DNA from: Amnibacterium setariae
GTDB taxonomy: Bacteria > Actinomycetota > Actinomycetes > Actinomycetales > Microbacteriaceae
DNA length: 64,000 bases
Assembly: GCF_003581425.1 (NCBI RefSeq)
Contig: NZ_QXTG01000002.1
Location: 1,302,001-1,366,000, forward strand
Direction: 5' to 3'
The notes under the pieces were generated by a model. The model was not told the origin of the DNA, searched no databases, and was given only the letters and a program-made list of their open reading frames with translations. Of the stretch, positions 1 to 64,000 are shown piece by piece. Each line of letters starts with the position of its first letter. Position 1 is the first letter of the stretch. The position numbers were made by a program, and so were the translations under genes.

Positions 1-34
1 GGCGGAACCACCGGAGGCGTCCGGACCCGGGTCC

Positions 35-52
35 GGTGGAAGCACCGATGCC
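35..52 (+). promoter_or_regulatory. GGTG-N4-CACC-GATGCC element upstream of the first glycosyltransferase
   Basis: An inverted repeat, GGTG-GAAG-CACC, is followed directly by GATGCC, about 150 bases before the glycosyltransferase start. Closely related elements lie at 3506, 3861 and 11765, always in front of a gene of the same cluster. A perfect 16-base palindrome (21-36) abuts it. I infer a shared binding site for a cluster regulator; which regulator is unknown. Confidence 0.45.
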
Positions 53-147
53 GGAGCAGGGTCCCGCGTCCGACGATGACGGCTCATCGATCGAAGGAGC
101 CGCCGTGCGCATCCAGGTCTCCGCCCTTCCCGCCACGACCGCCGACG

Positions 148-163
148 TCGACCCGACGTCGGC
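148..163 (+). promoter_or_regulatory. possible SARP direct repeats before the first glycosyltransferase
   Basis: TCGAC at 148 and TCGGC at 159 are 11 bases apart, the one-helical-turn spacing of SARP heptamer sites. The second copy is imperfect and the pair lies only about 30 bases before the start codon. This is therefore weaker than the sites at 3473 and 7983. Confidence 0.25.
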
Positions 164-187
164 GCGCTGATCGGCCCGGGGACCCCG

Positions 188-1456
188 ATGCGGATCGCCT
201 GGGTCGTGGCCGGCACCCGCGGCGACGTGCAGCCCGCCGCCGTCGCCGCGGCCGCGCTGCAGCGGCGCGGCCACGAGGTCGCGCTCGCCGCACCCGACGA
301 CCTCGTGCGCTTCGGCACCGCCCTCGGCGTCCGCAGCACGCCGCTCGGCGTCGACGTGGGCGAGTTCCTCCGCTCGGAGGAGGGCGCGGCATGGCTGGCC
401 GCCGGGGACCTGCAGCGCTACCTCGCCGGGCTGCTCGCCCACAAGCAGCGCCATCTCGCCGCGCTGACGGACTCCCTGCTGAGGACGACCGAGGGCGCGG
501 ACCTGATCGTCGGCGGCGGGCTGCTCCGCGAGGAGGCGGCCGCGCTCGCGGAGCTCCGCGGCGCCTCCCTCGTGTTCACGGGGTACGCGCCCCGCTTCCC
601 GAACCGCGCGTACCCGCCGATCGGCCTGCCGCAGCGCCCGCTGCCCGGTGCGCTGATCACCGCCGCGCACCGCCTCGTGGTCCGACGCACGGCGCGGGTC
701 GGCGCACCGTTCGCCGCCGACTTCCGCCGGGGCCTCGGGCTCCCCGCGCATGCGTCGGCCGCCGCCGGGCGGGTCGTCGAGCCGCAGCTCTACAGCCGCC
801 ACCTCGTGCCGCGGCTGCCGGACCGACCCGCTCGGCCGCTGCTCGGGTTCGTGCGGCCGACCACGGCGCAGCACGCCGCCTGGGGCGAGCCGGGCATCGA
901 CCCGGCCCTCGAGGCGTGGCTCGCCGACGGGCCGCCTCCCGTCTGGTTCGGGTTCGGGAGCATGCCGCTGCCGCGCCTCCGCTCCGTGCTCGACGTCGTG
1001 CAGCGGGCGGCCGAACGGCTCGGCGTCCGCGCGCTCGTCGGCGTCGGTCGGCAGGGCGCCGACAGGCCCGGCGCGACGGACGACCGCGTCCGGGTCGTCG
1101 GTGAGATCGACCACGGAGCCGTGCTGCCCGCCTGCGCCGCCGCGGTGCACCACGGCGGCGCCGGGACGACGGCCGCCTCGGTGGGCGCGGGCCTGCCGAC
1201 GCTCGTCTTCGCCGTCGCCTTCGACCAGCCGTTCTGGGGCCGGCGGCTGGCGGAGCTCGGCATCGGGTCCGGGTTGCCGTTCGCGGCGTTCGAGGAGGAC
1301 GCGCTCGTCGACGCCCTGCGGCCCCTGCTCGATCCGCGCACCGCGGCGCGCGCCCGGGCGGTCGCCGCCCTGCTCCGCGAGGACCGGCCGCTCGACCGGC
1401 TCGCCGAGCTGGTCGAGGGGCTGCCCGCGCCTCGACCCCGCCGGACGACGACGTGA
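188..1456 (+). CDS. GT-B glycosyltransferase (UGT/MGT-like)
   Basis: This is a 422-residue, full-length glycosyltransferase of the GT1/GT28 superfamily. These enzymes usually transfer a nucleotide-activated sugar to a lipid, sterol, polyketide or other hydrophobic acceptor at the inner membrane face or in the cytoplasm. The N-terminal domain opens with the GTRGDVQP loop (residues 9-16), typical of sterol and macrolide glucosyltransferases. The C-terminal domain has the nucleotide-sugar motif HHGGAGT (321-327), followed by the conserved aromatic-Asp-Gln loop near residue 342. The ATG follows a GGGGA ribosome site. The donor sugar and acceptor cannot be read from sequence. A LuxR-type regulator converges on it from the other strand, and a second glycosyltransferase starts 2.5 kb downstream. 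Confidence 0.85.
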   Translation: MRIAWVVAGTRGDVQPAAVAAAALQRRGHEVALAAPDDLVRFGTALGVRSTPLGVDVGEFLRSEEGAAWLAAGDLQRYLAGLLAHKQRHLAALTDSLLRTTEGADLIVGGGLLREEAAALAELRGASLVFTGYAPRFPNRAYPPIGLPQRPLPGALITAAHRLVVRRTARVGAPFAADFRRGLGLPAHASAAAGRVVEPQLYSRHLVPRLPDRPARPLLGFVRPTTAQHAAWGEPGIDPALEAWLADGPPPVWFGFGSMPLPRLRSVLDVVQRAAERLGVRALVGVGRQGADRPGATDDRVRVVGEIDHGAVLPACAAAVHHGGAGTTAASVGAGLPTLVFAVAFDQPFWGRRLAELGIGSGLPFAAFEEDALVDALRPLLDPRTAARARAVAALLREDRPLDRLAELVEGLPAPRPRRTTT

Positions 1457-1471
1457 GCGGAGCACGGGCGC

Positions 1472-3448
1472 TCAGCCCTGCGACCGCGCGAACCGCGCGA
1501 CGAGCCGGCTGCGCGACGGGACGTCGAGCTTCACGAAGATGCTGCGCAGGTGGGACTCGACGGTCCGGATGCTGAGGTGCAGCCGCTCGGCGACCTCCTT
1601 GTTGCTGAGGCCCGCGACGACGCCGTCGGTCACGCGCCGCTCGGCCGGGGTGAGCAGCCGCAGGTCGGCCTCCTCCCACCGCTCGAGGTCCGCGGCGAGC
1701 GCCCGCCGCGCGGTCCCGTCCTCGATCAGCCCCAGGGCGCTCCGCGCCGTGCTCGTCACCTCGCTGCGCGTCTCCTCGTCCAGGTCGGCGTCGCGGAGCA
1801 GGTGCAGCACCTCCGACGAGACCCGCGCGCGTTCCGGCACCCACTCCATCGCCGAGGAGGCCCGCAGGACCGCGAGCGCCCGGTCGGCGCGGTCGCGCGG
1901 CCGGTCGCGGGCGTCGGCGATCCAGGCCTCGATCCGGTCGGCCTGCAGCGCGGGCAGGCGCCGCGTCGTCCCCTCCCCGAGGCGGCGGATCGAGGCGGCG
2001 ATCGCCCCCGCCCGGTCGACGTCGCCCTGCAGCACCCGCGCGCGGGCCAGGTCGACGTCGACCCAGAGCCGGCGCCCCGGCTCGCGGACCCCGATCCGCT
2101 CCGCGGTGTCGACGGCGTCCTCGAGGTGCGGGATGGCGGCGGCGGGGCTCCCGGTCCGCGCCAGCAGGAGGCCCTGCAGCGCCGATCGGGCGATGCGGCC
2201 CATGGAGGCCGTGTCGGAGGGCGTGCTGCCGACCGCGCGCACGACCTCGTCGAAGTCGCCGCGTTCGAGGGCGAGCAGCCCCGCCGCGCGCAGCGCCGCC
2301 GGGGTCGCATGGACGTCGCCGGACAGCGCCGCCCGCTCCTCGAGCCGTCGCGCGGCGGAGGCGAAGCGGCCGAGCAGCACGTCGACCTGCGCGGCGTGCA
2401 CGAGGAGGGTGCGGGTCAGGACCGCGTCGCCCGCGACGCGCGCCTCGACGAGCAGCGCCGCGATCGCGCGGTCGCTCTCCTCCACGCGATCGGCGACGTG
2501 GGCGTACATCGCCCGCTTCGACGCGACGGTGTCCTCGAGCAGCAGGTCCGGCACCTGCGCCTCGAGAGCGCCGAGCTCGGCGAGCAGGCCCTCGTCGAAG
2601 CCGCCTCCGGTCAGCAGGGTCGCGTAGAGCAGCCGGCTGAGCGCGGCGCGCTGGAACCCCGGGGAGAACCGGTCGGAGCGCAGCTCGGGCAGCGCGCGTT
2701 CGAGCCGGGCCCGCACCTCCCCGAAGTGCTCCCCGATCCCGGCGAGGTAGACGGCGGTGACCTCCCGGTTCGGGTGATCGGCCGGCAGCGCGTCGTGCAC
2801 GCGCTCGAGGCGCTGCCGCGTGGCGGACTGCCCGGAGGACTTGTAGGCGGCGGAGATCAGCAGGTCGGCCGCCTGCTCGGCCTCGTCGCGGTCGAGCGCA
2901 GGCCAGTCGAGCGCCTCCAGCACGGTCGCCGCCTGCTCGGACCGCCCCGCGACGTGGGCCTGCGCAGCGAGGCGGAGCTCTCGCCGGATCCTCGCCCGCC
3001 GGTCGTCGCCGGAACGGGCCGCGGCCCGCGTCCAGAGATCCAGCGCGACGCCCACGGCACCGGCCCGCTCGGCGTCGAAGGCCGCGCGCTCGAGCTCCCG
3101 CGCGAGCGTCTCGTCCAGGCCGACCGGTTCGGCGAGGTCGCGCTGGCGGGCGGCCTGGGCGGGCGGGAGACCGGCAGCGGCGAGCCGCCGGTGGAGCGCC
3201 CGCCTGTCGTCCTCCGGGAGCGCCCCGAGCGCCTGCGCCGCGACGTCCCTGTCGGCGGGACGGAGCGCCCCGTCCTCGAGCACGAGCAGCCCCGCTCGGA
3301 CGGCCGCGTCGACGTGCCGAGCGGCACCGCCGAGCAGCGCCGGCGCGTCCCGGACGGGCACGCGGTCGAGGGCGGCCACCGTCTGCACCGCGGTCAGCAC
3401 GCCCGGATCGAGCGCGGCGGGATCGAGGCGGTCGTCGGAGGTCGGCAC
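1472..3448 (-). CDS. large LuxR-family transcriptional regulator without visible ATPase domain
   Basis: The last 65 or so residues form a LuxR/NarL helix-turn-helix (LTPAERRVTDGVVAG, then SNKEVAERLHLSIRTVESHL), so the protein is a DNA-binding regulator. The preceding 550-590 residues are alanine- and leucine-rich helical repeats, like the TPR-type sensor region of LAL/MalT-like regulators. The Walker A and B motifs that LAL proteins carry before this region are absent, and the protein opens directly at what is normally the winged-helix segment after the ATPase. I chose the GTG at 3448, because coding character stops there and the upstream DNA holds regulatory repeats. It diverges from a small gene and converges with the first glycosyltransferase. 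It probably regulates this cluster (inference). It is either an N-terminally reduced LAL protein or a genuine short family. Confidence 0.7.
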   Translation of the reverse strand: MPTSDDRLDPAALDPGVLTAVQTVAALDRVPVRDAPALLGGAARHVDAAVRAGLLVLEDGALRPADRDVAAQALGALPEDDRRALHRRLAAAGLPPAQAARQRDLAEPVGLDETLARELERAAFDAERAGAVGVALDLWTRAAARSGDDRRARIRRELRLAAQAHVAGRSEQAATVLEALDWPALDRDEAEQAADLLISAAYKSSGQSATRQRLERVHDALPADHPNREVTAVYLAGIGEHFGEVRARLERALPELRSDRFSPGFQRAALSRLLYATLLTGGGFDEGLLAELGALEAQVPDLLLEDTVASKRAMYAHVADRVEESDRAIAALLVEARVAGDAVLTRTLLVHAAQVDVLLGRFASAARRLEERAALSGDVHATPAALRAAGLLALERGDFDEVVRAVGSTPSDTASMGRIARSALQGLLLARTGSPAAAIPHLEDAVDTAERIGVREPGRRLWVDVDLARARVLQGDVDRAGAIAASIRRLGEGTTRRLPALQADRIEAWIADARDRPRDRADRALAVLRASSAMEWVPERARVSSEVLHLLRDADLDEETRSEVTSTARSALGLIEDGTARRALAADLERWEEADLRLLTPAERRVTDGVVAGLSNKEVAERLHLSIRTVESHLRSIFVKLDVPSRSRLVARFARSQG

Positions 3449-3472
3449 GCAGGCGATCCCACACCATCCGCG

Positions 3473-3490
3473 TCGACGCGCTGTCGACGC
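3473..3490 (+). promoter_or_regulatory. SARP-like direct heptamer repeats TCGACGC
   Basis: Two identical TCGACGC heptamers start at 3473 and 3484, exactly 11 bases apart with a 4-base spacer. They lie in the divergent promoter between the LuxR-type regulator and the small gene at 3598. SARP activators are known to bind such tandem heptamers (TCGAG/TCGAC type), and a SARP is encoded 2.7 kb away. The assignment is inference from spacing and sequence. Confidence 0.45.
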
Positions 3491-3505
3491 GGGCGCCGCC
3501 GGTCC

Positions 3506-3523
3506 GGTGCTTCCGCCGATGCG
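3506..3523 (+). promoter_or_regulatory. GGTG-N4-CGCC-GATGCG element
   Basis: GGTG-CTTC-CGCC-GATGCG is the second member of the motif family seen at 35, 3861 and 11765. It stands about 90 bases before the small gene at 3598, in the same orientation relative to the downstream gene as the others. It sits next to the TCGACGC repeats. Confidence 0.4.
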
Positions 3524-3597
3524 CCGCCGCGGCCGTCGGCGCAGAGTCGGCCACGTCGCCGACCGGCGCCCCGCCGCCCCGTCCGAGAGGGAAGCCC

Positions 3598-3846
3598 ATG
3601 ACCGCCGTGCCCACCCGCGCCGACGCCGCGGTCGCCGACCTCGCCCGGCTGCTCCGCGACCCCGGCCACGTCCCCTCCTGCGCCCGCGTCGCCCTGCGCG
3701 TCGGCGTCGGTCTGATCGCCTGGTCCCGGCGCCTCGCCGACCGCGCGGCGGCAGCGGACCGGGCGGAGCGCACGGGAGCCGCAGGCGGGGCGCGGCGCGC
3801 CCGCGACCGGGCGCTCGAGCGGCGGTTCCTCTCCGGTCCCCGCTGA
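3598..3846 (+). CDS. small basic hypothetical protein
   Basis: This encodes an 82-residue protein with no domain I recognise. It begins at an ATG preceded by a purine-rich GAGAGGGAAG site. The middle (residues 37-60) is an arginine- and alanine-rich helix with a short hydrophobic stretch, and the C-terminus is strongly basic. The gene lies between two copies of the cluster promoter motif (3506 and 3861) and diverges from the LuxR-type regulator. It may be co-regulated with the glycosyltransferase that follows 131 bases downstream. The good ribosome site and GC3 pattern favour a real gene, but nothing shows its role. Confidence 0.5.
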   Translation: MTAVPTRADAAVADLARLLRDPGHVPSCARVALRVGVGLIAWSRRLADRAAAADRAERTGAAGGARRARDRALERRFLSGPR

Positions 3847-3860
3847 GCGGACGCGGGTTG

Positions 3861-3878
3861 GGTGGTTCCACCGATGCC
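3861..3878 (+). promoter_or_regulatory. GGTG-N4-CACC-GATGCC element before second glycosyltransferase
   Basis: GGTG-GTTC-CACC-GATGCC is the third copy of the cluster motif, about 115 bases upstream of the glycosyltransferase ATG at 3978. It matches the copy at 35 in both palindrome arms and in the trailing GATGCC. Confidence 0.45.
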
Positions 3879-3977
3879 CCGGTCGCCGCCCGCTCGCCAC
3901 GATCGTCCCCCGAGAGGCCGCCTCGGCCCGTCCGCCGGAAGGGCGGGCGGCGGAGCGGTCGGAGGCAGGAGGAGCGC

Positions 3978-5105
3978 ATGCGGATCGCGTTCAGCGGGAC
4001 CGGCTTCGTCGGGCACCTGGTGCCGATGGTGCCGCTCATGCAGGCCGCCGTCGCGGCCGGGCACGACGTCGCCGTCATCACGAGCGGCGAGCTGGAGGGC
4101 TTCCTCCGCCGGGAGGCGTCGGAGGCCCTGACCGTGCTGCCCGCCGGGCCGCTCGCCGGCGAGACCATGCGCCGGATGGACGCCGAGCTCGGCCTCAGCC
4201 CGGCCTCCGACCCGGTGCCGCCCGTCATCGCGGAGTTCTTCGCAGGCCGCCTCGTGGACGCGGGCGTCCACGAGGCCCTGCGGAACGCGGAGGCCTGGGG
4301 TCCGGATCTCGTCGTCGGCGAGACCATGGACCACATCGGCCCGTTCGTCGCCGCCGCCGTGGATGCGCCGTTCGTGCGCCACACCTTCGGACCGACCCGG
4401 CCGCGACCGCTCACGGACGCCCTCCGGGTCGTCGCCGAGCGGCGCGCTCGTCTGCTCGCGCTCCCGATGGCCGAGCCGGTGGCGATCGTCGACGTCTTCC
4501 CCGCCGCCCTGCAGCCGGACGCCCCGACGCCCGCCGTGCCGGTGCTGCCGATCCGCCCCGAGATCCACGGCGGCGGCGGGCCGGGCCCCGCGCCCGCACC
4601 GGCCGCGCCGGGCACGCGCCGCGCCCTCGTCACCTTCGGGACCGTGTTCACCGATCCCGGCCTGCGCGACCGCGCCGCCGACTCCTTCGACGCGGACCGC
4701 TGGGACCTCGTCGTCACGACCGGCGCCGAGCGCAGGCCGCCGAGCGCGGCGCGCAGCCGCGCCTACGTCGCGTTCACCCCGCTCGGCGACCTGCTGCCCG
4801 GCACCGACGTGCTCGTGACCGCCGGCGGCGCCGGCACCGTGCTCGCCGGGCTGCGCGCGGGAGTCCCGATGGTCGTCGTGCCGCAGGGCGCCGACCACGA
4901 GATCAACGCGGCGCGCGCCGAGCAGGCCGGCGTCGCCGTCGTCGTCCGCGACGCCGCGGACGTCGGGCCCGCTGCCGACCGGATCGCCGGGGATCCCGCG
5001 ATCCGGGAGCGGGCCCGCCGGATCGCCGCGGAGATCGCGCTGCTGCCGCCCGCCCCGGCGGTCCTCGCCCAGCTCGAGCGCCGGGCGGCGGCCCGTGTCC
5101 GCTGA
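3978..5105 (+). CDS. GT-B glycosyltransferase (macrolide/rhamnosyl-transferase-like)
   Basis: This is a 375-residue UDP- or dTDP-sugar-dependent glycosyltransferase. The N-terminal Rossmann domain starts MRIAFSGTGFVGHLVPMVPL, and the C-terminal donor domain carries TAGGAGT (281-287) followed by a GVPMVVVPQGADHEINA loop, the usual signature of GT1 enzymes acting on natural products. A strong AGGAGGAG site precedes the ATG. It is shorter than and clearly distinct from the enzyme at 188, so the two probably attach different sugars or act on different positions. Its 3' end overlaps the start of menA by 11 bases, so the two genes should be translationally coupled. The acceptor is unknown. Confidence 0.85.
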   Translation: MRIAFSGTGFVGHLVPMVPLMQAAVAAGHDVAVITSGELEGFLRREASEALTVLPAGPLAGETMRRMDAELGLSPASDPVPPVIAEFFAGRLVDAGVHEALRNAEAWGPDLVVGETMDHIGPFVAAAVDAPFVRHTFGPTRPRPLTDALRVVAERRARLLALPMAEPVAIVDVFPAALQPDAPTPAVPVLPIRPEIHGGGGPGPAPAPAAPGTRRALVTFGTVFTDPGLRDRAADSFDADRWDLVVTTGAERRPPSAARSRAYVAFTPLGDLLPGTDVLVTAGGAGTVLAGLRAGVPMVVVPQGADHEINAARAEQAGVAVVVRDAADVGPAADRIAGDPAIRERARRIAAEIALLPPAPAVLAQLERRAAARVR

Positions 5106-5988
5106 GACCGCCGACCGCGTGCCGCTCGCGGTCTGGGTGAGCGGCGCACGGCCGCGGACCCTCACCCTGAGCGTCGTCCCCGTCGTGCTCGGCACCGCTG
5201 CAGCCGCGCTCGACGGCCGGGTGGTGCCGGGGCTCGCCCTGCTCGCGCTCGGGACGGCGCTGCTCCTCCAGGTCGGCGTGAACTACGCGAACGACTACTC
5301 CGACGGGGTCCGCGGCACGGACCGGTTCCGCGTCGGGCCGGCCCGCCTGACCGGGTCGGGCGCCGCGCGGCCGCACCGGGTGCGCGCGGTCGCGATCGCC
5401 TCCCTCACCGCGGCCGCGGTCTGCGGCGCGGCGCTCGCGGTCGCGTCGGGGCTGTGGTGGCTGCTCGCGGTCGGCGCGCTCGCCCTCGCGGCGGCGTGGC
5501 TGTACACCGGCGGCCCGCGGCCCTACGGCTACGCCGGGTTCGGCGACGTCGCCGTCTTCGTGTTCTTCGGCCTGGTCGGCACGCTCGGCACGGAGCTCGT
5601 CCAGGCGGGGCGCGTCTCGCTCGACGGCGTCCTGGTCGCCGCGGCGGCCGGGTGCTTCGCCTGCGCGGTGCTCATGATCAACAACATCCGCGACGTCGGG
5701 CCGGACTCCCGGTCGGGCAAGCGCACGCTCGCCGTCCGCCTCGGGCTCCGCCGCGCCCGCACGGCCTACGCCGTCCTCCTGGTCCTGCCGTACGCCGTCG
5801 CCGCCGCGCTCGTGCCGGCGCATCCGGGCGCGCTCCTGGCGCTGCTGTCGCTGCCCCTCAGCGCCTCGGCGCTCGCGATCGGCGTCCGCGCCGTCCCGGC
5901 TCCGGCGCTCGTCACCGCCCTGAAGCGCACGTCGGCGGGAGCCCTGGTCTTCGCCGTCGCGCTCGCGGTCGGCCTGGTGCTGGGCTGA
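5095..5988 (+). CDS. menA: 1,4-dihydroxy-2-naphthoate polyprenyltransferase (MenA)
   Basis: This 297-residue UbiA-superfamily integral membrane prenyltransferase fits actinobacterial MenA, which joins a polyprenyl diphosphate to DHNA to make demethylmenaquinone. The first Asp-rich motif is NDYSDGVRGTD (residues 66-76), followed by the MenA-type GPARLTGSG stretch. The second is NNIRDVGPDSRSGK near 197-210, then RTLAVRLG. About eight or nine hydrophobic segments are visible. The start is the GTG at 5095, inside the end of the glycosyltransferase gene. No other menaquinone gene is in the window, so it could be the housekeeping enzyme or a second copy recruited to prenylate another aromatic. The close match to the MenA pattern favours the former chemistry. 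Confidence 0.85.
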   Translation: MSAETADRVPLAVWVSGARPRTLTLSVVPVVLGTAAAALDGRVVPGLALLALGTALLLQVGVNYANDYSDGVRGTDRFRVGPARLTGSGAARPHRVRAVAIASLTAAAVCGAALAVASGLWWLLAVGALALAAAWLYTGGPRPYGYAGFGDVAVFVFFGLVGTLGTELVQAGRVSLDGVLVAAAAGCFACAVLMINNIRDVGPDSRSGKRTLAVRLGLRRARTAYAVLLVLPYAVAAALVPAHPGALLALLSLPLSASALAIGVRAVPAPALVTALKRTSAGALVFAVALAVGLVLG

Positions 5989-6157
5989 CCCGCCCGGCGC
6001 CGGGCCGTCCGCCCGCAGTGGTCCTCCGGTACCACCGCGATCGGGTCCGACGGTCGATCCGCGCTCGCCGGCCCCTTCCTAGCGTCGATCGGACGGGGCG
6101 GACCGCACGTCCCGAACGACCTCGGGGCGCCCGATGCGCCCGGAACAGGAGACGCAC

Positions 6158-7972
6158 ATGCTGCTCGGCCTGACGCGGCTGGACGCCGACCGACCGGACG
6201 CCGGGGCGCCGGCCGGGCTCGCGTTCGAGGTCCTCGGCCCCGTCCGCGCGTGGCACGACGGCGTCGAGATCGACCTCGGCACGCCGCAGCAGCGCGCGGC
6301 CCTCGCCGTGCTGCTGCTCGCGGAGGGCAGCGCCGTGCCGGTCGACGAGGCGGTCGAGCGCCTCTGGGGCGAGGCCGCGCCCCGGAGCGCGCGCGGCGTC
6401 CTCCGCACCTACATCTACCGGCTGCGCCGAGCGCTCGAGGACGCCTGCCCCGGCAGCGACCTGATCGAGTTCCAGACCGGCGCCTACCGGATGCGGCGGA
6501 CCGGCTACCGGCTGGACGCCGCGGAGCTCGAGGACCTGATCGGCACCGCCGAGGACGTGCGCCGCTTCGACGCGACGAGCGCGCGGGACGCCCTGCGCGC
6601 CGCGATGCGGCTCTGGCGGGGCGAGGCGCTGCAGGGCGTCGACGCGCCGTGGCTGGACGGCCGACGCGGCTGGCTCGAGCAGCGCCGCGTCGACGCGCTC
6701 ATCTCGCTGTTCCCGCTCGAGCTGGCGGGCGGCGAGCCCGGGCCGGTGCTCCACGCGATCGCGGACCTGCGGGCCCGGCTGCCGACGCACGAGAAGCTCG
6801 CCGAGCTGCAGATGACCGGGCTGTGGGCCCGCGGCGAGCGCTCGGCCGCGCTCGCCGTGTTCGAGGACGTGCGCGCCGCGCTCGGCGACGAGCTCGGCGT
6901 GGACCCGGGCCCGGAGCTGCAGGCGCTGCACCTCCGGATCCTCCGGGCGGAGCCCGCGCCCGCGACCCCCGGCGCAGCGGCCGCGCCGGCCCGGCCGGCA
7001 CCGTCCGAGCTGCCGCGCGACGGCGCCGTCTTCGTCGGACGCCGGCGCGAGATCCGGGCGATGCACGCGCGGCTCACCGCGCCGCAGCCCCAGCACGTCG
7101 GCATCGCGGGCCTCGGCGGCATGGGCAAGACCCGCCTCGCGGTCCGCGTCGCGCACGCCGCCGCCGCCGCGTTCCCCGACGGGCGGCTGTTCGTGCAGGT
7201 CGGGTCGACGCCGGTCGAGGCCGTGCTGACCCGCCTGCTGGTCTCGATGGGGGTCCGGGCCGAGGCGGCGGAGGCGCCGATGCCGGAGCGGCTCGCGACC
7301 TGGCGGACGCTGACCGCGGACCTCCGGGTGCTCGTCGTGCTCGACGACGTCGCCCCCGGCGCCGACCTGGCGCCGCTCGTCCCCGCCGGCGACCGATCCG
7401 CGGTGATCGCCACCGCGCAGCGCCGCGTCCTCGACCTGCCCGGGGTGCGGTGGACGCGGCTGGAGGCGCTGTCGACATCCGAGTCGGTCGAGCTGCTCGC
7501 GGCCCACGCGGGCCGGGACCGGATCGCCGCCGAGGAGGCGACGGTGCGGCGCCTGGCCGAGGAGTGCTCGAACATCCCGCTCGCCGTCGAGGTCGCCGCG
7601 GCGCGCCTGACCGACCGGCCGTCGTGGACCATCGCGGAGCTCGAGCAGCAGCTGCTCGACGACCTCGCGAGCCCCGTCGTGATGCAGGAGGACTGCGCGA
7701 TCGTCGACGCACCCCTCGCCCGCGCGGAGTCGCTGCTCGACGGGGAGGCGCTCGCCGCGCTGCACGGTCTCGCCGCCCTCATCGCCGACGGGCAGCCCTT
7801 CACCCGGGACTGGGCGGCGGACCGCCTCGCGCTCGACGCCGCCCGGGCGACGGCCCTGCTCGAACGGCTGGTCGACGCCAACCTGCTGCTGCCGCTGCCC
7901 GGCCGGCGCTACCGCTGCCTGACCCTCGTCGCCGCCTACGCCCGCCGGCAGGCGGCCGCCCGCGGCGCATGA
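6158..7972 (+). CDS. SARP-family transcriptional activator with NB-ARC domain
   Basis: This 604-residue AfsR/DnrI/RedD-type activator is the class that switches on secondary-metabolite clusters. Residues about 10-95 form an OmpR-like winged helix, and the following 150 residues are the bacterial transcriptional activation (BTAD) helical domain. From about 285 an NB-ARC STAND ATPase follows, with Walker A GLGGMGKT (318-325) and Walker B LRVLVVLDD. The C-terminal TPR tail of full AfsR proteins is missing, so this is a mid-size SARP. I chose the ATG at 6158 because AGGAGA lies at the right distance; an ATG at 6134 is possible. Direct TCGAC repeats 11 bases apart stand before the next gene (7983) and in the 3473 promoter, which are likely targets. 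Confidence 0.85.
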   Translation: MLLGLTRLDADRPDAGAPAGLAFEVLGPVRAWHDGVEIDLGTPQQRAALAVLLLAEGSAVPVDEAVERLWGEAAPRSARGVLRTYIYRLRRALEDACPGSDLIEFQTGAYRMRRTGYRLDAAELEDLIGTAEDVRRFDATSARDALRAAMRLWRGEALQGVDAPWLDGRRGWLEQRRVDALISLFPLELAGGEPGPVLHAIADLRARLPTHEKLAELQMTGLWARGERSAALAVFEDVRAALGDELGVDPGPELQALHLRILRAEPAPATPGAAAAPARPAPSELPRDGAVFVGRRREIRAMHARLTAPQPQHVGIAGLGGMGKTRLAVRVAHAAAAAFPDGRLFVQVGSTPVEAVLTRLLVSMGVRAEAAEAPMPERLATWRTLTADLRVLVVLDDVAPGADLAPLVPAGDRSAVIATAQRRVLDLPGVRWTRLEALSTSESVELLAAHAGRDRIAAEEATVRRLAEECSNIPLAVEVAAARLTDRPSWTIAELEQQLLDDLASPVVMQEDCAIVDAPLARAESLLDGEALAALHGLAALIADGQPFTRDWAADRLALDAARATALLERLVDANLLLPLPGRRYRCLTLVAAYARRQAAARGA

Positions 7973-7982
7973 CCGAGCGGCG

Positions 7983-8009
7983 TCGACCGGGCGTCGACGC
8001 CGCATCGAC
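7983..8009 (+). promoter_or_regulatory. SARP-like triple TCGAC repeats upstream of the FAD oxidase gene
   Basis: TCGAC starts at 7983, 7994 and 8005, exactly 11 bases apart, with a further off-phase copy at 8020. Three in-phase heptamers with 4-base spacers are the textbook arrangement for SARP binding. The site lies between the SARP gene and the oxidase gene, so it should place the operon from 8073 onward under the SARP (inference). Confidence 0.55.
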
Positions 8010-8072
8010 ACGGCCGCGGTCGACTCGGACCCGAGCCGCTCCCGACCAGGGGCGGCCGATCGGAAGGACACG

Positions 8073-9467
8073 ATGAGCACGACGACGGACACGACCTCCC
8101 GGGTCGGCGACGGCACGTTCGACGACCTGACCGGCCGGGTGCGGGGCGACGTGCTCCGGCCCGGCTCCCCCGGGTACACGGAGGCCTGCACGGGCTACAA
8201 CCTCGCCGCGGTCCGGCTGCCGGACCTCGTCCTGCGGGCGGCCGACGCCGCCGACGTCGCCGCGGCGGTCGCGTTCGCGGCGGAGCGCTCGATGCCCGTC
8301 GCGGTGATGTCGACCGGGCACCAGGCCGGCCGGCCGATCGAGGGCGGCCTGCTGATCCGCACCGGGGCGCTGACGGAGGTGACCGTCGACCGCGAGCGCC
8401 GCTCGGCGCGCATCGGCGCCGGAGCCCGCTGGCAGGACGTGCTCGCGGTCTCCCTGCCGCTCGGCCTCGCGCCGCTGCACGGGTCCTCCCCCGTCGTCGG
8501 GGTGGTCGGCTTCACGCTGGGCGGCGGGATCAGCCCGACCATGGGGCGGGCGCACGGCTGGGCGGTCGACCACATCCGCGCGATCGACGTGGTCACCGCG
8601 GACGGCACCCCGCTGCGGGTCGCCGCGGACCGCCACCCGGACCTGTTCTGGGCGCTGCGCGGCGGCCGCAGCGACTTCGGCGTCGTCACCGCGCTCGAGA
8701 TCGACCTGTTCCCCGTCGGCGCCTTCGCGGGCGGCGGCCTCTTCTTCGAGGGCGCGCAGCTCGAGCCGGTGCTCGCCGCCTTCCGGGCGCTGACCGCCAC
8801 GGCGCCGGACGCCCTGTCGACCTCCCTCGCCCTGCTGCGGATGCCGCCGCTGCCCGGCGTCCCGCCGCTGCTGGCCGGCCGCTTCGTGCTCCACCTCCGC
8901 GTCGCCTTCCTCGGCGAGACCGCCGACCTCGACCCGCTGCTCGAGCCCGTCCGCGCCGCGGCGCCCGCCCTGGTCGACACCGTCGGCCCGCTGCCGTACG
9001 AGCGGTTCCCCGAGATCCACGCGGACCCCGTCGACCCGGCGCCGCTCACCGAGCGCGGCGCGATGCTCCGCGACCTGCCCGCGGACGCGGCGGAGGCGCT
9101 GCGCGAGGTCGCCGGTCCCGACTCCGGGATCCACGTCGAGATCGTCGAGCTGCGGCACCTCGGCGGCGCGATGAGTCGGGAGCCCGGCACCGGCTCCGCG
9201 GTCGACCACCGCGACGCGCGGTACAGCCTCTGGTGCGCCGTCGTCGGTACGCGCGACGACCGCCCGGACGCCGTCCGGGACGCCGCCGACGTCGTCGACG
9301 CCCTCGCGCCGTGGGGCACCGGCCGCCACTACCTCAACCACTCGGCCGGCGACCCGCTCGAACGGCCCTTCACCCCGGCGGCGCTGGAGCGCCTCCGGGC
9401 GCTCAGGGCGAGCGCCGACCCGCACGGCCGGTTCCGCCCGCAGCACGTCCTCGACCCGTCCGAATAG
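8073..9467 (+). CDS. FAD-linked oxidase, berberine-bridge-enzyme type
   Basis: This 464-residue flavoprotein of the PCMH/BBE family couples two-electron oxidation of a substrate to reduction of oxygen. In bacteria such enzymes oxidise sugars on antibiotics or close rings. The FAD-binding domain contains GHQ with His83 at the usual 8-alpha-histidyl site. The HGSSPVVG loop (135-142) and TLGGG (147-151) come next, followed by WAVDHI. The cysteine that gives bicovalent flavin in many BBE proteins would lie in that loop but is replaced by Ser or Pro, so only a single covalent link is expected. The C-terminal BBE segment with HYLNHS is present. It is the first gene of a tight operon running to 11743. 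Confidence 0.85.
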   Translation: MSTTTDTTSRVGDGTFDDLTGRVRGDVLRPGSPGYTEACTGYNLAAVRLPDLVLRAADAADVAAAVAFAAERSMPVAVMSTGHQAGRPIEGGLLIRTGALTEVTVDRERRSARIGAGARWQDVLAVSLPLGLAPLHGSSPVVGVVGFTLGGGISPTMGRAHGWAVDHIRAIDVVTADGTPLRVAADRHPDLFWALRGGRSDFGVVTALEIDLFPVGAFAGGGLFFEGAQLEPVLAAFRALTATAPDALSTSLALLRMPPLPGVPPLLAGRFVLHLRVAFLGETADLDPLLEPVRAAAPALVDTVGPLPYERFPEIHADPVDPAPLTERGAMLRDLPADAAEALREVAGPDSGIHVEIVELRHLGGAMSREPGTGSAVDHRDARYSLWCAVVGTRDDRPDAVRDAADVVDALAPWGTGRHYLNHSAGDPLERPFTPAALERLRALRASADPHGRFRPQHVLDPSE

Positions 9468-9480
9468 AAGGAGCACCACC

Positions 9481-9975
9481 ATGGACCGACCCCTGACCAC
9501 CATCGATGCCGGCGCCGACGCGGCCGCGCTGCAGCGGATCCCGCTCTCCTGGGCCCGGGCCCTCGACACCGGCGACGCCGACGTCCTGACCCTCCTGCTG
9601 ACCGACGACGTCGTCGTCGACCTGACGCCCGCGACCACGAGGATCGGCCTCGAGTTCCCCGTCCTCAGCGGGCGCGAGACGGTCGTGCCGACGATGATCG
9701 GCGCGGTCGGCCCGCTCGACACGATGCACATGGTCACGAACACGACCGTCCGCGACGAGGACGGCGGGTTCGTGATCGAGGCCAACGCCCTCGCCCAGCA
9801 CTTCCTGCCCGGCGAGGGCCCCCTGCCCGACCGGACCCGCCACGCGCTGATGGGCAACCGGTGGACCTTCCGCGTCCGCCGCGAGCCCGACGGGCTGCGC
9901 GTCGCGCGCTTCACCATGGACTGCGCCTGGTTCGAGGGCGACCCGATGGTGCTGCTCGCCGCCGTGGCGCAGTGA
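9481..9975 (+). CDS. SnoaL-like (NTF2 fold) protein
   Basis: This 164-residue protein has an NTF2/SnoaL_4-type fold. A helical start (LQRIPLSWARALDTGDADVLTLLLTDDVVVDL) leads into a curved sheet with the late segment RVARFTMDCAWFEGD. Members act as polyketide cyclases, hydroxylases, isomerases or dehydratases on small hydrophobic substrates. I cannot pick the reaction. An AAGGAG site precedes the ATG, 13 bases after the oxidase stop. Its last bases overlap the next gene (GTGA), so expression is coupled to the oxidase and the flavoprotein, which suggests a shared substrate. Confidence 0.75.
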   Translation: MDRPLTTIDAGADAAALQRIPLSWARALDTGDADVLTLLLTDDVVVDLTPATTRIGLEFPVLSGRETVVPTMIGAVGPLDTMHMVTNTTVRDEDGGFVIEANALAQHFLPGEGPLPDRTRHALMGNRWTFRVRREPDGLRVARFTMDCAWFEGDPMVLLAAVAQ

Positions 9976-10988
9976 GCGCCGCGACCTCCGAGGCGCCGGC
10001 CTCCCTCGACCCCGCGGCGCTGCGATCGACCGGCGTGCTGCGCGCCTTCGTGCCGGAGCGGTTCGGCGGCCGGCGGGACACCGCGAGCGGGGTCGCCCGC
10101 CGCATCGCGGACGTCGCCTCGTGGGACGCCGACGCGGGATGGCTCGCGGCCGTCGCCGCGGTGACCAACCTCGCCGTCACCGAGCTCCCGGACGGCGCGC
10201 AGCGCGAGGTCTGGGGCGACGGCCCCGACGTGCTCGTCGTCGGGACGCTCGCCCCGCAGGGCGCGGGTGCGCCGGCCGGCGACGACCTGCTGGTCGACGC
10301 CGTCTCGTCCCCGGCGAGCGGGCTCGATTCCGCGGACTGGGTGATCGCCACCGTCCTGGACCGCGGCACCGGGGCGCCGACCCGGGTGCTCGTGCCCGTG
10401 GCGGACGTGCGCGTCGAGGCGACCTGGAACGCGATCGGGCTGCTCGGCGCCCGCGGCGACACGGCGCACCTCGAGTCCGTCCGGGTGCCGGGCCACCGCC
10501 GCCGCCCGCTGCCCCCTGCAGGCGGCGGGGCGCCGCTGACCTTCTTCGCGACGCTGTGCTTCGGCGCGGCGGTGGTCGGGGCCGCCCGAGGCGCCGCCGC
10601 GGCCGTCACGACCGCGGTCGACGAGGCGGGGCCGGCCGGGCGCTGGTCGCGGCCGGACGTGCGGGCGGCGACCTCCGCCGCGCTGCGCCGTGCGCATCGC
10701 GCCGACGCGCTGCTCGAGGGAGCGGTCGCCGCGCTCGGAGCACGCACGGCCGTCGACGCGCTCGGCGACCGGGCCCGAGCGCTCGCCGCGGACGCCGTGA
10801 TCGGCGCGGTGCAGGAGGCCGAGCGCGCCCTGCCCGAGCTGATCGGCGCGCTCGGCCCGGCCGCGCTCGCACCCGACCACCCGCTCGCCCGCGCGCTGGC
10901 GGACGTGACCACGGGTGCGCGGCACACCGCGCTCTCCGGCACGAAAGCGGCGCTCGCCCACGAGGCCGCGCTGTTCGGGCGGCCGTGA
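9972..10988 (+). CDS. acyl-CoA-dehydrogenase-like flavoprotein, short form
   Basis: This 338-residue protein resembles the flavin monooxygenase branch of the acyl-CoA dehydrogenase fold (HsaA/HpaH-like hydroxylases). An N-terminal helical part (FVPERFGGRRDTASGVARRIADVASWDADAGWL) leads into a middle beta domain with WNAIGLLGARGDTAHLESVRVP. A C-terminal four-helix bundle follows. It lacks the catalytic Glu context of true acyl-CoA dehydrogenases and is about 50 residues shorter than usual. Oxygenation of an aromatic or polyketide-like substrate is therefore more likely than beta-oxidation (inference). It starts with the GTG that overlaps the SnoaL gene stop. Its stop overlaps the next gene by one base (TGATG). 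Confidence 0.65.
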   Translation: MSAATSEAPASLDPAALRSTGVLRAFVPERFGGRRDTASGVARRIADVASWDADAGWLAAVAAVTNLAVTELPDGAQREVWGDGPDVLVVGTLAPQGAGAPAGDDLLVDAVSSPASGLDSADWVIATVLDRGTGAPTRVLVPVADVRVEATWNAIGLLGARGDTAHLESVRVPGHRRRPLPPAGGGAPLTFFATLCFGAAVVGAARGAAAAVTTAVDEAGPAGRWSRPDVRAATSAALRRAHRADALLEGAVAALGARTAVDALGDRARALAADAVIGAVQEAERALPELIGALGPAALAPDHPLARALADVTTGARHTALSGTKAALAHEAALFGRP

Positions 10989-11743
10989 TGGAGCAGGTGA
11001 CCCGCGACGTCTTCATGGTCCGCGGCACGGCCGTGAATCAGGTGCTGCTGCGCGAGGGCCGCGACCTCACCCTGATCGACGCCGGGTACCCGCGGGACGC
11101 GGCCCGCATCGTCGCCGCGATCGAGCGGATCGGCCACCGCCTCGACGACGTCCGCGCCGTGCTCGTCACGCACGCGCACGTCGACCACGTCGGCGGGCTG
11201 CCGGCCCTCCTGGCCCGCCGCTCCGTCCCGGTCCTCGCGCACCCGCGCGAGGTGCCGAACGCGCGCGGCGACGTCCACGAGCAGGCGGCGCCCCGCGACG
11301 TCGTCCTCCGCTCCCTCAGCCCGCGAGGCATCGGCTGGCTCGCTTCGATCGTCCGCGCGGGCGGGAGCGCCCACGTCCGCGTCCCGACCGTCGTGCCGTT
11401 CCCCCGGAGCGGTGCGCTCGACGTGCCGGGGCGGCCGACGCCGGTCCTCAGCGCCGGTCACACCAGCGGGCACACGGCCTACCTGCTGGCGGCGGAGGGG
11501 ATGCTCGCGACGGGCGACGCGCTCGTCACCGGCCACCCCCTCCTGCCGTGGCGCGGACCACAGCTGCTGCCCGAGCTGTTCGCGAACGATCCGAGCGGGG
11601 CGCTCGACGCCCTGACCGAGCTCGCCGGGCAGCCCGCGGACATCGTCCTGCCCGGTCATGGCGCGATCTGGCGGGGCGACCTCCGGGAGGCCGCCGACCT
11701 GGCCCGCGCCGCGGCGCCCCGATCGACGGCCCGGGCGGACTGA
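10988..11743 (+). CDS. metallo-beta-lactamase-fold hydrolase
   Basis: This 251-residue dinuclear-metal hydrolase contains THAHVDH (residues 61-67), giving the HxHxDH ligands. It also has SAGHTSGHTAYLL for the third histidine, GDALVTG for the bridging Asp, and a late LPGHG. Its ATG overlaps the flavoprotein stop, making it the last gene of the oxidase operon. Proteins of this fold in biosynthetic clusters act as lactonases, thioesterases or cyclisation partners. The short N-terminus and lack of a signal peptide indicate a cytoplasmic enzyme. Its actual substrate is unknown. Confidence 0.8.
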   Translation: MEQVTRDVFMVRGTAVNQVLLREGRDLTLIDAGYPRDAARIVAAIERIGHRLDDVRAVLVTHAHVDHVGGLPALLARRSVPVLAHPREVPNARGDVHEQAAPRDVVLRSLSPRGIGWLASIVRAGGSAHVRVPTVVPFPRSGALDVPGRPTPVLSAGHTSGHTAYLLAAEGMLATGDALVTGHPLLPWRGPQLLPELFANDPSGALDALTELAGQPADIVLPGHGAIWRGDLREAADLARAAAPRSTARAD

Positions 11744-11764
11744 CGAGTCCCGATCGGCCGGAAC

Positions 11765-11780
11765 GGTCCGGACACCGATG
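11765..11780 (+). promoter_or_regulatory. GGT-N5-CACCGATG element upstream of second MBL hydrolase
   Basis: GGTCCGGACACCGATG is a fourth, more diverged copy of the cluster motif found at 35, 3506 and 3861. It keeps GGT and CACCGATG in the same register and stands about 60 bases before the ATG at 11824. This separates the gene from the preceding operon and suggests its own promoter under the same control. Confidence 0.35.
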
Positions 11781-11823
11781 TGTACGGTGTCCACCAGAAG
11801 TCGTTCTCAGGGAGGGGCGCCGC

Positions 11824-12462
11824 ATGAGCGCAGGACGCCGCATCACGATCACGCCGCTGCTCGTCGGCGACCTGCTCGTCGCCGAGGACACGCGGCTGCC
11901 GATCCTCGTGCACCTGATCGACCATCCGGACGGGCGCGTGCTCGTCGACACGGGCGTCACCGAGCCGCACCCCGCCCTCGCGGACATGGACCCTCGCCTG
12001 CATCCGCTCGGCGAGCACGACCTCGACCTCGCGTCGATCGACCTGGTCGTGAACACGCACCTGCACGCGGACCACTGCGGCGGCAACCACCTGTTCGCCG
12101 GCACGCCGGTCCTCGTGCAGCGCACCGAGCTCGCGGACGCGTCCGAGCAGGAGGGCTACACGCTGCGCGAGTGGGTGCACGCGCCCGGCGTCGAGTACGT
12201 GCCGGTGGACGGGGACCGCGAGGTGCTCCCCGGCGTCCGCCTCCTCGCCGCGCCCGGGCACACCCGCGGGTCGCAGGTCGTCGTGGTGGACGCCGTCGAC
12301 GGCGAGGACGGCCCGGTCGTGATCGCGGGCGACACCGCGGTCTGGGGCGGCGAGCTCGACGAGCCGACCACGGAGGGGCAGCGCCGCATCCGGTCGCTCC
12401 AGCCGGCCGCCGTGTGGCTGGCGCACGCGGCGGACCCCTGGCGGCCGCCCCGGTCCGCCTGA
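11824..12462 (+). CDS. metallo-beta-lactamase-fold lactonase-like hydrolase
   Basis: This 212-residue protein resembles the N-acyl-homoserine-lactone lactonase group (AiiA/AttM-like). NTHLHADHCGGN holds the HxHxDH ligands (H79, H81, D83, H84), APGHTRGS gives the next histidine, AGDTAVWGGELD gives the bridging Asp, and WLAHAADPW may supply the final histidine. A strong GGGAGGGG site precedes the ATG. It has its own upstream region with a cluster motif. It could open a lactone or degrade a signal or product. I infer the lactonase-like role from family resemblance only. It differs clearly from the hydrolase at 10988. Confidence 0.75.
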   Translation: MSAGRRITITPLLVGDLLVAEDTRLPILVHLIDHPDGRVLVDTGVTEPHPALADMDPRLHPLGEHDLDLASIDLVVNTHLHADHCGGNHLFAGTPVLVQRTELADASEQEGYTLREWVHAPGVEYVPVDGDREVLPGVRLLAAPGHTRGSQVVVVDAVDGEDGPVVIAGDTAVWGGELDEPTTEGQRRIRSLQPAAVWLAHAADPWRPPRSA

Positions 12463-12484
12463 GCGCGTGACGGGTGCCTCGGCC

Positions 12485-13189
12485 TCAGCCGAGGCGCCGC
12501 GTCGGCCACCGGGCGAGGTCGGCGTCGAGCAGCGCGGCATCCCGGGGCGTGAAGACCTCGTCGAGGATCTCGAGCCGGGCGATCCGCTCGAGGTGGAAGC
12601 CGCGGATCGCGTTGCGAAGACGGCACCACCCGGCGAGGAGCCAGGAGTCGCCGGCCCGCAGCAGCTCCATCGCCTCGACGTCGCGGTACGTCGTCCCGCT
12701 GCCGTCGCCCTCGGCGCCGAGGTAGGCGATCCGCACCACGCGGTGCGAGGCGAGGGCGTCGGAGAGCATGCCGATCGGCACCGCGCCGTCGAGCGGCGCG
12801 ACCGCGTCGACCACCCGCATCCGCTCGAGCATCGCCTGCACGGGCGCGCGCTGCGCGTCGCTCATGGTCGATGAGATCTTCGCGCGCGCCCGGCGCGCGG
12901 CCCCCTGGTAGGGCGACGACTCGAGCAGCGCGAGGCCGGCGAGCACGGCCAGCGACTCGGCGGCGGAGAGGTTCAACGGCGGCAGGGAGTAGTCGCGCAG
13001 GATCGAGTAGCCGCCCGTGGCGCCGCGATCCGCGTAGATCGGCACCCCGGCGATCTGCAGCGACGCGATGTCGCGCTCGATGGTCCGGGCCGACACCGCG
13101 AACTCGGCCGCGCGCCGGGAGGCGGACCACGGACGCGTCGCGCCGCGGAGCAGGTCGACGAGGGCGTACTGCCGCTCGGCTCGCTTCAC
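12485..13189 (-). CDS. YafY-type HTH/WYL-domain transcriptional regulator
   Basis: This 234-residue regulator has an N-terminal DeoR-like winged helix (SARTIERDIASLQIAGVPIY, then a GGYSI turn) and a C-terminal WYL-like domain. WYL domains bind ligands such as nucleotides and control single-target genes. The start is the GTG at 13189. It shares its strand with the SnoaL-like gene upstream at 13230 and lies tail-to-tail with the lactonase. The usual W-Y-L triplet is altered (WLLAGWC appears where WYL-type proteins have the hydrophobic core strand). Its target may be the neighbouring SnoaL gene. Confidence 0.75.
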   Translation of the reverse strand: MKRAERQYALVDLLRGATRPWSASRRAAEFAVSARTIERDIASLQIAGVPIYADRGATGGYSILRDYSLPPLNLSAAESLAVLAGLALLESSPYQGAARRARAKISSTMSDAQRAPVQAMLERMRVVDAVAPLDGAVPIGMLSDALASHRVVRIAYLGAEGDGSGTTYRDVEAMELLRAGDSWLLAGWCRLRNAIRGFHLERIARLEILDEVFTPRDAALLDADLARWPTRRLG

Positions 13190-13229
13190 GGCTCGAGTCT
13201 CGCAAACGCATCCGCGCGGGCGCGTCCCA

Positions 13230-13637
13230 TCAGCCGCGCATGCTCCGCCGGCCCCCGACGGACCAGACGCGCCGGACGCGGCCGTCCTCGTCGAAGTCGA
13301 ACACGTCGACCCCGCCGGCCGTCGCCCCGTCCTCCTCCACGTCCCACAGCAGCCGCCCGTGCAGGCCGTCGACGGCGCTCGCGATCCGGGTGAAGACGGT
13401 GGCCGGGTGCCGGCCGTGCCACCACGCGAGGTACCGCTCGAAGTCCTCCGCGGTCCGGATGTCGTCCGCCGGCGTCGAGCCGTCGGGCTCGGTCACCGCG
13501 AAGCGGATCCGGAAGTCGTCCGCGCAGAGCTCCCTCGCGAGCGCCCCGTCGCCGTTCCACATCGTCAGCCAGAGGTCGAGCGAGCGCTCGGCGCCGGTCG
13601 TGGTGGCGGTGGTCGTGGGGCTGGTGATCCCGGTCAT
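13230..13637 (-). CDS. SnoaL-like NTF2-fold protein
   Basis: This 135-residue protein starts with a low-complexity Thr-rich tail, then a SnoaL/NTF2 core (ERSLDLWLTMWNGDGALA, an acidic sheet segment, and VDVFDFDEDGRVRRVWSVGG at the end). The terminal 'fdedGrI...w.v' pattern is typical of the family. Such proteins isomerise or hydrolyse small molecules or act as binding partners. It lies 40 bases upstream of the WYL regulator on the same strand and may form a two-gene unit with it. Confidence 0.75.
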   Translation of the reverse strand: MTGITSPTTTATTTGAERSLDLWLTMWNGDGALARELCADDFRIRFAVTEPDGSTPADDIRTAEDFERYLAWWHGRHPATVFTRIASAVDGLHGRLLWDVEEDGATAGGVDVFDFDEDGRVRRVWSVGGRRSMRG

Positions 13638-13726
13638 GGGACCACTCTCGGAGGGCGCCGCGACAACGGTGCGTCGGTGTTCGTGCGATCCCGTTCCCTG
13701 TCGCGGGACGGCGACCTCGTCGCTCC

Positions 13727-14356
13727 TCAGGTCCAGGCGCCGTCCTCGGTGCCGAGGCGCTCGTGCCCGAGCGGCGTGATCGGCACCGCGGTGAGGCTCG
13801 TGAGCCCCATCTGCAGCAGGGTCGCCCGCGCGACGCCGGCCCGGCCGAGCGTCGACATGCCCTCGATGACGGCGCAGAAGTACGTGCCGAGCGCCTCGGC
13901 GTCGGCCCCGGCGTCGATCTCCCCCGCGTGCTGCGCGTCGACGATGCAGGCGGTGTAGTCCGCGCGGATGTCGTCGAAGGCGGTGGCGACGGTCGCGGCG
14001 ACCTCGGGGTCGCTGCCGGACAGCTCGACGGCGGCCCGGAGGAAGAGCGAGGGCGACGCCGCGGCGGACCCGTGCTCGACGGCGGTGCTCACCAGCTTCG
14101 TGCGGATCCGCACGATCGGGTCCTCCGCGCTCCGCATGACGGTCGAGACGGCGTCGACGGCGCTGGACGTGTCGCTGAGGAAGGCGCGCATGAAGAGCTC
14201 CTTCTTGCCGCCGAACGCGTTGTAGAGGCTCTGCCGGGCGAGCCCGGTCGCCTCGAGCAGGTCGTCCAGCGAGGTCCCGGCGAAGCCGGTCTCGGCGAAC
14301 GTCCGGCGGGCTCGATCGACGACGTCCGCCTCGTCGAACATGCGCGGTCGGGGCAT
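13727..14356 (-). CDS. TetR-family repressor
   Basis: This 209-residue regulator has an N-terminal TetR helix-turn-helix (residues 8-50: AFAETGFAGTSLDDL region, then TGLARQSLYNAFGGKKELF). The C-terminal half is a ligand-binding helical domain of the TetR_C 'copper-inducible/AcrR' style. It diverges from an SDR gene at 14448, and an ATCGAT-centred palindrome lies between them (14382-14396). The likely circuit is repression of its own gene and of the SDR-MFS-SDR operon until a small substrate binds. Confidence 0.85.
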   Translation of the reverse strand: MPRPRMFDEADVVDRARRTFAETGFAGTSLDDLLEATGLARQSLYNAFGGKKELFMRAFLSDTSSAVDAVSTVMRSAEDPIVRIRTKLVSTAVEHGSAAASPSLFLRAAVELSGSDPEVAATVATAFDDIRADYTACIVDAQHAGEIDAGADAEALGTYFCAVIEGMSTLGRAGVARATLLQMGLTSLTAVPITPLGHERLGTEDGAWT

Positions 14357-14381
14357 GCGGACCTCCTCCGAGGGTTATTTG

Positions 14382-14396
14382 ACTGATCGATCCAGT
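14382..14396. promoter_or_regulatory. candidate TetR operator
   Basis: ACTG-N7-CAGT with a central ATCGATC forms a near-perfect 15-base palindrome in an otherwise AT-richer divergent promoter. It lies 26 bases upstream of the TetR start and about 50 upstream of the SDR start, the usual place for autoregulation. Confidence 0.5.
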
Positions 14397-14447
14397 ATGG
14401 CCTACGGTTCTGGAACAAGCAGTCTACAACTCGACTCGGAGGACATC

Positions 14448-15194
14448 ATGGCAGCAGCACTGCAGGGGAAGACGGCGCTCGTCTCGGGCGGCACGTCGGG
14501 CATCGGCCTCGCGGTCGTCCGCCGCTTCGTCGCGGAGGGCGCGCACGTCTTCGTCACCGGACGCCGGCAGGAGGCGCTCGACGCGCTGGCCGCGGAGCTC
14601 GGCGACGCCGTGACCCCGATCCGCGCGGACGCGACGGAGCCGGACGGCATCGCCACGGTCTACGCGGCGGTCGCGGCACGCGGCGCCGGCCTGGACGCGG
14701 TCCACGTCAACGCGGGCATCGGCGAGTTCAAGCCGCTCGCGCAGGTCACCGCCGAGGACATCGACCGCACCTTCGGCACGAACGTCCGCGCGACCACGCT
14801 CGCGGTGCAGGGCGCGCTGCCGTACCTCCACGAGGGCTCGGCGATCGTCGTCACCGGCTCGTCCTCGGCGTCCGGCACCGAGCCCGCCTTCGGGCTCTAC
14901 GGCGCCTCGAAGGCCGCCGTCGCGACGCTCACCCGCACCTGGGCGGCCGAGCTCGCGCCCCGCGGCGTCCGCATCAACACCGTCGTGCCCGGGCCGACCG
15001 AGACGCCGGGCCTCAAGGGCCTGGCCGGGGAGGACGGGGACGCGCTCGTGGCGAAGATCGCCAGCCGCCTCCCCTTCGGCCGCGTGCTCGCACCGGAGGA
15101 GGTCGCCGCCGCGGTCCTCTTCCTCGTGTCCGACCAGAGCTCCGGGATGACCGGCAGCGAGCTGGCCGTCGACGGCGGCAGCACGATCGTCTGA
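14448..15194 (+). CDS. short-chain dehydrogenase/reductase (classical SDR)
   Basis: This 248-residue NAD(P)-dependent oxidoreductase has a complete classical active site. SGGTSGIG is the nucleotide loop, NAG lies in the VNAGIG stretch, Ser is in TGSSSASG, and YGASK gives the Tyr-Lys pair. The C-terminus ends in the usual VDGGSTIV. GGAGGA precedes the ATG. Divergent from a TetR gene and followed by an efflux pump, it probably reduces or oxidises the molecule that induces the system. Substrate unknown. Confidence 0.88.
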   Translation: MAAALQGKTALVSGGTSGIGLAVVRRFVAEGAHVFVTGRRQEALDALAAELGDAVTPIRADATEPDGIATVYAAVAARGAGLDAVHVNAGIGEFKPLAQVTAEDIDRTFGTNVRATTLAVQGALPYLHEGSAIVVTGSSSASGTEPAFGLYGASKAAVATLTRTWAAELAPRGVRINTVVPGPTETPGLKGLAGEDGDALVAKIASRLPFGRVLAPEEVAAAVLFLVSDQSSGMTGSELAVDGGSTIV

Positions 15195-15207
15195 CCCGCC
15201 CGGATCG

Positions 15208-15246
15208 GGGGCGCGGCCGGCCGCGACGATCCGGCTGCCGCGCCCC
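15208..15246 (+). terminator. possible terminator after SDR gene
   Basis: A 9-base stem, GGGGCGCGG / CCGCGCCCC, encloses smaller complementary segments just after the SDR stop. There is no T-run, as is common for GC-rich actinobacterial terminators. Read-through into the MFS gene remains possible. Confidence 0.35.
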
Positions 15247-15328
15247 TGCACCTCCTCCCCCGCCGGCGACCGCCGGCCCCAGCGGGACCCGACGTCCCGC
15301 ACCGCACCGCAGCACAAGGAGCACGACC

Positions 15329-16513
15329 ATGACCCGCACGCGCACGGGCGGCTGGTTCGGGATCGCGGCGGTCGCCGCCGGATCCTTCGCGACCGTCCTC
15401 TCCGAGTTCCTCCCCATCGGACTCCTCCCCTCCATCTCGCACGACCTCGGCGTCCCGATCGGGACCACCGGGCTGATGGTCGTCACGACCGGGCTCGCCG
15501 CCGCGGTCGCGGCCCCCGCCGTGGCCGTGACGACCTCCCGGCTGGACCGCCGGACCGTCCTCGCCGGCCTCAGCGCGGTGCTCGTGCTCGCCGACGTCGT
15601 CGCCGCGACCGCGGCCGCGTTCCCGGTCCTGCTCGTCGCCCGGGTCCTGGTCGGCGTCGCGCTCGGCGGGTTCTGGGCCGTCGGCGCCGGCATCGCGTCG
15701 CGGCTGCTGCCGCCCGAGGACACCATCCGCGGGACCTCGTTCATCACGGCCGGGATCTCGATCGCGACCGTCGTGAGCCTGCCGCTCGGCGCGATCATCG
15801 CCGCGACCTCGACCTGGCGCCTCGCGTTCGTGATCGGCGCCGCGCTCGGCGTGCTCGCGCTCGTGCTGCAGCTGATCGCCCTTCCCGCGATCCCCTCGCA
15901 GGAGCGCGTCCGTCCCGTCGAGCTGCTGTCCCTGTTCGCCGTCCCGCGCGCCCGCACCGGCCTGATCGTCGCGGCGCTGCTCTTCGCCGCCCAGTTCGCG
16001 GCCTACACCTTCATCAGCCCGTTCCTGCAGGACGCGGCGCGGATCAGCCCGGCCGGGATCTCGATCGCCCTGCTCGTGTTCGGGGTCTCCGGCATCGCCG
16101 GCAACTTCGTCACCGGCACCGCGCTCGCCCGCTCCGTCCCCGCGACGCTCGTGGCCGGCGGCCTCGTGCTCGCCGCGGCCGTGGCCCTGCTCCCCCTCGT
16201 CGCGCACCTGCCGGTCGCCGTGTTCGCGCTGCTCGTCGTGTGGGGGCTCGTGTGGGGCGGCCTGCCCCTCGGCCTCCAGACCTGGATGGTCCAGGCGACG
16301 CCGGCGGGCGCCGAGGCCGGCCTCGCGATGTTCGTCACGACGCTCCAGGTCGCGCTCGCGGTCGGGTCGACGATCGGCGGCGTCGTCGTCACCGCGTCCG
16401 GGACCGCCGTCGACTTCGGGTTCGCCGCGGTCCTCGCGCTGCTCGGCTCGGCCGCCCTGGTCCTGCTCGGCCTGCCGACCCTCCGGGCGCGGGCCGCCCT
16501 CGCCTCCCACTGA
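15329..16513 (+). CDS. MFS efflux transporter (DHA1, AraJ/YdhP-like)
   Basis: This 394-residue membrane protein has 12 predicted hydrophobic helices. The first loop segment, LSEFLPIGLLPSISHDLGV, and RVLVGVALGGFWAVGAG in helix 4 match the DHA1 sugar/chloramphenicol efflux group. An AAGGAG site precedes the ATG. It lies between two SDR genes in the same direction, downstream of a divergent TetR. This fits a regulated detoxification or export unit, in which the enzymes modify and the pump expels a compound by proton antiport. Confidence 0.85.
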   Translation: MTRTRTGGWFGIAAVAAGSFATVLSEFLPIGLLPSISHDLGVPIGTTGLMVVTTGLAAAVAAPAVAVTTSRLDRRTVLAGLSAVLVLADVVAATAAAFPVLLVARVLVGVALGGFWAVGAGIASRLLPPEDTIRGTSFITAGISIATVVSLPLGAIIAATSTWRLAFVIGAALGVLALVLQLIALPAIPSQERVRPVELLSLFAVPRARTGLIVAALLFAAQFAAYTFISPFLQDAARISPAGISIALLVFGVSGIAGNFVTGTALARSVPATLVAGGLVLAAAVALLPLVAHLPVAVFALLVVWGLVWGGLPLGLQTWMVQATPAGAEAGLAMFVTTLQVALAVGSTIGGVVVTASGTAVDFGFAAVLALLGSAALVLLGLPTLRARAALASH

Positions 16514-16565
16514 CCCCGTCGCTCCCCGCGACGACCCCCACCCCGCACCACGGAAGGAACCGACC

Positions 16566-17282
16566 ATGTCGAACCACGACCAGAAGCGCCTCCTCCTCAT
16601 CGGAGGCGGCTCCGGCATCGGGCACGCCATCGCCCGGGCCGCGCTCGAGCGCGGCGATCAGCCGATCATCGGCGCGCGCGACCCCGAGCGCACGGCCGCC
16701 GCGCTGCCCGCGGCGCTGCACGACGTGCCCCTGGTGCACGCGGACCTCGCCGACGAGGACAGCGTCGCGGCGCTCGCGCAGGAGGGGCCGTTCGACGCGG
16801 TCGTGTCGCTCGCGGCGGCCTCCGCGAACGGCCCGATCGCGACGCTCGACCGCGCCGCCGTCCACGCCGCGTTCGACGCCAAGGTCGCGGGCCCGATGCT
16901 GCTCGCGAAGCATCTCGCGGGCTCCATGCGGCCGGGCGGCGTGTTCGTCTTCTTCTCCGGCGTCGCCGCGTGGAAGCCGGCGCCGGGCCTCAGCGCGATG
17001 GCGACCGTGAACGGCGCCGTGGCCTTCATGGCGGAGGCGCTGGCGGTGGAGCTCGCCCCGGTCCGCGCGGTCGCGGTGTCGCCCGGGATCGTCGACTCCG
17101 GCCTCTGGGACTTCATGGGCGACGACGGCAAGCGGGACTTCTTCGCGGCGACCGCGGCCGCGAACCCCGCGCGACGCGTCGGTGCTCCCGCCGACATCGC
17201 GGGCGCCGTCCTCTTCGCGGTCGACAACACCTTCGTCACCGGCACCACGCTCCAGGTCGACGGCGGCGGGCGCCTGGCCTGA
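16566..17282 (+). CDS. SDR-fold protein with degenerate active site
   Basis: This 238-residue Rossmann-fold SDR keeps the cofactor loop IGGGSGIG and the C-terminal VTGTTLQVDGGG. The catalytic Tyr-x-x-x-Lys is lost. Counting back from the conserved ALAVELAP helix, the Lys position is Asn and the Tyr position is Met (MATVN). The Asn-Ala-Gly motif is also replaced by LAAAS. The protein at 20140 has the same overall pattern, so the two form a divergent subfamily. It may bind NAD(P) as a sensor or use another mechanism. It follows the MFS gene and shares its direction. Confidence 0.75.
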   Translation: MSNHDQKRLLLIGGGSGIGHAIARAALERGDQPIIGARDPERTAAALPAALHDVPLVHADLADEDSVAALAQEGPFDAVVSLAAASANGPIATLDRAAVHAAFDAKVAGPMLLAKHLAGSMRPGGVFVFFSGVAAWKPAPGLSAMATVNGAVAFMAEALAVELAPVRAVAVSPGIVDSGLWDFMGDDGKRDFFAATAAANPARRVGAPADIAGAVLFAVDNTFVTGTTLQVDGGGRLA

Positions 17283-17298
17283 CCCGGCTCACGTCCGC

Positions 17299-17383
17299 TC
17301 CGCGGATCCGCAGCTCCTCCCCGACACGCCGGGATCGGCACGGCTTCAGCCGGCGTGTCGCCCGAGATCTGCGGATCCGCGGA
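17299..17383. terminator. nested inverted repeat between convergent genes
   Basis: A perfect 15-base inverted repeat (17299-17313 with 17369-17383, containing GCGGATCCGC) encloses a second perfect 11-base inverted repeat (17322-17332 with 17350-17360). The whole can fold as a long two-stem hairpin. It sits between the SDR and the oppositely oriented ligase gene, so a bidirectional terminator is the simplest reading. The size and perfection of the arms are unusual. Confidence 0.55.
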
Positions 17384-17399
17384 GAGCGCGGGAGGCGCC

Positions 17400-19100
17400 C
17401 TAGCCGCGGGCCTTGAGCTCCGGGAACTGGTCGTCGCGCCACTCGTCGGGCAGCCGCTCGCCGGCGGCGGCCGCGTCGGCCTCCCGCTGCCGCAGCTCGA
17501 CGCGGCGGATCTTGCCGGAGATGGTCTTCGGCAGCTCGAAGAACTCGATGCGCCGCACCCGCTCGTACGGCGGCAGCTGCTCGCGCGCGTGCCGCAGCAC
17601 GGCGAAGGCGGTGTCGCCGTCCGCGGCCCAGCCGTTCGCGAGCGCGACGTAGGCCTTCACGAGGTTCAGCCGGGTGGGGTCCGGCGCGGGGACGACGGCC
17701 GCCTCCGCGACCGCCGGGTGCTCGATGAGCACGCTCTCGACCTCGAACGGCGACACCTTGTAGTCGGAGGACTTGAAGATGTCGTCGGTGCGGCCGATGA
17801 AGGTGATCCCGCCGTCGCCGTCCCGCTGCGCGACGTCGCCGGTGCCGTAGAACCGGCTCTCGGTCGCCGCGCCGGTCCCCGGGACGCCGAGGTAGCCGGC
17901 CATCAGGAACGGCGCGCCCTGCGCGAGGTCGAGGGAGATCTCCCCCTCGTCCGCCTCCTCGCCGGTGATCGGGTCGATGAGGGTGATCGCGACGCCGGGC
18001 AGCGGGACGCCCATCGACCCGCTCCGCACGGGGCTGCCCGGCGTGTTCGCGATCGTGGCCGTGGTCTCCGTCTGGCCGTACCCGTCCCGGATGGTGAGCC
18101 CCCACGCGTCGCGGACGCGCTCGATGACCTCGGGGTTGAGCGGCTCCCCGGCGGACAGCGCCTCCCGCAGCGCGGCCGGCCGTGCACCGAGGTCGGCCTG
18201 GATCAGCATCCGCCAGACGGTCGGCGGCGCGCAGAAGGTCGTCACCCCGGCCCGGTCGAGCTGCGCCCGCAGCGCGACCGGGTCGAACCGCCGGTAGTTC
18301 GACACGAAGACGGTCGCCTCGGCGTTCCAGGGGGCGAAGAAGCAGCTCCAGGCGTGCTTCGCCCAGCCGGGCGAGCTGATCGCGAGGTGCACGTCGCCGG
18401 GCCGGAGCCCGATCCAGTACATCGTCGTGAGGTGGCCGACGGGGTACGAGGTCCGGGTGTGCACGACCATCTTCGGGCGGCTCGTGGTGCCGGAGGTGAA
18501 GTAGACGAGGCAGGGATCGTCGCTGCGGACGGCGACCTGCGGCAGCGGATCCGTGGAGGCGGCCGCGTCGCCGTAGTCGAGCCAGCCCTCGGCGGCGCCG
18601 CCGACGGCGATGCGCGTGAAGCCGTCGAGCTCCGCGAACTTGCCGGCGTCCTCCGCGTTCGCGATCACGTGCCGCACGAGCCCGCGCTCGACCCGGTCGG
18701 CGAGGTCGTGGGCCGCGAGCACCGTGGTCGTGGGGAGGATGACCGCGCCGATCTTCATCACGGCGAGCATCGACTCCCACAGCTCGACCTGGTTGCCGAG
18801 CATGAGCATGACGTGGTCGCCGGGCCGGACGCCCTGCGCGGCGAGCCAGGCGCCGACCCGGTCGGACCGCTGCCGCATCGAGTCGAAGGAGACGCGCTGC
18901 TCGCTGCCATCCTCCTCCACGATCCACAGCGCCGTCCGCTCGTTCCCGAGCGCGATGCGGTCGAACCAGTCGGTCGCCCAGTTGAACGCCGGGCCGACGT
19001 CGGGCCAGACGAACTCGGCGGAGGCCCGACGGTGGTCCTCCCGCAGCTCGATCAGGCGGTCGCGACTCGCGCGGAAGACCTCGTCGGCAGCCATGGCCAC
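17400..19100 (-). CDS. AMP-forming acyl-CoA synthetase/ligase
   Basis: This 566-residue ANL-superfamily enzyme activates a carboxylic acid as acyl-AMP and then makes the CoA thioester. The AMP-binding loop is YFTSGTTSRPKMVVHT, the adenine motif is DGYGQTETT, the hinge reads FIGRTDDIFKSSDYKV, and the catalytic Lys is in SGKIRR near the end. The layout resembles the acetyl/medium-chain acyl-CoA synthetase branch, with an SSPGWAKHAWSCFFAPWNAEA segment. The first in-frame start is a GTG at 19100 with AGGG upstream; an ATG at 19094 is equally usable. It stands alone, tail-to-tail with the SDR and beside a LysR gene. The acyl substrate is unknown. Confidence 0.88.
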   Translation of the reverse strand: MAMAADEVFRASRDRLIELREDHRRASAEFVWPDVGPAFNWATDWFDRIALGNERTALWIVEEDGSEQRVSFDSMRQRSDRVGAWLAAQGVRPGDHVMLMLGNQVELWESMLAVMKIGAVILPTTTVLAAHDLADRVERGLVRHVIANAEDAGKFAELDGFTRIAVGGAAEGWLDYGDAAASTDPLPQVAVRSDDPCLVYFTSGTTSRPKMVVHTRTSYPVGHLTTMYWIGLRPGDVHLAISSPGWAKHAWSCFFAPWNAEATVFVSNYRRFDPVALRAQLDRAGVTTFCAPPTVWRMLIQADLGARPAALREALSAGEPLNPEVIERVRDAWGLTIRDGYGQTETTATIANTPGSPVRSGSMGVPLPGVAITLIDPITGEEADEGEISLDLAQGAPFLMAGYLGVPGTGAATESRFYGTGDVAQRDGDGGITFIGRTDDIFKSSDYKVSPFEVESVLIEHPAVAEAAVVPAPDPTRLNLVKAYVALANGWAADGDTAFAVLRHAREQLPPYERVRRIEFFELPKTISGKIRRVELRQREADAAAAGERLPDEWRDDQFPELKARG

Positions 19101-19143
19101 ATCATGCCCTGCGCCGTGCCGCGCGCCGCCGGGCGGTGGCGCC

Positions 19144-20022
19144 CTACGCCGCCGGACGGCCGACGACCCGCGCCGCTGCGACGAAGGCGTCGAGCAGCCG
19201 CGATTCGCGGCCCTGCGCCCACCCGAGGTGGACCGCCGTCGGCGGGAGGTCCGTGACGGGGACGTACCGCACGTCGGGCCGGCGGTAGAAGCGGGCGGTG
19301 GACAGCGGGAGGATCGCGATGCCCTGCCGCACGGCGACCAGCTCCAGCTTCTCCTCGACGGTGCGGCTCGGTGACCGGGACCCGCCGCGGCCCCGCCGCA
19401 TCTCGGCGGCCACGCCGGCCCACTCCGGCACCGCGGCCGGGTCCTGCAGGAGGTGCTCCTCCGCGAGGTCGTCCATCAGGACGCCCGACGCCGCGGCGAG
19501 CGCGTGATCGGTCGGCAGCACGACGACCCGCGGCTCCGCGAAGAGGGGCTCGGTCGACAGGCCCGCCGCGTCGAAGGGACGCCGCAGGTAGCTCACGTCG
19601 GCGCGGCCGTCGTGGAGCACCCGGACCTGGTCGTCCCACCCGGTGCGCACGACCTCGATCGTCACGTCGGGGCAGGCGCGTCGGAACGCCAGGACCGCGT
19701 CGCTGACGACGAGGCCGGGCATGAACGCGACGGTGAACGACGCCTCTCCGCGGGCGGCGATCGCGATGCGGCGCCGGACCGCTGCGGCGGACGCGAGCAG
19801 CCCTTCGGCCTCCGTGCGGAGGAGGCGGCCGTGCTCGGTCAGCTCGGTGCCCCGGGTGTCGCGGACGAACAGCCGCACGCCGAGCTCGTCCTCGAGCGCT
19901 CGGATCTGTCGCGAGAGCACCGGCTGGGCGATCATCAGCACCTCGGCCGCCCGCCCGAAGTTGAGCTCGTCCGCGACGACGGTGAAGTACCGCAGCTTGC
20001 GGAGGTCGAGGTCCCGGTGCAC
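19144..20022 (-). CDS. LysR-family transcriptional regulator
   Basis: This 292-residue regulator has an N-terminal LysR winged helix (LRKLRYFTVVADELNFGRAAE, then QPVLSRQIRALEDELGVRLF). The periplasmic-binding-like effector domain follows. The GTG at 20022 gives the normal family length. It diverges from the SDR gene at 20140, and the 117-base gap holds a CCCG-t-CGGG element (20047-20061) and a perfect palindrome (20102-20118). It probably activates that SDR in response to a small acid or aldehyde (inference from arrangement). Confidence 0.85.
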   Translation of the reverse strand: MHRDLDLRKLRYFTVVADELNFGRAAEVLMIAQPVLSRQIRALEDELGVRLFVRDTRGTELTEHGRLLRTEAEGLLASAAAVRRRIAIAARGEASFTVAFMPGLVVSDAVLAFRRACPDVTIEVVRTGWDDQVRVLHDGRADVSYLRRPFDAAGLSTEPLFAEPRVVVLPTDHALAAASGVLMDDLAEEHLLQDPAAVPEWAGVAAEMRRGRGGSRSPSRTVEEKLELVAVRQGIAILPLSTARFYRRPDVRYVPVTDLPPTAVHLGWAQGRESRLLDAFVAAARVVGRPAA

Positions 20023-20046
20023 GCGACGAGCCTGCCACGGCCGCTC

Positions 20047-20061
20047 ATACCCGTCGGGCAT
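20047..20061. promoter_or_regulatory. candidate LysR box
   Basis: AT-N11-AT encloses CCCGTCGGG, a T-N11-A-type interrupted dyad typical of LysR recognition sites. It lies 25 bases upstream of the LysR start and about 80 upstream of the SDR start. Confidence 0.35.
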
Positions 20062-20101
20062 CACGGAGGGTCGAAGAGGTCTTGGACCGGCACGCACCGC
20101 G

Positions 20102-20118
20102 GGATCGAGACTCGATCC
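20102..20118. promoter_or_regulatory. 17-base perfect palindrome before SDR gene
   Basis: GGATCGAG-A-CTCGATCC is a perfect dyad 22 bases before the SDR ATG. It could be a second LysR contact or an operator for another repressor. Confidence 0.4.
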
Positions 20119-20139
20119 GTCTTCGACGAAAGGGATCTC

Positions 20140-20859
20140 ATGTCGCTCACGGGCACGCGCGTCGTCATCATCGGCGGAACCTCCGGCATCGGCCTCGCGA
20201 CCGCGCACGCGGCGATCGACGCGGGGGCGCAGGTCGTCGTCGCATCGAGCCGGCAGGCGAGCGTCGACGCGGCCCTGGACGAGCTCTCCCCCGAGGCGAC
20301 CGGTCGGGCGCTGGACGTGCTCGACGCCGACGCGGTGCGCGCGTTCTTCGACGGCGTCGGCCCGTTCGACCACCTCGCCTACACGGCGGGCGAGCCGCTC
20401 CGGCTCCTGCCCGTCGACGGGATGGACGTCGACCGGGCGCGCGCCTTCTTCCAGGTCCGCTACTTCGGAGCCCTGACCGTGGTCGGGCCGGCCGCGAAGC
20501 ACATCCGGCCGGGCGGCTCGATCACCCTCACCTCGGGCTCGGCGCGCACCCGACCGGGCGCGGGCTGGTCCGTCGCATCCAGCCTGTGCGGTGCGACGAC
20601 CAGCCTCGCGGGCGCCCTCGCCGTGGAGCTGGCGCCCGTGCGGGTGAACGTCGTCGAGCCGGGCATCGTCCGGAGCCCGCTGTGGAGCGCGATGAGCGCG
20701 GACGAGCAGCAGGCGATGTACGACGAGCAGGCGGCCCTGCTCCCGGTGGGCCGCGTCGGGGAGGTCGACGACGTCGCGGCCGCGTTCCTCTACTCCATGA
20801 CCCAGTCGTTCATGACCGGTTCCGCGATCCCCGTCGACGGCGGCGCGCTGCTGGTCTGA
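20140..20859 (+). CDS. SDR-fold protein with degenerate active site
   Basis: This 239-residue Rossmann protein has an intact IGGTSGIG cofactor loop, TSGSART (Ser possibly kept) and the terminal MTGSAIPVDGGALLV. The helix that should carry Tyr-x-x-x-Lys reads GWSVASSLCGATTSLAG, leaving neither residue in register with the following ALAVELAP. It therefore resembles the protein at 16566 and cannot use the classical proton relay. A GAAAGGG site precedes the ATG. It diverges from the LysR gene that probably controls it. Confidence 0.75.
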   Translation: MSLTGTRVVIIGGTSGIGLATAHAAIDAGAQVVVASSRQASVDAALDELSPEATGRALDVLDADAVRAFFDGVGPFDHLAYTAGEPLRLLPVDGMDVDRARAFFQVRYFGALTVVGPAAKHIRPGGSITLTSGSARTRPGAGWSVASSLCGATTSLAGALAVELAPVRVNVVEPGIVRSPLWSAMSADEQQAMYDEQAALLPVGRVGEVDDVAAAFLYSMTQSFMTGSAIPVDGGALLV

Positions 20860-20871
20860 CCACCCGCGGGC

Positions 20872-20901
20872 GGCGTCGACCCGCGCTGCCGGGTCGACGC
20901 C
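20872..20901 (+). terminator. 12-base stem-loop after SDR gene
   Basis: GGCGTCGACCCG and CGGGTCGACGCC form a perfect 12-base stem with a six-base loop, 12 bases after the SDR stop. There is no T-run. It is a likely terminator of the LysR-controlled SDR transcript. Confidence 0.55.
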
Positions 20902-21079
20902 GGGCGGGGCCCGCTGCGGCCCCGTGGACCGCGGGTCCCTGGAACCCCGGGCCGTCGGCGTCGAACTCCCGCACGCTCTGAGAGGGTGCCGCTGTGGAGG
21001 CACGCTCTTCTCGGTCCACGGGTCGCACCGCGAGCCCCTGGCGCGCGGTCGGATCCCCGTCCCCGTCGCAGGGGCCGGC

Positions 21080-21307
21080 ATGAACGCCGCGTCCGGCGTG
21101 TCCGGCGGCGCGTTCTGGTTCACGCTCGCGCTCGTGAACGCCGGGCTGGCGGAGGGCAAGGGCCGCTCCCGGCTGGCCTGGTTCCTGCTGTCGCTCCTGC
21201 TCGGCCCGCTCGCCACGTTCCTCGTCGTCGTGCTCGCACCCGCATCGGCCGGCGCCGACCCGTCGGGACCCGTCTCCGCCTCCATCGCCCCGCCGGCGGA
21301 CTCGTGA
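21080..21307 (+). CDS. small membrane protein
   Basis: This 75-residue protein has one or two hydrophobic helices (FWFTLALVNAGLA and WFLLSLLLGPLATFLVVVLA) separated by a basic loop, AEGKGRSRL. The 'SRLAWFLLSLLLGPLATF' arrangement resembles short actinobacterial membrane proteins of unknown function. The ATG at 21080 follows GGGG. Its stop overlaps the next gene (GTGA), so it is probably co-translated with the anchored His-rich protein and may be its membrane partner. Confidence 0.6.
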   Translation: MNAASGVSGGAFWFTLALVNAGLAEGKGRSRLAWFLLSLLLGPLATFLVVVLAPASAGADPSGPVSASIAPPADS

Positions 21308-22044
21308 GCGCGGCCGGCAGCAAGCGCGACCGCCGCGACGCCGCCCGCGAGCACGCGGCCGAGCTCCGAGCGGCAGAGTCCCGCCGACGGCGTCGGCGAC
21401 GGCTGATCGTCTGGAGCAGCACCGCAGCCGCGGCCGCCGCCGCCGTGGTGATCGCCCTGATCGTCTCCGGCTCGTCGCCCGCCCGCGCGCCACGCGGCTC
21501 GGCGGCCCCGGCCGCCGCGCTCGGGCCGGAGGGCATGGCGGTCGAGTCCGGCACCGTCCTCGCGGCGAACACGACCGACGCCTCCGGCGCGACCCGGGAC
21601 GGCATCAGCTGCGACACCGGCGAGGGCGCGGCGGAGCACATCCACACCCACCTCGCGGTCTACGTCGACGGCCGGCTCCGCCCGCTGCCCGTCGGCATCG
21701 GCGTCGTCGACCCGTCGGTGGAGGCCGCGGGCACGCCCGACGCGTTCGCGCAGGCCACCCGCTGCTACTACTGGCTGCACGTCCACGCGAGCGACGGCGT
21801 CATCCACGTCGAGGCGCCCACGAGGAGCACGTTCACGCTCGGGCAGGTGTTCGCCGTCTGGCGGCAGTCGCTGTCCTCCACCGACGTCGCCGGCGCGACC
21901 GGGAAGCAGACCGTGTACGTCGACGGGAAGGTCGTCACCGGCGACCCCTCCCGGATCGCGCTCGGTCCCCGCGAGGACATCCAGATCGACGTCGGGAAGG
22001 CGGTGCCCTTCCGGCCCGTCGACTGGAGCCGGAGCGAGCTCTGA
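21304..22044 (+). CDS. membrane-anchored His-rich extracytoplasmic protein
   Basis: This 246-residue protein has a basic cytoplasmic tail (RRRRRRRL) and one transmembrane segment at about residues 35-58, then an external domain. The external domain contains HIHTHLAVYVDG, a CYYWLHVHASDGVIHVE block and a TFTLGQVFAVW helix. The clustered histidines (HIHTH, HVH, IHVE) look like metal ligands. Proteins with this pattern occur in many actinomycetes, but I know of no assigned function. The GTG start at 21304 overlaps the stop of the small membrane protein. Copper or other metal handling outside the membrane is an inference. Confidence 0.7.
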   Translation: MSAAGSKRDRRDAAREHAAELRAAESRRRRRRRLIVWSSTAAAAAAAVVIALIVSGSSPARAPRGSAAPAAALGPEGMAVESGTVLAANTTDASGATRDGISCDTGEGAAEHIHTHLAVYVDGRLRPLPVGIGVVDPSVEAAGTPDAFAQATRCYYWLHVHASDGVIHVEAPTRSTFTLGQVFAVWRQSLSSTDVAGATGKQTVYVDGKVVTGDPSRIALGPREDIQIDVGKAVPFRPVDWSRSEL

Positions 22045-22403
22045 GCCGCGACCCGCGACCCGCACGCGACAGCCGCGGTTCCCGTGGCGTGCGCGGTCCG
22101 GTGGGGCGCGGGTCCGCGAACGCCGTCGTCGCGTCGTCCCCCGAGATCGGGCCGAGCCCGATGAGGGCCGCAGCCTCCGGCGTCCGCGTCGGCAGGATCC
22201 CGTCCGGCGCCTGGCTCTCGGCCTGCATCGGCGCGTCCGACGGGGATGCGCCCCCAGTCCGCAGCTCGCCGCGGCGAGTGCGAGACGGTCGCGCTCGGCG
22301 ACGACCTCCCGCACCCGGGAGACGGCCTGCGTTGGAGGCGCACGATGGTCGCTGCGCCCGCGTCCAGGACGCGGACCGACGCACCCCTTGGGAGACCGCA
22401 CCG
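22045..22403. other. intergenic stretch without a supported gene
   Basis: A reading frame from 22089 runs into the next gene in the same phase, but it has no ribosome site. Its predicted peptide before 22404 lacks family features. The stretch probably holds the promoter of the membrane protein at 22404. I see no clear palindrome or terminator. Confidence 0.4.
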
Positions 22404-22790
22404 ATGACCACCACGCACGAGCAGCACGAACCGGCGCAGGGCCTGCACGACCTGATGACGCCCGAGGTCAACGTGCAGCGGATCATGCGGACCGGCACCG
22501 TGTGGTTCTCGGTCGCGGTGGGCACGGTCGGCGTCGTCCTCGGCCTCGTGCTCGCGTCGGGCTGGCGCCCGGCGCGGCTGCCCGCGCCCGATCAGCTGCT
22601 CTGGTGGGTCGGGGCGCTCGTCGTGGTGCTCAGCATCGGGCTGCTCGGCTGGTCCGGCTGCCCGATCCTCGAGGTCGACGTGCCGACGGCCGACCGCAAC
22701 AAGACGCGCACGATGCAGTGGGGCACGGCCCTGTTCATCATCGGCGGGGCGCTCGCCGCCACGGCGCTGCTGCTCGGCCCCGGCAGCTGA
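22404..22790 (+). CDS. three-helix membrane protein, unknown function
   Basis: This 128-residue protein starts at an ATG after a GGGAG site. A 30-residue polar, His-rich N-terminus (TTTHEQHEPAQGLHDL) precedes three hydrophobic helices at about 34-56, 66-86 and 107-126. A cysteine-containing loop, WSGCPILEVDVPTADRN, lies between helices 2 and 3. I do not recognise the family. It lies in a run of membrane genes (21080-23668) that may form one functional unit. Confidence 0.65.
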   Translation: MTTTHEQHEPAQGLHDLMTPEVNVQRIMRTGTVWFSVAVGTVGVVLGLVLASGWRPARLPAPDQLLWWVGALVVVLSIGLLGWSGCPILEVDVPTADRNKTRTMQWGTALFIIGGALAATALLLGPGS

Positions 22791-22933
22791 CGCCGCGTCG
22801 CCCGACCGCACGGCGGGACCCGATCGAGGAGGTCGCCCTTCACGAATGCGCAGAGCGCGACTGCGTGGATGCGCGGATCCTCACCTGAACCGGGGGGCGC
22901 GCGCCGGTCCGCGCCCCTCCAGAGTGGTGTCCC

Positions 22934-23668
22934 ATGCAGGGCACGACCATCCAGCGACCGAGCCCCGTGCACCACGACGGCGCCCGGGTCTGGGATCTGA
23001 GCTCGGCGACCGGGTCGCGGACCCTGCCGCGGGCCCGCCCGAACCACGCGGGAGCGATCGCGGCCGCCTTCGGCGTCGCCGCGCTCCTCGCCCTCGCCGT
23101 CCCCTCGGGAGACGGCGTCACGCGCCTGTTCATCGTCATCGGGCTCGGCGCGATCGCGGCCCTCGTCGGGTTCTCGGCGCTGCGCCGCCGTCAGACCATC
23201 GCGGCGCTCCTGCTCGCGGTCGTCGGCATCGCGGCGCCGGCGATCGCGATCGCCTGCGTCGTCCTGCAGTCGGCGCAGACGCCCGCCACCGTCACCAGCG
23301 CGATCGTGCAGCGCGCGACGCTGCAGCCCGACTCGAGCGCGCTGATCCCCACGCGCGAGTTCGACGGCCTGCCGACCGACGAGCGGGACGCGATGAAGGC
23401 GTTCGTCTCGGCGACCGCGCAGCAGATCCAGTCGCTGCACGGCGCCTGGGCGCCGCTCCCGCACGGGCTGCAGAACGCGAACGGCACCCTGGTGGAGAGC
23501 GACGGCCTGTTCCGTGGCACGGCCCTCGGCGGGCTGCCGTCGGGCGCCAGGCTCGCCTACGAGGTCTCGACCGACGGGACCGCGTTCCGGATCTCGATCG
23601 CCTCGGCGAAGCACCCGGACGCGCGGATCTGGGCGGACCGGGGCCTGCAGATCCTGACCAACGGCTGA
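22934..23668 (+). CDS. membrane protein with extracytoplasmic domain, unknown function
   Basis: This 244-residue protein has a polar N-terminus and three hydrophobic segments (about residues 38-58, 62-80 and 87-112). A soluble C-terminal part of about 130 residues follows, with LQPDSSALIPTREFDGLPTD and repeated Gly-Leu turns. Such a DUF4190-like layout (short N-terminal tail, a few helices, an external domain) is common for actinobacterial envelope proteins, but the match is loose. It precedes the oppositely oriented response regulator. No function can be assigned. Confidence 0.6.
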   Translation: MQGTTIQRPSPVHHDGARVWDLSSATGSRTLPRARPNHAGAIAAAFGVAALLALAVPSGDGVTRLFIVIGLGAIAALVGFSALRRRQTIAALLLAVVGIAAPAIAIACVVLQSAQTPATVTSAIVQRATLQPDSSALIPTREFDGLPTDERDAMKAFVSATAQQIQSLHGAWAPLPHGLQNANGTLVESDGLFRGTALGGLPSGARLAYEVSTDGTAFRISIASAKHPDARIWADRGLQILTNG

Positions 23669-23763
23669 TCCGGCAGCCGGCGAGAGCCGACCCGCCGGAC
23701 GCGGTCCGACCGGCGCGACGGCGACCGCAGTGCGTCAGGACCGCTCCCGGTCGTCTCCGTCTC

Positions 23764-23782
23764 GTAGGCACGACCCGCCTAC
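23764..23782. repeat. short inverted repeat between convergent genes
   Basis: GTAGGC and GCCTAC are separated by seven bases, with an A5 run directly to the right. It lies between the membrane-protein gene and the end of the response-regulator operon. The run is on the wrong side for a classical terminator of the plus-strand gene. It may still help end either transcript. Confidence 0.3.
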
Positions 23783-23791
23783 AAAAAGCTC

Positions 23792-24484
23792 TCAGCGGGC
23801 GCCCCTCCGGTCCGCGCCGTTCCGCCCGGGCGGCTCCACGACCCGGTTCTGGTACGCCCAGACCACGGCCTGCAGGCGGGAGCGGACGCCGAGCTTCGGC
23901 AGCATGCGGGCGAGGTGCGACTTCACCGTGGAGACCTCGATGACGAGGGCGGCGGCGATGTCCTCGTTCGACATGCCCTGCGCGAGCAGCTCGAGGATCT
24001 GCAGCTCCCGGTCGGTGAGCAGGTCGGTGCCGTGCGCGGTCACCGGCTGCAGGCTCCGTCGCTGGGCGAACTCCCGCAGCACGCGTCGCGTCACCGCCCG
24101 GTCGAGCGTCCCCTCCCCCGACGCGATCCGCCGCACCGCGTCGACGATCTCCTCCGGCTCCGCGTCCTTCAGCAGGAACCCCGACGCCCCGGCCTCGAGC
24201 GCGCCGAAGACGAACTCGTCGATGTCGAAGGTCGTCAGCACCAGGACCGGCACGGGGACGTCGGCGTCCGGTCCGGCGAGCTCGCGGGTGACCTCGATGC
24301 CGGTGCGGCCCGGCATCCGCACGTCGAGGCAGGCGACGTCCGGCGCCAGCTGACGCGCCAGGCGCAGGGCCTCGTCGCCGTCGGCGGCGAGGCCGACGAC
24401 CTCGATGTCCGGCTCGAGGGCGAGCAGCGCCGCGAGCCCGTTCCGGGCGAGCGCCTGGTCGTCCGCCACGAGGACCCGGATCAC
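23792..24484 (-). CDS. NarL-type response regulator
   Basis: This 230-residue two-component regulator has a receiver domain (VADDQ at 6-10, phosphoacceptor Asp54 in CLDVRMPGR, and the conserved T and K later). A C-terminal LuxR/NarL helix-turn-helix follows (LTDRELQILELLAQGMSNED, then EVSTVKSHLARML). The start is a GTG that overlaps the histidine-kinase stop by four bases. It should be phosphorylated by the kinase encoded just upstream. The targets are not visible, but the adjacent protease and transporter-like genes are candidates. Confidence 0.9.
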   Translation of the reverse strand: MIRVLVADDQALARNGLAALLALEPDIEVVGLAADGDEALRLARQLAPDVACLDVRMPGRTGIEVTRELAGPDADVPVPVLVLTTFDIDEFVFGALEAGASGFLLKDAEPEEIVDAVRRIASGEGTLDRAVTRRVLREFAQRRSLQPVTAHGTDLLTDRELQILELLAQGMSNEDIAAALVIEVSTVKSHLARMLPKLGVRSRLQAVVWAYQNRVVEPPGRNGADRRGAR

Positions 24485-25695
24485 GGCACGTCCTCCGCGG
24501 TCCGGTCCCGCGGCAGCACCAGCCGGACCGCCCAGCCGCCGTCACCGTCCGGGCCCGCCTCGAGCGCGCCGCCGACCAGCTCGGCGCGCTCCCGCATCCC
24601 GACGAGGCCGAAGCCGCCGCTCGAGCCGGGTGCGGGTGCGCCCGGCGCCGCGTTCCGCACCGACACGACGTACTCCCCCGCCTCCCGGCCGTCGAGGTCG
24701 ACGGTCACCGCCGCCCCGGGCGCGTGCACAGCGGCGTTCGCCAGCGACTCCTGCACCATGCGGTGCCCGACGAACTGGGCGAGCGGACCAACGTCCCGCG
24801 GCTCCGTGCCGAGCCGCCGCAGCTCGATCGCGCGGCCCGCGGCGCGCGCCGACTCGACGAGCTCCCGCACGGTGGCGAGGGTCTCGACCCGGTCGGGCTC
24901 GTCCGCGCCGTCGCGCAGCAGGCCGACGAGGCGGCGGAGGTCGTCGAGCATGGCGCGGCTCTGCGTGCGGACCTGGCGGACGCCGGCCTTCGCGGCCGCG
25001 GGGTCGGTGTCGATCTGCCGATCGATCGCCGCGGTCATGAGCGCCATGCTCGACAGGTGGTGCGCGGCGATGTCGTGCAGCTCGCGGGCCATGGCCGTGC
25101 GCTCGCCGGCGACGGCGGCGCGGACGAGCGCCTCCCGCTCGCGCAGCCCGGCGGCGAGCTCCGCGTCGCGCGCCCGGCGCGCATCCCGCCGCGCCGTCAC
25201 GGCCGAGGTGACGGCGGCGGGCACGCCCACGACGACGAGCCCCTGGACGAGCCCCGAGCCGATCGCCGGCAGGAGGGGCAGGTCGCCCGAACCCGCGGTG
25301 TCGGCCGCCTGCCCGATCGCGACGAGCACGGCGGCGGCGAGGAGCGAGGGCGCCTGGGGCCCGGTGCGTCCGGCCGCCGCAGTCCGCACCGCGGCGACGA
25401 TCACCGCGAAGTCGGCGAGGTTCCCGATCCCGGTCGGGGCGACGAGGCCGACCAGGGCGGCGACGGCGGCGACCGCGACCAGCACCGTCCTCGGCCGGAC
25501 GCGCGCGAGCAGGAGCGCCGCGGTCTGGAGCCAGAGACCGGCCGCGAGCACCCACCACGCGGGCCCGCCCGGCGCCGGCGCCTCCGCGGGCGGCAGCAGC
25601 ACCGGCGACGCCGCGAGCGCCGCCGTCGCGACGGCGCCGGCGCCGAGCGCCAGGAGCAGGTCCTGGACGCTCGGCATCCGTCGAGCCGTCGTCAC
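24481..25695 (-). CDS. sensor histidine kinase (HisKA_3 type)
   Basis: This 404-residue membrane sensor has six or so hydrophobic helices in the first 165 residues and a coiled linker. The dimerisation and phosphotransfer helix carries ARELHDIAAHHLSSM (His207), and the HATPase domain shows the N box (ESLANAAVHA) and G boxes (GGFGLVGMRERAELVGG). The GTG at 25695 has AGGA upstream and overlaps the protease stop. It belongs to the same class as the DesK/LiaS-like kinases that sense envelope stress. It forms a tightly overlapped operon with the protease and the regulator. Confidence 0.88.
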   Translation of the reverse strand: MTTARRMPSVQDLLLALGAGAVATAALAASPVLLPPAEAPAPGGPAWWVLAAGLWLQTAALLLARVRPRTVLVAVAAVAALVGLVAPTGIGNLADFAVIVAAVRTAAAGRTGPQAPSLLAAAVLVAIGQAADTAGSGDLPLLPAIGSGLVQGLVVVGVPAAVTSAVTARRDARRARDAELAAGLREREALVRAAVAGERTAMARELHDIAAHHLSSMALMTAAIDRQIDTDPAAAKAGVRQVRTQSRAMLDDLRRLVGLLRDGADEPDRVETLATVRELVESARAAGRAIELRRLGTEPRDVGPLAQFVGHRMVQESLANAAVHAPGAAVTVDLDGREAGEYVVSVRNAAPGAPAPGSSGGFGLVGMRERAELVGGALEAGPDGDGGWAVRLVLPRDRTAEDVP

Positions 25696-26621
25696 GGGCG
25701 CGATCCTAGAGGCGCCTCGACGGGCCGCTCCGGGATCGCGACGGCGCCGACGGGCAGCCCGAGCCGCCCGCGGGTGCCGATGATCACGGCGCCGGCGGCG
25801 ATCACCGCACCGACGAGCAGCGCGAGCTGGGCGCGGTCCGCGTCGAGGGACGGGAACATCTCCGACCACAGCACCGAGACGGTGTTGTTGAGGCTGACGT
25901 GGAAGAGCATCACGATCGGCAGGCTCTGACCGGAGCGGTTGAAGAGCCAGGCGACGACCACGTTGAACGCGATGCAGAACGCGACGAACTCGACGACGTG
26001 GGTCCAGGTGACCTGCGGCCAGCCGCCCCACTCGGTGAGGAACAGGGGCAGGTGCCACGCGCCCCACAGCGGCCCGAGGACCGCGGCCGCGCCGAGCGGA
26101 CCGAACCGGTCCTGCAGCGGGGACAGGGCGAAGTCCCGCCAGCCGGGCTCCTCCGCGAGGCCGGTGGTCAGCATCTGCAGCACCAGCGACGGCACGAGGG
26201 CCGCGAGCGCGAGACCGCTGGGCGCCCGCACGTCACCGCCGCTGAACAGCACGCCGAGGAGCAGCACCGCGGCCGGCACGCTCAGCAGCGCGACGGCGTA
26301 CCAGCCGGGCGCGACGCGCCAGCGCAGCAGCCGCCCGGCCCACCGGCGCAGCCCCGCCCGGCCTCCGGCGATCGCGGTCACGATGAAGGCCGCGCCGAGC
26401 GGGCCGAGGTAGGCGCCGAACAGCATGCCCGTGAGCTGGCTGGTGCCGAGGACGACGGGGAACGAGAAGTCCCAGACGCCGAGCCCGTTCCGGGACAGGA
26501 TGTAGGGCGTCCAGGCGATCCAGCTGAGGCCGAGGGCCAGGACGAAGAACGCCGTGAGCGGGCGTCTCCGGATCAGCTGGACGACTCCACCCGGTGCGGT
26601 GCGTGCCGATGCCGTGGTCAT
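25692..26621 (-). CDS. CPBP-family intramembrane metalloprotease
   Basis: This 309-residue, multi-helix membrane protein has the CPBP (CAAX/Abi, PF02517) motifs. These are EEPGWR (Glu157, Glu158, Arg162), WHLPLFL (His190) and a final HVSLNN (His241, Asn245). The family cleaves substrates within or near the membrane and includes bacteriocin self-immunity proteins. A strong AAGGAGA site precedes the ATG. It is the first gene of a three-gene operon with the sensor kinase and response regulator, so protease and signal system are likely to act in one pathway, for example sensing envelope damage. Confidence 0.85.
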   Translation of the reverse strand: MTTASARTAPGGVVQLIRRRPLTAFFVLALGLSWIAWTPYILSRNGLGVWDFSFPVVLGTSQLTGMLFGAYLGPLGAAFIVTAIAGGRAGLRRWAGRLLRWRVAPGWYAVALLSVPAAVLLLGVLFSGGDVRAPSGLALAALVPSLVLQMLTTGLAEEPGWRDFALSPLQDRFGPLGAAAVLGPLWGAWHLPLFLTEWGGWPQVTWTHVVEFVAFCIAFNVVVAWLFNRSGQSLPIVMLFHVSLNNTVSVLWSEMFPSLDADRAQLALLVGAVIAAGAVIIGTRGRLGLPVGAVAIPERPVEAPLGSRP

Positions 26622-26833
26622 GACGGATCTCCTTCCGAAGCGGCCCCGATCAGGGCCGTGAACGACGGTAGGAATCGCGCGCGCCGCGCTCGACGGCCGA
26701 AAGGACGGGCTTCCGGGATGCATCCGAAGGATGCAGGGACGCCGACGGACCGTGGTGCCGCGCGCGCGGGTGCGGCGAGCCGCTCGGCGGAGGCCCGCAG
26801 CGAGCGTCTTCGCGCGCGGCAGGTGACGACGCG

Positions 26834-27376
26834 TCAGTCGTGGAGCAGCGCGACGAACGCCGTGAAGGAGGCCGCGAGCGGCACCAGGCCCGTGTCGACG
26901 CTCCAGTAGGCGACGGACGGCGCGTCGCGGTCCTCCCGGAAGTCGAAGCAGAGCACGTCGCTGCCGAGGCACTCGGCGAACGGGATCACGCCGTCGTCCA
27001 GCACGCCCTCGAGGGGGAAGCGGCGCGTGACGAGGTTCGAGAACGAGTCGGGCTCGAAATGGAGCAGGTGCTCGACGCTCTGCACGAAGCCGCCCGGCAG
27101 GTCGAACGAGGCGGGCGACGGACGGACGCCCTGGTGCTCGGCCGCGACCTCGAGGAAGTCCTCCGGCAGGGGCCAGCGACCGATCGCGCGATAGGTGCCG
27201 ATCACCTGCTCCGCGATCGCCCTCGGTGCGCCCGGAACCGCCTCCGGCACCCACTCGACCAGCTCGAGCGCGCTCGGCCCCGCGGGGCGTGCCGGCTCGG
27301 GCGGCGGCGCGGACGGCGCCGGTGGTTCGACGAGCGATCGCAGCCAGCCGCGGAACGTCCGACGGGAACCGTTCAT
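26834..27376 (-). CDS. SMI1/KNR4 (SUKH)-like protein
   Basis: The C-terminal half of this 180-residue protein carries the pattern of SUKH proteins. WPLPEDFLEVAAEHQG comes near residue 80, and the final third reads VIPFAECLGSDVLCFDFRED, then an aromatic strand and SFTAFVALLHD. Bacterial SUKH proteins are often immunity partners of contact-dependent or polymorphic toxins, or single regulators. No toxin gene is next to it. I took the ATG at 27376 because the upstream frame lacks a ribosome site and continues into GC-rich noncoding sequence. The first 45 residues are Pro-rich and may be a linker. Confidence 0.6.
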   Translation of the reverse strand: MNGSRRTFRGWLRSLVEPPAPSAPPPEPARPAGPSALELVEWVPEAVPGAPRAIAEQVIGTYRAIGRWPLPEDFLEVAAEHQGVRPSPASFDLPGGFVQSVEHLLHFEPDSFSNLVTRRFPLEGVLDDGVIPFAECLGSDVLCFDFREDRDAPSVAYWSVDTGLVPLAASFTAFVALLHD

Positions 27377-27738
27377 CGCACCCGGCCTCGCGCCGCCCCG
27401 TGCCGCGAGGACGATCCCGTGGTCGTGGTCGTCGGCGTCGTCACGGCCGCGACTCTCCACGGGTCTCCCGAGCGTCCGCTGAGGCCGAGGTCGTCACGGG
27501 CCGGGACGCCCTCGAACGTCGTCGCGAGCTCGAAGCGACCGGCTGCTCCCCCCGGCTCCGCGGCGCCCGGCGACATCGCATCGCGCGTCGCAGGGGTCCG
27601 CGCAGGCGCGGGTCCGATCCGGTGCGGACCGACCGATTCGCGGCCGGCTCGCAGCCGCGGCACTGCCGCCTCCCCGGCGCACCGCAGCCCGATCCGCGAG
27701 CCTCGTGTCCTCAGGCGATCGAGACGAGCGGCCCACCC
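27377..27738. other. intergenic stretch without a supported gene
   Basis: About 360 bases with no frame that shows family features or a good ribosome site. It probably carries the promoter of the SUKH-like gene on the minus strand. The small frame at 27739 follows it. Confidence 0.4.
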
Positions 27739-27864
27739 ATGATGTTCTCCGTGCCCGCGGGCAACGCGCTGATCTTCTCCGACTCGGACGGCGTGCTCCT
27801 CGACGCCCCGGTCACCTCGGCGCGCAGCCGGGACGTCGTGGTGCCGTCCACGGAACTCGGGTGA
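27739..27864 (+). CDS. possible 41-residue peptide
   Basis: A 42-codon frame begins with two ATGs and ends just before the small zinc-knuckle gene. Third codon positions are almost all G or C, as in the real genes here, but the ribosome site is weak. The peptide (FSVPAGNALIFSDSDGVLL near the start) matches nothing I know. It could be coding or chance. Confidence 0.3.
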   Translation: MMFSVPAGNALIFSDSDGVLLDAPVTSARSRDVVVPSTELG

Positions 27865-27873
27865 TGCCGGTTC

Positions 27874-28029
27874 ATGTCGACCGTCCGGAAGGCCATGCAG
27901 TGCCCCCGCGCGGGCTGCTCGGAATGGGCGATGTTCGCGACCCAGGAGGACGTCCGCGACGGGGACGTCCTGCTCTGGCAGTGCGGCGCCGGGCACCGCG
28001 GGCCGCACGTCGTCGCTGCACCGGCCTGA
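27874..28029 (+). CDS. small zinc-knuckle-like protein
   Basis: This 51-residue protein contains two potential metal-binding pairs: CPRAGC (Cys10, Cys15) and CGAGH (Cys37, His41). An acidic turn and QEDVRDGDVLLW lie between them. The spacing resembles a treble-clef or zinc-ribbon knuckle. An alternative start is Met8, directly before the first pair. No strong ribosome site is visible, and it follows the doubtful 41-residue frame. It may bind nucleic acid or a protein partner. Function unknown. Confidence 0.5.
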   Translation: MSTVRKAMQCPRAGCSEWAMFATQEDVRDGDVLLWQCGAGHRGPHVVAAPA

Positions 28030-28307
28030 TCGCGCGCCGCCCCAGCACGCCTGCGGACGACCGGGCCGTCACCCGCCGGTCCGTCCGCTCACGGGGATCG
28101 ACGCGGTCGTCCGGATGGCGACGAGCACGCCCGGCGGCTCGGCACCGAGCGGCACGTCCGGCGTGAGGACGACCTCTCGCACGCGCGCCGGAGTCCTCCG
28201 CGACGCGACCCTCGTCCAGCGGAGACCCGCGAGGCGGTGCCGGAACCTGGCAATGTCCCCGCCGCGTCGTCTCCGGCGTGGACTCGCCTTGTGTCCGGGG
28301 ATCGATC

Positions 28308-28541
28308 ATGCGACGGTGCGGCATGGTCGATGTCGACGAGCTCTACGTGGGGACGCTCGCGACGCTGCGTCGCCCTCCTCCGACCGTCGAGCAGACCGCC
28401 GACCTCCTCATGCAGCTCGTCCGCGAGGCGTTGGAGGCCGCCTGGGAGGAAGGGCGAGGCCGCGGGGCCGCCGAGTGGACGCAGCTGGACCTGCCCGGCA
28501 ACCCCTACTCCGCGGAGGAGTGGCCCGACTGGTCGCTCTGA
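28308..28541 (+). CDS. small hypothetical protein
   Basis: This 77-residue acidic protein is rich in Glu, Trp and Leu in the centre (TADLLMQLVREALEAAWEEG) and ends NPYSAEEWPDWSL. GGGGA lies eight bases before the ATG at 28308; a second ATG at 28323 is also possible. The centre should form one amphipathic helix. I do not recognise the family. It converges on the arginase-like gene, with a dyad between them. Confidence 0.5.
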   Translation: MRRCGMVDVDELYVGTLATLRRPPPTVEQTADLLMQLVREALEAAWEEGRGRGAAEWTQLDLPGNPYSAEEWPDWSL

Positions 28542-28591
28542 CGCCGAGGCGGCCGGACGATCGGCGCGGCGGAGGATCGCCTCCGGCGTCA
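28539..28591. terminator. possible bidirectional terminator
   Basis: TGACGCCG at 28539 pairs with CGGCGTCA at 28584. GGC/GCC extends the stem after a small bulge. It lies between convergent genes, covering both stops. Confidence 0.35.
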
Positions 28592-29422
28592 CCGCCGCAG
28601 CAGCGGGGCGAGCGCGTCGAGCAGGGCGTCCACGTCTGCGGGCCGGTCGGCCGCGTCCTCGAGCTCGCCCAGCTCGACGCCGACGACCTCGTTCCGCGCG
28701 AGCACCGCCGCCGCCCGGTGGAGCTGCTCGAGGCGAGGACCGCCGGGGACGGCGTACTCGGTCGGCACGATGCCCGGTTCGAGCACGTCGCAGTCGATGT
28801 GCACGTAGACGGGCCTCCCGCCGACGGCATCGGTCAGACGATCCGCGAAGGCGTCGTCCACGGGTACGACCGGGACGCCGGTCCGACGGATCGTCTCGTC
28901 CTCCGCCGGATCGACGTCGCGCGCCCCGGCGAGCACCACCCGCTCGGCTGTCAGGCCGGCACCGAGGCCCGAGTCCCACAGGCCGAGCGGCCCGGCGAGC
29001 GCGAGGCCGCCGAGGTACCCGGTCGAGGTCGTGAGCGGGGTGTTGAGATCGGGGTGCGCGTCGAACCACACCACGAGCGCGTCCGGGCGTGCAGCGGCCA
29101 CCGCCGGCAGCGTCGCCAGTGCGACGGCGCACCGGCTCGACGCCGTGAAGGGGTGGAGCCCCGCCGCGAGCTGTTCCTGCACCACCTCCTGCATCTGCCG
29201 CAGCTCGGGGAGCGCCGCATGCAGCTCGACCTCCCACCCGGCTGACAGGGCCGGCGAGGGCGACCCGATCGTTCGGAGAGGCACCTCGAGACGGTCGGCC
29301 GCGGCGTCGGCGAGACGCAGCGATCCGAGCATCGCCCGATCGTTGCGGTCGCCGGCCCGGCCGGCGAAGCGATTGACGACGCTGGACCTCTGCAAGGACA
29401 TGTCCTCGACCGGAGGGATCAT
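28589..29422 (-). CDS. arginase/agmatinase-family protein with altered metal site
   Basis: This 277-residue ureohydrolase-fold protein keeps the second and third metal motifs, WFDAHPDLNT (Asp121, His123, Asp125) and HIDCDVLEP (Asp210, Asp212). The first motif, normally GGDHS, reads ASSRCAVALATL (SSRC at 95-98), so the first histidine ligand is Cys and the glycine-aspartate turn is gone. One manganese site is therefore probably weakened. True arginases hydrolyse arginine or a guanidino compound; the altered site leaves the activity open. The start at 29422 has GAGG upstream; Met8 is an alternative. It diverges from a disrupted Lrp-type regulator that could have controlled it. Confidence 0.75.
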   Translation of the reverse strand: MIPPVEDMSLQRSSVVNRFAGRAGDRNDRAMLGSLRLADAAADRLEVPLRTIGSPSPALSAGWEVELHAALPELRQMQEVVQEQLAAGLHPFTASSRCAVALATLPAVAAARPDALVVWFDAHPDLNTPLTTSTGYLGGLALAGPLGLWDSGLGAGLTAERVVLAGARDVDPAEDETIRRTGVPVVPVDDAFADRLTDAVGGRPVYVHIDCDVLEPGIVPTEYAVPGGPRLEQLHRAAAVLARNEVVGVELGELEDAADRPADVDALLDALAPLLRR

Positions 29423-29503
29423 CGAAGTGAGGCCTCAACACGCGATCAGCGGGCTTCACGCAGGGCGGTGCCGCAGATCGCGACTCACGAATACGCTGAT
29501 CGC

Positions 29504-29936
29504 GTGGTTGACGATCTCGATCGACGGCTGATCGGCCTGCTCCGCACGGACGCGCGCGCCGGTGACCGAGCTCGCCCGAGCACTCGAGGTGGACCGCTCG
29601 ACGGTCAGCGCACGCATCGAACGACTGACCCGGGACGGGGTGATCGAGGCGTTCACCGTCCGTCTCGCCAACGAGGTCGACGCCGACGCCCTGCAGGGCG
29701 TGACGACGATCAAGCTCGCTCCGAACGCGAGCCGAGCAGCCGTGCGCACCATCCGCGGACTGCCCGAGATCGAACGGCTGCACACGACCATCGGCGCCTG
29801 GGATCTGATCGCGCACCTCCGGGCCGCTGATCTCGGCACGTTCGACGAGGCCATCGAACGCATCCGTGCCGTCCCCGGCGTGCTGGACACGCAGACCAGC
29901 CTGCTCTTCAACTCGCTCACGACGAGACGCGACTGA
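29504..29936 (+). pseudogene. Lrp/AsnC-family regulator with frameshift
   Basis: The N-terminal part, VVDDLDRRLIGLLRTDARA, is read from about 29504. The rest, ELARALEVDRSTVSARIERL and the RAM ligand-binding domain to 29936, lies in another frame. The two join at the run CGCGCGCG (29551-29559). Restoring two bases there, or removing one, gives one uninterrupted Lrp/AsnC protein of about 145 residues. A GTG at 29562 would give a short form lacking half of the first helix. It may be a recent mutation, a sequencing slip or a switchable dinucleotide tract. It stands opposite the arginase-like gene. Confidence 0.65.
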
Positions 29937-29990
29937 GCCGCGGCGAGCCGATGCGGCGGACGCGGCCACGACGGACCCGCCGCACGCGGG

Positions 29991-30677
29991 TCACTCCCCG
30001 TGTCGGACCACGACGACGTCGATCGTGCTGCGCAGCTCGAACCCCATGGCGTCGTAGAGGGCGATCGCGGGGTTGCCGGCGGTGACGTGGAGGAAGGGGC
30101 GCTCTCCTTCGTCCTTGATGCGCGCGGCCGCGATGGCGACCAGGCGTCGTGCCAGCCCTCTCCCCCGATGAGCCGGGCTGGTGCAGACCGCACTGATCTC
30201 CCGCCATCCACCCGTGGCCAGCCGTCGTCCGGCCATGGCCACGAGGCGACCGAGCTCGTCCCTCACACCGATGTAGCCGCCCAGGTCGACGGTGTGCTCG
30301 AGGAACGGGCCGGGATGCGTCTGCTCGACGAGCTCGAGCATCGCCGGCACGTCGTCCAGCCCGAGGTCCACGACGTCGGCGGCACCACCGAGCGCGAGCG
30401 CGAGCGTCGGCGTCTCGACGAGCTGCAGGCACTCCAGGTGCGCCTCGATCCTCCAGCGGTCGGGCACCCGGGACGGTGGGGTCGCGAACAGCGCCACGGC
30501 GTCGCCGGACGCGAGCTCGGCGAGATCGTTCCAGGCCGCGCCGGATCGGTCGTCCACGACGGCGGCGAACGGCGTCACGGTCGGGCAGTACCGCGCAGCA
30601 CGTCCGACACGGAGCGCCTGGTGTCGATGCGGACCGTCGAGCGACGACCGGACAGGAGAGTCGAGCTCATGCATCAT
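29991..30677 (-). CDS. GNAT-family acetyltransferase (FR47-like)
   Basis: This 228-residue protein's last 80 residues form a GNAT core. Motif A appears as ISAVCTSPAHRGRGLARRLVA (split by the usual Gly-x-Gly-x-Ala turn). Then comes AGNPAIALYDAMGFELRST, the acetyl-CoA and substrate motif typical of FR47-like enzymes. The N-terminal 130 residues form a second, degenerate GNAT half. The enzyme should transfer an acetyl group to an amine. The substrate is unknown. Start at the first of two adjacent ATGs. Confidence 0.78.
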   Translation of the reverse strand: MMHELDSPVRSSLDGPHRHQALRVGRAARYCPTVTPFAAVVDDRSGAAWNDLAELASGDAVALFATPPSRVPDRWRIEAHLECLQLVETPTLALALGGAADVVDLGLDDVPAMLELVEQTHPGPFLEHTVDLGGYIGVRDELGRLVAMAGRRLATGGWREISAVCTSPAHRGRGLARRLVAIAAARIKDEGERPFLHVTAGNPAIALYDAMGFELRSTIDVVVVRHGE

Positions 30678-30936
30678 GCATGCCTACTGCACCCCGGACC
30701 CCCGCCCCTCCCCCGCCGGACGCGGACGGGATCCGCCCTCGAGCGCCGAACGGGCCGGCAACAATTCGTGCCGCTGCCTGCGGGCCGGGCCGGATCCCCG
30801 CACGGGCCGGTGCGCGGCGAGCGAGGGTGATGTGTCGCCGACCCGTGTCGGCCGACCGATGCGGAGCGCCCGCTGGGCGTCCCTGGTCGTTCCGGGGCGA
30901 CGTGCTCGCGCAGGGCTCCATGGGGAGGATGGACAC

Positions 30937-31119
30937 GTGAAGTGGTTGCTGACCATCGGAATCGTGCTGCTCGCGGTCGCTGCAGGACTGCTGATCGGGG
31001 GCCTGACGTGGCCCGCGATCATCGTCGGCGTGATCGGCCTGATCGTGCTGCTCGCAGCGCTGTTCCGGCGCTCCGGTCGTCCCGGCGACTTCAGCCGGAG
31101 CGGCTGGACCGGCCAGTGA
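30937..31119 (+). CDS. small two-helix membrane protein
   Basis: This 60-residue protein is nearly all hydrophobic: two helices (WLLTIGIVLLAVAAGLLIG and WPAIIVGVIGLIVLLAALF) with a Gly-Pro hinge, then a basic tail, RRSGRPGDFSRSG. GGGGAGGA lies correctly before the GTG at 30937. Such short membrane proteins are common in actinomycetes, often as stress or envelope proteins. No function can be assigned. Confidence 0.65.
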   Translation: MKWLLTIGIVLLAVAAGLLIGGLTWPAIIVGVIGLIVLLAALFRRSGRPGDFSRSGWTGQ

Positions 31120-31239
31120 CGTCGGACCGTCGACGCCGCGGACGGTGATCGCGGACATGCGGCGTGACCGGAGCCCTCGGCGCCCGTGGCCGCAGCGTCG
31201 TGACGGTCCGGTGACCGCCGGGCCGGCGGCGACCGCCCG

Positions 31240-31866
31240 TCAGGGATCGGCGCGCGCTCCACGCAGCACGTTGTCGACGAGCTCGTCCGCGAACGCGAGG
31301 GTCAGCGGCTCGTCGGGGATGAGCAGCCGGTGGTAGCAGGCGCCCCAGAGCTGATCGACGACGATGTCGAGGCTGAAGCCCTCCCGCAGCTGCTTGCGCG
31401 CACGGGCGCGTTCCAACGCCGCCCTGGCGAGCTCGCGTCGGGGGCGGGAGTAGTTGCGCGAGAACTCCCTCCAGAGGGCCGGGTCCATCTGGGCGGCCCC
31501 GATCAGCTGCCGGATCACCGGCCCGCCTTCGTCCGCCGTCAGAAGGCGCACGAACGAGCGCAGCTGTGTCCGGAGGTCGGTCTCGATGTCCCCGGTGTCG
31601 GGGAAGCGGAGCGCGGCCTCGGAGCGCGCGAAGTAGGCCTCGGCGGCGAGGGCCCCGGCGCTCGGCCACCACTTGTAGAGGGTGTTCTTGCTCGAGCCGG
31701 CAGCGGCCGCCACGCGGTCGAACGTGACCGCGGGCAGCCCCTCGGCGGTGAGCAGCTCGACCGCTGCGCGCAGCACGCCCGCTCGCACCTCGTCAGCCGG
31801 CCGCCGGCCACGACCCCGCCGGACGGGACCGCCGCTCGGCTCTGCATTTGTGAACATGTCGATCAT
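31240..31866 (-). CDS. TetR-family repressor
   Basis: This 208-residue regulator has a helix-turn-helix at about residues 28-72 (ELLTAEGLPAVTFDRVAAAA, then SSKNTLYKWWPSAGALAAEA) and a C-terminal TetR_C_16/AcrR-like ligand domain. It diverges from the SDR-lipase operon at 31915. An inverted repeat, GTGAAC-N5-GTTCAC, lies between them, with a further half site within the TetR start region. It most likely represses both transcripts. Met4 is an alternative start. Confidence 0.85.
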   Translation of the reverse strand: MIDMFTNAEPSGGPVRRGRGRRPADEVRAGVLRAAVELLTAEGLPAVTFDRVAAAAGSSKNTLYKWWPSAGALAAEAYFARSEAALRFPDTGDIETDLRTQLRSFVRLLTADEGGPVIRQLIGAAQMDPALWREFSRNYSRPRRELARAALERARARKQLREGFSLDIVVDQLWGACYHRLLIPDEPLTLAFADELVDNVLRGARADP

Positions 31867-31883
31867 TATGTACGCTCGTCGAA

Positions 31884-31900
31884 GTGAACGGCTTGTTCAC
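31884..31900. promoter_or_regulatory. candidate TetR operator GTGAAC-N5-GTTCAC
   Basis: This is a perfect six-base inverted repeat spaced by five bases, 15 bases before the SDR start. A further GTGAAC half site sits at 31850-31855, inside the TetR 5' end. The AT-richer sequence around it fits a promoter, so bound TetR would block the divergent SDR-lipase operon and its own gene. Confidence 0.55.
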
Positions 31901-31914
31901 ATCGAGGAGGGCTC

Positions 31915-32652
31915 ATGACCGAGCAGACCGAGCGCGTCGCGCTCATCACCGGCGGATCCGGCGGGATCGGCAGATCGATCGCACTGCGGCTGGCCGAGGA
32001 CGGCATCGCCGTCGCCGTGCACTACAGCGGCAGCAGGGAACGGGCGCACGACGTCGTCGACCGGATCCACGGGATCGGCGGGCGCGCCATCACCGTCAGC
32101 GGGGACGTCGCGGACGAGACGGCGATGGCCGCCGCGTTCGCCGAGACGACCGAGCGGTTCGGCGGCGTCGACGTCGTCGTCCACACGGCGGGCGTCATGC
32201 CGCTCGCCCCGATCGCCGACATGGACCTCGCGGTCTTCGACGAGGTCCAGCGGACCAACGTGCGCGGCACCTTCGTCGTCGACCAGCTCGCTGCGCGAGC
32301 GGTGCGCTCGGGCGGAGCGATCATCAACTTCTCGACGTCGGTCACTCGGCTGCAGCCCCCGTCGTACGGCGCGTACGCCGCGAGCAAGGGCGCCGTCGAG
32401 GCCCTGACGCTGATCCTGGCGCGGGAGCTGCGCGGTCGCGACATCACCGTGAACGCGGTCGCCCCCGGTCCGACGGACACGCCGCTGTTCCGCGAGGGCA
32501 AGCCGCAGGCGGCGATCGACGCGATCGCGGGTGCGAACCCCATGCAGCGGCTCGGCACGGGCGCGGACATCGCCGAGGTCGTGTCCGCACTGGCCGGCCG
32601 AGCGCGCTGGATCAACGGACAGGTGCTCTACGTGAACGGCGGCGCCGCGTGA
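31915..32652 (+). CDS. short-chain dehydrogenase/reductase (FabG-like)
   Basis: This 245-residue SDR with TGGSGGIG as cofactor loop resembles 3-oxoacyl-ACP reductases and glucose/1-dehydrogenases. HTAGVM stands in place of NNAG, Ser is in FSTSVT, and YAASK is the catalytic pair. GGAGGG precedes the ATG. Its stop overlaps the lipase gene start (GTGA). Under divergent TetR control it should oxidise or reduce an alcohol or ketone, with the lipase cleaving a related ester. Confidence 0.88.
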   Translation: MTEQTERVALITGGSGGIGRSIALRLAEDGIAVAVHYSGSRERAHDVVDRIHGIGGRAITVSGDVADETAMAAAFAETTERFGGVDVVVHTAGVMPLAPIADMDLAVFDEVQRTNVRGTFVVDQLAARAVRSGGAIINFSTSVTRLQPPSYGAYAASKGAVEALTLILARELRGRDITVNAVAPGPTDTPLFREGKPQAAIDAIAGANPMQRLGTGADIAEVVSALAGRARWINGQVLYVNGGAA

Positions 32653-33551
32653 CCCGCGCGCAGTCGGAGGCGCTGTCCCGGATGCTGCGGGAGGGGCCGC
32701 TCGATCTGGGCGGCGAGCCCGCGGTCCAGCGGCCGCTCCTGGACGGCCTGCTCACGGCCCACCCGCTCCCCGACGACGTCCGCACAAGTGACGGCGTGCT
32801 GAGCGGCGTCCCGGTGGTGGAGGTCGAGCACGCCGACGGCGCTCACGGCACCGTGCTGTTCTTCCACGGCGGCGCGTACGCGATCGGATCCGCGCGGGGG
32901 GCGGCAGGCATGCTCGCCGAGATCGTGACGCGGACCGGGGTCCGCGGCATCAGCGTCGAGTACCGGCTCGCCCCCGAGCACCCCTACCCGGCAGCCGTGC
33001 ACGACGCGCTCGCCGCCTACCGCGGTCTGCTCGACCAGGGCGTCGCCCCCGGGTCGATCGTCGTGGCCGGGGAGTCCGCGGGAGGCGGGCTCGCACTCGC
33101 GCTGCTGCTGGCCGCCCGTGCCGCCGGGCTGCCGCAGCCGGCCGCCGCGTTCGTGTTCTCGCCCTGGGCCGACCTCACGCTCTCCGGGTCGACGCTCGGC
33201 TCGAAGGCCGAGCAGGATCCCGCCCTCTCCTCCGCGGCGCTGCGCACCCGCGCCGCCGACTACCTGGCCGGCTCGGACCCCGCCGACCCGCTCGTCAGCC
33301 CCGCGCTCGCCGACCTGACCGGGCTGCCGCCGCTGCTGCTGCAGTGCGGGTCGGCGGAGATCCTCCTCGCCGACGCCCTCCGGCTGGCCGTGCGCGCAGC
33401 CGAGGCGGACATCGCCGTCGAGCTCGCGGTCACCCCGCACGCACCCCACGTGTTCCAGGGCTTCCCCGCGGTCGTCGACGAAGCCGTCGTCGCACTCGAC
33501 GACGCGGCCGCCTTCGTCTCCCGTCACCTCCATGGCGCCGCTCGTCCCTGA
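32649..33551 (+). CDS. alpha/beta hydrolase, hormone-sensitive-lipase type
   Basis: This 300-residue esterase of the HSL (family IV) group has HGGAY (73-77) for the oxyanion hole. GESAGGG carries the nucleophile Ser143, with Asp242 and His267 completing a triad in the expected places. The GTG start overlaps the SDR stop, giving a two-gene operon. Such esterases cleave short-chain esters and often accompany an SDR in ester or ketone breakdown. No signal peptide, so cytoplasmic. Confidence 0.87.
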   Translation: MTRAQSEALSRMLREGPLDLGGEPAVQRPLLDGLLTAHPLPDDVRTSDGVLSGVPVVEVEHADGAHGTVLFFHGGAYAIGSARGAAGMLAEIVTRTGVRGISVEYRLAPEHPYPAAVHDALAAYRGLLDQGVAPGSIVVAGESAGGGLALALLLAARAAGLPQPAAAFVFSPWADLTLSGSTLGSKAEQDPALSSAALRTRAADYLAGSDPADPLVSPALADLTGLPPLLLQCGSAEILLADALRLAVRAAEADIAVELAVTPHAPHVFQGFPAVVDEAVVALDDAAAFVSRHLHGAARP

Positions 33552-33582
33552 CCGGGGACGAGCGGCCGGAAAGGACCGCTCC

Positions 33583-34470
33583 ATGTCCGTCGTCCTCGTC
33601 ACCGGTGCCGCCACCGGCATCGGTCGCCTCACCGCGGTCGCCCTCGCCCGAGCCGGGCACACCGTCCACGCGAGCATGCGCGACCCCGAGGGCAAGAACG
33701 CGGCCCGTGCGGAGGACCTCCGCTCGCTCGCCCGGGCCGCGGACCTCGACCTCCACGTTCTCGAGCTCGACGTCCTGTCGCAGGAGTCCGCCGACGCCGC
33801 GGTGGCGGAGGTGGTGCGCCGATCGGGCCGCATCGACGTCGTCATCCAGAACGCGGGCCACCTGCTCGTCGGGTACACGGAGTCCTTCACCGCGGAGGAC
33901 CTCGCGCACCTCTTCGACGTGAACGCGATCGGTGCGCAGCGCGTGAACCGGGCCGCGCTGCCGCATCTGCGCGCGCAGCGCTCCGGCGTCCTGGTCTACG
34001 TCGGGAGCACGACGACGGTCAGCGTGCCGCCGTTCCTCGGTCCCTACGTCGCTTCGAAGTTCGCGTTCGACGCGCTCGCGCAGGTGACGGCGTACGAGGT
34101 GGGGCGGTTCGGGGTCGAGACGGTGGTCGTCATGCCCGGCGCGTTCACGACCGGCACGAACCACTTCCCCGACGCGGGTCGCGCGAGCGACACCGCCCGA
34201 GCCGCCGCCTACGCCGAGCTCGACCCGCTGGTCGCCCGGAACGAGGAGGCCACGGCGTCGCTGTTCGACCCCGCCGTGGATGCCGACCCGCAGTCCGTCG
34301 CCGACGAGATCGTCCGGGTGCTGGCGCTGCCCGTGGGTGGGAAGCCGCTGCGCACGGTGGTCGACTTCACGCAGTCGCACGTGCAGGACGTCCTCGACGT
34401 CGCCGAGCGCGAGCGGGTCGACTTCGTCACGCGACTGGGCTTCGCCGACCTGCTGTCGGTCGAGCGCTGA
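33583..34470 (+). CDS. short-chain dehydrogenase/reductase
   Basis: This 295-residue SDR is longer than the classical family. TGAATGIG is the cofactor loop, QNAGH the NAG motif, VGSTTTV carries Ser, and YVASK is catalytic. The C-terminal 60 residues (from DPLVARNEEA) extend beyond the core, as in the retinol/17-beta-like group. GGAAAGGA precedes the ATG, 31 bases after the lipase stop, so it probably belongs to the same transcript. It ends at a strong palindrome facing an AraC gene. Confidence 0.87.
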   Translation: MSVVLVTGAATGIGRLTAVALARAGHTVHASMRDPEGKNAARAEDLRSLARAADLDLHVLELDVLSQESADAAVAEVVRRSGRIDVVIQNAGHLLVGYTESFTAEDLAHLFDVNAIGAQRVNRAALPHLRAQRSGVLVYVGSTTTVSVPPFLGPYVASKFAFDALAQVTAYEVGRFGVETVVVMPGAFTTGTNHFPDAGRASDTARAAAYAELDPLVARNEEATASLFDPAVDADPQSVADEIVRVLALPVGGKPLRTVVDFTQSHVQDVLDVAERERVDFVTRLGFADLLSVER

Positions 34471-34482
34471 TCGCCGTCGAGC

Positions 34483-34526
34483 ACCGACCGCCGCGAGCGC
34501 GTGCCGGCCGGCACGCGCTCGTCGGT
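34483..34526. terminator. 26-base perfect palindrome, likely bidirectional terminator
   Basis: GAGCGCGTGCCGG joins CCGGCACGCGCTC directly (34495-34520), flanked by a further ACCGAC/GTCGGT pair with a six-base bulge on one side. It lies between convergent SDR and AraC genes. Confidence 0.5.
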
Positions 34527-35476
34527 CAGTCCTCGGGCTCGATCGCGCGTCTCGCGTCGACGTCGAGCGGACGGGCCCCGCGACCCGCACGGATCGCCTC
34601 GGGAGCGCCGGCGCCGGCATCCGCCAGCGCGTGCCGGAACGAGGCGGTGCGGGAGAACCCCGTCCGTCGCGCGACGTCGGCGACGGACAGGTCCGTGTCG
34701 GTCAGCAGCGCGACCGCGAGCTCGAGGCGCTTCCGCACCAGGTAGCGGTGCGGGGGGACGCCCATCACCTCCGTGAAGAGCCGCGCGAAGTGGAACTTGC
34801 TCACTCGCGCCGCTCGGGCCATGTCGTCGAGCGTCAGCGGCAGCGCGAAGCTGCTGTCGATCAGGTCGACCGCGGCCGCGATCCGCTGGTCGCGCCGCCG
34901 GTGGCCGCGGTCCCCGGTCCGCTCGAGGCCCAGGTGACGCTCGACCAGGTGGAGGGCGAGCCAGTGCGCCGCGGCCTGCGCATAGAGCTCGGACGCGCCT
35001 CGCGCGGCCGCCCGCAGGATGACGAGCGACATCGCTGCGAGGTCCGGGTCCTGCACAGGGCCGCCGGGCCACCTCGCTCCCTGCCGCGACCCGGTCACGG
35101 CGTCCTGCGCCTCCGCGATCGTCGCAGCCGGCAGGTACAGGTTCACCTTCTCGAACGACCGGACCCCGTCGACGGGCAGGCGACGCAGCGACAGCCCCTG
35201 CCCGCCGTCGGTGAAGCCGACCGACGCAGCGCCGTAGGCGTGCACCTGCCGCGGAGCGGACCCGAACAGCTCCAGGCGCTGACCGCCGCGCAGCCCGATC
35301 ACGACCGTCCGGTCCGGGGTCGGAGGCAGCTCGAGCACGTCCCGGTGCGCGTGGACGACGTGGCGCTCGACGAGCAGCGCGCTCCACCCGGCCGCGGCGC
35401 TCGACGCCTTCACGGTGCGCGGGATCGAGGCCAGGCTCAGGGCGGACAGGGGCGACACCCGCGATGCGTCGGCCAT
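34526..35476 (-). CDS. AraC-family transcriptional regulator
   Basis: This 316-residue regulator has an N-terminal AraC-like sensor (strand-rich, HVVHAHRDVLELPPTPDRTV) and a C-terminal double helix-turn-helix. These are IAAAVDLIDSSFALPLTLDD, then AARVSKFHFARLFTEVMGVP, and LSVADVARRTGFSRTASFRHAL. A GGGAGG site precedes the ATG. It diverges from the hydrolase at 35722, and the run hydrolase/aldo-keto reductase/epoxide hydrolase is the likely activated operon. Confidence 0.88.
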   Translation of the reverse strand: MADASRVSPLSALSLASIPRTVKASSAAAGWSALLVERHVVHAHRDVLELPPTPDRTVVIGLRGGQRLELFGSAPRQVHAYGAASVGFTDGGQGLSLRRLPVDGVRSFEKVNLYLPAATIAEAQDAVTGSRQGARWPGGPVQDPDLAAMSLVILRAAARGASELYAQAAAHWLALHLVERHLGLERTGDRGHRRRDQRIAAAVDLIDSSFALPLTLDDMARAARVSKFHFARLFTEVMGVPPHRYLVRKRLELAVALLTDTDLSVADVARRTGFSRTASFRHALADAGAGAPEAIRAGRGARPLDVDARRAIEPED

Positions 35477-35721
35477 CACGACCTCCCTCCGCTCGGCACG
35501 AGTATCCCCCACAAAGAATCGCGCACCTCCTTGCTGTCCTCGTCCGCCGGTTCGGCGTTCCGGCCGCCGTTTCGCGACAGTCGTTCGAGCCGACGGACCG
35601 CGCGGCGACGACCGAGCGCTCGACCCGAGCACCGTCCACGACGAGGAGCACGCATGTCCGTCCGGTTCAGCACAGGAGCGTCCCGCGACCTCGCGTCGGC
35701 GCCGACGCGGAGCGCACGGCC

Positions 35722-36519
35722 GTGATCCTCGAGACCGGCGACGAGGGGGTCGGCTCGCCGGTGGTGCTGCTGCACGCCCGTCCCGCGGACCGCAGGCAGT
35801 GGACCGCGGTGTCCGCCGTCCTGGCGGCTGCAGGACACCGGGTCATCGCGCCCGACCTCGCCGGCTTCGGCGCCAGCCCCGTGGATGCGACGGCGCCGTC
35901 CGCACCGTGGCGCGACGTCACCGACACGCTCGACGCCGTCGGGGTGGCCCGCGCGCTCCTCGTCGGCAACTCCCTCGGCGCGCAGACCGCGCTGCAGGTC
36001 GCGGTGACCGCGCCGGAGCGCGTCTCGGGTCTCGTCCTGATGGGCTACCGGCGTCACGACCAGCCGGCGAGCCCGCGGCTGCGGGACGCGTGGGCGGCCG
36101 AGCGTCGAGCGCTCGACGCGGACGACCTGGACGCCGCGGTCGACGCCGGGCTGAACGCCTGGCTGTCGCCGTGGAGCGGGCGCGGGCCCCGACAGGTGCT
36201 CGCCGCCGCACTGCGGAGGGACCTCCTGAGGCGGTCGGACGACCCCGCGCCGCGCCTCGAGGACGACCCGCTCGACGACGACAGCTGGGCCGAGCGCGTC
36301 GTCGCGCCCGCCGTGATCCTGCACGGCGCCGACGACATGCCCGACTTCGCCATCGGCGCCGAACGGCTGCGGGTCGCGCTCGGCGCCGGCGAGATCGAGA
36401 CGGTCGCCGACGCGGCGCACCTCGTGCCCCTCGAGCAGCCCGCCGCCGTCGCGGCGGCGGTGCTCCGCCTGCTCGCGGCGACCGATCGGGTCGCCGACCG
36501 CCCCTTAACCGAAGAGTGA
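35722..36519 (+). CDS. alpha/beta hydrolase (N-terminus uncertain)
   Basis: This 265-residue alpha/beta hydrolase carries LLHARP for the oxyanion region, GNSLG with the nucleophile Ser, HGADDMPD for Asp and DAAHLVPLE for His. Family members hydrolyse esters or similar bonds. I placed the start at the GTG with GGAG upstream. A far better ribosome site stands before an ATG at 35654, whose frame runs into a stop at 35723. One added base near 35694 would fuse it in frame, so a frameshift or sequencing slip at the 5' end is possible. It diverges from the AraC gene and leads the reductase and epoxide-hydrolase genes. Confidence 0.75.
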   Translation: MILETGDEGVGSPVVLLHARPADRRQWTAVSAVLAAAGHRVIAPDLAGFGASPVDATAPSAPWRDVTDTLDAVGVARALLVGNSLGAQTALQVAVTAPERVSGLVLMGYRRHDQPASPRLRDAWAAERRALDADDLDAAVDAGLNAWLSPWSGRGPRQVLAAALRRDLLRRSDDPAPRLEDDPLDDDSWAERVVAPAVILHGADDMPDFAIGAERLRVALGAGEIETVADAAHLVPLEQPAAVAAAVLRLLAATDRVADRPLTEE

Positions 36520-36528
36520 GGACCGACC

Positions 36529-37422
36529 ATGAACCAGCTCCTGACCGACGTCGGCGGATCCACCATCGCCGGCAAGACGGTGCCGCGGTTCGGCTTCGGC
36601 ACCATGCGGCTCACCGGCCGCGGGATCTGGGGGCCGCCGGACGACCGCGCGGAATGCGTCGCCGTGCTCCGGCGCGCGGTCGAGCTCGGGATCCGGCTGA
36701 TCGACACCGCCGACTCGTACGGGCCCTTCGTCGCCGAGGAGATCATCGCGGAGGCGCTCGCGCCGTACTCGGACGAGGTCCTGATCGCGACGAAAGCCGG
36801 GCTCACCAGGAACGGACCCGACGTGATCGATGGTCCGGACGGTCCGAAGCGGCTCGGGCCGGCCGCCTGGCCACCGGTCGGCAGGCCCGAGTACCTCCGG
36901 CAGCAGGCGCTGATGAGCCTCCGACGGCTCGGGCTCGACCACATCGATCTCTTCCAGCTGCACCGCATCGACCCCCGGGTGCCGCTGGAGGACCAGGTCG
37001 GCGAGCTCGCGCTGCTGCAGCAGGAGGGCAAGATCGTCGACATCGGCCTGTCGCAGGTGACACCCGATCAGCTCGCCGCCGCCCAGCAGGTCGCGACGAT
37101 CGCGACGGTCCAGAGCCGGTTCAACGTCGCCGACCGCTCATCCGCCGAGGTCCTCGCGCTCTGCGAGGCGCAGGGCATCGGCTTCATCCCGTTCGCACCC
37201 GTCGCGCAGGGCGCGCTCCCCACCGACGGCGCCCTCCGCCGCATCGCCGACGAGCACGACGCGACGCGGGGCCAGGTGGCGATCGCCTGGCTGCTGGCGG
37301 TCTCGCCCGTGACCCTGCCGATCGCGGGGACCTCGAAGGTCGCGCATCTGGAGGAGAACCTCCGCAGCGCCTCGCTCCGGCTCACGGACGCCGAGGTCGC
37401 CGAGCTGACCGACGCCGCATGA
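36529..37422 (+). CDS. aldo/keto reductase
   Basis: This 297-residue NADPH-dependent (beta/alpha)8-barrel enzyme has the full catalytic tetrad: Asp59 and Tyr64 in DTADSYG, Lys89 in ATKAG and His145 in LHRID. The NADPH loop appears as IAGTSKVAHLEENL near the C-terminus. It reduces aldehydes or ketones. It lies 9 bases after the hydrolase gene, and its stop overlaps the epoxide-hydrolase start (ATGA), so the three form one operon behind the divergent AraC regulator. Confidence 0.88.
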   Translation: MNQLLTDVGGSTIAGKTVPRFGFGTMRLTGRGIWGPPDDRAECVAVLRRAVELGIRLIDTADSYGPFVAEEIIAEALAPYSDEVLIATKAGLTRNGPDVIDGPDGPKRLGPAAWPPVGRPEYLRQQALMSLRRLGLDHIDLFQLHRIDPRVPLEDQVGELALLQQEGKIVDIGLSQVTPDQLAAAQQVATIATVQSRFNVADRSSAEVLALCEAQGIGFIPFAPVAQGALPTDGALRRIADEHDATRGQVAIAWLLAVSPVTLPIAGTSKVAHLEENLRSASLRLTDAEVAELTDAA

Positions 37423-38534
37423 CCGCGCCCGATCGTCCTCGAGCCGGCGCGGACGCAGCGCCGCCGAGCACCGACGAGCGCGTGCTCGAGGACCTGCGGC
37501 GCCGCGTGTCCGCCTTCCGGCGCGTCGACCTGTTGCCCGAGCGCGACCGGCGGCTCGGCGTCGACCCGGCCCTCCTCGAGCGCCTGCTCGACGAGTGGGA
37601 GCACCGCTACGACTGGCGTCCCTTCGAGCACCGCGTCCGGGCGCTCCCCTGGGCGCTCATCGACGATGCGGCCGTGCCGCTCCGCGTGGTCGACCGGCCC
37701 GCGGCATCGGACGCGGCACCGGTCGTCGTGCTCCTGCACGGCTGGCCCGACTCCGTCATGCGGTTCGAGAAGGTCCTGCCGGCGCTGCGGGACGTCCACG
37801 TCGTGATCCCGGCGCTGCCCGGCTACCCCTTCGCCGCACCCGTCCGCGCCGCGTCGCCCGCCTCCGCTGCGGACATCGGCGAGGCGGTGGTCGCCGCGAT
37901 GGCCCGGCTCGGTCACGAACGGTACGTCGTGTCGGCCGGGGACGTCGGTACCGACGTCGCCGAGGCCATGGCCTGGTCGCATCCGGAGCACGTCGCGGCC
38001 CTGCACCTGACGGACCTCTCCCACCACCACGCGCTCGTCGATCCGCCGACGGACCTCGACGCGGACGAGGCCGCGTACCTGCAGCGCGTGCAGCGCTGGC
38101 ACGCCGAGGAGGGCGCCTACGACCATCAGCAGTCGACGCGGCCGAACACCCTGGCGATCGGACTGGGCGACTCCCCCGTGGGGCTCCTGGCGTGGATCGT
38201 CGAGAAGCTGACGACGTGGTCGGACGACCGGTCGCCGGCCTTCAGCTCGACCGACCTCCTCGACTGGGTCACGGCCTACTGGGTCACCGGCACCATCGGG
38301 ACGTCGTTCGCGCCCTACGCGCACCGGTCGCAGCCGGGCCGCGCGCCCTCACCGGTCGGCTTCACGCTCTTCCCGCGCGACATCGTGAGCGCGCCGCGTC
38401 GGTTCGCCGACCGCTTCTTCGACATCCGGATCTGGCGGACGGCGGCCGGTGGCGGCCACTTCGACGCGTGGGAGCGGCCGATCGACTACGCGGACGGCAT
38501 CCGGGCGGTCGTCGACGCGACACCACGGATCTGA
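37419..38534 (+). CDS. epoxide-hydrolase-like alpha/beta hydrolase with N-terminal EHN domain
   Basis: This 371-residue protein carries the EHN domain (residues 18-90, including WEHRYDWRPFEHRVRALP) found in juvenile-hormone-type and microsomal epoxide hydrolases. The alpha/beta core follows, with HGWP (107-110). The nucleophile Asp175 sits in SAGDVGTD, where most family members have GGDWG, and the His lies in GGGHFDAWE near the end. It should open an epoxide to a diol, though the altered nucleophile loop leaves room for another substrate. ATGA overlap couples it to the aldo/keto reductase. Confidence 0.83.
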   Translation: MTAPDRPRAGADAAPPSTDERVLEDLRRRVSAFRRVDLLPERDRRLGVDPALLERLLDEWEHRYDWRPFEHRVRALPWALIDDAAVPLRVVDRPAASDAAPVVVLLHGWPDSVMRFEKVLPALRDVHVVIPALPGYPFAAPVRAASPASAADIGEAVVAAMARLGHERYVVSAGDVGTDVAEAMAWSHPEHVAALHLTDLSHHHALVDPPTDLDADEAAYLQRVQRWHAEEGAYDHQQSTRPNTLAIGLGDSPVGLLAWIVEKLTTWSDDRSPAFSSTDLLDWVTAYWVTGTIGTSFAPYAHRSQPGRAPSPVGFTLFPRDIVSAPRRFADRFFDIRIWRTAAGGGHFDAWERPIDYADGIRAVVDATPRI

Positions 38535-38587
38535 CCCGGGTCGGGCGCACCGGCGTCAACGCGGGGACTCCGCGGCCGAGCTCGCGC

Positions 38588-39514
38588 TCAGGCCGCGACC
38601 GAGTCGAGGTAGCGCACGCCGGTGAGGCGTTCGGAGACGTGCCAGAGCTGCTCCCCGAGGCCGGTCTCGAGCGCGACGAGACCTGGCGCGACCTCCCCCA
38701 CCGGGCCCCGGGCCTCACCGCGCCCGGTCGGCCCGAAGAAGGCGCCACCGCGGACCGACGGATCGGTCGCCGCGAAGAGCTCGGCCCTGGCCCCCTCCTC
38801 CGCCGACTGTCCGAGCAGCGCGGTCACCGAGCGCACGAGCAGGCGCTCGGCCGCCGTGGCGCCGTTCCGCGCGAGCGTCGTCTTCGCGATGCCGGGGTGG
38901 GCGAGGACCGCGATGGTCCGCGACCCGTGCTCGACCAGGCGACGGTGGAGCTCGAGCCCGAACACGGTGTTCGCCAGCTTCGCCCGCTGGTACGCGCGCC
39001 GGGAGTCGTACCCGGCCTCGTCGTCCAGACGATCGAGGTCGAGCCGCCCGAACCGGTGCTCGGTCGAGCTGAGCACCACGACCCGGGAGCCCGGCACCTC
39101 GGTCAGGAGCGGGAGCAGCAGCCCGGTGAGCGCGTAGTGTCCGAGGTGGTTGACGGCGAGCTGCAGCTCGTGCCCGTCGGCCGAGCGGCGGAACGGACCG
39201 CGCATGGTGCCCGCGTTGTTGATGAGCAGGTCCACCTGGTCGAGATCGCGTCGAACACCCTCGGCGAACCCGCGGACGGAGTCGAGCGAGGCGAGGTCGA
39301 GCTCGCGGACCTCGATCCGCGCCGACGGGAGCTCGGCCCGGATGGCCTCCGCCGCGGCGCGTCCCGCGTCGAGCCGCCGCGCAGCCAGGACCACGGAGGC
39401 TCCGCGGGCCGCCAGCCGCCGGGCGGCGACTGCGCCGAGCCCCGCGTTCGCTCCGGTGATCACGGCGGTCCGGCCGCGCTGATCGGGGATCTCATTCGAT
39501 GTCCATGTCCGCAC
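38588..39514 (-). CDS. short-chain dehydrogenase/reductase (retinol-dehydrogenase-like)
   Basis: This 308-residue SDR of the longer RDH/WWOX-like group has TGANAGLG as cofactor loop, NNAGTM, LSSTEH for Ser and YQRAK for the catalytic pair. The GTG at 39514 follows AGGAG at good distance. The enzyme likely oxidises or reduces a hydrophobic alcohol or aldehyde. It diverges from a TetR gene, with a GGTAA-N8-TTACC palindrome in the gap, so substrate-induced derepression is likely. Confidence 0.87.
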   Translation of the reverse strand: MRTWTSNEIPDQRGRTAVITGANAGLGAVAARRLAARGASVVLAARRLDAGRAAAEAIRAELPSARIEVRELDLASLDSVRGFAEGVRRDLDQVDLLINNAGTMRGPFRRSADGHELQLAVNHLGHYALTGLLLPLLTEVPGSRVVVLSSTEHRFGRLDLDRLDDEAGYDSRRAYQRAKLANTVFGLELHRRLVEHGSRTIAVLAHPGIAKTTLARNGATAAERLLVRSVTALLGQSAEEGARAELFAATDPSVRGGAFFGPTGRGEARGPVGEVAPGLVALETGLGEQLWHVSERLTGVRYLDSVAA

Positions 39515-39532
39515 GTGCCGCTCCTGACCGTA

Positions 39533-39550
39533 GGTAACCAAGCGTTTACC
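39533..39550. promoter_or_regulatory. candidate TetR operator GGTAA-N8-TTACC
   Basis: An inverted repeat in an AT-rich 100-base divergent promoter, 19 bases from the SDR start and 66 from the TetR start. Its position is right for simultaneous repression of both genes. Confidence 0.5.
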
Positions 39551-39615
39551 AAAGTCACTGTACTCCAGGGTCGATCCGCGATCGACACCGGAACCGCTCG
39601 CACTACAGTCCAGGG

Positions 39616-40194
39616 GTGGCGGGAGACGCGGCGGCGACGAGGGCGTCGATCCTGCGAGCGGCCATCGCGGAGTTCTCGGAGTTCGGCTACCGCGGCGGCC
39701 GGATCGAACGCGTGTCGGCGATGTCCGGCGCGAACAAGCGGATGATCTACGTGCACTTCGGCGACAAGGAGGGCCTGTTCAGCGCAGCCCTGCACGCCGT
39801 GCTGTCGCGGTTGACCGCCGAGGTGCCCATCACCGAGGACGACCTGCCCGGCTACGCGGTCCGACTCTTCGACCACCTCGAGTCCCATCCCGAGGCGGCG
39901 CGCCTGAGCGCGTGGCGCCAGCTCGAGCGGCCCGACCTGGGCCCGGACAACGACGACCTCTACCGCGGCAAGTTCGGCGCGCTGTCGCCCGGCAGCCCGG
40001 GACCGCAGGACGAGGCGCTGGTCGTCGACGCGCTCGTCCTGCTTCAGGGCATGGCCGCGGCGCGCCAGATCAGCGGCGCTGAGGCACTGCACGCGCTCGC
40101 GGCCGGCCGGCCGGCCGCGGAGGACCGCGCCCGGTACCGGCACAGCCTCGGCATCGCCGCACGCTCGGTGGTCGAGCGGCTGCTGGGCTCCTGA
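39616..40194 (+). CDS. TetR-family repressor
   Basis: This 192-residue regulator has a helix-turn-helix at residues 8-52 (FSEFGYRGGRIERVSAMSGA, then NKRMIYVHFGDKEGLFSAAL). Its ligand domain carries the DLPGYAVRLFDHLESHPEAARL segment shared with the TetRs at 45671 and 57607. The three are therefore paralogues of one subfamily. It starts at a GTG. It should control the divergent SDR. Confidence 0.85.
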   Translation: MAGDAAATRASILRAAIAEFSEFGYRGGRIERVSAMSGANKRMIYVHFGDKEGLFSAALHAVLSRLTAEVPITEDDLPGYAVRLFDHLESHPEAARLSAWRQLERPDLGPDNDDLYRGKFGALSPGSPGPQDEALVVDALVLLQGMAAARQISGAEALHALAAGRPAAEDRARYRHSLGIAARSVVERLLGS

Positions 40195-40203
40195 GCGCGG
40201 GCC

Positions 40204-40923
40204 TCAGGCCGCCGAAGCGAGGATCCGGACGATCTCGTCCGCGACCAGGTCGGGCTGCGAGAGGAAGGGGTGGTGCCCCGTCGGCAGCTCGACCCGATGC
40301 GTCGCGCGGGCGGCGTGCGCGCGCTGCAGCTCCACCGACGTGGTCCGGTCGTCGGCGCAGACCAGATAGGTCGACGGCACGTCCTGCCACGCCGCGCGCG
40401 TCGTCGGCGTGACGAAGGCGGAGGCGGATTGCGGCACGACGCGGCTCCATGCGCCCGCCCGCTCGCCGGGGTCCGCGACGTCCTGCAGGAAGCGCGCGGC
40501 GAAGGACCGCTCGTCGTAGCCGGCCACGCGCACGGTGCCGTCGCTCCCCGGCGCGATCGAGACCGGGTCCCGCTCGTCGGCCATGATCCCGCCCTGCGAC
40601 GACCCGACGTCCGGCAGGTACGAGCTGATGTGGAGCAGGTGGGCGACGGCCGGGTGCGCCGCTCCCTCCGCGATCACCGTGCCGCCGTAGGAGTGCCCGA
40701 CGACCAGGGCCGTGCCCTCGACCTCGTCGAGCGCCCGGTGCAGGGCCGCCGCGTCCTCCAGGAGACCGGCGGAGCCCGCCGGCGCGTCCGTCTCGCCGCA
40801 GGACGGCAGCGCGACCGCGCGGCTCGGAGCCCCGGTGCGATGCTGCACGCGCTCGGCGGCGTGGCGCCACCACCAGGCGCCGTCGCGGACCAGGGCGCCG
40901 TGGACGAACAGGATCTCGGTCAT
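40204..40923 (-). CDS. alpha/beta hydrolase
   Basis: This 239-residue alpha/beta hydrolase is of the salicylic-acid-binding-protein/MES-like group, in which small esters are cleaved. FVHGALVRDGAWWWR gives the oxyanion region, GHSYGG carries nucleophile Ser78, and the final His sits in TGHHPFLSQPD. Asp is expected in VCADDRTT. The ATG overlaps the stop of the SnoaL-like gene by four bases, so the two are translated together. Divergent from a TetR gene at 41479. Confidence 0.85.
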   Translation of the reverse strand: MTEILFVHGALVRDGAWWWRHAAERVQHRTGAPSRAVALPSCGETDAPAGSAGLLEDAAALHRALDEVEGTALVVGHSYGGTVIAEGAAHPAVAHLLHISSYLPDVGSSQGGIMADERDPVSIAPGSDGTVRVAGYDERSFAARFLQDVADPGERAGAWSRVVPQSASAFVTPTTRAAWQDVPSTYLVCADDRTTSVELQRAHAARATHRVELPTGHHPFLSQPDLVADEIVRILASAA

Positions 40924-41351
40924 CGTGCTTCCTCGCTGTCGCTGGAGGGATTGGGGGCGGGCCGTGCCGGCCGCGGGGCGAGCGGCACGATGTCGAGACG
41001 GGCGATGCGCCCGTCGTCGAAGCGGAGGACGTGCAGGACCCTGGCGCGGCTGCGCACCTCGCCCGCGAGGCCCCGCACGACCTGGTCGATCAGCACGGCG
41101 CTCGTGCGGTCGTCGACCCGCGCGACGCCGATCGGGACGTCCTCGGTGCGGGTGCGGGACCACTGCTCGGTCCAGTAGGCCCGGAGCGCCGCGCGCCCGT
41201 GCAGGCGGGCGTTCCCGTCCGGCCAGTCGACGTCCGTCGTGACGAGGCCGAGGAGCTCGTCGAGCCGCTGCGCGGAGTAGGCGCGGTAGACGCGGACGAC
41301 GACCTCGTCGGCGTCCGGATCGGGCCGGGGAAGGGCGTGCTGGTCCGCCAT
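40920..41351 (-). CDS. SnoaL-like NTF2-fold protein
   Basis: This 143-residue protein has the SnoaL_2 layout: VVVRVYRAYSAQRLDELLGL, then VDWPDGNARLHGRAALRAYWTEQW, and a final strand FDDGRIARLDIVPL. The 'DWPDGNARLHGRAALRAYW' segment is typical. The role could be isomerase, cyclase or hydrolase partner. It leads the alpha/beta hydrolase in a two-gene operon and diverges from the TetR at 41479, across a palindromic operator. Confidence 0.8.
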   Translation of the reverse strand: MADQHALPRPDPDADEVVVRVYRAYSAQRLDELLGLVTTDVDWPDGNARLHGRAALRAYWTEQWSRTRTEDVPIGVARVDDRTSAVLIDQVVRGLAGEVRSRARVLHVLRFDDGRIARLDIVPLAPRPARPAPNPSSDSEEAR

Positions 41352-41399
41352 CGCCTGCTCCTCCTGCCGCGCCGCCCGGGACCGGGCGCTGAGATTGAC

Positions 41400-41413
41400 G
41401 TAATGCACATTAC
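41400..41413. promoter_or_regulatory. candidate TetR operator GTAATG-CA-CATTAC
   Basis: A perfect six-base inverted repeat with a two-base centre, in an AT-rich island between the SnoaL-like and TetR genes. Its position, about 50 bases from the SnoaL start and 66 from the TetR start, fits repression of both. Confidence 0.6.
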
Positions 41414-41478
41414 AACAATTACGACGCCCGCTCGCCGCCGTGCGGCCCCCTCGCCTGCTGCTGCGAGCATGGTCCGCC

Positions 41479-42060
41479 ATGGGGCGACGCGCGCAGCCGG
41501 AGATCAAGGAGCAGCTGCTCGAGCGGTGCACGGACTACGCGCTCGCGCACGGGCTGCCGGACGGTCTGGACGAGTTCGCGGCCGAGACGGGGACGTCGCC
41601 GCGCATGCTGCTCTACCACTTCGGCACCCGCGACGACCTGTTCCGTGCGGTGCTCGCCGCGGCGCGGAGCCGTCAGGTCGCCATGTACACGGCGCTGCTG
41701 CGCCCTCGTGACGACGAGCCGTACACGGCCGTGCTCGAGCGGGCGTGGGCGAGCATGACGGGCCCGTCGGGGCAGCCGTACCTGCGGATCTTCAACGCGC
41801 TGCGCCAGGACGCCGAGCAGCGCCTGTGGCCGGGCTTCCGCCGGATCGCGACGACGGACTGGCTCGGCCCCCTCGAGCAGGGGCTCGGCAGCATCGGACG
41901 GGCCGAGGACGCGACGCTCGTGCTCGCCGTCATCCGCGGGCTCCTCGCCGACCTCGAGGCGACCGACGACGCACCCCGGGCGGACGACGCCTTCCGCCGG
42001 TTCATCGCCCTGCTCGATCGGGACGTCGCCCGGTCCCCGACGGCCGCACCCGGCTCCTGA
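41479..42060 (+). CDS. TetR-family repressor (YxaF/TetR_C_11-like)
   Basis: This 193-residue regulator has a helix-turn-helix in residues 8-50 (CTDYALAHGLPDGLDEFAAE, then TSPRMLLYHFGTRDDLFRAV). The C-terminal domain is an AcrR-type bundle. I placed the start at the ATG giving MGRRAQPEIKEQLL. It is the likely repressor of the divergent SnoaL/hydrolase operon through the GTAATG palindrome. Confidence 0.82.
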   Translation: MGRRAQPEIKEQLLERCTDYALAHGLPDGLDEFAAETGTSPRMLLYHFGTRDDLFRAVLAAARSRQVAMYTALLRPRDDEPYTAVLERAWASMTGPSGQPYLRIFNALRQDAEQRLWPGFRRIATTDWLGPLEQGLGSIGRAEDATLVLAVIRGLLADLEATDDAPRADDAFRRFIALLDRDVARSPTAAPGS

Positions 42061-42099
42061 GGGCCCGCTCCTGCACGACCGACGGCGGCGTACGGGCGG

Positions 42100-43173
42100 C
42101 TACGAGGCCCGCGCGCCGTCGTCCGGGCGCAGGCCCCGGTCGCGGAACCAGGTCCGCATCACGTCGACGAGCCCGACCTTGCGCTCGAGGGGCGACCAGT
42201 GCCCGGACTCGAGGTCCACGACGGTGAGGTCCGCGCACGCGTCGCGCATGGGGTCGCCCTGCCGGTTGCCGACGACGGTGCAGATCACGTCCCACGCGCC
42301 GTTCACGAAGAGCACGGGCTGGCGCAGGCGCCCGCCCTCCGGCGCCCGGCGCGCGTAGGCGAGGTCCGCGTCGTCGTTGACGTACCAGGCCGACGACGGA
42401 CCGAACCCGGTCGCGGTGAAATCGTCGACCAGCCGCTCGAAGTCGGCGGGCGGCCACAGCGAGGGGTCGGGAGGGGTGGCCGGCGCGCGGTGCGCCGACC
42501 CGAACCGACCGTGGTTCCGGGTGACGAGCGCGTGAGGCGCGACCCGTCCGACCGCTGCGGGATCGCCCGCGCGGTAGATCGATGCGAGCGACGCCGCCGG
42601 GTCGGCGTCGAGGTCGCCGACGGCCGTCTCGAAGTCGGTCGTGTAGAAGCGGTAGTAGTCCCACTGCCCGTCGGGGTACTCGTCCGCCGGGTAGATGGAG
42701 CGATCGACCAGGGGCACGATCGTGTCGAGGGCGTGGCCGCTCGGCTGATAGGCCAGGGACACCAGCACCACGGCGCGCGCACGGTCGGGCTCGTGCGCGG
42801 CGACCGCGCCCGCCACGACGCTCCCCCAGTCGTGCCCCGCCCAGACCGCCGGCGCCCCGCCGAGGTGGTCGTGGAGCTCGACCATGTCCGTCACGACCTC
42901 CTCGATCGTGTACTCGGCACGGTCGGCCGGGGCGGACGAGGCGCCGAACCCGCGCAGGTCGGGAGCGACGCAGTGCCAGCCGTCGGCGGCGAACGCCTCC
43001 AGCTGCGCGCGCCAGATCAATCCGATGCTCGGCCACCCGTGAAGGAGGATCAGCAGCGGCCCGTCGACGGGGCCGCTCTCCAGGAACGCCGTCGAGTGCC
43101 GCGGCGTCGTGAAGGAGCGCTGCACGAGCGCGGGCGCGCCCGTCGCGGAGCTGCTCTCAGGGAAGTCGGTCAT
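42100..43173 (-). CDS. soluble-epoxide-hydrolase-like alpha/beta hydrolase
   Basis: This 357-residue protein has the alpha/beta core typical of soluble epoxide hydrolases and haloalkane dehalogenases. HGWP (45-48) is followed by GHDWG with nucleophile Asp115, a lid with several Trp and Tyr, and a late SGHWSPLE histidine. It should hydrolyse an epoxide or related electrophile through an aspartyl-ester intermediate. I prefer the ATG at 43173, with GAGAGG upstream, over the GTG at 43179. It lies downstream of an MFS pump and a LysR gene on the same strand. Confidence 0.85.
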   Translation of the reverse strand: MTDFPESSSATGAPALVQRSFTTPRHSTAFLESGPVDGPLLILLHGWPSIGLIWRAQLEAFAADGWHCVAPDLRGFGASSAPADRAEYTIEEVVTDMVELHDHLGGAPAVWAGHDWGSVVAGAVAAHEPDRARAVVLVSLAYQPSGHALDTIVPLVDRSIYPADEYPDGQWDYYRFYTTDFETAVGDLDADPAASLASIYRAGDPAAVGRVAPHALVTRNHGRFGSAHRAPATPPDPSLWPPADFERLVDDFTATGFGPSSAWYVNDDADLAYARRAPEGGRLRQPVLFVNGAWDVICTVVGNRQGDPMRDACADLTVVDLESGHWSPLERKVGLVDVMRTWFRDRGLRPDDGARAS

Positions 43174-43234
43174 GCGCACTGCCTCTCGTTCCGATGTCTG
43201 CTGCCTGCGCGGTCGGGGCGTCGTGCGGTCCGGC

Positions 43235-44470
43235 TCATGCCGCCGGCACCTCGGCGACGTCCGGCCGCGCTCGCGGCCGGACGAGCGCGACGAGCAGCCC
43301 CACGACCGCGATGCCCGCGGAGACGAACGGGAGCGAGGAGGCCGCGAGACCGCTGCCGAGCACCAGGCCGCCGATCACCGCGCCGAGGCCCTGCCCCGCG
43401 TAGATGCTCGACGAGTTCAGGCTGACGGCCACCGTCGGGCTGTCCGGCGCCAGCTCGATGACGCGGACCTGCTGCGGCGGCGTCGACGCCGTGAACGTCG
43501 CACCCCAGAGCAGCACCAGCGGGATCGCGACGAGCGGCGTGCGTAGCACGGGGACGAGCGCGAGCACGACGGCCTGGAGCGCGATCGTGGCGAGGAGGAC
43601 GCCGCGCGGCGCGAACCGGTCGACGAGGGGCCCGGCAGCGAGGGTGCCGCCGAACGCGCCGAGCCCGTAGACGATCAGCAGGAGCAGCAGCGCCGCGCCG
43701 CTCGCGTGCACCGTCGCGCCGAGGATCTCCGAGACGTAGGTGTAGGCGCTGATCCCCGCGGCGACGACGAGCACGGTGACGAGGAGCACGAGCAGCGCCG
43801 GCCCCGACCGCGCCAGCGCCAGCACGGCGGCCGGCCGCACGGCGCGGGCCCGCGGCAGCGAGCGCGTCCCGACGGCGACGCCGACCGCGGCGAGCACGCC
43901 GAGCACGGCGACGACGAGCAGCGCGCTCCGCCAGGTCGAGAGCCCCGAGATCCCGAGGCCGATCGGCACGCCGACGGCGAGGGCGCCGTTCAGCCCGCCC
44001 TGCACCACGGCGAGCGCAGCGCCCGCGCGGTCCGGCCCGACGAGCGCGGCGGCGGCACCGAGGGCCGCCGGCGTGTAGAGCGCGGCACCGAGCGCGGCGA
44101 CGACCCGGCTCGCGAGCAGCAGGGGGAGGTCGGGCGCCGCGGCGGTCAGGAGGTTGCCGACCACGAGCAGCACGAGGGCGACGAGCAGGACCGGCTTCAG
44201 GGCGAAGCGACCCGCGAGGGCCGCGAGCAGCGGGGCGCCCACCGCGTAGACGACGGCGAAGACCGTCACCGCCTGGCCGACGGCGGCGGTCGAGACGTCG
44301 AGGTCGCGCGCCGCCTCCGGTAGCACGCCGCTGAGCGCGAAGAGGCCGGTCCCGACGGCGAACGCCCCGAAGGCGAGGACGACCACGGCACGCCAGGGGT
44401 GACCGGCGTCATCCGGGGTCGAGGCGCGCACCCGCCGAGCCAACCCGTTCGGGGCCGAGCGATCGAGCAC
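43235..44470 (-). CDS. MFS efflux transporter
   Basis: This 411-residue transporter has 12 hydrophobic helices, and RVVAALGAALYTPAALG matches helix 4 of the DHA1 group. The later part (LIVYGLGAFGGTLAAGPLVDRFAPRG) is typical of the second half. The first 25 residues are a polar cytoplasmic tail. It lies between the LysR gene, 18 bases upstream, and the epoxide-hydrolase gene, so LysR, pump and hydrolase may form one unit that senses, breaks down or expels an electrophile. Confidence 0.85.
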   Translation of the reverse strand: MLDRSAPNGLARRVRASTPDDAGHPWRAVVVLAFGAFAVGTGLFALSGVLPEAARDLDVSTAAVGQAVTVFAVVYAVGAPLLAALAGRFALKPVLLVALVLLVVGNLLTAAAPDLPLLLASRVVAALGAALYTPAALGAAAALVGPDRAGAALAVVQGGLNGALAVGVPIGLGISGLSTWRSALLVVAVLGVLAAVGVAVGTRSLPRARAVRPAAVLALARSGPALLVLLVTVLVVAAGISAYTYVSEILGATVHASGAALLLLLIVYGLGAFGGTLAAGPLVDRFAPRGVLLATIALQAVVLALVPVLRTPLVAIPLVLLWGATFTASTPPQQVRVIELAPDSPTVAVSLNSSSIYAGQGLGAVIGGLVLGSGLAASSLPFVSAGIAVVGLLVALVRPRARPDVAEVPAA

Positions 44471-44488
44471 CGGATCGAGAGCGGTCGT

Positions 44489-45418
44489 TCACTCCTCGTG
44501 AACGACCGCAGCTGGAGCGGTCGTTTCGCGGGACCGCTGCGATTCCACCGCGGCTCCACGCAGCGCGCGGACAGGCCCGGACCGGTCGCCCGAGCGCGTG
44601 ACCAGCAGGACCGGGCTCCTCGGCCCGGGTTCCGCCAGCGCGCGGATGCTGACGCCGTGGGGCGCCGCGCTCGTCATGTGGTCGTGCACGAGCGCCGTCG
44701 CGCCGCTGATCGCGACGAACGGCAGCAGCAGCTCGTGGCTCTGCATCCGGTGCGACCGCCAGCGCGGGTGGGCGTCGGCGTCGGCGAACCACGCGACGAT
44801 CCGGTCGTGCAGCCCGGGGGCGACGGCCCGGTCGGTCAGCAGCACCGGTCGCCCGTCGAGGTCGCCGCGGGTCAGCGGCCTCTCGACGCGGGCCAGCGGG
44901 TCCGAGTCGGGGATCGCGAGGAGGGTGTCGATCGTCTCGCCGACGACGAGCTCGTCGAGACCGCTGCGCAGCACCGGACCGCGGAGGATCGCCGCGTCGA
45001 CCTCGCCGCGCTGGACCGCCGAGGCCGCCTCGTCGCTCCACATCGACCGACCGGTGGGCTGCAGCGCCGGCACCGACTCCGTCAGACGCGCCAGGATCGG
45101 GCCGAGGAAGGCGCTGAGGTTCGGCCCGACCGCGACGGACAGCTTCGTCGCGGCCGCCCCCGAGAGGTCCGCCGCGAGCTCGCGCATGGCGTCGACCCGT
45201 GCCAGCGCATCGCGCGCCGCCTCGACCAGCTGCAGCCCCGCGGCGGTCATCGCGACCCGCCGGCTCGACCGGGAGAAGAGCTGGACCCCGAAGTCCTGCT
45301 CGAGCAGCTGGATCCGCTGCGTGACGGCGGCGGGCACGACGTGCAGCCGCGCTGCGGCGCGGGCGAAGTGCAGCTCCTCCGCGACGACGACGAACGTCTC
45401 GAGGTCTCGCAGCTCCAT
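44489..45418 (-). CDS. LysR-family transcriptional regulator
   Basis: This 309-residue regulator has an N-terminal LysR winged helix (LRDLETFVVVAEELHFARAA, then VVPAAVTQRIQLLEQDFGVQLF) and an effector domain. The ATG at 45418 gives the usual length. It stands upstream of the pump gene on the same strand, an arrangement that differs from the usual divergent one, so it may act at a promoter in front of itself. The first 250 bases upstream hold the short ADH-leader-like frame. Confidence 0.85.
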   Translation of the reverse strand: MELRDLETFVVVAEELHFARAAARLHVVPAAVTQRIQLLEQDFGVQLFSRSSRRVAMTAAGLQLVEAARDALARVDAMRELAADLSGAAATKLSVAVGPNLSAFLGPILARLTESVPALQPTGRSMWSDEAASAVQRGEVDAAILRGPVLRSGLDELVVGETIDTLLAIPDSDPLARVERPLTRGDLDGRPVLLTDRAVAPGLHDRIVAWFADADAHPRWRSHRMQSHELLLPFVAISGATALVHDHMTSAAPHGVSIRALAEPGPRSPVLLVTRSGDRSGPVRALRGAAVESQRSRETTAPAAVVHEE

Positions 45419-45460
45419 GCGTGCAGCCAACCATCCGGCCGTCGGAGCGCGCTGCGCAGC

Positions 45461-45595
45461 TCATCCGCCTCCGAGGCCGGCGAGCGCGATCGCGATCAGG
45501 CGATGGGCGCCTGATCTCGCCGCGGGGACGCTCGGCTCCGGAGCCTCTGCGAGGGCTCCGCTGGTCTGGTCGAACAGCGCGACGGTGGTGTCCAT
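45461..45595 (-). pseudogene. possible alcohol-dehydrogenase leader remnant
   Basis: A 44-codon frame starts at an ATG with a very good AGGAG site and reads MDTTVALFDQTSGALAEAPE at its N-terminus. This echoes MDTTALLSQQVDGPLVP, the start of the zinc alcohol dehydrogenase at 58234, which likewise diverges from a TetR of the same subfamily. After some 16 residues the likeness ends, followed by a stop. I read it as the 5' end of a lost ADH gene whose TetR partner remains at 45671. A genuine short peptide cannot be excluded. Confidence 0.4.
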
Positions 45596-45647
45596 GGTGC
45601 TCCTGCCTGGTCGACGAGGAGTGTGCGCCCGGTCTGGACAACTTGTC

Positions 45648-45663
45648 AACCAACCGGTTAGAT
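45648..45663. promoter_or_regulatory. candidate TetR operator with AACCGGTT core
   Basis: AACCAACCGGTTAGAT contains the palindrome AACCGGTT and shares the ACC-N-ACCGGT arrangement with the site at 58207. Both sites lie in front of TetR genes of one subfamily, seven to twenty bases from the start here. Confidence 0.5.
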
Positions 45664-45670
45664 AGTGCTC

Positions 45671-46318
45671 ATGGAACGGAATGCGGATGCGACGAGGCGA
45701 AGGATCATCGCCGCCGCGTCGGAGGAGTTCGCGGAGCACGGGCTCGCCGGAGGGCGCGTCGACCGGATCGCGGAGCGCGCCGAGGCGAACAAGGCGCAGA
45801 TCTACCACTACTTCGGCAGCAAGGAAGCCCTGTTCGACCGCGTCTTCGACGCCTTCGTGGAGGCGAACCTCGCGGCCGTCCCGCTGCGGGTCGAGGACTT
45901 CGCGGACTGGGTGGTCGACATCGCCGACTACTACCTGCGGGAGCCGGACCTCATCCGGCTCGGGACCTGGGCACGGCTGGAGCGCACGCCGCACGGCGAC
46001 CTCTACGCGCGGCACGGCGGGATCTCCCCCGAGGTCCTGGACCGGGTCGCCGACGGCCAGCGCAGCGGCGCGCTGGTGGACGACGTCGCGCCGGTCGACC
46101 TGTTCTGCATGGCCGTCGCGCTGGCCGGCACCTGGGCCCAGGCCTCGATCAACATCACGGCGACCGCGGACGATCCGCCCGAGGTCCGCGAGCGGCGACG
46201 CCGAGCGCTGCGGCGGACGGCCGCCGCCGCGTTCACGACGGAACGACTTCAGGAGCAGAACCGCCTCCGGGCTGCCGATCCGGCGGACCGGGCTGCGCGG
46301 ACGGAGGAGGGATCATGA
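45671..46318 (+). CDS. TetR-family repressor
   Basis: This 215-residue regulator has a helix-turn-helix at residues 8-52 (FAEHGLAGGRVDRIAERAEA, then NKAQIYHYFGSKEALFDRVF). The ligand domain, with RVEDFADWVVDIADYYLREP, aligns with the TetRs at 39616 and 57607. The ATG at 45671 is used; a GTG six bases earlier is possible. The leader is short, with no ribosome site. Its stop overlaps the SDR start (ATGA), so repressor and SDR form one operon. Autorepression through the AACCGGTT site is likely. Confidence 0.85.
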   Translation: MERNADATRRRIIAAASEEFAEHGLAGGRVDRIAERAEANKAQIYHYFGSKEALFDRVFDAFVEANLAAVPLRVEDFADWVVDIADYYLREPDLIRLGTWARLERTPHGDLYARHGGISPEVLDRVADGQRSGALVDDVAPVDLFCMAVALAGTWAQASINITATADDPPEVRERRRRALRRTAAAAFTTERLQEQNRLRAADPADRAARTEEGS

Positions 46319-47271
46319 CCCGCATCACCGGGATCCGAGGGCTGACGGCCGGATCGAGCGCGCAGGAGGTCGTCGACGGCGTCGACCTCGACGGCCGGGT
46401 GGCGGTGGTCACCGGGGCGTCGTCCGGCATCGGGGTCGAGACCGCCCGGGCGCTCGCTTCCGCGGGGGCGCGGGTCGTGCTCGCGGTCCGTCGGCCGGAG
46501 GCCGGCGAGCGCGTGGCGGAGGACATCCGCCGGTCGACGGGCAGCACCGCGGTCGCCGTGCAGGAGCTCGTGCTCGACGACCTCGGGTCGGTCGACCGGT
46601 TCGTGGACCGCTGGTCGGGCCCGCTGCACGTCCTCGTGAACAACGCCGGGATCATGGCGACGCCGGAGCGGTACACGTCCGCCGGCTGGGAGCTGCAGTT
46701 CGCGACGAACCACCTCGGGCACTTCGCGCTGGCCACCGGTCTGCACGACGCGCTCCGGGATGCGGACGACGCCCGGGTGGTGTCCGTCGCGTCGACGGGC
46801 AGCAACGACTCCCCCGTCGTCTTCGAGGACCTCTTCTTCCTCCGACGCCCGTACGACCCGTCGGAGGCGTACGGGCAGTCGAAGACCGCGAACGTGCTGT
46901 TCGCGGTCGGGGCCTGGCAGCGCTGGGCCGGCGACGGGATCACGGCGAACGCCTGCATGCCGGGCGGGATCTGGACCAACCTGCAGCAGCACTGGGACCC
47001 GGAGGTCCTGCGGCGCGAGCAGGCGCGCGCCACCGACGTCGTGAAGACCCCGCAGCAGGGCGCGGCGACCTCGGTGCTGCTGGCGACCGCGCCCGAGCTG
47101 AGCGGCGTCGGCGGCCGGTACTTCGAGGACTGCCGCGAGGCCGAGATCGTGCCGGAGGTCCTCGACGGCCTGCACGGCGTGCGGGACTGGGCCCTGGACC
47201 CCGTCGCGGCGGAGCGACTCTGGGACGTCTCGCTCGCCCTGCTCGACGCCGAGCGGCGGCGCACCCGCTGA
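46315..47271 (+). CDS. short-chain dehydrogenase/reductase (retinol-dehydrogenase-like)
   Basis: This 318-residue SDR carries an extra 25-residue N-terminus. Then comes TGASSGIG as cofactor loop, NNAGIM, VASTGS for Ser and YGQSK for the catalytic pair. The segment ELQFATNHLGHFALATGLHD is typical of the RDH/WWOX-like branch, as is the protein at 38588. It is coupled to its TetR regulator by an ATGA overlap. It likely reduces or oxidises a hydrophobic carbonyl compound. Confidence 0.87.
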   Translation: MTRITGIRGLTAGSSAQEVVDGVDLDGRVAVVTGASSGIGVETARALASAGARVVLAVRRPEAGERVAEDIRRSTGSTAVAVQELVLDDLGSVDRFVDRWSGPLHVLVNNAGIMATPERYTSAGWELQFATNHLGHFALATGLHDALRDADDARVVSVASTGSNDSPVVFEDLFFLRRPYDPSEAYGQSKTANVLFAVGAWQRWAGDGITANACMPGGIWTNLQQHWDPEVLRREQARATDVVKTPQQGAATSVLLATAPELSGVGGRYFEDCREAEIVPEVLDGLHGVRDWALDPVAAERLWDVSLALLDAERRRTR

Positions 47272-47325
47272 CGAGTCGAACGGGTCCTCCGCTCGTCGGC
47301 GGGCGCGCCGCAGACGACCGACCGA

Positions 47326-48114
47326 TCAGAGCACGGTCGGGAGCACGCCGCCTTCGGCTCGGAGCGCCGCGCCGTTCGTCGCCGAGGACGCCGCGCTCGC
47401 CAGGTAGAGCACCAGGTTGGCCACCTCCGCCGGCTCGATGAAGCGCTCGATCAGGCTCGGGCGGCTTCCCGCGATCGCCGCCTTCACGTCCTCGACGGCG
47501 AGGCCCTGGTCCGATGCGAGCCGTTCGACCGCCCGGGCGACGCCGTCGGAGTACGTCGGACCGCCGAGGACGGAGTTCACGGTCACCGCCGTCCCCCTGG
47601 TCCGCTTGGCGAGCCCGTTCGCGAACGCGAGCGTCGCGGCCTTGGTGGCGCCGTAGTGCAGCATGTCGGCCGGGACGTCGACCCCCGATTCGCTGGCGAT
47701 GAAGACGATCCGCCCCCATCTGCGCGAGATCATCCCCGGCAGCACGCGGCGGGACAGGCGCACCCCGCTCAGGACGTTGACGTCGAAGTACCGACGCCAT
47801 CCGTCGTCAGCGATGGCCTCGAGCGGCGCGATGTCGAAGAGACCGACGTTGTTGACGAGCACATCCACGTCGTCGAGCCCGGCGAGGAGGTCCTCGACCT
47901 GCCCGTCGTCGGCGAAGTCCGCGACCGCGCCGGAGACGACCGCCCCCGGCACCTCCTGCCTCAGCCGCGCCACCGCGGTGGACAGCCGCTCCGCGTCGCG
48001 GCCGTTGAGGGTGACTCGTGCGCCCTCCGATGCCAGCGCGCGGGCGACGGCGAAGCCGATCCCCTGCGTGGAACCGCTGATGAAGGCGGTCCTGTCCTGC
48101 AGCCCCAGATCCAT
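47326..48114 (-). CDS. short-chain dehydrogenase/reductase
   Basis: This 262-residue SDR has SGSTQGIG as cofactor loop, Ser in IASESGV and YGATK as catalytic pair. The NNAG motif reads NNVG, a conservative change. An AGGAGGA site precedes the ATG. It diverges from a MarR gene, with two CTTGCYCGAGCAA palindromes in the gap, and converges on the previous SDR. MarR-type control suggests induction by a phenolic or other aromatic compound (inference). Confidence 0.87.
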   Translation of the reverse strand: MDLGLQDRTAFISGSTQGIGFAVARALASEGARVTLNGRDAERLSTAVARLRQEVPGAVVSGAVADFADDGQVEDLLAGLDDVDVLVNNVGLFDIAPLEAIADDGWRRYFDVNVLSGVRLSRRVLPGMISRRWGRIVFIASESGVDVPADMLHYGATKAATLAFANGLAKRTRGTAVTVNSVLGGPTYSDGVARAVERLASDQGLAVEDVKAAIAGSRPSLIERFIEPAEVANLVLYLASAASSATNGAALRAEGGVLPTVL

Positions 48115-48131
48115 GTCGAATCCTCCTGATT

Positions 48132-48145
48132 CTTGCTCGAGCAAG
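48132..48145. promoter_or_regulatory. MarR operator, perfect copy
   Basis: CTTGCTCGAGCAAG is a perfect 14-base palindrome 18 bases before the SDR start. A near copy lies 33 bases away at 48165. The pair is placed to cover both divergent promoters, so MarR can repress the SDR and itself. Confidence 0.65.
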
Positions 48146-48164
48146 CGAACAGGAACCTACCTGA

Positions 48165-48178
48165 CTTGCCCGAGCAAC
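48165..48178. promoter_or_regulatory. MarR operator, second copy
   Basis: CTTGCCCGAGCAAC differs from the copy at 48132 at two positions and lies about 20 bases upstream of the MarR GTG. It probably mediates autoregulation. Confidence 0.6.
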
Positions 48179-48198
48179 CAGTTCGCTATCCTGCGACG

Positions 48199-48684
48199 GT
48201 GCCGGACGACCACGACATCGCCCTCCGCGGCGAGGACCTCGAGACCTGGGCCGCCTTCGCGACGATGCTGGAGTGGTTGCCGCCCGCGCTCGACGCACCG
48301 CTGCAGCAGGGCTTCGGGATCACGCACTTCGAGTACGGCGTCCTGTTCGCGCTCGCCGACGCCGACGAGCGGACGCTGCGCATGAGCGTCCTGGCCGGGT
48401 ACGCCAACAGCACGCTGAGCCGCCTCTCCCGCGCGGTCGGTCGACTCGAGTCACGAGGCTGGGTCCACCGCTCGGCCGATCCGACGGACGGCCGGTCCAC
48501 GCTCGCGGTCCTGACGGACGAGGGCCTGCGCCGGTTCGAGCTGGCGACACCGGTGCACGTCCGGAACGTCCGCCGCCTGGTGCTGGAGACGACGACACGG
48601 TCGCAGCAGAAGCAGCTCCGGGAGATCTCGACGCGGGTGATGCGCGCCCTGCGGGCGTCGGGGCAGTGGTCGAGCGCGCGGTGA
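48199..48684 (+). CDS. MarR-family transcriptional regulator
   Basis: This 161-residue MarR protein has the winged helix in the middle: RMSVLAGYANSTLSRLSRAVGRL as recognition part, then GWVHRSADPTDGRSTLAVLT as the wing, with the family's DxR motif. It starts with the GTG at 48199 and diverges from the SDR at 47326. Such repressors release DNA on binding phenolic or oxidising compounds. The gene following on the opposite strand, an XRE regulator, is unrelated. Confidence 0.88.
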   Translation: MPDDHDIALRGEDLETWAAFATMLEWLPPALDAPLQQGFGITHFEYGVLFALADADERTLRMSVLAGYANSTLSRLSRAVGRLESRGWVHRSADPTDGRSTLAVLTDEGLRRFELATPVHVRNVRRLVLETTTRSQQKQLREISTRVMRALRASGQWSSAR

Positions 48685-48714
48685 TCCCGGCGCCGCGCAC
48701 GTGATGGAACAGCG

Positions 48715-49515
48715 TCAACCGTTCCGATCGTTGAGGAGCGCGAGCCCCGCCCGGGAGGCGTCGGTGACCGCGCGGTAGACGACGAGCTCCTGGCCCGGTG
48801 CCGCCCGCACGTCGAAGGTCTGGATGCGCAGGTCGATCTCGCCGCCGTGCGGGTGATGGAACGTCTTCGACTCGAGGCGGCGGCCGACCACGAGCCGGTC
48901 CGCCCACATCGCGCGGAAATCGGCGTCCGCCCCGACACGATCGAGCACGCGTCGGATGCGGTCGTCGGCCGGCTGAGCGGCGTGCAGGATGCGGAAGCCT
49001 GCGACGGTGTTCCGCGCGACGACGTCCCAGTCGGAGTACAGCCCTCGCATCTCCGGTACGAGGAAGGTCGACTCGAGCAGGTTGCGGGTGCCCGGGAAGC
49101 CGAGGAACAGGGCTTCGGCGAGCGGGTTCGCAGCGAGGACGTCGAACGCCTGGCCCAGCACGAACGCGGGATGCGCGCGCCAGTCGCCCAGGAGCCCGAG
49201 CAGGTCGTCCTCCACCCGCTCGTCGGTGGCGCCAGCGCGCGGCGGCGTCAGCCCCGCGAGGCGGTAGAGATGACCGAGACCGTGCTCGTCGAGGCGGAGG
49301 GCGCGCCCCACGCCGGCCGCGACGGCGCCCGACGGGGCGGTCTCGCGCCCCTGCTCGAGCCGCATGTAGTAGTCGACGCTCACGCCGGCGAGCATCGCGA
49401 CCTCCTCGCGCCGCAGGCCCGGCACCCGCCGCCGCTCCCCCTCCGACAGACCGACGTCCGCCGGTCGCACGCGATCGCGAGCGGCCTGCAGGAACTCTCC
49501 GAGGGCGGACGGCAC
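48715..49515 (-). CDS. XRE-family regulator with MmyB-like ligand domain
   Basis: This 266-residue regulator has an N-terminal Cro/CI-type helix-turn-helix (LRREEVAMLAGVSVDYYMRL, then EQGRETAPSGAVAAGVGRAL). A C-terminal MmyB-like domain that may bind a fatty acid follows (LLGDWRAHPAFVLGQAFDVL, then ANPLAEALFLGFPG). The family is common in actinomycetes and regulates SDR and ester-metabolism genes. The GTG start gives the usual length. It diverges from the two SDR genes starting at 49598, which it likely controls. Confidence 0.85.
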   Translation of the reverse strand: MPSALGEFLQAARDRVRPADVGLSEGERRRVPGLRREEVAMLAGVSVDYYMRLEQGRETAPSGAVAAGVGRALRLDEHGLGHLYRLAGLTPPRAGATDERVEDDLLGLLGDWRAHPAFVLGQAFDVLAANPLAEALFLGFPGTRNLLESTFLVPEMRGLYSDWDVVARNTVAGFRILHAAQPADDRIRRVLDRVGADADFRAMWADRLVVGRRLESKTFHHPHGGEIDLRIQTFDVRAAPGQELVVYRAVTDASRAGLALLNDRNG

Positions 49516-49597
49516 GTGCCGAGGGTAAAGGGGGTGCGGTGCACCCGGGTGCGGCAGGGCGTTCCCCCGCCGGCGGAGCCGATGGACGGTGGAGGCC

Positions 49598-50269
49598 ATG
49601 GAGGACAGCACGCACACCGGCGCTCTGCTCGTCGTCGGCGCAGGTCCGGGAGTCGGCATGGCCGTGGCGCGGCGCTTCGGCGGCGTTCCGGTCGGACTGA
49701 TCGCCCGCGACGAGGTCCGCCTGCGGGCGATGACGGAGACCCTGCGGCTGGAGGGGCGGACCGTCGCGTCCGCGGCGGCCGACGCGTCGGACCCGACGGC
49801 GCTGCGCGCGGCCATCGGCCGGATCATCGCGGAGCTCGGGGGCATCGACACGGCGTGCTTCAGCCCGCTCCCGCCGGTCGCCACGATCAAGCGGGCTGCG
49901 GCGACCGACGCGGAGGACCTGCTGACGGCCCTCGCGCTCGTCGTGGGCGGTGCCGCCACGACCGTGCGCGCGGTGCTGCCCGGGATGCTGGCGCGGGGAT
50001 CGGGCCGGCTGCTGTTCACGACCGGTTCCGGCGCCCTCCATCCGAGTCCGGAGCGGGCCTCCCCCGCCGTCTACACGGCGGCGCAGACGGCGTACATCGA
50101 CGTCCTGCGGCGCGATCTGAGCGGCCGCGGAGTCGCTGTGGCGCACGTCGCGGTCGTCGGTCCCGTCGGAGCGGACGGGCATCGCCCCGAGGACGTCGCC
50201 GACGCCCTCCACGACCTCGCAGACGAGGGCGGAAGCACCGTCCTCCACCTCACCGAAGGAGCACGATGA
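49598..50269 (+). CDS. SDR-fold protein with Lys-to-Gln active site
   Basis: This 223-residue Rossmann protein has VGAGPGVG as cofactor loop and FTTGSGA at the Ser position. YTAAQ stands at the catalytic pair, so Tyr is kept but Lys is Gln. The NAG motif is also lost (FSPLPP). It ends soon after the core, without the usual final strand. It may be a weak reductase or a binding protein. Its ATGA overlap couples it to the intact SDR that follows. A GTG at 49589 is an alternative start. Confidence 0.72.
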   Translation: MEDSTHTGALLVVGAGPGVGMAVARRFGGVPVGLIARDEVRLRAMTETLRLEGRTVASAAADASDPTALRAAIGRIIAELGGIDTACFSPLPPVATIKRAAATDAEDLLTALALVVGGAATTVRAVLPGMLARGSGRLLFTTGSGALHPSPERASPAVYTAAQTAYIDVLRRDLSGRGVAVAHVAVVGPVGADGHRPEDVADALHDLADEGGSTVLHLTEGAR

Positions 50270-51072
50270 CGAACTGGCTGATCACCGGAGCGAGCCGCGG
50301 CCTGGGCCGCGCCTTCGCCACTGCGGCGCTCGAGCGCGGCGACCGGGTCGCCGCGACGGCGCGCGACACCGCTGCGCTGGACGCGTTGGGCACGCGGTAC
50401 GGCGACCGCGTGCTCCCGCTCCGGCTCGACGTCACGGACGAGACGGCCGCACGGGCGGCCGTGCGCGAGGCCGCGGCTCGGCTGGGCCGCTTGGACGTGG
50501 TCGTCAACAACGCCGGCTACGGGCACTTCGGTGCGGTCGAGGAGCTCTCGACGACGGAGGTGCAGGCGCAGCTGGCCACCAACCTCTACGGCCCGCTGTG
50601 GATCTCGCAGGCGGCCCTCCCGATCATGCGCGCGCAGGGCGGCGGCCGGATCGTCCAGATCTCCAGCCTGGGCGGCATCGGCGCATTCGCGAACCTCGGC
50701 GCCTACCACGCGTCGAAATGGGCGCTCGAGGCGTTCTCCGAGTCCATGGCGGTCGAGGTCGCCGGAGCCGGCATCGGCGTCACGATCGTCGAGCCGGGCG
50801 GCTACGAGACGGACTGGTCGGGGCCGTCGGCGATCCGATCGGCTCCGCTGCCCCCGTACGACGAGATGCGGGCGGCCGCCGCTGCGCGGCGCGGCGATTC
50901 AGCCAGCGGTTCGCCGGATGCCGCGGCGCGGGCCCTCCTCGCGATCGTCGATGCGGAGGAGGCACCGCGACGAGTCGTCCTCGGCGCGCAGGCCCTGCAG
51001 GTCGCTCGCGGCATCCTCGAGCAGCGACTGGCCGGCTGGGAGCAGTGGTCGGAGGTCAGCGAGTCCGCGTGA
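50266..51072 (+). CDS. short-chain dehydrogenase/reductase
   Basis: This 268-residue SDR of the DltE/'SDR with C-terminal extension' type has TGASRGLG as cofactor loop, NNAGYG, ISSLGG for Ser and YHASK as catalytic pair. The VEPGGYETDWSGPS segment after the active site is characteristic of this group. It overlaps the degenerate SDR gene by four bases, and both diverge from the MmyB-like regulator. The active partner of this pair is this protein. Confidence 0.87.
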   Translation: MTNWLITGASRGLGRAFATAALERGDRVAATARDTAALDALGTRYGDRVLPLRLDVTDETAARAAVREAAARLGRLDVVVNNAGYGHFGAVEELSTTEVQAQLATNLYGPLWISQAALPIMRAQGGGRIVQISSLGGIGAFANLGAYHASKWALEAFSESMAVEVAGAGIGVTIVEPGGYETDWSGPSAIRSAPLPPYDEMRAAAAARRGDSASGSPDAAARALLAIVDAEEAPRRVVLGAQALQVARGILEQRLAGWEQWSEVSESA

Positions 51073-51220
51073 TCCTGGCACGGTCGTCCCGTCGCCCGGA
51101 GCCGTCCCGCGAACTCCCGTCACCGCCGCACGAGGGGGCCGCCCTGGATCGGCTGCGCGAACGGCCCGGCCGGTCGACGGTGCGGCTCGGCCGCGATCCT
51201 CGACTCGAACAGGCCGCGTC

Positions 51221-52330
51221 TCACGCGCGGACGAGCGTCCGCGGGTCGAGGGTCGCTCCGTCGAGACCGAAGACCGCGTGCTGCCGGCCGTCGGTCACGA
51301 TGATCCGGCCGAGGCCGATGCGGACGGAGCCGGACGTCCCGTACCGGGTCGTCGAGATCGCGACCTCGCCGTCCTGCCCGAACCGGTACACGAGGCCCTC
51401 GGTGCAGGGACCTTCGTCGCTCGTCTCGATCGCGACCAGGCCGTCGTCCCACGACGCGAAGTCGACCGTCTGGCAGCGTTCCGGCTGGTCGTCCGTCACG
51501 AAGCGAGGGGATCCGCCGCGCAACGGGATCGTGACGAGGCCCTCGTCCGGTTGCAGCACCCTGCACGCGACGCTGTTCGCCGCCGCAGCAGCGCACGAGA
51601 TGCAGGACCGCGGTGCGCCGACGAAGACCGTCCGCCAGGTCCCCCCGTCGGACCAGGACTGGAACTTCACCTCCGAGGAGGCGCAGAGGTCGTCGATCTG
51701 CTTCGGGTAGGCGATCACGCCGCTGTCGCCGACCTGGATCTCATAGCCGACACCGCCGGCGATGGCGTCGGGGAAGGGGACGCCGAGCTCGACCTCCGAC
51801 CCGTCGAGCCGCACCCGGACCAGGCTGGACTCGGCGTCGGGCCGGGGCTGCCCGATCCGCCGCACCACCCAGCCGTCGGGAGCGGCGGACGCCAGGGAAT
51901 CCGTCGTCTTCAGCGCGACCCGCGCCGTCGCGCCCGTCGAGAGGTTCCGGTACCGCACCCGCCGCTCCGTCCACCTGGTCCAGCCCGCGGTCTCGACCAG
52001 GGAGTCGCCGACGAGGGAGAACCCGCTGGAGCGATCGCCGCGGAAGCCGGGAAGCGGCGTGACGCGACCGGAGGCGTCCGTCGCGAGCAGCAGGTCGCGC
52101 TCCTGCCGCTGCGGCGTCGGATCCTCCACGGACGCCTGCCGTCCGTAGACGAGGTGGCGGGCGTCGGACGCGACGGGGACCACGCGGGCGTCGGCCGGAC
52201 GGGTCGCCGCGGGCGTCGGAGGAGTCGCCGGATGGTCGCGCGTCGAGCCCAGCGGACCGGCCACCGTGGCGACGAGCACAGCGAGCGCCACGATCGTGAC
52301 GGGTACGACGACCGTCGCGATTCTTGTCAA
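51221..52330 (-). CDS. membrane-anchored or secreted beta-propeller-like protein
   Basis: This 369-residue protein has an N-terminal hydrophobic helix (ATVVVPVTIVALAVLVATVA) and then an external domain of repeated strands with Trp, Tyr and Gly turns. Four cysteines are visible (in CASSE, CISC and CRVL). The strand pattern suggests a TolB- or YVTN-like propeller, though I could not match a family. Start: TTG at 52330 with GAGGGAG at ideal spacing; this is better than any ATG or GTG in frame. It lies alone between SDR and TetR genes. Function unknown. Confidence 0.65.
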   Translation of the reverse strand: MTRIATVVVPVTIVALAVLVATVAGPLGSTRDHPATPPTPAATRPADARVVPVASDARHLVYGRQASVEDPTPQRQERDLLLATDASGRVTPLPGFRGDRSSGFSLVGDSLVETAGWTRWTERRVRYRNLSTGATARVALKTTDSLASAAPDGWVVRRIGQPRPDAESSLVRVRLDGSEVELGVPFPDAIAGGVGYEIQVGDSGVIAYPKQIDDLCASSEVKFQSWSDGGTWRTVFVGAPRSCISCAAAAANSVACRVLQPDEGLVTIPLRGGSPRFVTDDQPERCQTVDFASWDDGLVAIETSDEGPCTEGLVYRFGQDGEVAISTTRYGTSGSVRIGLGRIIVTDGRQHAVFGLDGATLDPRTLVRA

Positions 52331-52509
52331 CGAAGCTCCCTCGGACCGGCCTCGCATCTTCGTCGCGGATCGGCCGCGGAGCAAGCACAGACGTCCCGCC
52401 CGCAGGAGGGAGCGTTCGGCGCGCGCGCTTCTGCGAGCGCTGCACCGCCCGCGGACACGAGCAGCCCCCGGCATGACCGGGGTTCCTCGTTGCGCGACCC
52501 CGGCGGGAC

Positions 52510-53151
52510 CTAGACTCGCGTCACCGCCCTCGGGTTCTGTCGGTCCCTCTTGAGGTGCTTGCGGTTCGCGGTCAGTACCTCGTCGGAGAGCGCTGGGTCG
52601 GCTTGCGCGACGGCGCGGGCGAGAATCACCGCGCCGACCATCTGCGAGAACAGCGCGATCGCCTGCGTGCGGGCCGCTGACGGCGAGAGGTCGATGTCCT
52701 CCTGCTCGGCGCGTTGGCGCAGGATCGCCGTGATCGCCGTGATGTACCCCTCGAGCCCGGTCCGGTAGGCCTCCTGCGGCGCTTCCCCATGTCGGCCGGC
52801 ATCGACGGGCAGAGCGGCGGAGGGGCACCCGGTCTCCGGGTGATCGCGGTGATCGGCCGCGACGTAGGCGTCGACCATCGCGTCATACGCGGCACGGGCA
52901 GAGCGGGGATGTGCGTCTCGGATGGCTCCGAGTGCGGCGAGCGAGTCGGCGAAGCCCTGCTCGTAGACCTCGAGCACGAGGGCTTCCTTGGACGGGAAGT
53001 GGTTGTAGAAGCCACCGTTGGTCATGCCAGCGGTGGCCATCAGGTCCTGGATGCCGATGCCGTCGACGCCGTGCAGCTTGAAGCCCTGACTGGCTGCGCT
53101 GACGATCCGGTCCCGGTTGAGCTGCTTCTGCTCCCGAGTGATGCGCGGCAT
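52510..53151 (-). CDS. TetR-family repressor (TetR_C_16/YxaF-like)
   Basis: This 213-residue regulator has a helix-turn-helix at residues 14-58 (ASQGFKLHGVDGIGIQDLMA, then TNGGFYNHFPSKEALVLEVY). The middle part, with CPSAALPVDAGRHGEAPQEA, matches the YxaF/LmrA-like group that responds to quinones, antibiotics or aldehydes. It diverges from the DUF1330-like gene at 53366. Two identical-arm palindromes, GATGTT-N4-AACATC, lie in the AT-rich gap. Confidence 0.87.
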   Translation of the reverse strand: MPRITREQKQLNRDRIVSAASQGFKLHGVDGIGIQDLMATAGMTNGGFYNHFPSKEALVLEVYEQGFADSLAALGAIRDAHPRSARAAYDAMVDAYVAADHRDHPETGCPSAALPVDAGRHGEAPQEAYRTGLEGYITAITAILRQRAEQEDIDLSPSAARTQAIALFSQMVGAVILARAVAQADPALSDEVLTANRKHLKRDRQNPRAVTRV

Positions 53152-53216
53152 ACCCGCCCCCTGCTCGCCTCGACGCCGATCTGCGGCGCAGGTCGAGGTG
53201 AACCTCGTCCCGTTCT

Positions 53217-53232
53217 GATGTTAAGCAACATC
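53217..53232. promoter_or_regulatory. TetR operator GATGTT-N4-AACATC, first copy
   Basis: A perfect six-base inverted repeat spaced by four bases, 65 bases before the TetR start. A second identical-arm copy lies at 53301. The region is strikingly AT-rich against its surroundings. Confidence 0.6.
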
Positions 53233-53300
53233 AAAGTTGGCCGCAAGTGCCACCGACGGCTTGACACGATTCACTGTCGGTCAACATCATTGAGCCCATC

Positions 53301-53316
53301 GATGTTGACCAACATC
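53301..53316. promoter_or_regulatory. TetR operator GATGTT-N4-AACATC, second copy
   Basis: A perfect inverted repeat about 50 bases before the DUF1330-like gene. A TTGACA-like -35 element lies upstream at about 53260, and a TCAACATCAT half copy at 53281. Binding here would block the divergent operon. Confidence 0.6.
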
Positions 53317-53365
53317 GTTACGAGGGCCAGGCCACCTGGCTCGTTCAGCCTCACGAGGAGACCTC

Positions 53366-53689
53366 ATGTCCGACACCACGACCGCCCGCACCCCCGCCTA
53401 CAGCATCACGGAGGTCTTCGAGGTCCTCGACCCGGCGGGCGCCCAGCGCTACTCCGAGCTGACTCCGCCGACGGTCGAGCAGTACGGCGGCCGCTTCCTG
53501 GTCCTCGGCGCCGCCCCCACGGCGGCCGAGGGCGACGCTGGGATCGTCGCTGCGGTCGTCGAGTGGCCCGACATGGAGACCCTTCACACCTGGTACGACT
53601 CCGCGGAGTACGCCCCCGCCCGAGCGATCGCCGCGACCGCGATGCGCCGCCGGCTGGTCTTCCTCCCCGGCATCACCCCGGCAGCCTGA
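53366..53689 (+). CDS. DUF1330/YCII-like protein
   Basis: This 107-residue protein of the dimeric alpha-beta-barrel type matches DUF1330 (YITEVFEVLDPAGAQRYSEL, a GGRFLVLG strand and VVEWPDMETLHTWYDS). DUF1330 proteins are small and often found beside SDRs and antibiotic-responsive TetRs, but their reaction is not settled. GAGGAG precedes the ATG. The SDR gene starts 13 bases downstream, so both form one TetR-controlled operon. Confidence 0.82.
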   Translation: MSDTTTARTPAYSITEVFEVLDPAGAQRYSELTPPTVEQYGGRFLVLGAAPTAAEGDAGIVAAVVEWPDMETLHTWYDSAEYAPARAIAATAMRRRLVFLPGITPAA

Positions 53690-53702
53690 GGCGACGGCCA
53701 CC

Positions 53703-54467
53703 ATGTTCCGCCCGGTCGCCCCGCCCGACAGCAGCGAGTTCGCAGGCCGACGCGTCGTCGTCACCGGAGGATCCCGAGGCATCGGCGCCGCCATCGCGCG
53801 ACGACTGCTCGACGGCGGAGCGACTGTCGTCGTCACCGCCCGCAGCCAAGCCGACACACCCAGCGGCGCGATCTTCATCCCCGGAGACATCAGCTCCATC
53901 GACGGCGTCACCAGGTTCACCTCCGCAGCCCTCGAGGCACTCGGCGGGATCGACATCCTGATCAACAACGCCGGCGCCGCCCGCGCGCATCCAGGCGGTA
54001 TCGCGACCATCCCGGACCAGGAGTGGCTCGACGCGCTCGAACTGAACTACCTCTCCGCAGTCCGGGTCACCAACGCACTCCTGCCCCGGATGCTTCAAGC
54101 GGAGGGCGCGCGAGCGATCGTGAACATCTCGTCCAAGGCCGCGGCCACCACGCCACCACCGCTGGCCCACTACGGCGCGGCGAAAGCGGCACTGAACGCG
54201 TACAGCAGGGCACTGTCGAAGGAACTCGCTCCCGCAGGCATCCGTGTGATCGCGATCTCCCCCGGAACCGTCACCAGCCCTGGAGCGGACGCGATTCGAC
54301 AGGAGGTCGCTGACGCGCAAGGACTGCCACTCGATGCCGTCACCCCGAGCATCCCGCTGGGCCGGCTCGGCGACCCGCAAGACATCGCTGAGGCGGTTGC
54401 CTACCTCGCGTCAGAACGCGCTCAATGGATCACCGGAATCAACCTGACCATCGACGGCGGCAACTGA
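53703..54467 (+). CDS. short-chain dehydrogenase/reductase (FabG-like)
   Basis: This 254-residue classical SDR has TGGSRGIG as cofactor loop, NNAGAA, ISSKAA for Ser, YGAAK as catalytic pair and the terminal TGINLTIDGGN. Its codon use is slightly less GC-biased than in genes before 52 kb. It follows the DUF1330-like gene as the second gene of a TetR-controlled operon. The substrate is unknown. A strong stem-loop ends the transcript. Confidence 0.88.
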   Translation: MFRPVAPPDSSEFAGRRVVVTGGSRGIGAAIARRLLDGGATVVVTARSQADTPSGAIFIPGDISSIDGVTRFTSAALEALGGIDILINNAGAARAHPGGIATIPDQEWLDALELNYLSAVRVTNALLPRMLQAEGARAIVNISSKAAATTPPPLAHYGAAKAALNAYSRALSKELAPAGIRVIAISPGTVTSPGADAIRQEVADAQGLPLDAVTPSIPLGRLGDPQDIAEAVAYLASERAQWITGINLTIDGGN

Positions 54468-54496
54468 CGCAGCTCCTCAATCACATCGGGAGACCA

Positions 54497-54534
54497 GCCC
54501 TACCGGCGGCGCGAGCCCGGGCCGCCGGTAGGGC
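54497..54534 (+). terminator. 14-base stem-loop terminator
   Basis: GCCCTACCGGCGGC and GCCGCCGGTAGGGC form a perfect 14-base stem with a ten-base loop, 30 bases after the SDR stop. There is no T-run. A repeat-unit junction (54559) follows. Confidence 0.6.
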
Positions 54535-54626
54535 GCTGGCGTCTGAAACGCGTGCTCGTGAGACAAGCACCGGTGGCCGGGAGGCGTCAGCACCTGCCTG
54601 ACGATTCCAGCTCTTAGAGTTCGGCG

Positions 54627-54833
54627 ATGGAGTCGGAGCTGGGCTGCCCCGTGTGCCGAGCAGGAGCGCACACGATCGACATCCCAGAGGTGGGCGTGAG
54701 CTTGATGAGTCACGTGATCGTCCGCCGGTGCCCTGCCTGCGCGACCTACTGGCTTGAGACCGAGCGCTACCTGGCGGCCGTCTCGGATGACGAAGCTCGA
54801 CGGGAAGCGCCCGACGTCCTCGCGGCTGGCTGA
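54627..54833 (+). CDS. small double-CxxC zinc-ribbon protein
   Basis: This 68-residue protein has CPVC (residues 7-10) and CPAC (35-38), a classical zinc-ribbon arrangement, with a strand-rich HTIDIPEVGVSLMSHVIVRR between. The rest is an acidic helix. It could bind nucleic acid or a partner protein. The ribosome site is poor, so a leaderless transcript is possible. No functional context is visible. Confidence 0.55.
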   Translation: MESELGCPVCRAGAHTIDIPEVGVSLMSHVIVRRCPACATYWLETERYLAAVSDDEARREAPDVLAAG

Positions 54834-54951
54834 CGCTCAACCGGTCTCGCTCCCCTACTTGGAATACGACTTCCGCACTGCTTCTCGAGCGCGGTCGATC
54901 GCCGAACACCTCGGTCTTCCCCGCTCTGAACCGGCGCAGCTACGACGCAGC

Positions 54952-55596
54952 TCAGATACCGGTGAGGGCACGAACGGCGGCTCGCAGACGGGCCGCTTCG
55001 CGTTCTTGCTGCCGGACCCGCGGCCGCTTCCAGGTGCCCCAGTTCTCGGACCAGTCGCGGAACACGGATCCCGGCCCGCCCGCGGGCAGGTCCAACTGGG
55101 TGAGCAGGACGGGGAGCGGGATGTACGCGATGTGGGTCAACACGTTCGCGCGCGGGGTCTGCGGACTACCACCGCGCTCGAACGGGTAGTCCGGCAGCCG
55201 AGCCACGGTCTCGCCGTCCTCGACAAGAAGGGCGGTGTGCTGGTCTTCGAGCACCACCGACAGTGGGCCATCGGGTGCGGGCACGAAAGACGGCACGCGC
55301 ATGAGCCCGGCGTCGTCCAGCCGCCCGATGCTGCGACGCCTCTCGCGCAGCATGAACAGCACCATCCATGCCTGAACGATGTCGAACCTGCCCTCGATGA
55401 CGGGCCCTTGGAAGTTGCCGCGGCTCCATGTCGCGACGCGGAGCCACTCGTCGCCCGCGGGCTCGACGATGACATCCGGGCCGCCTTCTGCGATCAGGGG
55501 CTGCGGTCCGAACTCGCCCCGCTCGCCCCTCTCACGCGACGGATGCAACGGCGGAAGCCACTCGGCCAGCAACGGATCAATCGTGCGCTGCCCCAA
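54952..55596 (-). CDS. hypothetical protein
   Basis: This 214-residue soluble protein has no family I recognise. Strand-rich stretches include GPDVIVEPAGDEWLRVATWS, GRFDIVQAWMVLFMLRERRR, and a final helical, basic tail after WSENWGTWKRPRVRQQ. I chose the TTG at 55596 because GAGAGGGG stands at the right distance and the upstream frame loses coding character. It faces two CxxC-type and repeat-containing stretches and lies alone on its strand. The length and good codon use favour a real gene. Confidence 0.55.
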   Translation of the reverse strand: MGQRTIDPLLAEWLPPLHPSRERGERGEFGPQPLIAEGGPDVIVEPAGDEWLRVATWSRGNFQGPVIEGRFDIVQAWMVLFMLRERRRSIGRLDDAGLMRVPSFVPAPDGPLSVVLEDQHTALLVEDGETVARLPDYPFERGGSPQTPRANVLTHIAYIPLPVLLTQLDLPAGGPGSVFRDWSENWGTWKRPRVRQQEREAARLRAAVRALTGI

Positions 55597-55832
55597 TCCA
55601 GCCCCTCTCGACCGTCCCGGACGCTCATCCTGCCGAGCGACGCGGTGCGCACAGGACGACACAGATGGAGGTGAGCTCAGCTCTCCGAGTGCATCGCGTG
55701 TCAGTCACCGTGCGAACGAGACGCTCCGATGCCCTGCTCATCGGCATCAGGTTCGCGTCTCGAGTTGTTCTGGCGCAGCGCGTCCGCTGCGACTTCCTTC
55801 TGACGCGTTCGATCTCGTCGCGTACAGCGGTG

Positions 55833-56795
55833 TCAGATGTCGACGACGACCTTGCCGTGGACATGGCGCCCGGATTGCAGCTCGACGGCAGCGCCGATCT
55901 GCTCCATCGGGAAAGTCGCGGCGATCGGCAGGCGGATCCTGCCCTCCGCGACGTGGCGCGCGATCTCCTCGAGGGCGCCGGGAGCCGCGTTCGCGCCGTT
56001 CGCCGGCACGATGCCGTCGATCTGTGCGGCGATGGTGGTGATGCGCGCATCGGACACGCCGAGCTCTCGAGCCACCTCGGCTGTGTCCGTGCCGTGCAGG
56101 TCCAGCGCCGCAGTGACGCCATCGGGCGCGAGCTCACGCACCCGATCGGCCAGCCCGGGCCCGTAGATCACCGGCTCGGCGCCGAGGTCGCGCAGCGAGT
56201 CGGCGGAGGCGGCAGAGCCGGTACCGATCACCCGAGCACCCGCAAGACGCGCGAGCTGGACGACGAAGACGCCGACACCGCCGCCTGCTCCGCCGACGAG
56301 CACGGTGTCGCCCGGAGCGAGCCGCACGACTGCCAGTGCCGCAGCTGCCGTCGAACCCGCGATGGTCAGCGCAGAAGCGGTGCGGTCGTCGAGAGCCTTC
56401 GGCGTGTGATGCGCGCTGCCTCCGACCGCGATCGCTCCGTCCGGTTCGACCACCACGTACTCGGCGACCGTCCGTGACAGCGCGCCGCCGAAGACCCGGT
56501 CCCCGATGGAGAACCCCGCCACGCCCTCACCGACTTCGTCGACGACCCCGGCGTAGTCCGTGCCGAAGCCCGACGGGAGACTCAGGCGGAACCGAGCAGC
56601 AGTATCCGCATCAGACGTCATGAACCAGTCCATCGGGTTCAAGCCCGCCGCCGTCACCTTCACACGCACCTGCCCGGCTGCGGCATGAGGGGCAGGAACC
56701 GCAACGACGCGAAGCGCCTCAGGACCCCCGAATCGTTCGACGAACTGCACCGCTCGTCCGAGATCCGTCGCCACATCTCGGGTCTCAGCAGTCAT
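55833..56795 (-). CDS. zinc-free quinone oxidoreductase / alcohol dehydrogenase-like (MDR)
   Basis: This 320-residue NADPH-dependent MDR enzyme of the quinone-oxidoreductase (QOR/CrtA) type has no zinc cysteines. FGTDYAGVVDEVGEGV opens the catalytic domain, VGGAGGGVGVFVVQLARLAG is the Rossmann loop, and the C-terminus ends HVHGKVVVDI. The family reduces quinones or enals. It diverges from the TetR at 56880 across two copies of a GGA-N5-TTCCGTT element, so it is the likely target of that repressor. Confidence 0.88.
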   Translation of the reverse strand: MTAETRDVATDLGRAVQFVERFGGPEALRVVAVPAPHAAAGQVRVKVTAAGLNPMDWFMTSDADTAARFRLSLPSGFGTDYAGVVDEVGEGVAGFSIGDRVFGGALSRTVAEYVVVEPDGAIAVGGSAHHTPKALDDRTASALTIAGSTAAAALAVVRLAPGDTVLVGGAGGGVGVFVVQLARLAGARVIGTGSAASADSLRDLGAEPVIYGPGLADRVRELAPDGVTAALDLHGTDTAEVARELGVSDARITTIAAQIDGIVPANGANAAPGALEEIARHVAEGRIRLPIAATFPMEQIGAAVELQSGRHVHGKVVVDI

Positions 56796-56834
56796 GGGGA
56801 TACGTCTCCTCGCATCGAAGAACGAGCCCGAAAT

Positions 56835-56851
56835 GGACTATGTTCCGTTCG
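56835..56851. promoter_or_regulatory. candidate TetR operator GGA-N5-TTCCGTTCG
   Basis: GGACTATGTTCCGTTCG recurs 40 bases downstream as GGAGCGTGTTCCGTTTG. The two sites cover the divergent promoters of the quinone oxidoreductase and the TetR gene. Confidence 0.5.
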
Positions 56852-56874
56852 GCCAGCGACCGTAACACAGATCC

Positions 56875-56891
56875 GGAGCGTGTTCCGTTTG
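56875..56891. promoter_or_regulatory. second copy of GGA-N5-TTCCGTTTG
   Basis: This copy overlaps the first possible TetR start (GTG at 56880). Either repression works by blocking early elongation, or the true start lies further down, for example the TTG at 56889 with GGAG upstream. Confidence 0.45.
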
Positions 56892-57458
56892 ACGTCATCG
56901 CAGGTACGTGAGCCGAGATCGGACGCGGCCCGGAACAGGAAGCAGCTGCTCGAGGTGGCGACGCGCGTTCTCGCGACCGCTGGCGCCGAGACCTCGATGC
57001 GAGCGATCGCGCGGGAGGCAGGAGTCGGCGTGGCGACGTTGTACCGCCACTTCCCGACACGCGAGTCCCTCGTGGATGCGGTGTACCGCGATCAGGTCGA
57101 GCGTCTGACGACAGGAGCTGGGGAACTCCTTGCTCGCCTTCCACCTCGCAAGGCTCTCCGCGAGTGGATGGACCTCTTCGGCGACTGGATCGCGACCAAG
57201 AACGGCATGCTCGACACCATGGCCGCGATGATCGAAGCCGGCGAGCTGGCGCACGCACAGACGCGAACAGAGTTGCTCACTGCGATCGACGTGCTGCTCG
57301 ACGCCGGGCGAGAAGCCGGCCAGATCCGGGAGCACGTCACCGCGGACGACATCGCCGCCGGACTCATCGGCATCTTCACCGTCGCCCACCCGCCCGAGCT
57401 GGAACGAGCAGAACGGCTGCTCGACATCTTCAGCGACGGCCTGCGACCGCCTGATTGA
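56880..57458 (+). CDS. TetR-family repressor
   Basis: This regulator of up to 192 residues has a helix-turn-helix at about residues 16-62 (VLATAGAETSMRAIAREAGV, then GVATLYRHFPTRESLVDAVY). The C-terminal domain belongs to the SbtR-like/TetR_C_33 class (ARLPPRKALREWMDLFGDWIA). The first start is uncertain because the operator copy covers it. It diverges from the quinone oxidoreductase and most probably represses it in response to an electrophile. Confidence 0.82.
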   Translation: MFRLTSSQVREPRSDAARNRKQLLEVATRVLATAGAETSMRAIAREAGVGVATLYRHFPTRESLVDAVYRDQVERLTTGAGELLARLPPRKALREWMDLFGDWIATKNGMLDTMAAMIEAGELAHAQTRTELLTAIDVLLDAGREAGQIREHVTADDIAAGLIGIFTVAHPPELERAERLLDIFSDGLRPPD

Positions 57459-57510
57459 CCACCGAGCCAGGCGCCGCTCCCGCCGCGGAGACCGCCCAGA
57501 TCCCGTGGCG

Positions 57511-57575
57511 CGAGACGTCTCACTCCTCCGCTCCTGAGACGTCCCACACCCGTGCGCGTGAGACGAGCTGCCGCG
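57511..57575 (+). repeat. 24-base repeat locus A (three units)
   Basis: Units begin at 57511, 57535 and 57559, exactly 24 bases apart, with consensus YGAGACGTCYCACNCC, a pyrimidine stretch and CTCG. The third unit is partial. It lies just after the TetR gene. CGTCTCA and TGAGACG of adjacent units can pair as a hairpin. Confidence 0.7.
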
Positions 57576-57606
57576 TGACCATGCAGCCCCGGCGCAGAAT
57601 GACGGT

Positions 57607-58188
57607 CTAGTCGCGCTGGCGGCTCGTGAGTCCCGCTCGAACGACAGCCTCAAGGGCTGCGCGTCGCCGAAGATGCACGGTCGCAGCATCGTCACCAGTG
57701 GCGACGACCGTGAGCGACCCCTGCGCCCAGGTTGCAGCGGTGCTGATCAGCAGCGACCACACGTCCTCGGCGCTGATGTCGCTGCGGATCACCCCGCGCG
57801 CCTGCTGGTCGGAGATGGCGGCGAGGTGGCGCGCGTCGTTGTCCTCGAGGCCGTCATAGAGGTACCCCTGCTGTACCCGCTCAAGCCGCTTCCACATCAC
57901 GAGGCGCAGCAGCGCCGGGTCGGTGAGGTAGTCGTCGTAGAGGCGCACGGCGTACCCAGGCAGGTCATCAGCGGCGAAGGGCGCGCGATCGGAGTTGCCG
58001 ATGACGTGGTCCTGGAACACCGCGTCGAAGAGCTGCTCCTTCGAGCCGAAGTACGCGTACAGCATCGGCTTGCTCGCACCGGAAGTCTCCGCGATCCGGT
58101 CCACCCGCGCTCCGGCGATGCCGCGCGCCGCGAACTCCGCCGTTGCCGCGTCGAGGATCCGTTGCCGAGTACGAGTCGCGTCTGCCAC
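57607..58188 (-). CDS. TetR-family repressor
   Basis: This 193-residue regulator has a helix-turn-helix at residues 8-52 (FAARGIAGARVDRIAETSGA, then SKPMLYAYFGSKEQLFDAVF). Its ligand domain, with DLPGYAVRLYDDYLTDPALL, matches the TetRs at 39616 and 45671. It starts at a GTG. It diverges from the zinc alcohol dehydrogenase across a TACC-N8-GGTA palindrome, and should repress it. Confidence 0.87.
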   Translation of the reverse strand: MADATRTRQRILDAATAEFAARGIAGARVDRIAETSGASKPMLYAYFGSKEQLFDAVFQDHVIGNSDRAPFAADDLPGYAVRLYDDYLTDPALLRLVMWKRLERVQQGYLYDGLEDNDARHLAAISDQQARGVIRSDISAEDVWSLLISTAATWAQGSLTVVATGDDAATVHLRRRAALEAVVRAGLTSRQRD

Positions 58189-58206
58189 CCGCCCAGCCTA
58201 CGTTGC

Positions 58207-58222
58207 TACCGACCGGTAGGTA
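58207..58222. promoter_or_regulatory. candidate TetR operator TACCGACCGGTAGGTA
   Basis: TACC and GGTA flank an ACCGGT core. It lies 18 bases from the TetR start and 12 from the ADH start. It shares ACC-N-ACCGGT with the site at 45648, as expected for related repressors. Confidence 0.55.
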
Positions 58223-58233
58223 GTGTTGGCGGC

Positions 58234-59301
58234 ATGGACACCACAGCGCTCCTCTCGCAGCAGGTCGACGGACCCCTCGTGCCGACCACGATCCACCGGC
58301 GGGATCTGCGCCCCGACGACCTCGACGTCGTCGTGAGGTACTGCGGCGTCTGCCACTCCGATCTGCACGCTCTGCACACTCCGCCCGAGCAGGGCGGGAC
58401 ATTCCCGCTCGTGCCCGGGCACGAGTTCGTCGGCGAGGTCGTCGCCGTCGGCGAAGCGGTGATCGAGTTCCGCCCGGGCGACTCAGTGGCCGTGGGCAAC
58501 ATCGTCGACTCGTGCGGAGAGTGCCGGATGTGCCTCGCGGGGCAGGAGAACTTCTGCGAGCAGTTCCCGACCCTCACCTACGGCGGCCGGGACCGGCATG
58601 ACGGCACCATCACGCAGGGCGCGTACGCGAACCGCTACATCGTGCGCGACCGCTTCGCGTACCACCTCCCGGCGTCCCTCGACCCGGCAGGCGTCGCGCC
58701 GCTGATGTGCGCCGGCATCACGGTCTGGGAGCCGCTGCGCGCAGCCGGCGTCGGGCCTGGCACCCGGCTCGGCGTGGTCGGGCTCGGCGGCCTCGGTCAC
58801 CTCGCAGTCCGGTTCGGCGCCGCTCTCGGCGCCACAGTCACGGTCTTCACCACCTCGTCCGCGAAGAGCGACGACGCACGCGCACTGGGTGCCTCCGCCG
58901 TCGTCGTGTCCACGGATGCCACCGCGATGCAAGGGCAACGCGGGAACCTCGACGTCATCCTCGACACCGTCGCGGTCGAGCACGATCTGGCGCCCTACCT
59001 CCACGCGCTGGATCTCGACGGGACGCTCTTCTCCATCGGGTACCTGGGCCCGGTGACCGTGCAGACCACGGACCTGCTCGTCGGCAGGAAGCGCCTCGCC
59101 TCCGCCGGCAGCGGAGGCCGCCAGCACACCCAGGAGATGCTCGACTTCTGCGCGCGCCACGGCCTCATCGCAGACGTCGAAGTGCTGCCCTCCTCCAGCA
59201 TCGCCACAGCGTTGGACCGCCTGGCGAGCAACGACGTCCGCTACCGCTTCGTCCTCGACCTCAACGACCTCAGGTCCGCCGGCACGGACGAGCACCGATG
59301 A
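58234..59301 (+). CDS. zinc-dependent alcohol dehydrogenase (YahK/cinnamyl-type MDR)
   Basis: This 355-residue medium-chain dehydrogenase has catalytic zinc ligands Cys37 (CGVCHSD) and His63 (PGHEF), with Cys in APLMCAGITVW expected as the third. The structural zinc cluster is Cys94, Cys97, Cys100 and Cys108 (CGECRMCLAGQENFC). The NAD(P) loop is GLGGLGHLAV. The pattern fits YahK/AdhC-like NADPH-dependent aldehyde reductases. Its stop overlaps the Ddn-like gene (ATGA). With the divergent TetR it forms an aldehyde- or alcohol-responsive unit. Confidence 0.9.
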   Translation: MDTTALLSQQVDGPLVPTTIHRRDLRPDDLDVVVRYCGVCHSDLHALHTPPEQGGTFPLVPGHEFVGEVVAVGEAVIEFRPGDSVAVGNIVDSCGECRMCLAGQENFCEQFPTLTYGGRDRHDGTITQGAYANRYIVRDRFAYHLPASLDPAGVAPLMCAGITVWEPLRAAGVGPGTRLGVVGLGGLGHLAVRFGAALGATVTVFTTSSAKSDDARALGASAVVVSTDATAMQGQRGNLDVILDTVAVEHDLAPYLHALDLDGTLFSIGYLGPVTVQTTDLLVGRKRLASAGSGGRQHTQEMLDFCARHGLIADVEVLPSSSIATALDRLASNDVRYRFVLDLNDLRSAGTDEHR

Positions 59302-59741
59302 TCCGAGACGACGAGCACGACCACCCCCTCCTGCCGCCCGAGGTGCTGCGCGCGCTCGACATCGACCGGCATTCGACTGCGTGGCAGCGGACCGTGGACA
59401 TCACCACGACCGGCGCGAGAACCGGACGCCCTCGCCGGATCGAGATCTGGTTCCACAAGATCGAGGGCCGCTGGTACCTCAGCAGCACCCCGGCGCGGCG
59501 GTCGTGGTACGCGAACCTCCTCGCGCACCCTCGTTTCGTGTTCCACCTCAAGCACGGGATCCGCGCCGACCTGCCCGCCATCGCCGTTCCCGTGCCGGAT
59601 CCAACGGAGCGCCGGCGGATCTTCCAGCACATCGTGGACGACTTCAATCAACCTCACGATCCCGCTCGGGTCGGCCGCGCCCAGCACGTGGAGGACTGGC
59701 TTGCGGCCAGCCCGCTGCTCGAGATCCGTTTCGCCGCCTGA
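59298..59741 (+). CDS. Ddn-like F420-type nitroreductase-family protein
   Basis: This 147-residue protein resembles the deazaflavin-dependent nitroreductase (Ddn) family of the split-barrel fold: TVDITTTGARTGRPRRIEIW near residue 40, then RWYLSSTPARRSWYANLLAH. The usual partner is cofactor F420, present in many actinomycetes. The short length and the 'GARTGxxRxxxIW' core fit. It is coupled to the ADH by a four-base overlap and should reduce an enone, quinone or nitro compound. F420 use is an inference from family. Confidence 0.78.
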   Translation: MIRDDEHDHPLLPPEVLRALDIDRHSTAWQRTVDITTTGARTGRPRRIEIWFHKIEGRWYLSSTPARRSWYANLLAHPRFVFHLKHGIRADLPAIAVPVPDPTERRRIFQHIVDDFNQPHDPARVGRAQHVEDWLAASPLLEIRFAA

Positions 59742-59779
59742 CGCAGCACGCACCCAGACAGGTCGCGAGCGAGCTACCG

Positions 59780-59811
59780 ATGTCTCAGATACCTGCTCGC
59801 GAGACGCGCTT
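59780..59811 (+). repeat. 24-base repeat locus B
   Basis: A partial unit, TGTCTCAGATACCTGCTCG, joins a CGAGACGCGCTT unit at 59800. It lies after the Ddn-like gene and before the interrupted lipoprotein gene, in no coding context. Confidence 0.55.
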
Positions 59812-59869
59812 GATGCTGCGACCACATCGCGTCCATTTGGGCGATGCTGTGCCAGTGTCTCGCGTGCGG

Positions 59870-60340
59870 ATGCCTCACGGTCGTGTTCTTCGTCCAGGGT
59901 TGTTGGTCGCGGTGGCCTTCGTTGCGGTGGCAGGTCTGAGCGGCTGCGCAGACTCAACGACGACCGACGCCCGCTACGACGCTTGGTACGACCAAATCTA
60001 GACCGTGTTCCGCGACCCGGACGGAGTCAGCGGCGGCGGCGGCGTCGAGCCAGGGACCGTGCACCTCGGGATGATGCAGCCCGGGAAGTGGACGGTGTAC
60101 GCCGTCTGCAACAACATCGACCTACTCCACCTCCAGATCCGCAGCGCCGGCAAGACACAGGCCGAGACCGATATCCCCTGCGGCGTGACCATTGCCATCC
60201 CGGTCACGGTGACCGCGGCAGGAGCACGGGACTTCGCGATAGCGACGAGCTACCCCAAGGGCGCTGATGGCCCCGCTTGGTGGAGCGCCCAGGTGAACAG
60301 CACCACGTGGCGGCAGACCCAGTCCTTCAGCTTCAAGTGA
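59870..60340 (+). pseudogene. lipoprotein gene interrupted by in-frame TAG
   Basis: A signal peptide with lipobox (GLLVAVAFVAVAGLSGC) begins a secreted lipoprotein. After 43 residues the frame meets TAG at 59999-60001, then continues without further stops to 60340 with GKWTVYAVCNNIDLLHLQIR and further strand-rich sequence. Read-through would give about 156 residues. The codon before the break is ATC and the next is ACC, so CAG or TGG could have been the original. A downstream GTG at 60005 could start the second part. I read it as a recent nonsense mutation, or possibly a natural amber. Confidence 0.6.
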
Positions 60341-60359
60341 CAGAAACTGCGGTAGCGGT

Positions 60360-60696
60360 GTCTCGAACGCTAAGGCGCGCTTGATCGAGCTGCTGCTGCA
60401 CCCGGTGGCTGACTGGGTAGGTGAGCACCCGGACCAGACCCGCCAATCAAGCGAGAAAGTGTTCACCGGGTTCTTTTGGCCGTGGATCCGTGGCTAGGCG
60501 CTCGGACTTCCAAGCGGAGCTCTGGTGCTTAGCGGGGTGATCGCGAGCGGCATCGGCTTCGAGGTGATAAGCCGAGGACTACGTCCGACGCATCCGCGCC
60601 AAGTACGCCCGAGTCGGTCGCCTAGCCTCCACCAAGGTCGACCTCTACAAACGCGCCGTGGAAGACGGGTTCCTCCCCGGACCCACCCACCCCTGA
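60360..60696 (+). pseudogene. membrane-protein gene remnant with in-frame TAG and frameshift
   Basis: The frame reads LIELLLHPVADWVGEHPDQT, then FTGFFWPWIRG, meets TAG at 60495-60497, and continues with ALGLPSGALVLSGVIASGIG. It then shifts by one base near 60570 into EDYVRRIRAKYARVGRLAST, ending at 60696. Replacing TAG with Trp (TGG) and correcting one base gives a continuous membrane-anchored protein. No start codon with a ribosome site is seen, so the 5' end is also lost. I cannot name the family. Confidence 0.5.
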
Positions 60697-60851
60697 CCAC
60701 GCGGCCAAGCTTGACCCTTCCGAGCGGACCGGGCACCGGCCCGGCCCGAACGGGCCGAGCCGGTACCTATGGGCGAACTGTCTCGAAAGGACCTACCAGA
60801 CAAGAATCCACCTCGAACCATCAAGAGTCGTCAAAGAGGGCGCTCGTCCCG

Positions 60852-60912
60852 GGACATCTCACTTCCCTGGACGCGAGACGTCCCAGTCCCCTGCCGGAGA
60901 GACACCTCGACT
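60852..60912 (+). repeat. 24-base repeat locus C (three units)
   Basis: Units begin at about 60852, 60874 and 60897, with periods of 22-23 bases here. They read GGACATCTCACTTCCCTGGA, CGAGACGTCCCAGTCCCCTG and GAGAGACACC. It lies upstream of the small membrane protein at 60948. Confidence 0.6.
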
Positions 60913-60947
60913 CTTGCGTCACCCGAATACATCTCTACATTGAGGTG

Positions 60948-61205
60948 ATGGCAGCAGAGGACCAGCAGGTGACCGACGAACTCGTGTTGAGCGACCTGCC
61001 CGGGAAGCTGGCGGTCCTCGTCTTCGCCCTCGCAACGCTCGCGCTCGGGTGGGAACTGTGGGGAGTCATCTTCGCGTTCGGCTTCTTCCCTCGGTCTCTC
61101 AATTCGAGCGACTTCATCGGCGTCGCCTTGTTCACGACCGGCTGGCTCGGGCTCCTCGCCGGCCTACTAGTGCTCCGCCACCGCCGCCGAGACGCCGCTG
61201 GCTGA
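60948..61205 (+). CDS. small two-helix membrane protein
   Basis: This 85-residue protein has a polar N-terminus (MAAEDQQVTDELVLSDLPGK) and two hydrophobic helices: LAVLVFALATLALGWELWGV and FIGVALFTTGWLGLLAGLLV. A basic tail, RHRRRDAAG, follows. Good hydrophobic pattern and length favour a real gene. The ribosome site is poor, so the transcript may be leaderless. Function unknown. Repeat loci C and D flank it. Confidence 0.6.
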   Translation: MAAEDQQVTDELVLSDLPGKLAVLVFALATLALGWELWGVIFAFGFFPRSLNSSDFIGVALFTTGWLGLLAGLLVLRHRRRDAAG

Positions 61206-61253
61206 CCCTGCTGAACCAGAGCCGTCGAGGACCTTTGGCCGTCAACCCGACGG

Positions 61254-61301
61254 CACCTCTCACATCCCTGCTCGCGAGACGCTTCGCCTGCCGTCTCGTG
61301 C
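61254..61301 (+). repeat. 24-base repeat locus D
   Basis: CACCTCTCACATCCCTGCTC, then CGAGACGCTTCGCCTGCCG and TCTCG. Two units are readable and a third is truncated. It lies between the small membrane protein and the next, oppositely oriented gene. Confidence 0.55.
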
Positions 61302-61446
61302 AACGCCCGGCGCGCTGCGCCTGGGACCAGTAGCAGCTCCGCAAGCCCCGAATCGATTTACGGGTCAGTCCCGCTAACAACGCCACCGCCTAGCAGTCCG
61401 CTGGTTGCGAAGGAGGTCGCCTTGCGCCACGGCGCTCGATTCCCAC

Positions 61447-61689
61447 TCAGTCGAGCATCTCTACTCGAAGTCCTGTCCCGGCAAGCGCTTCGACCTGGGA
61501 AAGCAGATTAGGGGCCACTTCGGCCGGCGCACCGAGAGCAAGCACTCGGATCCGGGAGGGTGGGGCGCCCACGAGGATGACCTCCGCTGCGGGCTGATAC
61601 TCGCTGAGCCAGAACCGGATCTTCTCCCACGCGTTCTCGGCGAGCTCAAGATGCCCCTGCACAGCGACCAGGTCGAAGCGGTAAGTCAC
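61447..61689 (-). CDS. small hypothetical protein
   Basis: This 80-residue protein reads MTYRFDLVAVQGHLELAENA at its start and AEVAPNLLSQVEALAGTGLR near the end. The alternating strands and helices suggest a small ferredoxin-like fold. It starts at a GTG with no clear ribosome site. I do not recognise a family. It is the only convincing frame in this stretch, on either strand. Confidence 0.5.
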   Translation of the reverse strand: MTYRFDLVAVQGHLELAENAWEKIRFWLSEYQPAAEVILVGAPPSRIRVLALGAPAEVAPNLLSQVEALAGTGLRVEMLD

Positions 61690-61870
61690 AAGCAGAGGCT
61701 AAGACGAGCGAGAGGCACCGCGAGTGGCGCGCGCTGAACGGCGCACTGCGTCTTACGGTCGAGCGCTGGGAACGGTGCTCCATGCGCGCCGAATCTCTAC
61801 CCGTGAGTTGCCACGGGCATCGGCCAAGTCGGCCCCTCGAACAAATGCCGCAGCTACTGAAGCGCGCTCG

Positions 61871-61940
61871 TGAGACGTCTCGACCCCGTGCTCGTGAGAC
61901 ATCTCATCTACCTGGCCGCGAGACGTCGCGTCACTCACGC
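61871..61940 (+). repeat. 24-base repeat locus E (three units)
   Basis: Units begin at 61871, 61895 and 61919, exactly 24 bases apart: TGAGACGTCTCGACCCCGTG, TGAGACATCTCATCTACCTG and CGAGACGTCGCG. With locus A it shows the clearest 24-base periodicity. It lies in the gap upstream of the minus-strand membrane gene at 61982. Confidence 0.7.
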
Positions 61941-61981
61941 CGTACCGGACCATCCAAGCGAGCGACGTCCCCGTCAACCGG

Positions 61982-62212
61982 TCAAAGACCGCCGCTGATA
62001 CGCGTCCAGGCGGTCTTCCCCGCCGCGCGGTCGAAGGCGACCGTGGGATCGTCAGTACCGTTCGGCGAGCCGGCTCGCTCCAGCCCATTTGGCGCAGCGT
62101 GACGCGCGCGGACGGCACGGATGACAACTCGTACTGCCACAACAATGCCGACCACGCATGCCGCGATCACAATGAGCAAGGTCACAAGCGACCAGAGAGC
62201 ACTCAAACTCAT
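61982..62212 (-). CDS. small membrane protein
   Basis: This 76-residue protein has one long hydrophobic helix (ALWSLVTLLIVIAACVVGIV), a basic border, RVVIRAVRARHAA, and a polar tail. It starts at an ATG at 62212. It is the last of three small minus-strand membrane genes in 61.9-63.2 kb. Function unknown. Confidence 0.5.
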   Translation of the reverse strand: MSLSALWSLVTLLIVIAACVVGIVVAVRVVIRAVRARHAAPNGLERAGSPNGTDDPTVAFDRAAGKTAWTRISGGL

Positions 62213-62374
62213 CTGCGCACTCTGGCACCCGAATCGGCATTGCGACAGTCCCCCGCCCAGCGAACCCGGTGAACCATTCATGAATCAGCAGAAGGTTCCC
62301 GTCGTGGCTGGCCAGCACTGCGGAGGCAGCAAGTCTCAAAGCATCAACGGGAAGCGTTTCAGCACCTGGTGGCA

Positions 62375-62418
62375 ACACGTCTCACTCCCCTACAGGCGAG
62401 ACTCCCGGCTCACTGCCG
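62375..62418 (+). repeat. 24-base repeat locus F
   Basis: ACACGTCTCACTCCCCTACA and CGAGACTCCCGGCTCACTGC form two diverged units. The second runs into the 3' end of the small gene at 62410. Confidence 0.5.
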
Positions 62419-62601
62419 ACGAGCCTGCGATGGGGTACTCGCGGTTCCAGCCCCGCCCGTCGACGGCTCCGGGCGAGCATCGCGGATCCCGGCGGCCACC
62501 CCGCGCCGTATGACCCAGTAGAGCGCGACCAGTCCACCGACGACCAGGATCACCGGTGCCACGTAGGCCATTACGACAAGGACAAAGGCTGCGCCGTGCA
62601 C
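62410..62601 (-). CDS. small membrane protein
   Basis: This 63-residue protein starts at a GTG and has one hydrophobic helix of about 28 residues (AAFVLVVMAYVAPVILVVGG, then LVALYWVIRRG). A basic, Pro- and Thr-rich tail follows. The pattern matches a single-pass membrane peptide. A repeat unit overlaps its 3' end. Function unknown. Confidence 0.45.
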   Translation of the reverse strand: MHGAAFVLVVMAYVAPVILVVGGLVALYWVIRRGVAAGIRDARPEPSTGGAGTASTPSQARRQ

Positions 62602-62690
62602 GCGCGCACCTTACGGAGGGACGTGCTTCAGAGACAGTCGGGACACCCGGACTGGCGGAGGCCGACACCCGCTGGCCATGTCCCCGCTGC

Positions 62691-62723
62691 CTGCTCGTCT
62701 CAATTGCCTGCCCGTGGGACGTG
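62691..62723 (+). repeat. 24-base repeat locus G (diverged)
   Basis: GCTCGTCTCAATTGCCTGCC then CGTGGGACGTGG. This is a degenerate unit, recognised by the CTCGTCTCA and GGGACGT blocks, just downstream of the membrane gene at 62750. Confidence 0.4.
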
Positions 62724-62749
62724 GCCGCAACAGTCGGGTCGCCTCGCCC

Positions 62750-63130
62750 TCACACGAAACCCCAACCGAGGACCCCAAGCACGACGAAGGCGACGAGTAC
62801 TCGCGATGCCACGCGCCGCGTTGCAGCGGTCTTCTCCCGGCCCCGCATCCACCGCAGGAACACCGCTGCGACCGCTACCGCGACCAAGACGAAGCCGGCT
62901 CCAATCACGAGGCGTTGCCACAGAAGCAGCCCCACCTCCGCCAGCGCCACACGGACTCCCGACCCGCAAACCAGGAGGGACAGGATCAGCGGAATGGACC
63001 TTCCCGAGATCGCGGCGTTCGGCCGGCTCCGCTCTGGGTGCGACGCGGAGTAGCGGCGCTCCCAACGCCAAGCTGCAATCGTCAGGACGACGCCCACGAT
63101 CAGGATGCAGACACCGACCACAACAGCCAC
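62750..63130 (-). CDS. membrane protein with three helices
   Basis: This 126-residue protein starts at a GTG. Three hydrophobic helices are visible: VVVGVCILIVGVVLTIAAW (about 3-21), IPLILSLLVCGSGVRVALAE with the next VGLLLWQRLVIGAGFVLVAV, and VLVAFVVLGVLGWGFV at the end. A basic loop, RWERRYSASHPERSRPNAA, follows the first. It belongs to the run of small minus-strand membrane genes. No family recognised. Confidence 0.55.
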   Translation of the reverse strand: MAVVVGVCILIVGVVLTIAAWRWERRYSASHPERSRPNAAISGRSIPLILSLLVCGSGVRVALAEVGLLLWQRLVIGAGFVLVAVAVAAVFLRWMRGREKTAATRRVASRVLVAFVVLGVLGWGFV

Positions 63131-63185
63131 CCTGCTGTCCTACCTCGGTTCACGCTGCCAACACGAACGATGCAGCAGCTCCTGA

Positions 63186-63250
63186 GCGAGTCCCAGCAAC
63201 CCGCTCCCGAGACGTCCCACTTCCCTGCTCATGAGACGTCTTCCTCGCCT
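63186..63250 (+). repeat. 24-base repeat locus H (three units)
   Basis: Units begin at 63186 (partial), 63208 and 63232: GCGAGTCCCAGCAACCCGCT, CGAGACGTCCCACTTCCCTG and TGAGACGTCTTCC. The last two are exactly 24 bases apart. It lies between the membrane gene and the alpha/beta hydrolase. Confidence 0.65.
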
Positions 63251-63305
63251 CGATAGCGAAGGCAGGGCCGGTTCGGCGCTCACGCTCGCAACGGGCGAGC
63301 CGCGC

Positions 63306-64000
63306 TCAAGCGGTGCTGTCGAGAATCAGCCTGGTCGCTTCGTGCGGTGCATCCCACTGCGGGAAATGACCACACCGATCGAACCAGTGCAGCACCGCGT
63401 CGGGGAAGAGCTCGATGGCACGCGCGGCCTGTCTCGGCACGGTCACCAGATCACGACGACCCCAACCGATCGTGACCCGGCCGGGCACCGAACCAGCCGG
63501 GGCGCCCTGCTGCTTGGGCCCCTTCGTCAGGGCGTCCATGGCAGCACCGGTCGCCGGCGAGTCGGCCAGCCCGCGCACGTCCGGCAGCACGGTCTCGCGC
63601 AAGAGCGCCCACGGCCGTGCCGACAACTGCGCAAGCAGCACGGTCCTCCCGGCAGGGTTGCTGAGCAGCGCTGGCAACACGGGTCGCAATGCTCGAACCG
63701 CAGCGATCGATGGCCGCAGCGTGGCGCCGAAGACGGCGACCTCACGGTCGCTCCAGAAGCCGCCCGGATCCAACGCCACCGTGTCACCGCCGACACCCCG
63801 CCGTGCAAGCTCGAGCACGATTCGACCGCCCATGGACTGACCGACGGTCGAGACACCGCCAAGACCCTGCTCGCGGATGAAGTCCGCGACCGAATCGGTC
63901 AAGGTGGCGATCGAGACCTCGCCGGTCAACGGTGGCGTCTCGCCGAACCCCGGCAGGTCGACAGCGATCACCTCACGGCTCTCGGCCAGTCCGTCGAGTA
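63306..64000 (-). CDS. alpha/beta hydrolase, 5' end outside the window
   Basis: At least 230 residues of an alpha/beta hydrolase are seen; the start lies beyond the right edge. VDLPGFGETPPLTG is the strand-5 region. GQSMGG carries the nucleophile Ser, the Asp is in GWGRRDLVTVP, and the His is in RCGHFPQWDAP, a complete triad. The arrangement matches the MhpC/haloperoxidase-like group that cleaves C-C or ester bonds or epoxides. Neighbours give no hint at the substrate. Confidence 0.85.
   Translation of the reverse strand, partial: LDGLAESREVIAVDLPGFGETPPLTGEVSIATLTDSVADFIREQGLGGVSTVGQSMGGRIVLELARRGVGGDTVALDPGGFWSDREVAVFGATLRPSIAAVRALRPVLPALLSNPAGRTVLLAQLSARPWALLRETVLPDVRGLADSPATGAAMDALTKGPKQQGAPAGSVPGRVTIGWGRRDLVTVPRQAARAIELFPDAVLHWFDRCGHFPQWDAPHEATRLILDSTA

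Follow-up and report, generated by a model that had tools for sequence, protein, structure and literature searches.

A probable array of mobile gene cassettes bounded by 24-bp sites of serine-recombinase type in an actinobacterial genome

The locus and its repeat units

The window analyzed here, a stretch of 64,000 nucleotides from Amnibacterium setariae (G000:C2:1302001-1366000, where G000 denotes the window's genome), carries 13 copies of a 24-bp unit between positions 54541 and 63237, all on the plus strand and all scoring above 17 bits with the final profile (Table 1). The units are placed between genes in one to three tandem copies, and they cover every repeat locus named in an earlier sequence-only reading. 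As that reading had noted, the first 54 kb contain none, even when the cut-off is lowered to 14 bits, and the same profile found none in any of 20 first-order Markov controls, each 64 kb long. An earlier profile, with a different frame and a smaller training set of units, gave one match at 47217 (17.4 bits), which the final profile drops. With up to three mismatches, the consensus is matched 6 times compared with 0.16 expected. The apparent restriction of the units to one end reflects the window's edge, since the array runs on to C2:1383473, which is 81473 in window numbering (about 81.5 kb), within an island of low GC content next to a tRNA-Glu gene.

Table 1 Repeat units and genes in the array part of the window
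Feature	Position	Strand	Evidence
24-bp unit, first of array	54541..54564	+	26.3 bits
Cassette gene, zinc-type alcohol dehydrogenase / quinone oxidoreductase	55833..56795	-	PF08240, PF00107
Cassette gene, TetR regulator; actual start probably further inside	56685..57458	+	PF00440, PF21597
24-bp unit	57517..57540	+	28.4 bits
24-bp unit, tandem with 57517 unit	57541..57564	+	22.7 bits
Cassette gene, TetR regulator	57607..58188	-	PF00440, PF17926
ORF with zinc alcohol dehydrogenase, residues 214-494 matched; true start well inside	57673..59301	+	PF08240, PF00107
24-bp unit	59782..59805	+	35.0 bits
24-bp unit	60856..60879	+	29.1 bits
24-bp unit, tandem with 60856 unit	60880..60903	+	22.1 bits
One-gene cassette, 85 aa, membrane-like by eye	60948..61205	+	No Pfam, no PADLOC match
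24-bp unit	61257..61280	+	33.1 bits
24-bp unit	61877..61900	+	27.9 bits
24-bp unit, tandem with 61877 unit	61901..61924	+	24.8 bits
One-gene cassette, 99 aa	61982..62281	-	No Pfam, no PADLOC match
24-bp unit	62379..62402	+	27.5 bits
24-bp unit	62697..62720	+	30.5 bits
One-gene cassette, 126 aa, membrane-like by eye	62750..63130	-	Sub-threshold DUF4059 only; no PADLOC match
24-bp unit	63190..63213	+	22.4 bits
24-bp unit, 5' edge of G001-shared cassette; tandem step from 63190	63214..63237	+	31.7 bits, cassette homology
Alpha/beta hydrolase cassette	63238..64000	-	PF12697; 89.9% identical cassette in G001

The segments between units mostly hold one or a few genes, and some are large, such as that at 68.8-79.1 kb, which spans several genes. 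The gaps measure either 0 or from about 150 bp to several kb and bear genes, unlike the constant-length spacers of CRISPR, a system that had already been set aside. The hydrolase gene (63306-64088) crosses the window's edge and is followed by a unit at 64334; it is 81% identical to a gene on a Streptomyces plasmid, which contains no units.

Sequence of the unit

The most fitting reading of the unit is GTCTCAC-N10-GYGAGAC; its centre, CCTGC, is asymmetric and conserved, at 86-92% for positions C11, C12, T13, G14 and C15 in a set of 95 units. The 24-base period reported earlier is found in all four tandem pairs above 17 bits in the window, and one 23-base step occurs beyond it. The palindrome GAGACGTCTC, previously singled out, is indeed present, but merely as the joint of two tandem units; taken alone it is not enriched (10 matches versus 7.7 expected, with one mismatch allowed). 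A hairpin or RNA element had also been suggested, along with covariation analysis as a check. Across the 95 units, however, the arms form 498 paired cells compared with 507.6 ± 4.6 after shuffling, and 984 of 1000 shuffles yield at least as many. This lack of covariation suggests that the arms act as protein half-sites rather than as a hairpin. Searches against Rfam returned nothing over thresholds in the window and tRNAs alone at six congener loci. Among the unit sites, a tandem-repeat search reported the 57.5 kb locus only.

Distribution of the arrays

Further motif clusters in the window's genome lie at C1:1361-1364 kb, C1:642.4 kb and C1:55.9-58 kb. The motif thus recurs at discrete loci and is clustered, rather than evenly spread at chance level, the outcome that would have spoken against a distinct repeat family. 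In 14 regions drawn from four genomes, 94 of the 95 units share the majority strand of the region they belong to, compared with 1 in a reversed-sequence control, the better-scoring strand being taken in each case with a profile trained on these same regions. The median spacing is 1045 bp (64 gaps). A scan of 398 genomes with the unit model, under stricter filters, gave matches in five at E ≤ 0.005, four belonging to the genus and one (G194) represented by a single match. Two single matches from a consensus scan of a genome collection, perhaps lacking the records of near relatives, in a Synergistaceae MAG and in Brevibacterium, were taken as chance. An exact search of IMG/VR with one unit pattern returned nothing.

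The islands lie at tRNA genes, and five tRNA sites have tRNA-derived end repeats. In eight of the ten regions with a tRNA in the examined DNA, the units are on the strand of the nearest tRNA and on its 3' side, the exceptions being the window's array and G002:C52.

Segments that end at units

The sequence-only reading had recommended comparing insertion sites in relatives, and this comparison revealed two shared segments that end at units. The cassette at 1365213-1366345 in G000 aligns with 852431-851304 in the congener G001 at 89.9% identity over 1135 bp. Within G001, 850138-850734 and 862887-863485, which lie 12.7 kb apart in the same array, are 97.7% identical over 599 bp. Identity is 0.77-0.98 inside both pairs and 0.49-0.54 outside, where random pairs average 0.50 with a maximum of 0.55 (30 pairs), and the change falls at the units. 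Judged from these alignments, the two moved segments with their unit-bounded ends constitute cassette-like junctions. Only these two pairs are sharp at both ends. Six further pairs were aligned: in pairs 3 and 8, both partners have a unit close to one of the ends, and in pairs 4-7 one partner has either no nearby unit or units on a single side.

Cassette genes are oriented with the units in 31 cases and against them in 25, as counted over 57 gaps of 150-2500 bp (one without a scored ORF; seven longer gaps omitted) with ORFs chosen automatically and in places wrongly.

Recombinase and array heads

In another congener, G002, a divergent gene for a 211-aa serine recombinase adjoins the array head. 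The protein matches the resolvase family (PF00239, 2.5e-30) and carries a helix-turn-helix domain (HTH_7, PF02796, 1.4e-6). Its best PDB match is Tn3 resolvase (E 4e-25), to which its Ser and LDRLGR align; we take these to be the catalytic residues. Upstream of 30 related Tn3-resolvase-like recombinases, GTCTCA/TGAGAC is the top-ranked 6-mer, with 47 occurrences versus 2.62 expected, and is present in 23 of the 30 regions; start codons were guessed by script, and the L123 match begins inside the gene, so that its region is not truly upstream. The half-site is general across a wide clade, down to 31-33% identity, which links the units to the clade rather than to the G002 gene alone. Sites of 24 bp (GTCTC-N14-GAGAC) precede recombinase genes in G231, G640 and G446, and in G446:C24 a second site lies 3.8 kb from the first. 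G640 and G002 have both a 24-bp and a 34/35-bp site upstream, the latter apparently closer to the gene. Among convergent half-sites in 33 upstream regions, a spacing of 39 nt is commonest (seven cases), and 14 nt occurs in five.

These sites, together with the two moved segments that end at units, give no support to the nucleoid or partition protein proposed earlier as the binding partner; a new intergenic repeat family and an array of protein-binding sites, as also proposed, were right in outline.

The recombinase is beside one of 14 arrays and was found in one of seven genomes of the genus when the best seven candidates per genome were scored. In the window's genome, no intact recombinase of the G002 kind was found, and its array is probably an orphan, resembling the attC clusters that lack an integron. 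G001, which holds the recent duplicate, has just two other PF00239 genes, both on contig C5, neither matching the G002 protein at 1e-20. All-against-all blastp revealed no cassette recombinase common to the arrays, head genes excepted. Homologues in ten genomes outside the genus had no cassette array in the surrounding DNA examined, by de novo repeat search in eight genomes and without it in the other two, and IMG/VR held no recombinase relative among 9 stretches.

A longer-spaced head site could be aligned at four heads from three genomes; it reads GTCTC...GAGAC in G001 and G002, the only two of seven genomes with the strict pattern; of the G000 copies, that at the 55.8 kb head ends in GCGAC and that at 36.0 kb is degenerate. 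Integrases of PF00589 occupy the heads in G000:C1 and G001:C1. In the window's array, the last unit is followed directly by a 178-aa ORF with a C-terminal integrase part; initially taken for an integron integrase, this ORF was reassigned as a fragment of a tRNA-type integrase at tRNA-Glu. Also discarded as a component of the system was a 125-nt palindrome with a MobC-like gene near some heads, the palindrome being more widespread (37 of 398 genomes) than the units.

Proposed mechanism and alternative explanations

We consider it probable that a small Tn3-resolvase-like serine recombinase uses the units as crossover sites and that the DNA between these units forms an array of mobile gene cassettes. 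We infer the recombinase binding and exchange, the exact cut and a circular intermediate as follows. A single recombinase dimer would bind each unit at the outer half-sites, GTCTCA/TGAGAC, and strands would be exchanged at positions 12-13, the CT dinucleotide in the centre. Since that centre is asymmetric, sites are proposed to recombine in one orientation only, so that all units of an array would point one way whatever the direction of the genes. A circular cassette carrying one unit would insert at a unit and become flanked by two direct copies, and excision would be the reverse. The head site that some arrays appear to keep, with its extra longer-spaced pair of half-sites, would resemble the accessory part of res.

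It is unlikely that the segments are passive relics of separate res-carrying elements, in which occasional res x res recombination during the accretion of tRNA islands left single sites and no dedicated cassette exchange took place. Such an origin would suit the tRNA location of the islands with their five sets of end repeats, the palindromes and MobC-like genes near some of them, the failure to find the recombinase in six of seven genomes and the persistence of res-like heads without a recombinase gene. Against this, the units are minimal crossover sites at kilobase-scale median spacing, and the nearly identical duplicate within one array argues for exchange after assembly. About equally doubtful is the action of a tyrosine recombinase, such as the tRNA-targeting head integrases, on the units in the manner of IntI on attC. 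The integrases at two heads and the integrase-part ORF beyond the window's last unit agree with it, and inverted arms in a site of 24 bp would be suitable for this type of enzyme too. The head integrases, however, vary between heads and their end repeats derive from tRNAs at five sites, whereas the unit is constant; four of them score far below integron-integrase cut-offs (at best 52.7 versus 265 bits for TIGR02249); and the GTCTCA half-site tracks the serine clade, in a count made over serine-recombinase upstream regions only. We regard as very improbable an ordinary REP/BIME-like repeat or a regulator binding site placed between genes by chance, with the shared segments moved otherwise: intergenic position and one to three tandem copies would fit, but the units keep to one strand within arrays, cluster in islands with none elsewhere in the window, and terminate two cassettes.

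Comparison with known systems

The proposed crossover-site array resembles integrons in its small gene cassettes between co-oriented sites, as read from sequence, and in the G002 head site with its divergent recombinase gene; its recombinase-free arrays recall the orphan attC clusters known as CALIN. Unlike integrons, the G002 head encodes a serine resolvase family protein rather than an IntI-type tyrosine integrase, the sites are 24-bp two-arm elements lacking the paired stems of long, folded attC, as judged by arm pairing in the 95 units, and cassette genes point both ways rather than mostly in one orientation.

Pdif sites alternate in orientation. The pdif (Xer) modules of Acinetobacter are likewise genes bounded by short two-arm recombination sites, described in an excerpt of PMC6449649 as 28 bp long (11+6+11) and bound by XerC/XerD; the present unit, as read from its profile, has 24 bp and serine-resolvase half-sites instead. 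Tn3/gamma-delta resolvase-res systems share the recombinase family and, apparently, an inverted-repeat site upstream of the gene with a longer-spaced candidate site nearer to it, and an excerpt of PMC9943657 gives the spacer of Tn3 site II as longer than that of site III. They differ in having one res per transposon, compared with dozens of putative crossover sites serving as cassette borders here, most units showing no accessory sites. In serine-invertase clusters of the Min/Cin type, several crossover sites are served by one serine recombinase and segments are inverted between opposed sites; the multiplicity is shared, whereas the units here are direct repeats. Among the papers that literature searches listed, none described an equivalent.

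Significance

There is roughly an even chance that these arrays are 'serine integrons', which would join integrons and Xer modules as a third type of cassette platform. In them, a resolvase-like serine recombinase would take up single genes and rearrange them at minimal crossover sites; the arrays would reside on the tRNA islands of a single actinobacterial genus and would mostly be orphans served in trans. According to an excerpt of PMC9024848, Actinobacteria very rarely have integrons. If the proposal is true, the half-site, the 24-bp geometry and the head site would offer a ready model for finding further arrays, and the small, one-way DNA sites might be of use in the laboratory. With its unrelated recombinase, such a cassette system would then be a convergent solution to that of integrons, and a separate route by which bacteria gather and shuffle genes.

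Units in the window and the extent of the array

With the final unit profile, 13 units scoring above 17 bits were located in the window (G000:C2:1302001-1366000; GC content 0.737), all on the forward strand, the first at 54541 and none within the first 54 kb, while each of 20 Markov controls contained 0 units. The sequence-only reading of an interspersed family of about 24-base units, missing from the first 54 kb, is thereby borne out. The correct frame of the unit is GTCTCAC-N10-GYGAGAC, 24 bp; the palindrome GAGACGTCTC occurs at chance frequency when considered alone and is formed where two tandem units meet. The supposed restriction to one end reflected the window edge, beyond which the array continues, comprising 24 units above 17 bits, all on the forward strand, from C2:1356541 to 1383473. 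The island carrying the array spans 53-82 kb in window numbering and has a GC content of 63-74%, mostly below 71%, whereas the flanking stretches mostly reach 71-79%. Near its end lie a tRNA-Glu gene and an ORF retaining part of an integrase domain.

Table. Coordinates of the arrays, cassettes and associated features
Feature	Location	Strand	Remarks
Cassette pair 1	G000 1365213-1366345 vs G001 852431-851304		89.9% identity, 1135 bp
Cassette pair 2	G001 850138-850734 vs 862887-863485		97.7% identity, 599 bp
tRNA-Glu	C2:1384174-1384247 (G000)	-	near island end
178-aa ORF	C2:1383574-1384110 (G000; 81574-82110 in window numbering)		tyrosine integrase domain, C-terminal half only; lies between last unit and tRNA-Glu
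Serine recombinase, 211 aa	G002:C32 983-1618	-	divergent from adjoining units
Head units	G002:C32 1705 (weak, 16.6 bits), 1740, 1764	+
Palindrome of ~125 nt (alignment A2)	G000:C1 35789-35943, 55582-55736; G001:C1 836314, 872791, 884278, 553427

Distribution and nature of the unit

A covariance model of the unit was searched against the seven genomes of the genus at E ≤ 5, a threshold that admits chance matches, and returned 34 matches in the window's own genome (G000) and, among its congeners, 37 in G001, 13 in G004, 11 in G002, 6 in G006, 5 in G005 and 1 in G003. Under stricter filters, a match at E ≤ 0.005 was present in 5 of 398 genomes of the family, four of them within the genus. This family is probably Microbacteriaceae, judging by the closest plasmid matches to a neighbouring protein, which lie in 18 records from five genera; four of the genera carry that family in their lineage, and the fifth, Curtobacterium, belongs to it as well. 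From G000, G001, G002 and G004, 14 regions were fetched on the basis of their unit matches, and these contained 95 units scoring above 17, compared with 1 unit in a reversed-sequence control. Taking the better-scoring strand for each unit, 94 of the 95 lie on the majority strand of their own region, one region holding a single unit; many units also match the opposite strand weakly because they are near-palindromic.

Conservation across the 95 units is 82-100% in the outer arms (positions 2-5 and 20-24) and 86-92% in the centre, C11 C12 T13 G14 C15, with positions 7-10 being loose. Hairpin pairing between neighbouring units, and an RNA element as one possible reading, had been proposed; however, the arms pair no better than shuffled ones (498 paired cells versus 507.6 ± 4.6), so covariation is absent. 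Since arms and centre are conserved without such covariation, the pattern is that of a putative dimer-binding site with a fixed core rather than a hairpin.

Cassettes and their junctions

Where successive units stand 150 bp or more apart (n = 64), the gap has a median of 1045 bp and in 45 cases does not exceed 1500 bp. The scanned genes in the window's array encode dehydrogenases, TetR regulators and an alpha/beta hydrolase, along with several small proteins that match nothing in Pfam; seven proteins of this array matched no anti-phage defence model. The hydrolase gene (window 63306-64088) is 81% identical at the DNA level to a plasmid gene of Streptomyces cyaneofuscatus, where no units were found at the site, and 65% identical to a Deinococcus gene. 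At about 59870-60340, a secretion-signal-like start is separated from a 111-aa ORF by an in-frame stop near 59999, possibly representing a decayed cassette gene.

Comparison of the fetched regions by blastn identified two cassette pairs with good ends (Table). In both, the first and last 200 bp within the bounding units are 0.77-0.98 identical, whereas identity outside those units falls to 0.49-0.54, as in 30 random pairs (mean 0.50, maximum 0.55). The cassette-side half of the bounding units is better conserved (10 vs 8, 11 vs 5, 11 vs 10, and 11 vs 5 or 6, of 12 positions), which points to the unit centre as the putative joint. Six further pairs were aligned. In pairs 3 and 8 a unit lies close to one end of both partners; one partner lacks any nearby unit in pairs 4, 6 and 7, and in pair 5 one partner is not bounded at both ends. 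The genes of pairs 4-7 may also reside outside arrays, or their units may have decayed.

tRNA sites and integrative elements

Ten of the 14 regions include a tRNA in the fetched DNA, and in eight of these the units share the strand of the nearest tRNA and lie on its 3' side; the window's array and G002:C52 depart from this. Some arrays adjoin integrative elements that comprise a tyrosine integrase, a ~125-nt palindrome and a MobC-like protein (of three scanned copies, one matched NF041423 at 8e-5, far below the cut-off), and the 3' part of the tRNA is repeated at five tRNA sites. Such elements probably serve as vehicles for some of the arrays. The palindrome is T-shaped, shows two-sided changes at four pairs, adjoins the MobC-like gene and tRNA integrase, and occurs in 37 of 398 family genomes and in 7/7 of the genus; it is perhaps an oriT belonging to a family of integrative mobilizable elements.

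Serine recombinases and their upstream sites

In G002, the array head adjoins a gene for a Tn3-resolvase-like serine recombinase (PF00239, 2.5e-30; HTH_7, 1.4e-6; Tn3 resolvase 5cy1, E 4e-25). The interval separating this gene from the units contains a head site made up of GTCTC-N25-GAGAC and, five bases further on, TTCTGAGACA-NN-TTCTGAGA; it aligns with hand-picked heads of the main G001 array (close), G000:C1 55.8 kb (GCGAC for GAGAC) and G000:C1 36.0 kb (degenerate), while a fifth copy, at G001 836 kb, is truncated. When the second part was searched as a strict pattern in the seven genomes, the G001 and G002 sites were the sole matches. A second serine recombinase (locus L051, 195-866, reverse strand) stands in tandem with the first on G002:C32; the 200 bp inspected upstream of it lack a half-site. 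A 194-aa serine recombinase at G001:C5:61519 (locus L095) has one GTCTCA half-site within 300 bp upstream and could serve the arrays of G001 in trans.

At E ≤ 1e-20, 69 of the 398 family genomes contain relatives of the G002 protein, the best outside the genus at 54, 52 and 48%, and an order-level draw of 396 genomes added two with 46-47% matches. Of all 6-mers, GTCTCA/TGAGAC shows the strongest over-representation in the 250-bp upstream stretches of 30 such recombinase genes (the one in G002 and 29 other loci), with 47 occurrences against 2.62 expected from the remainder of the same loci. It is present in 23 of the 30 regions (22 of 29 without G002), several of which, drawn from closely related genomes, are not independent. 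Five instances of the 24-bp form GTCTC-N14-GAGAC turned up in 33 upstream regions, each 300 bp long (once each in G231, G640 and G446, genomes outside the genus, and twice in G002), and G640 and G002 carry a 34- or 35-bp form closer to the gene; additional 24-bp sites lie at G446:C24 336 and 4146 and at G114 8861. In the same 33 regions, pooled across genomes, a 39-nt spacing is more frequent (7 versus 5), and is taken for a presumptive -60/-17 pair of more distant recombinase members. No cassette array was seen near recombinase homologues in eight genomes plus G640 and G446.

Interpretation of the array

In the open-licence literature, the titles and abstract openings of the matches listed describe neither a serine-recombinase cassette array nor the unit repeat, and the one match on an integron-like system with a serine recombinase deals, by title and abstract opening, with tyrosine recombinases instead. 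Judged from sequence, a serine-recombinase cassette array is the best reading, because two cassettes end at units, the asymmetric core points one way, the half-sites are those of a serine recombinase clade and one array is headed by a gene of that clade. The search of G000 found no intact recombinase gene of this kind, only one partial PF00239 match (C2:920480), with nothing matching the G002 protein at 1e-20; the window's array is therefore likely an orphan or served in trans.
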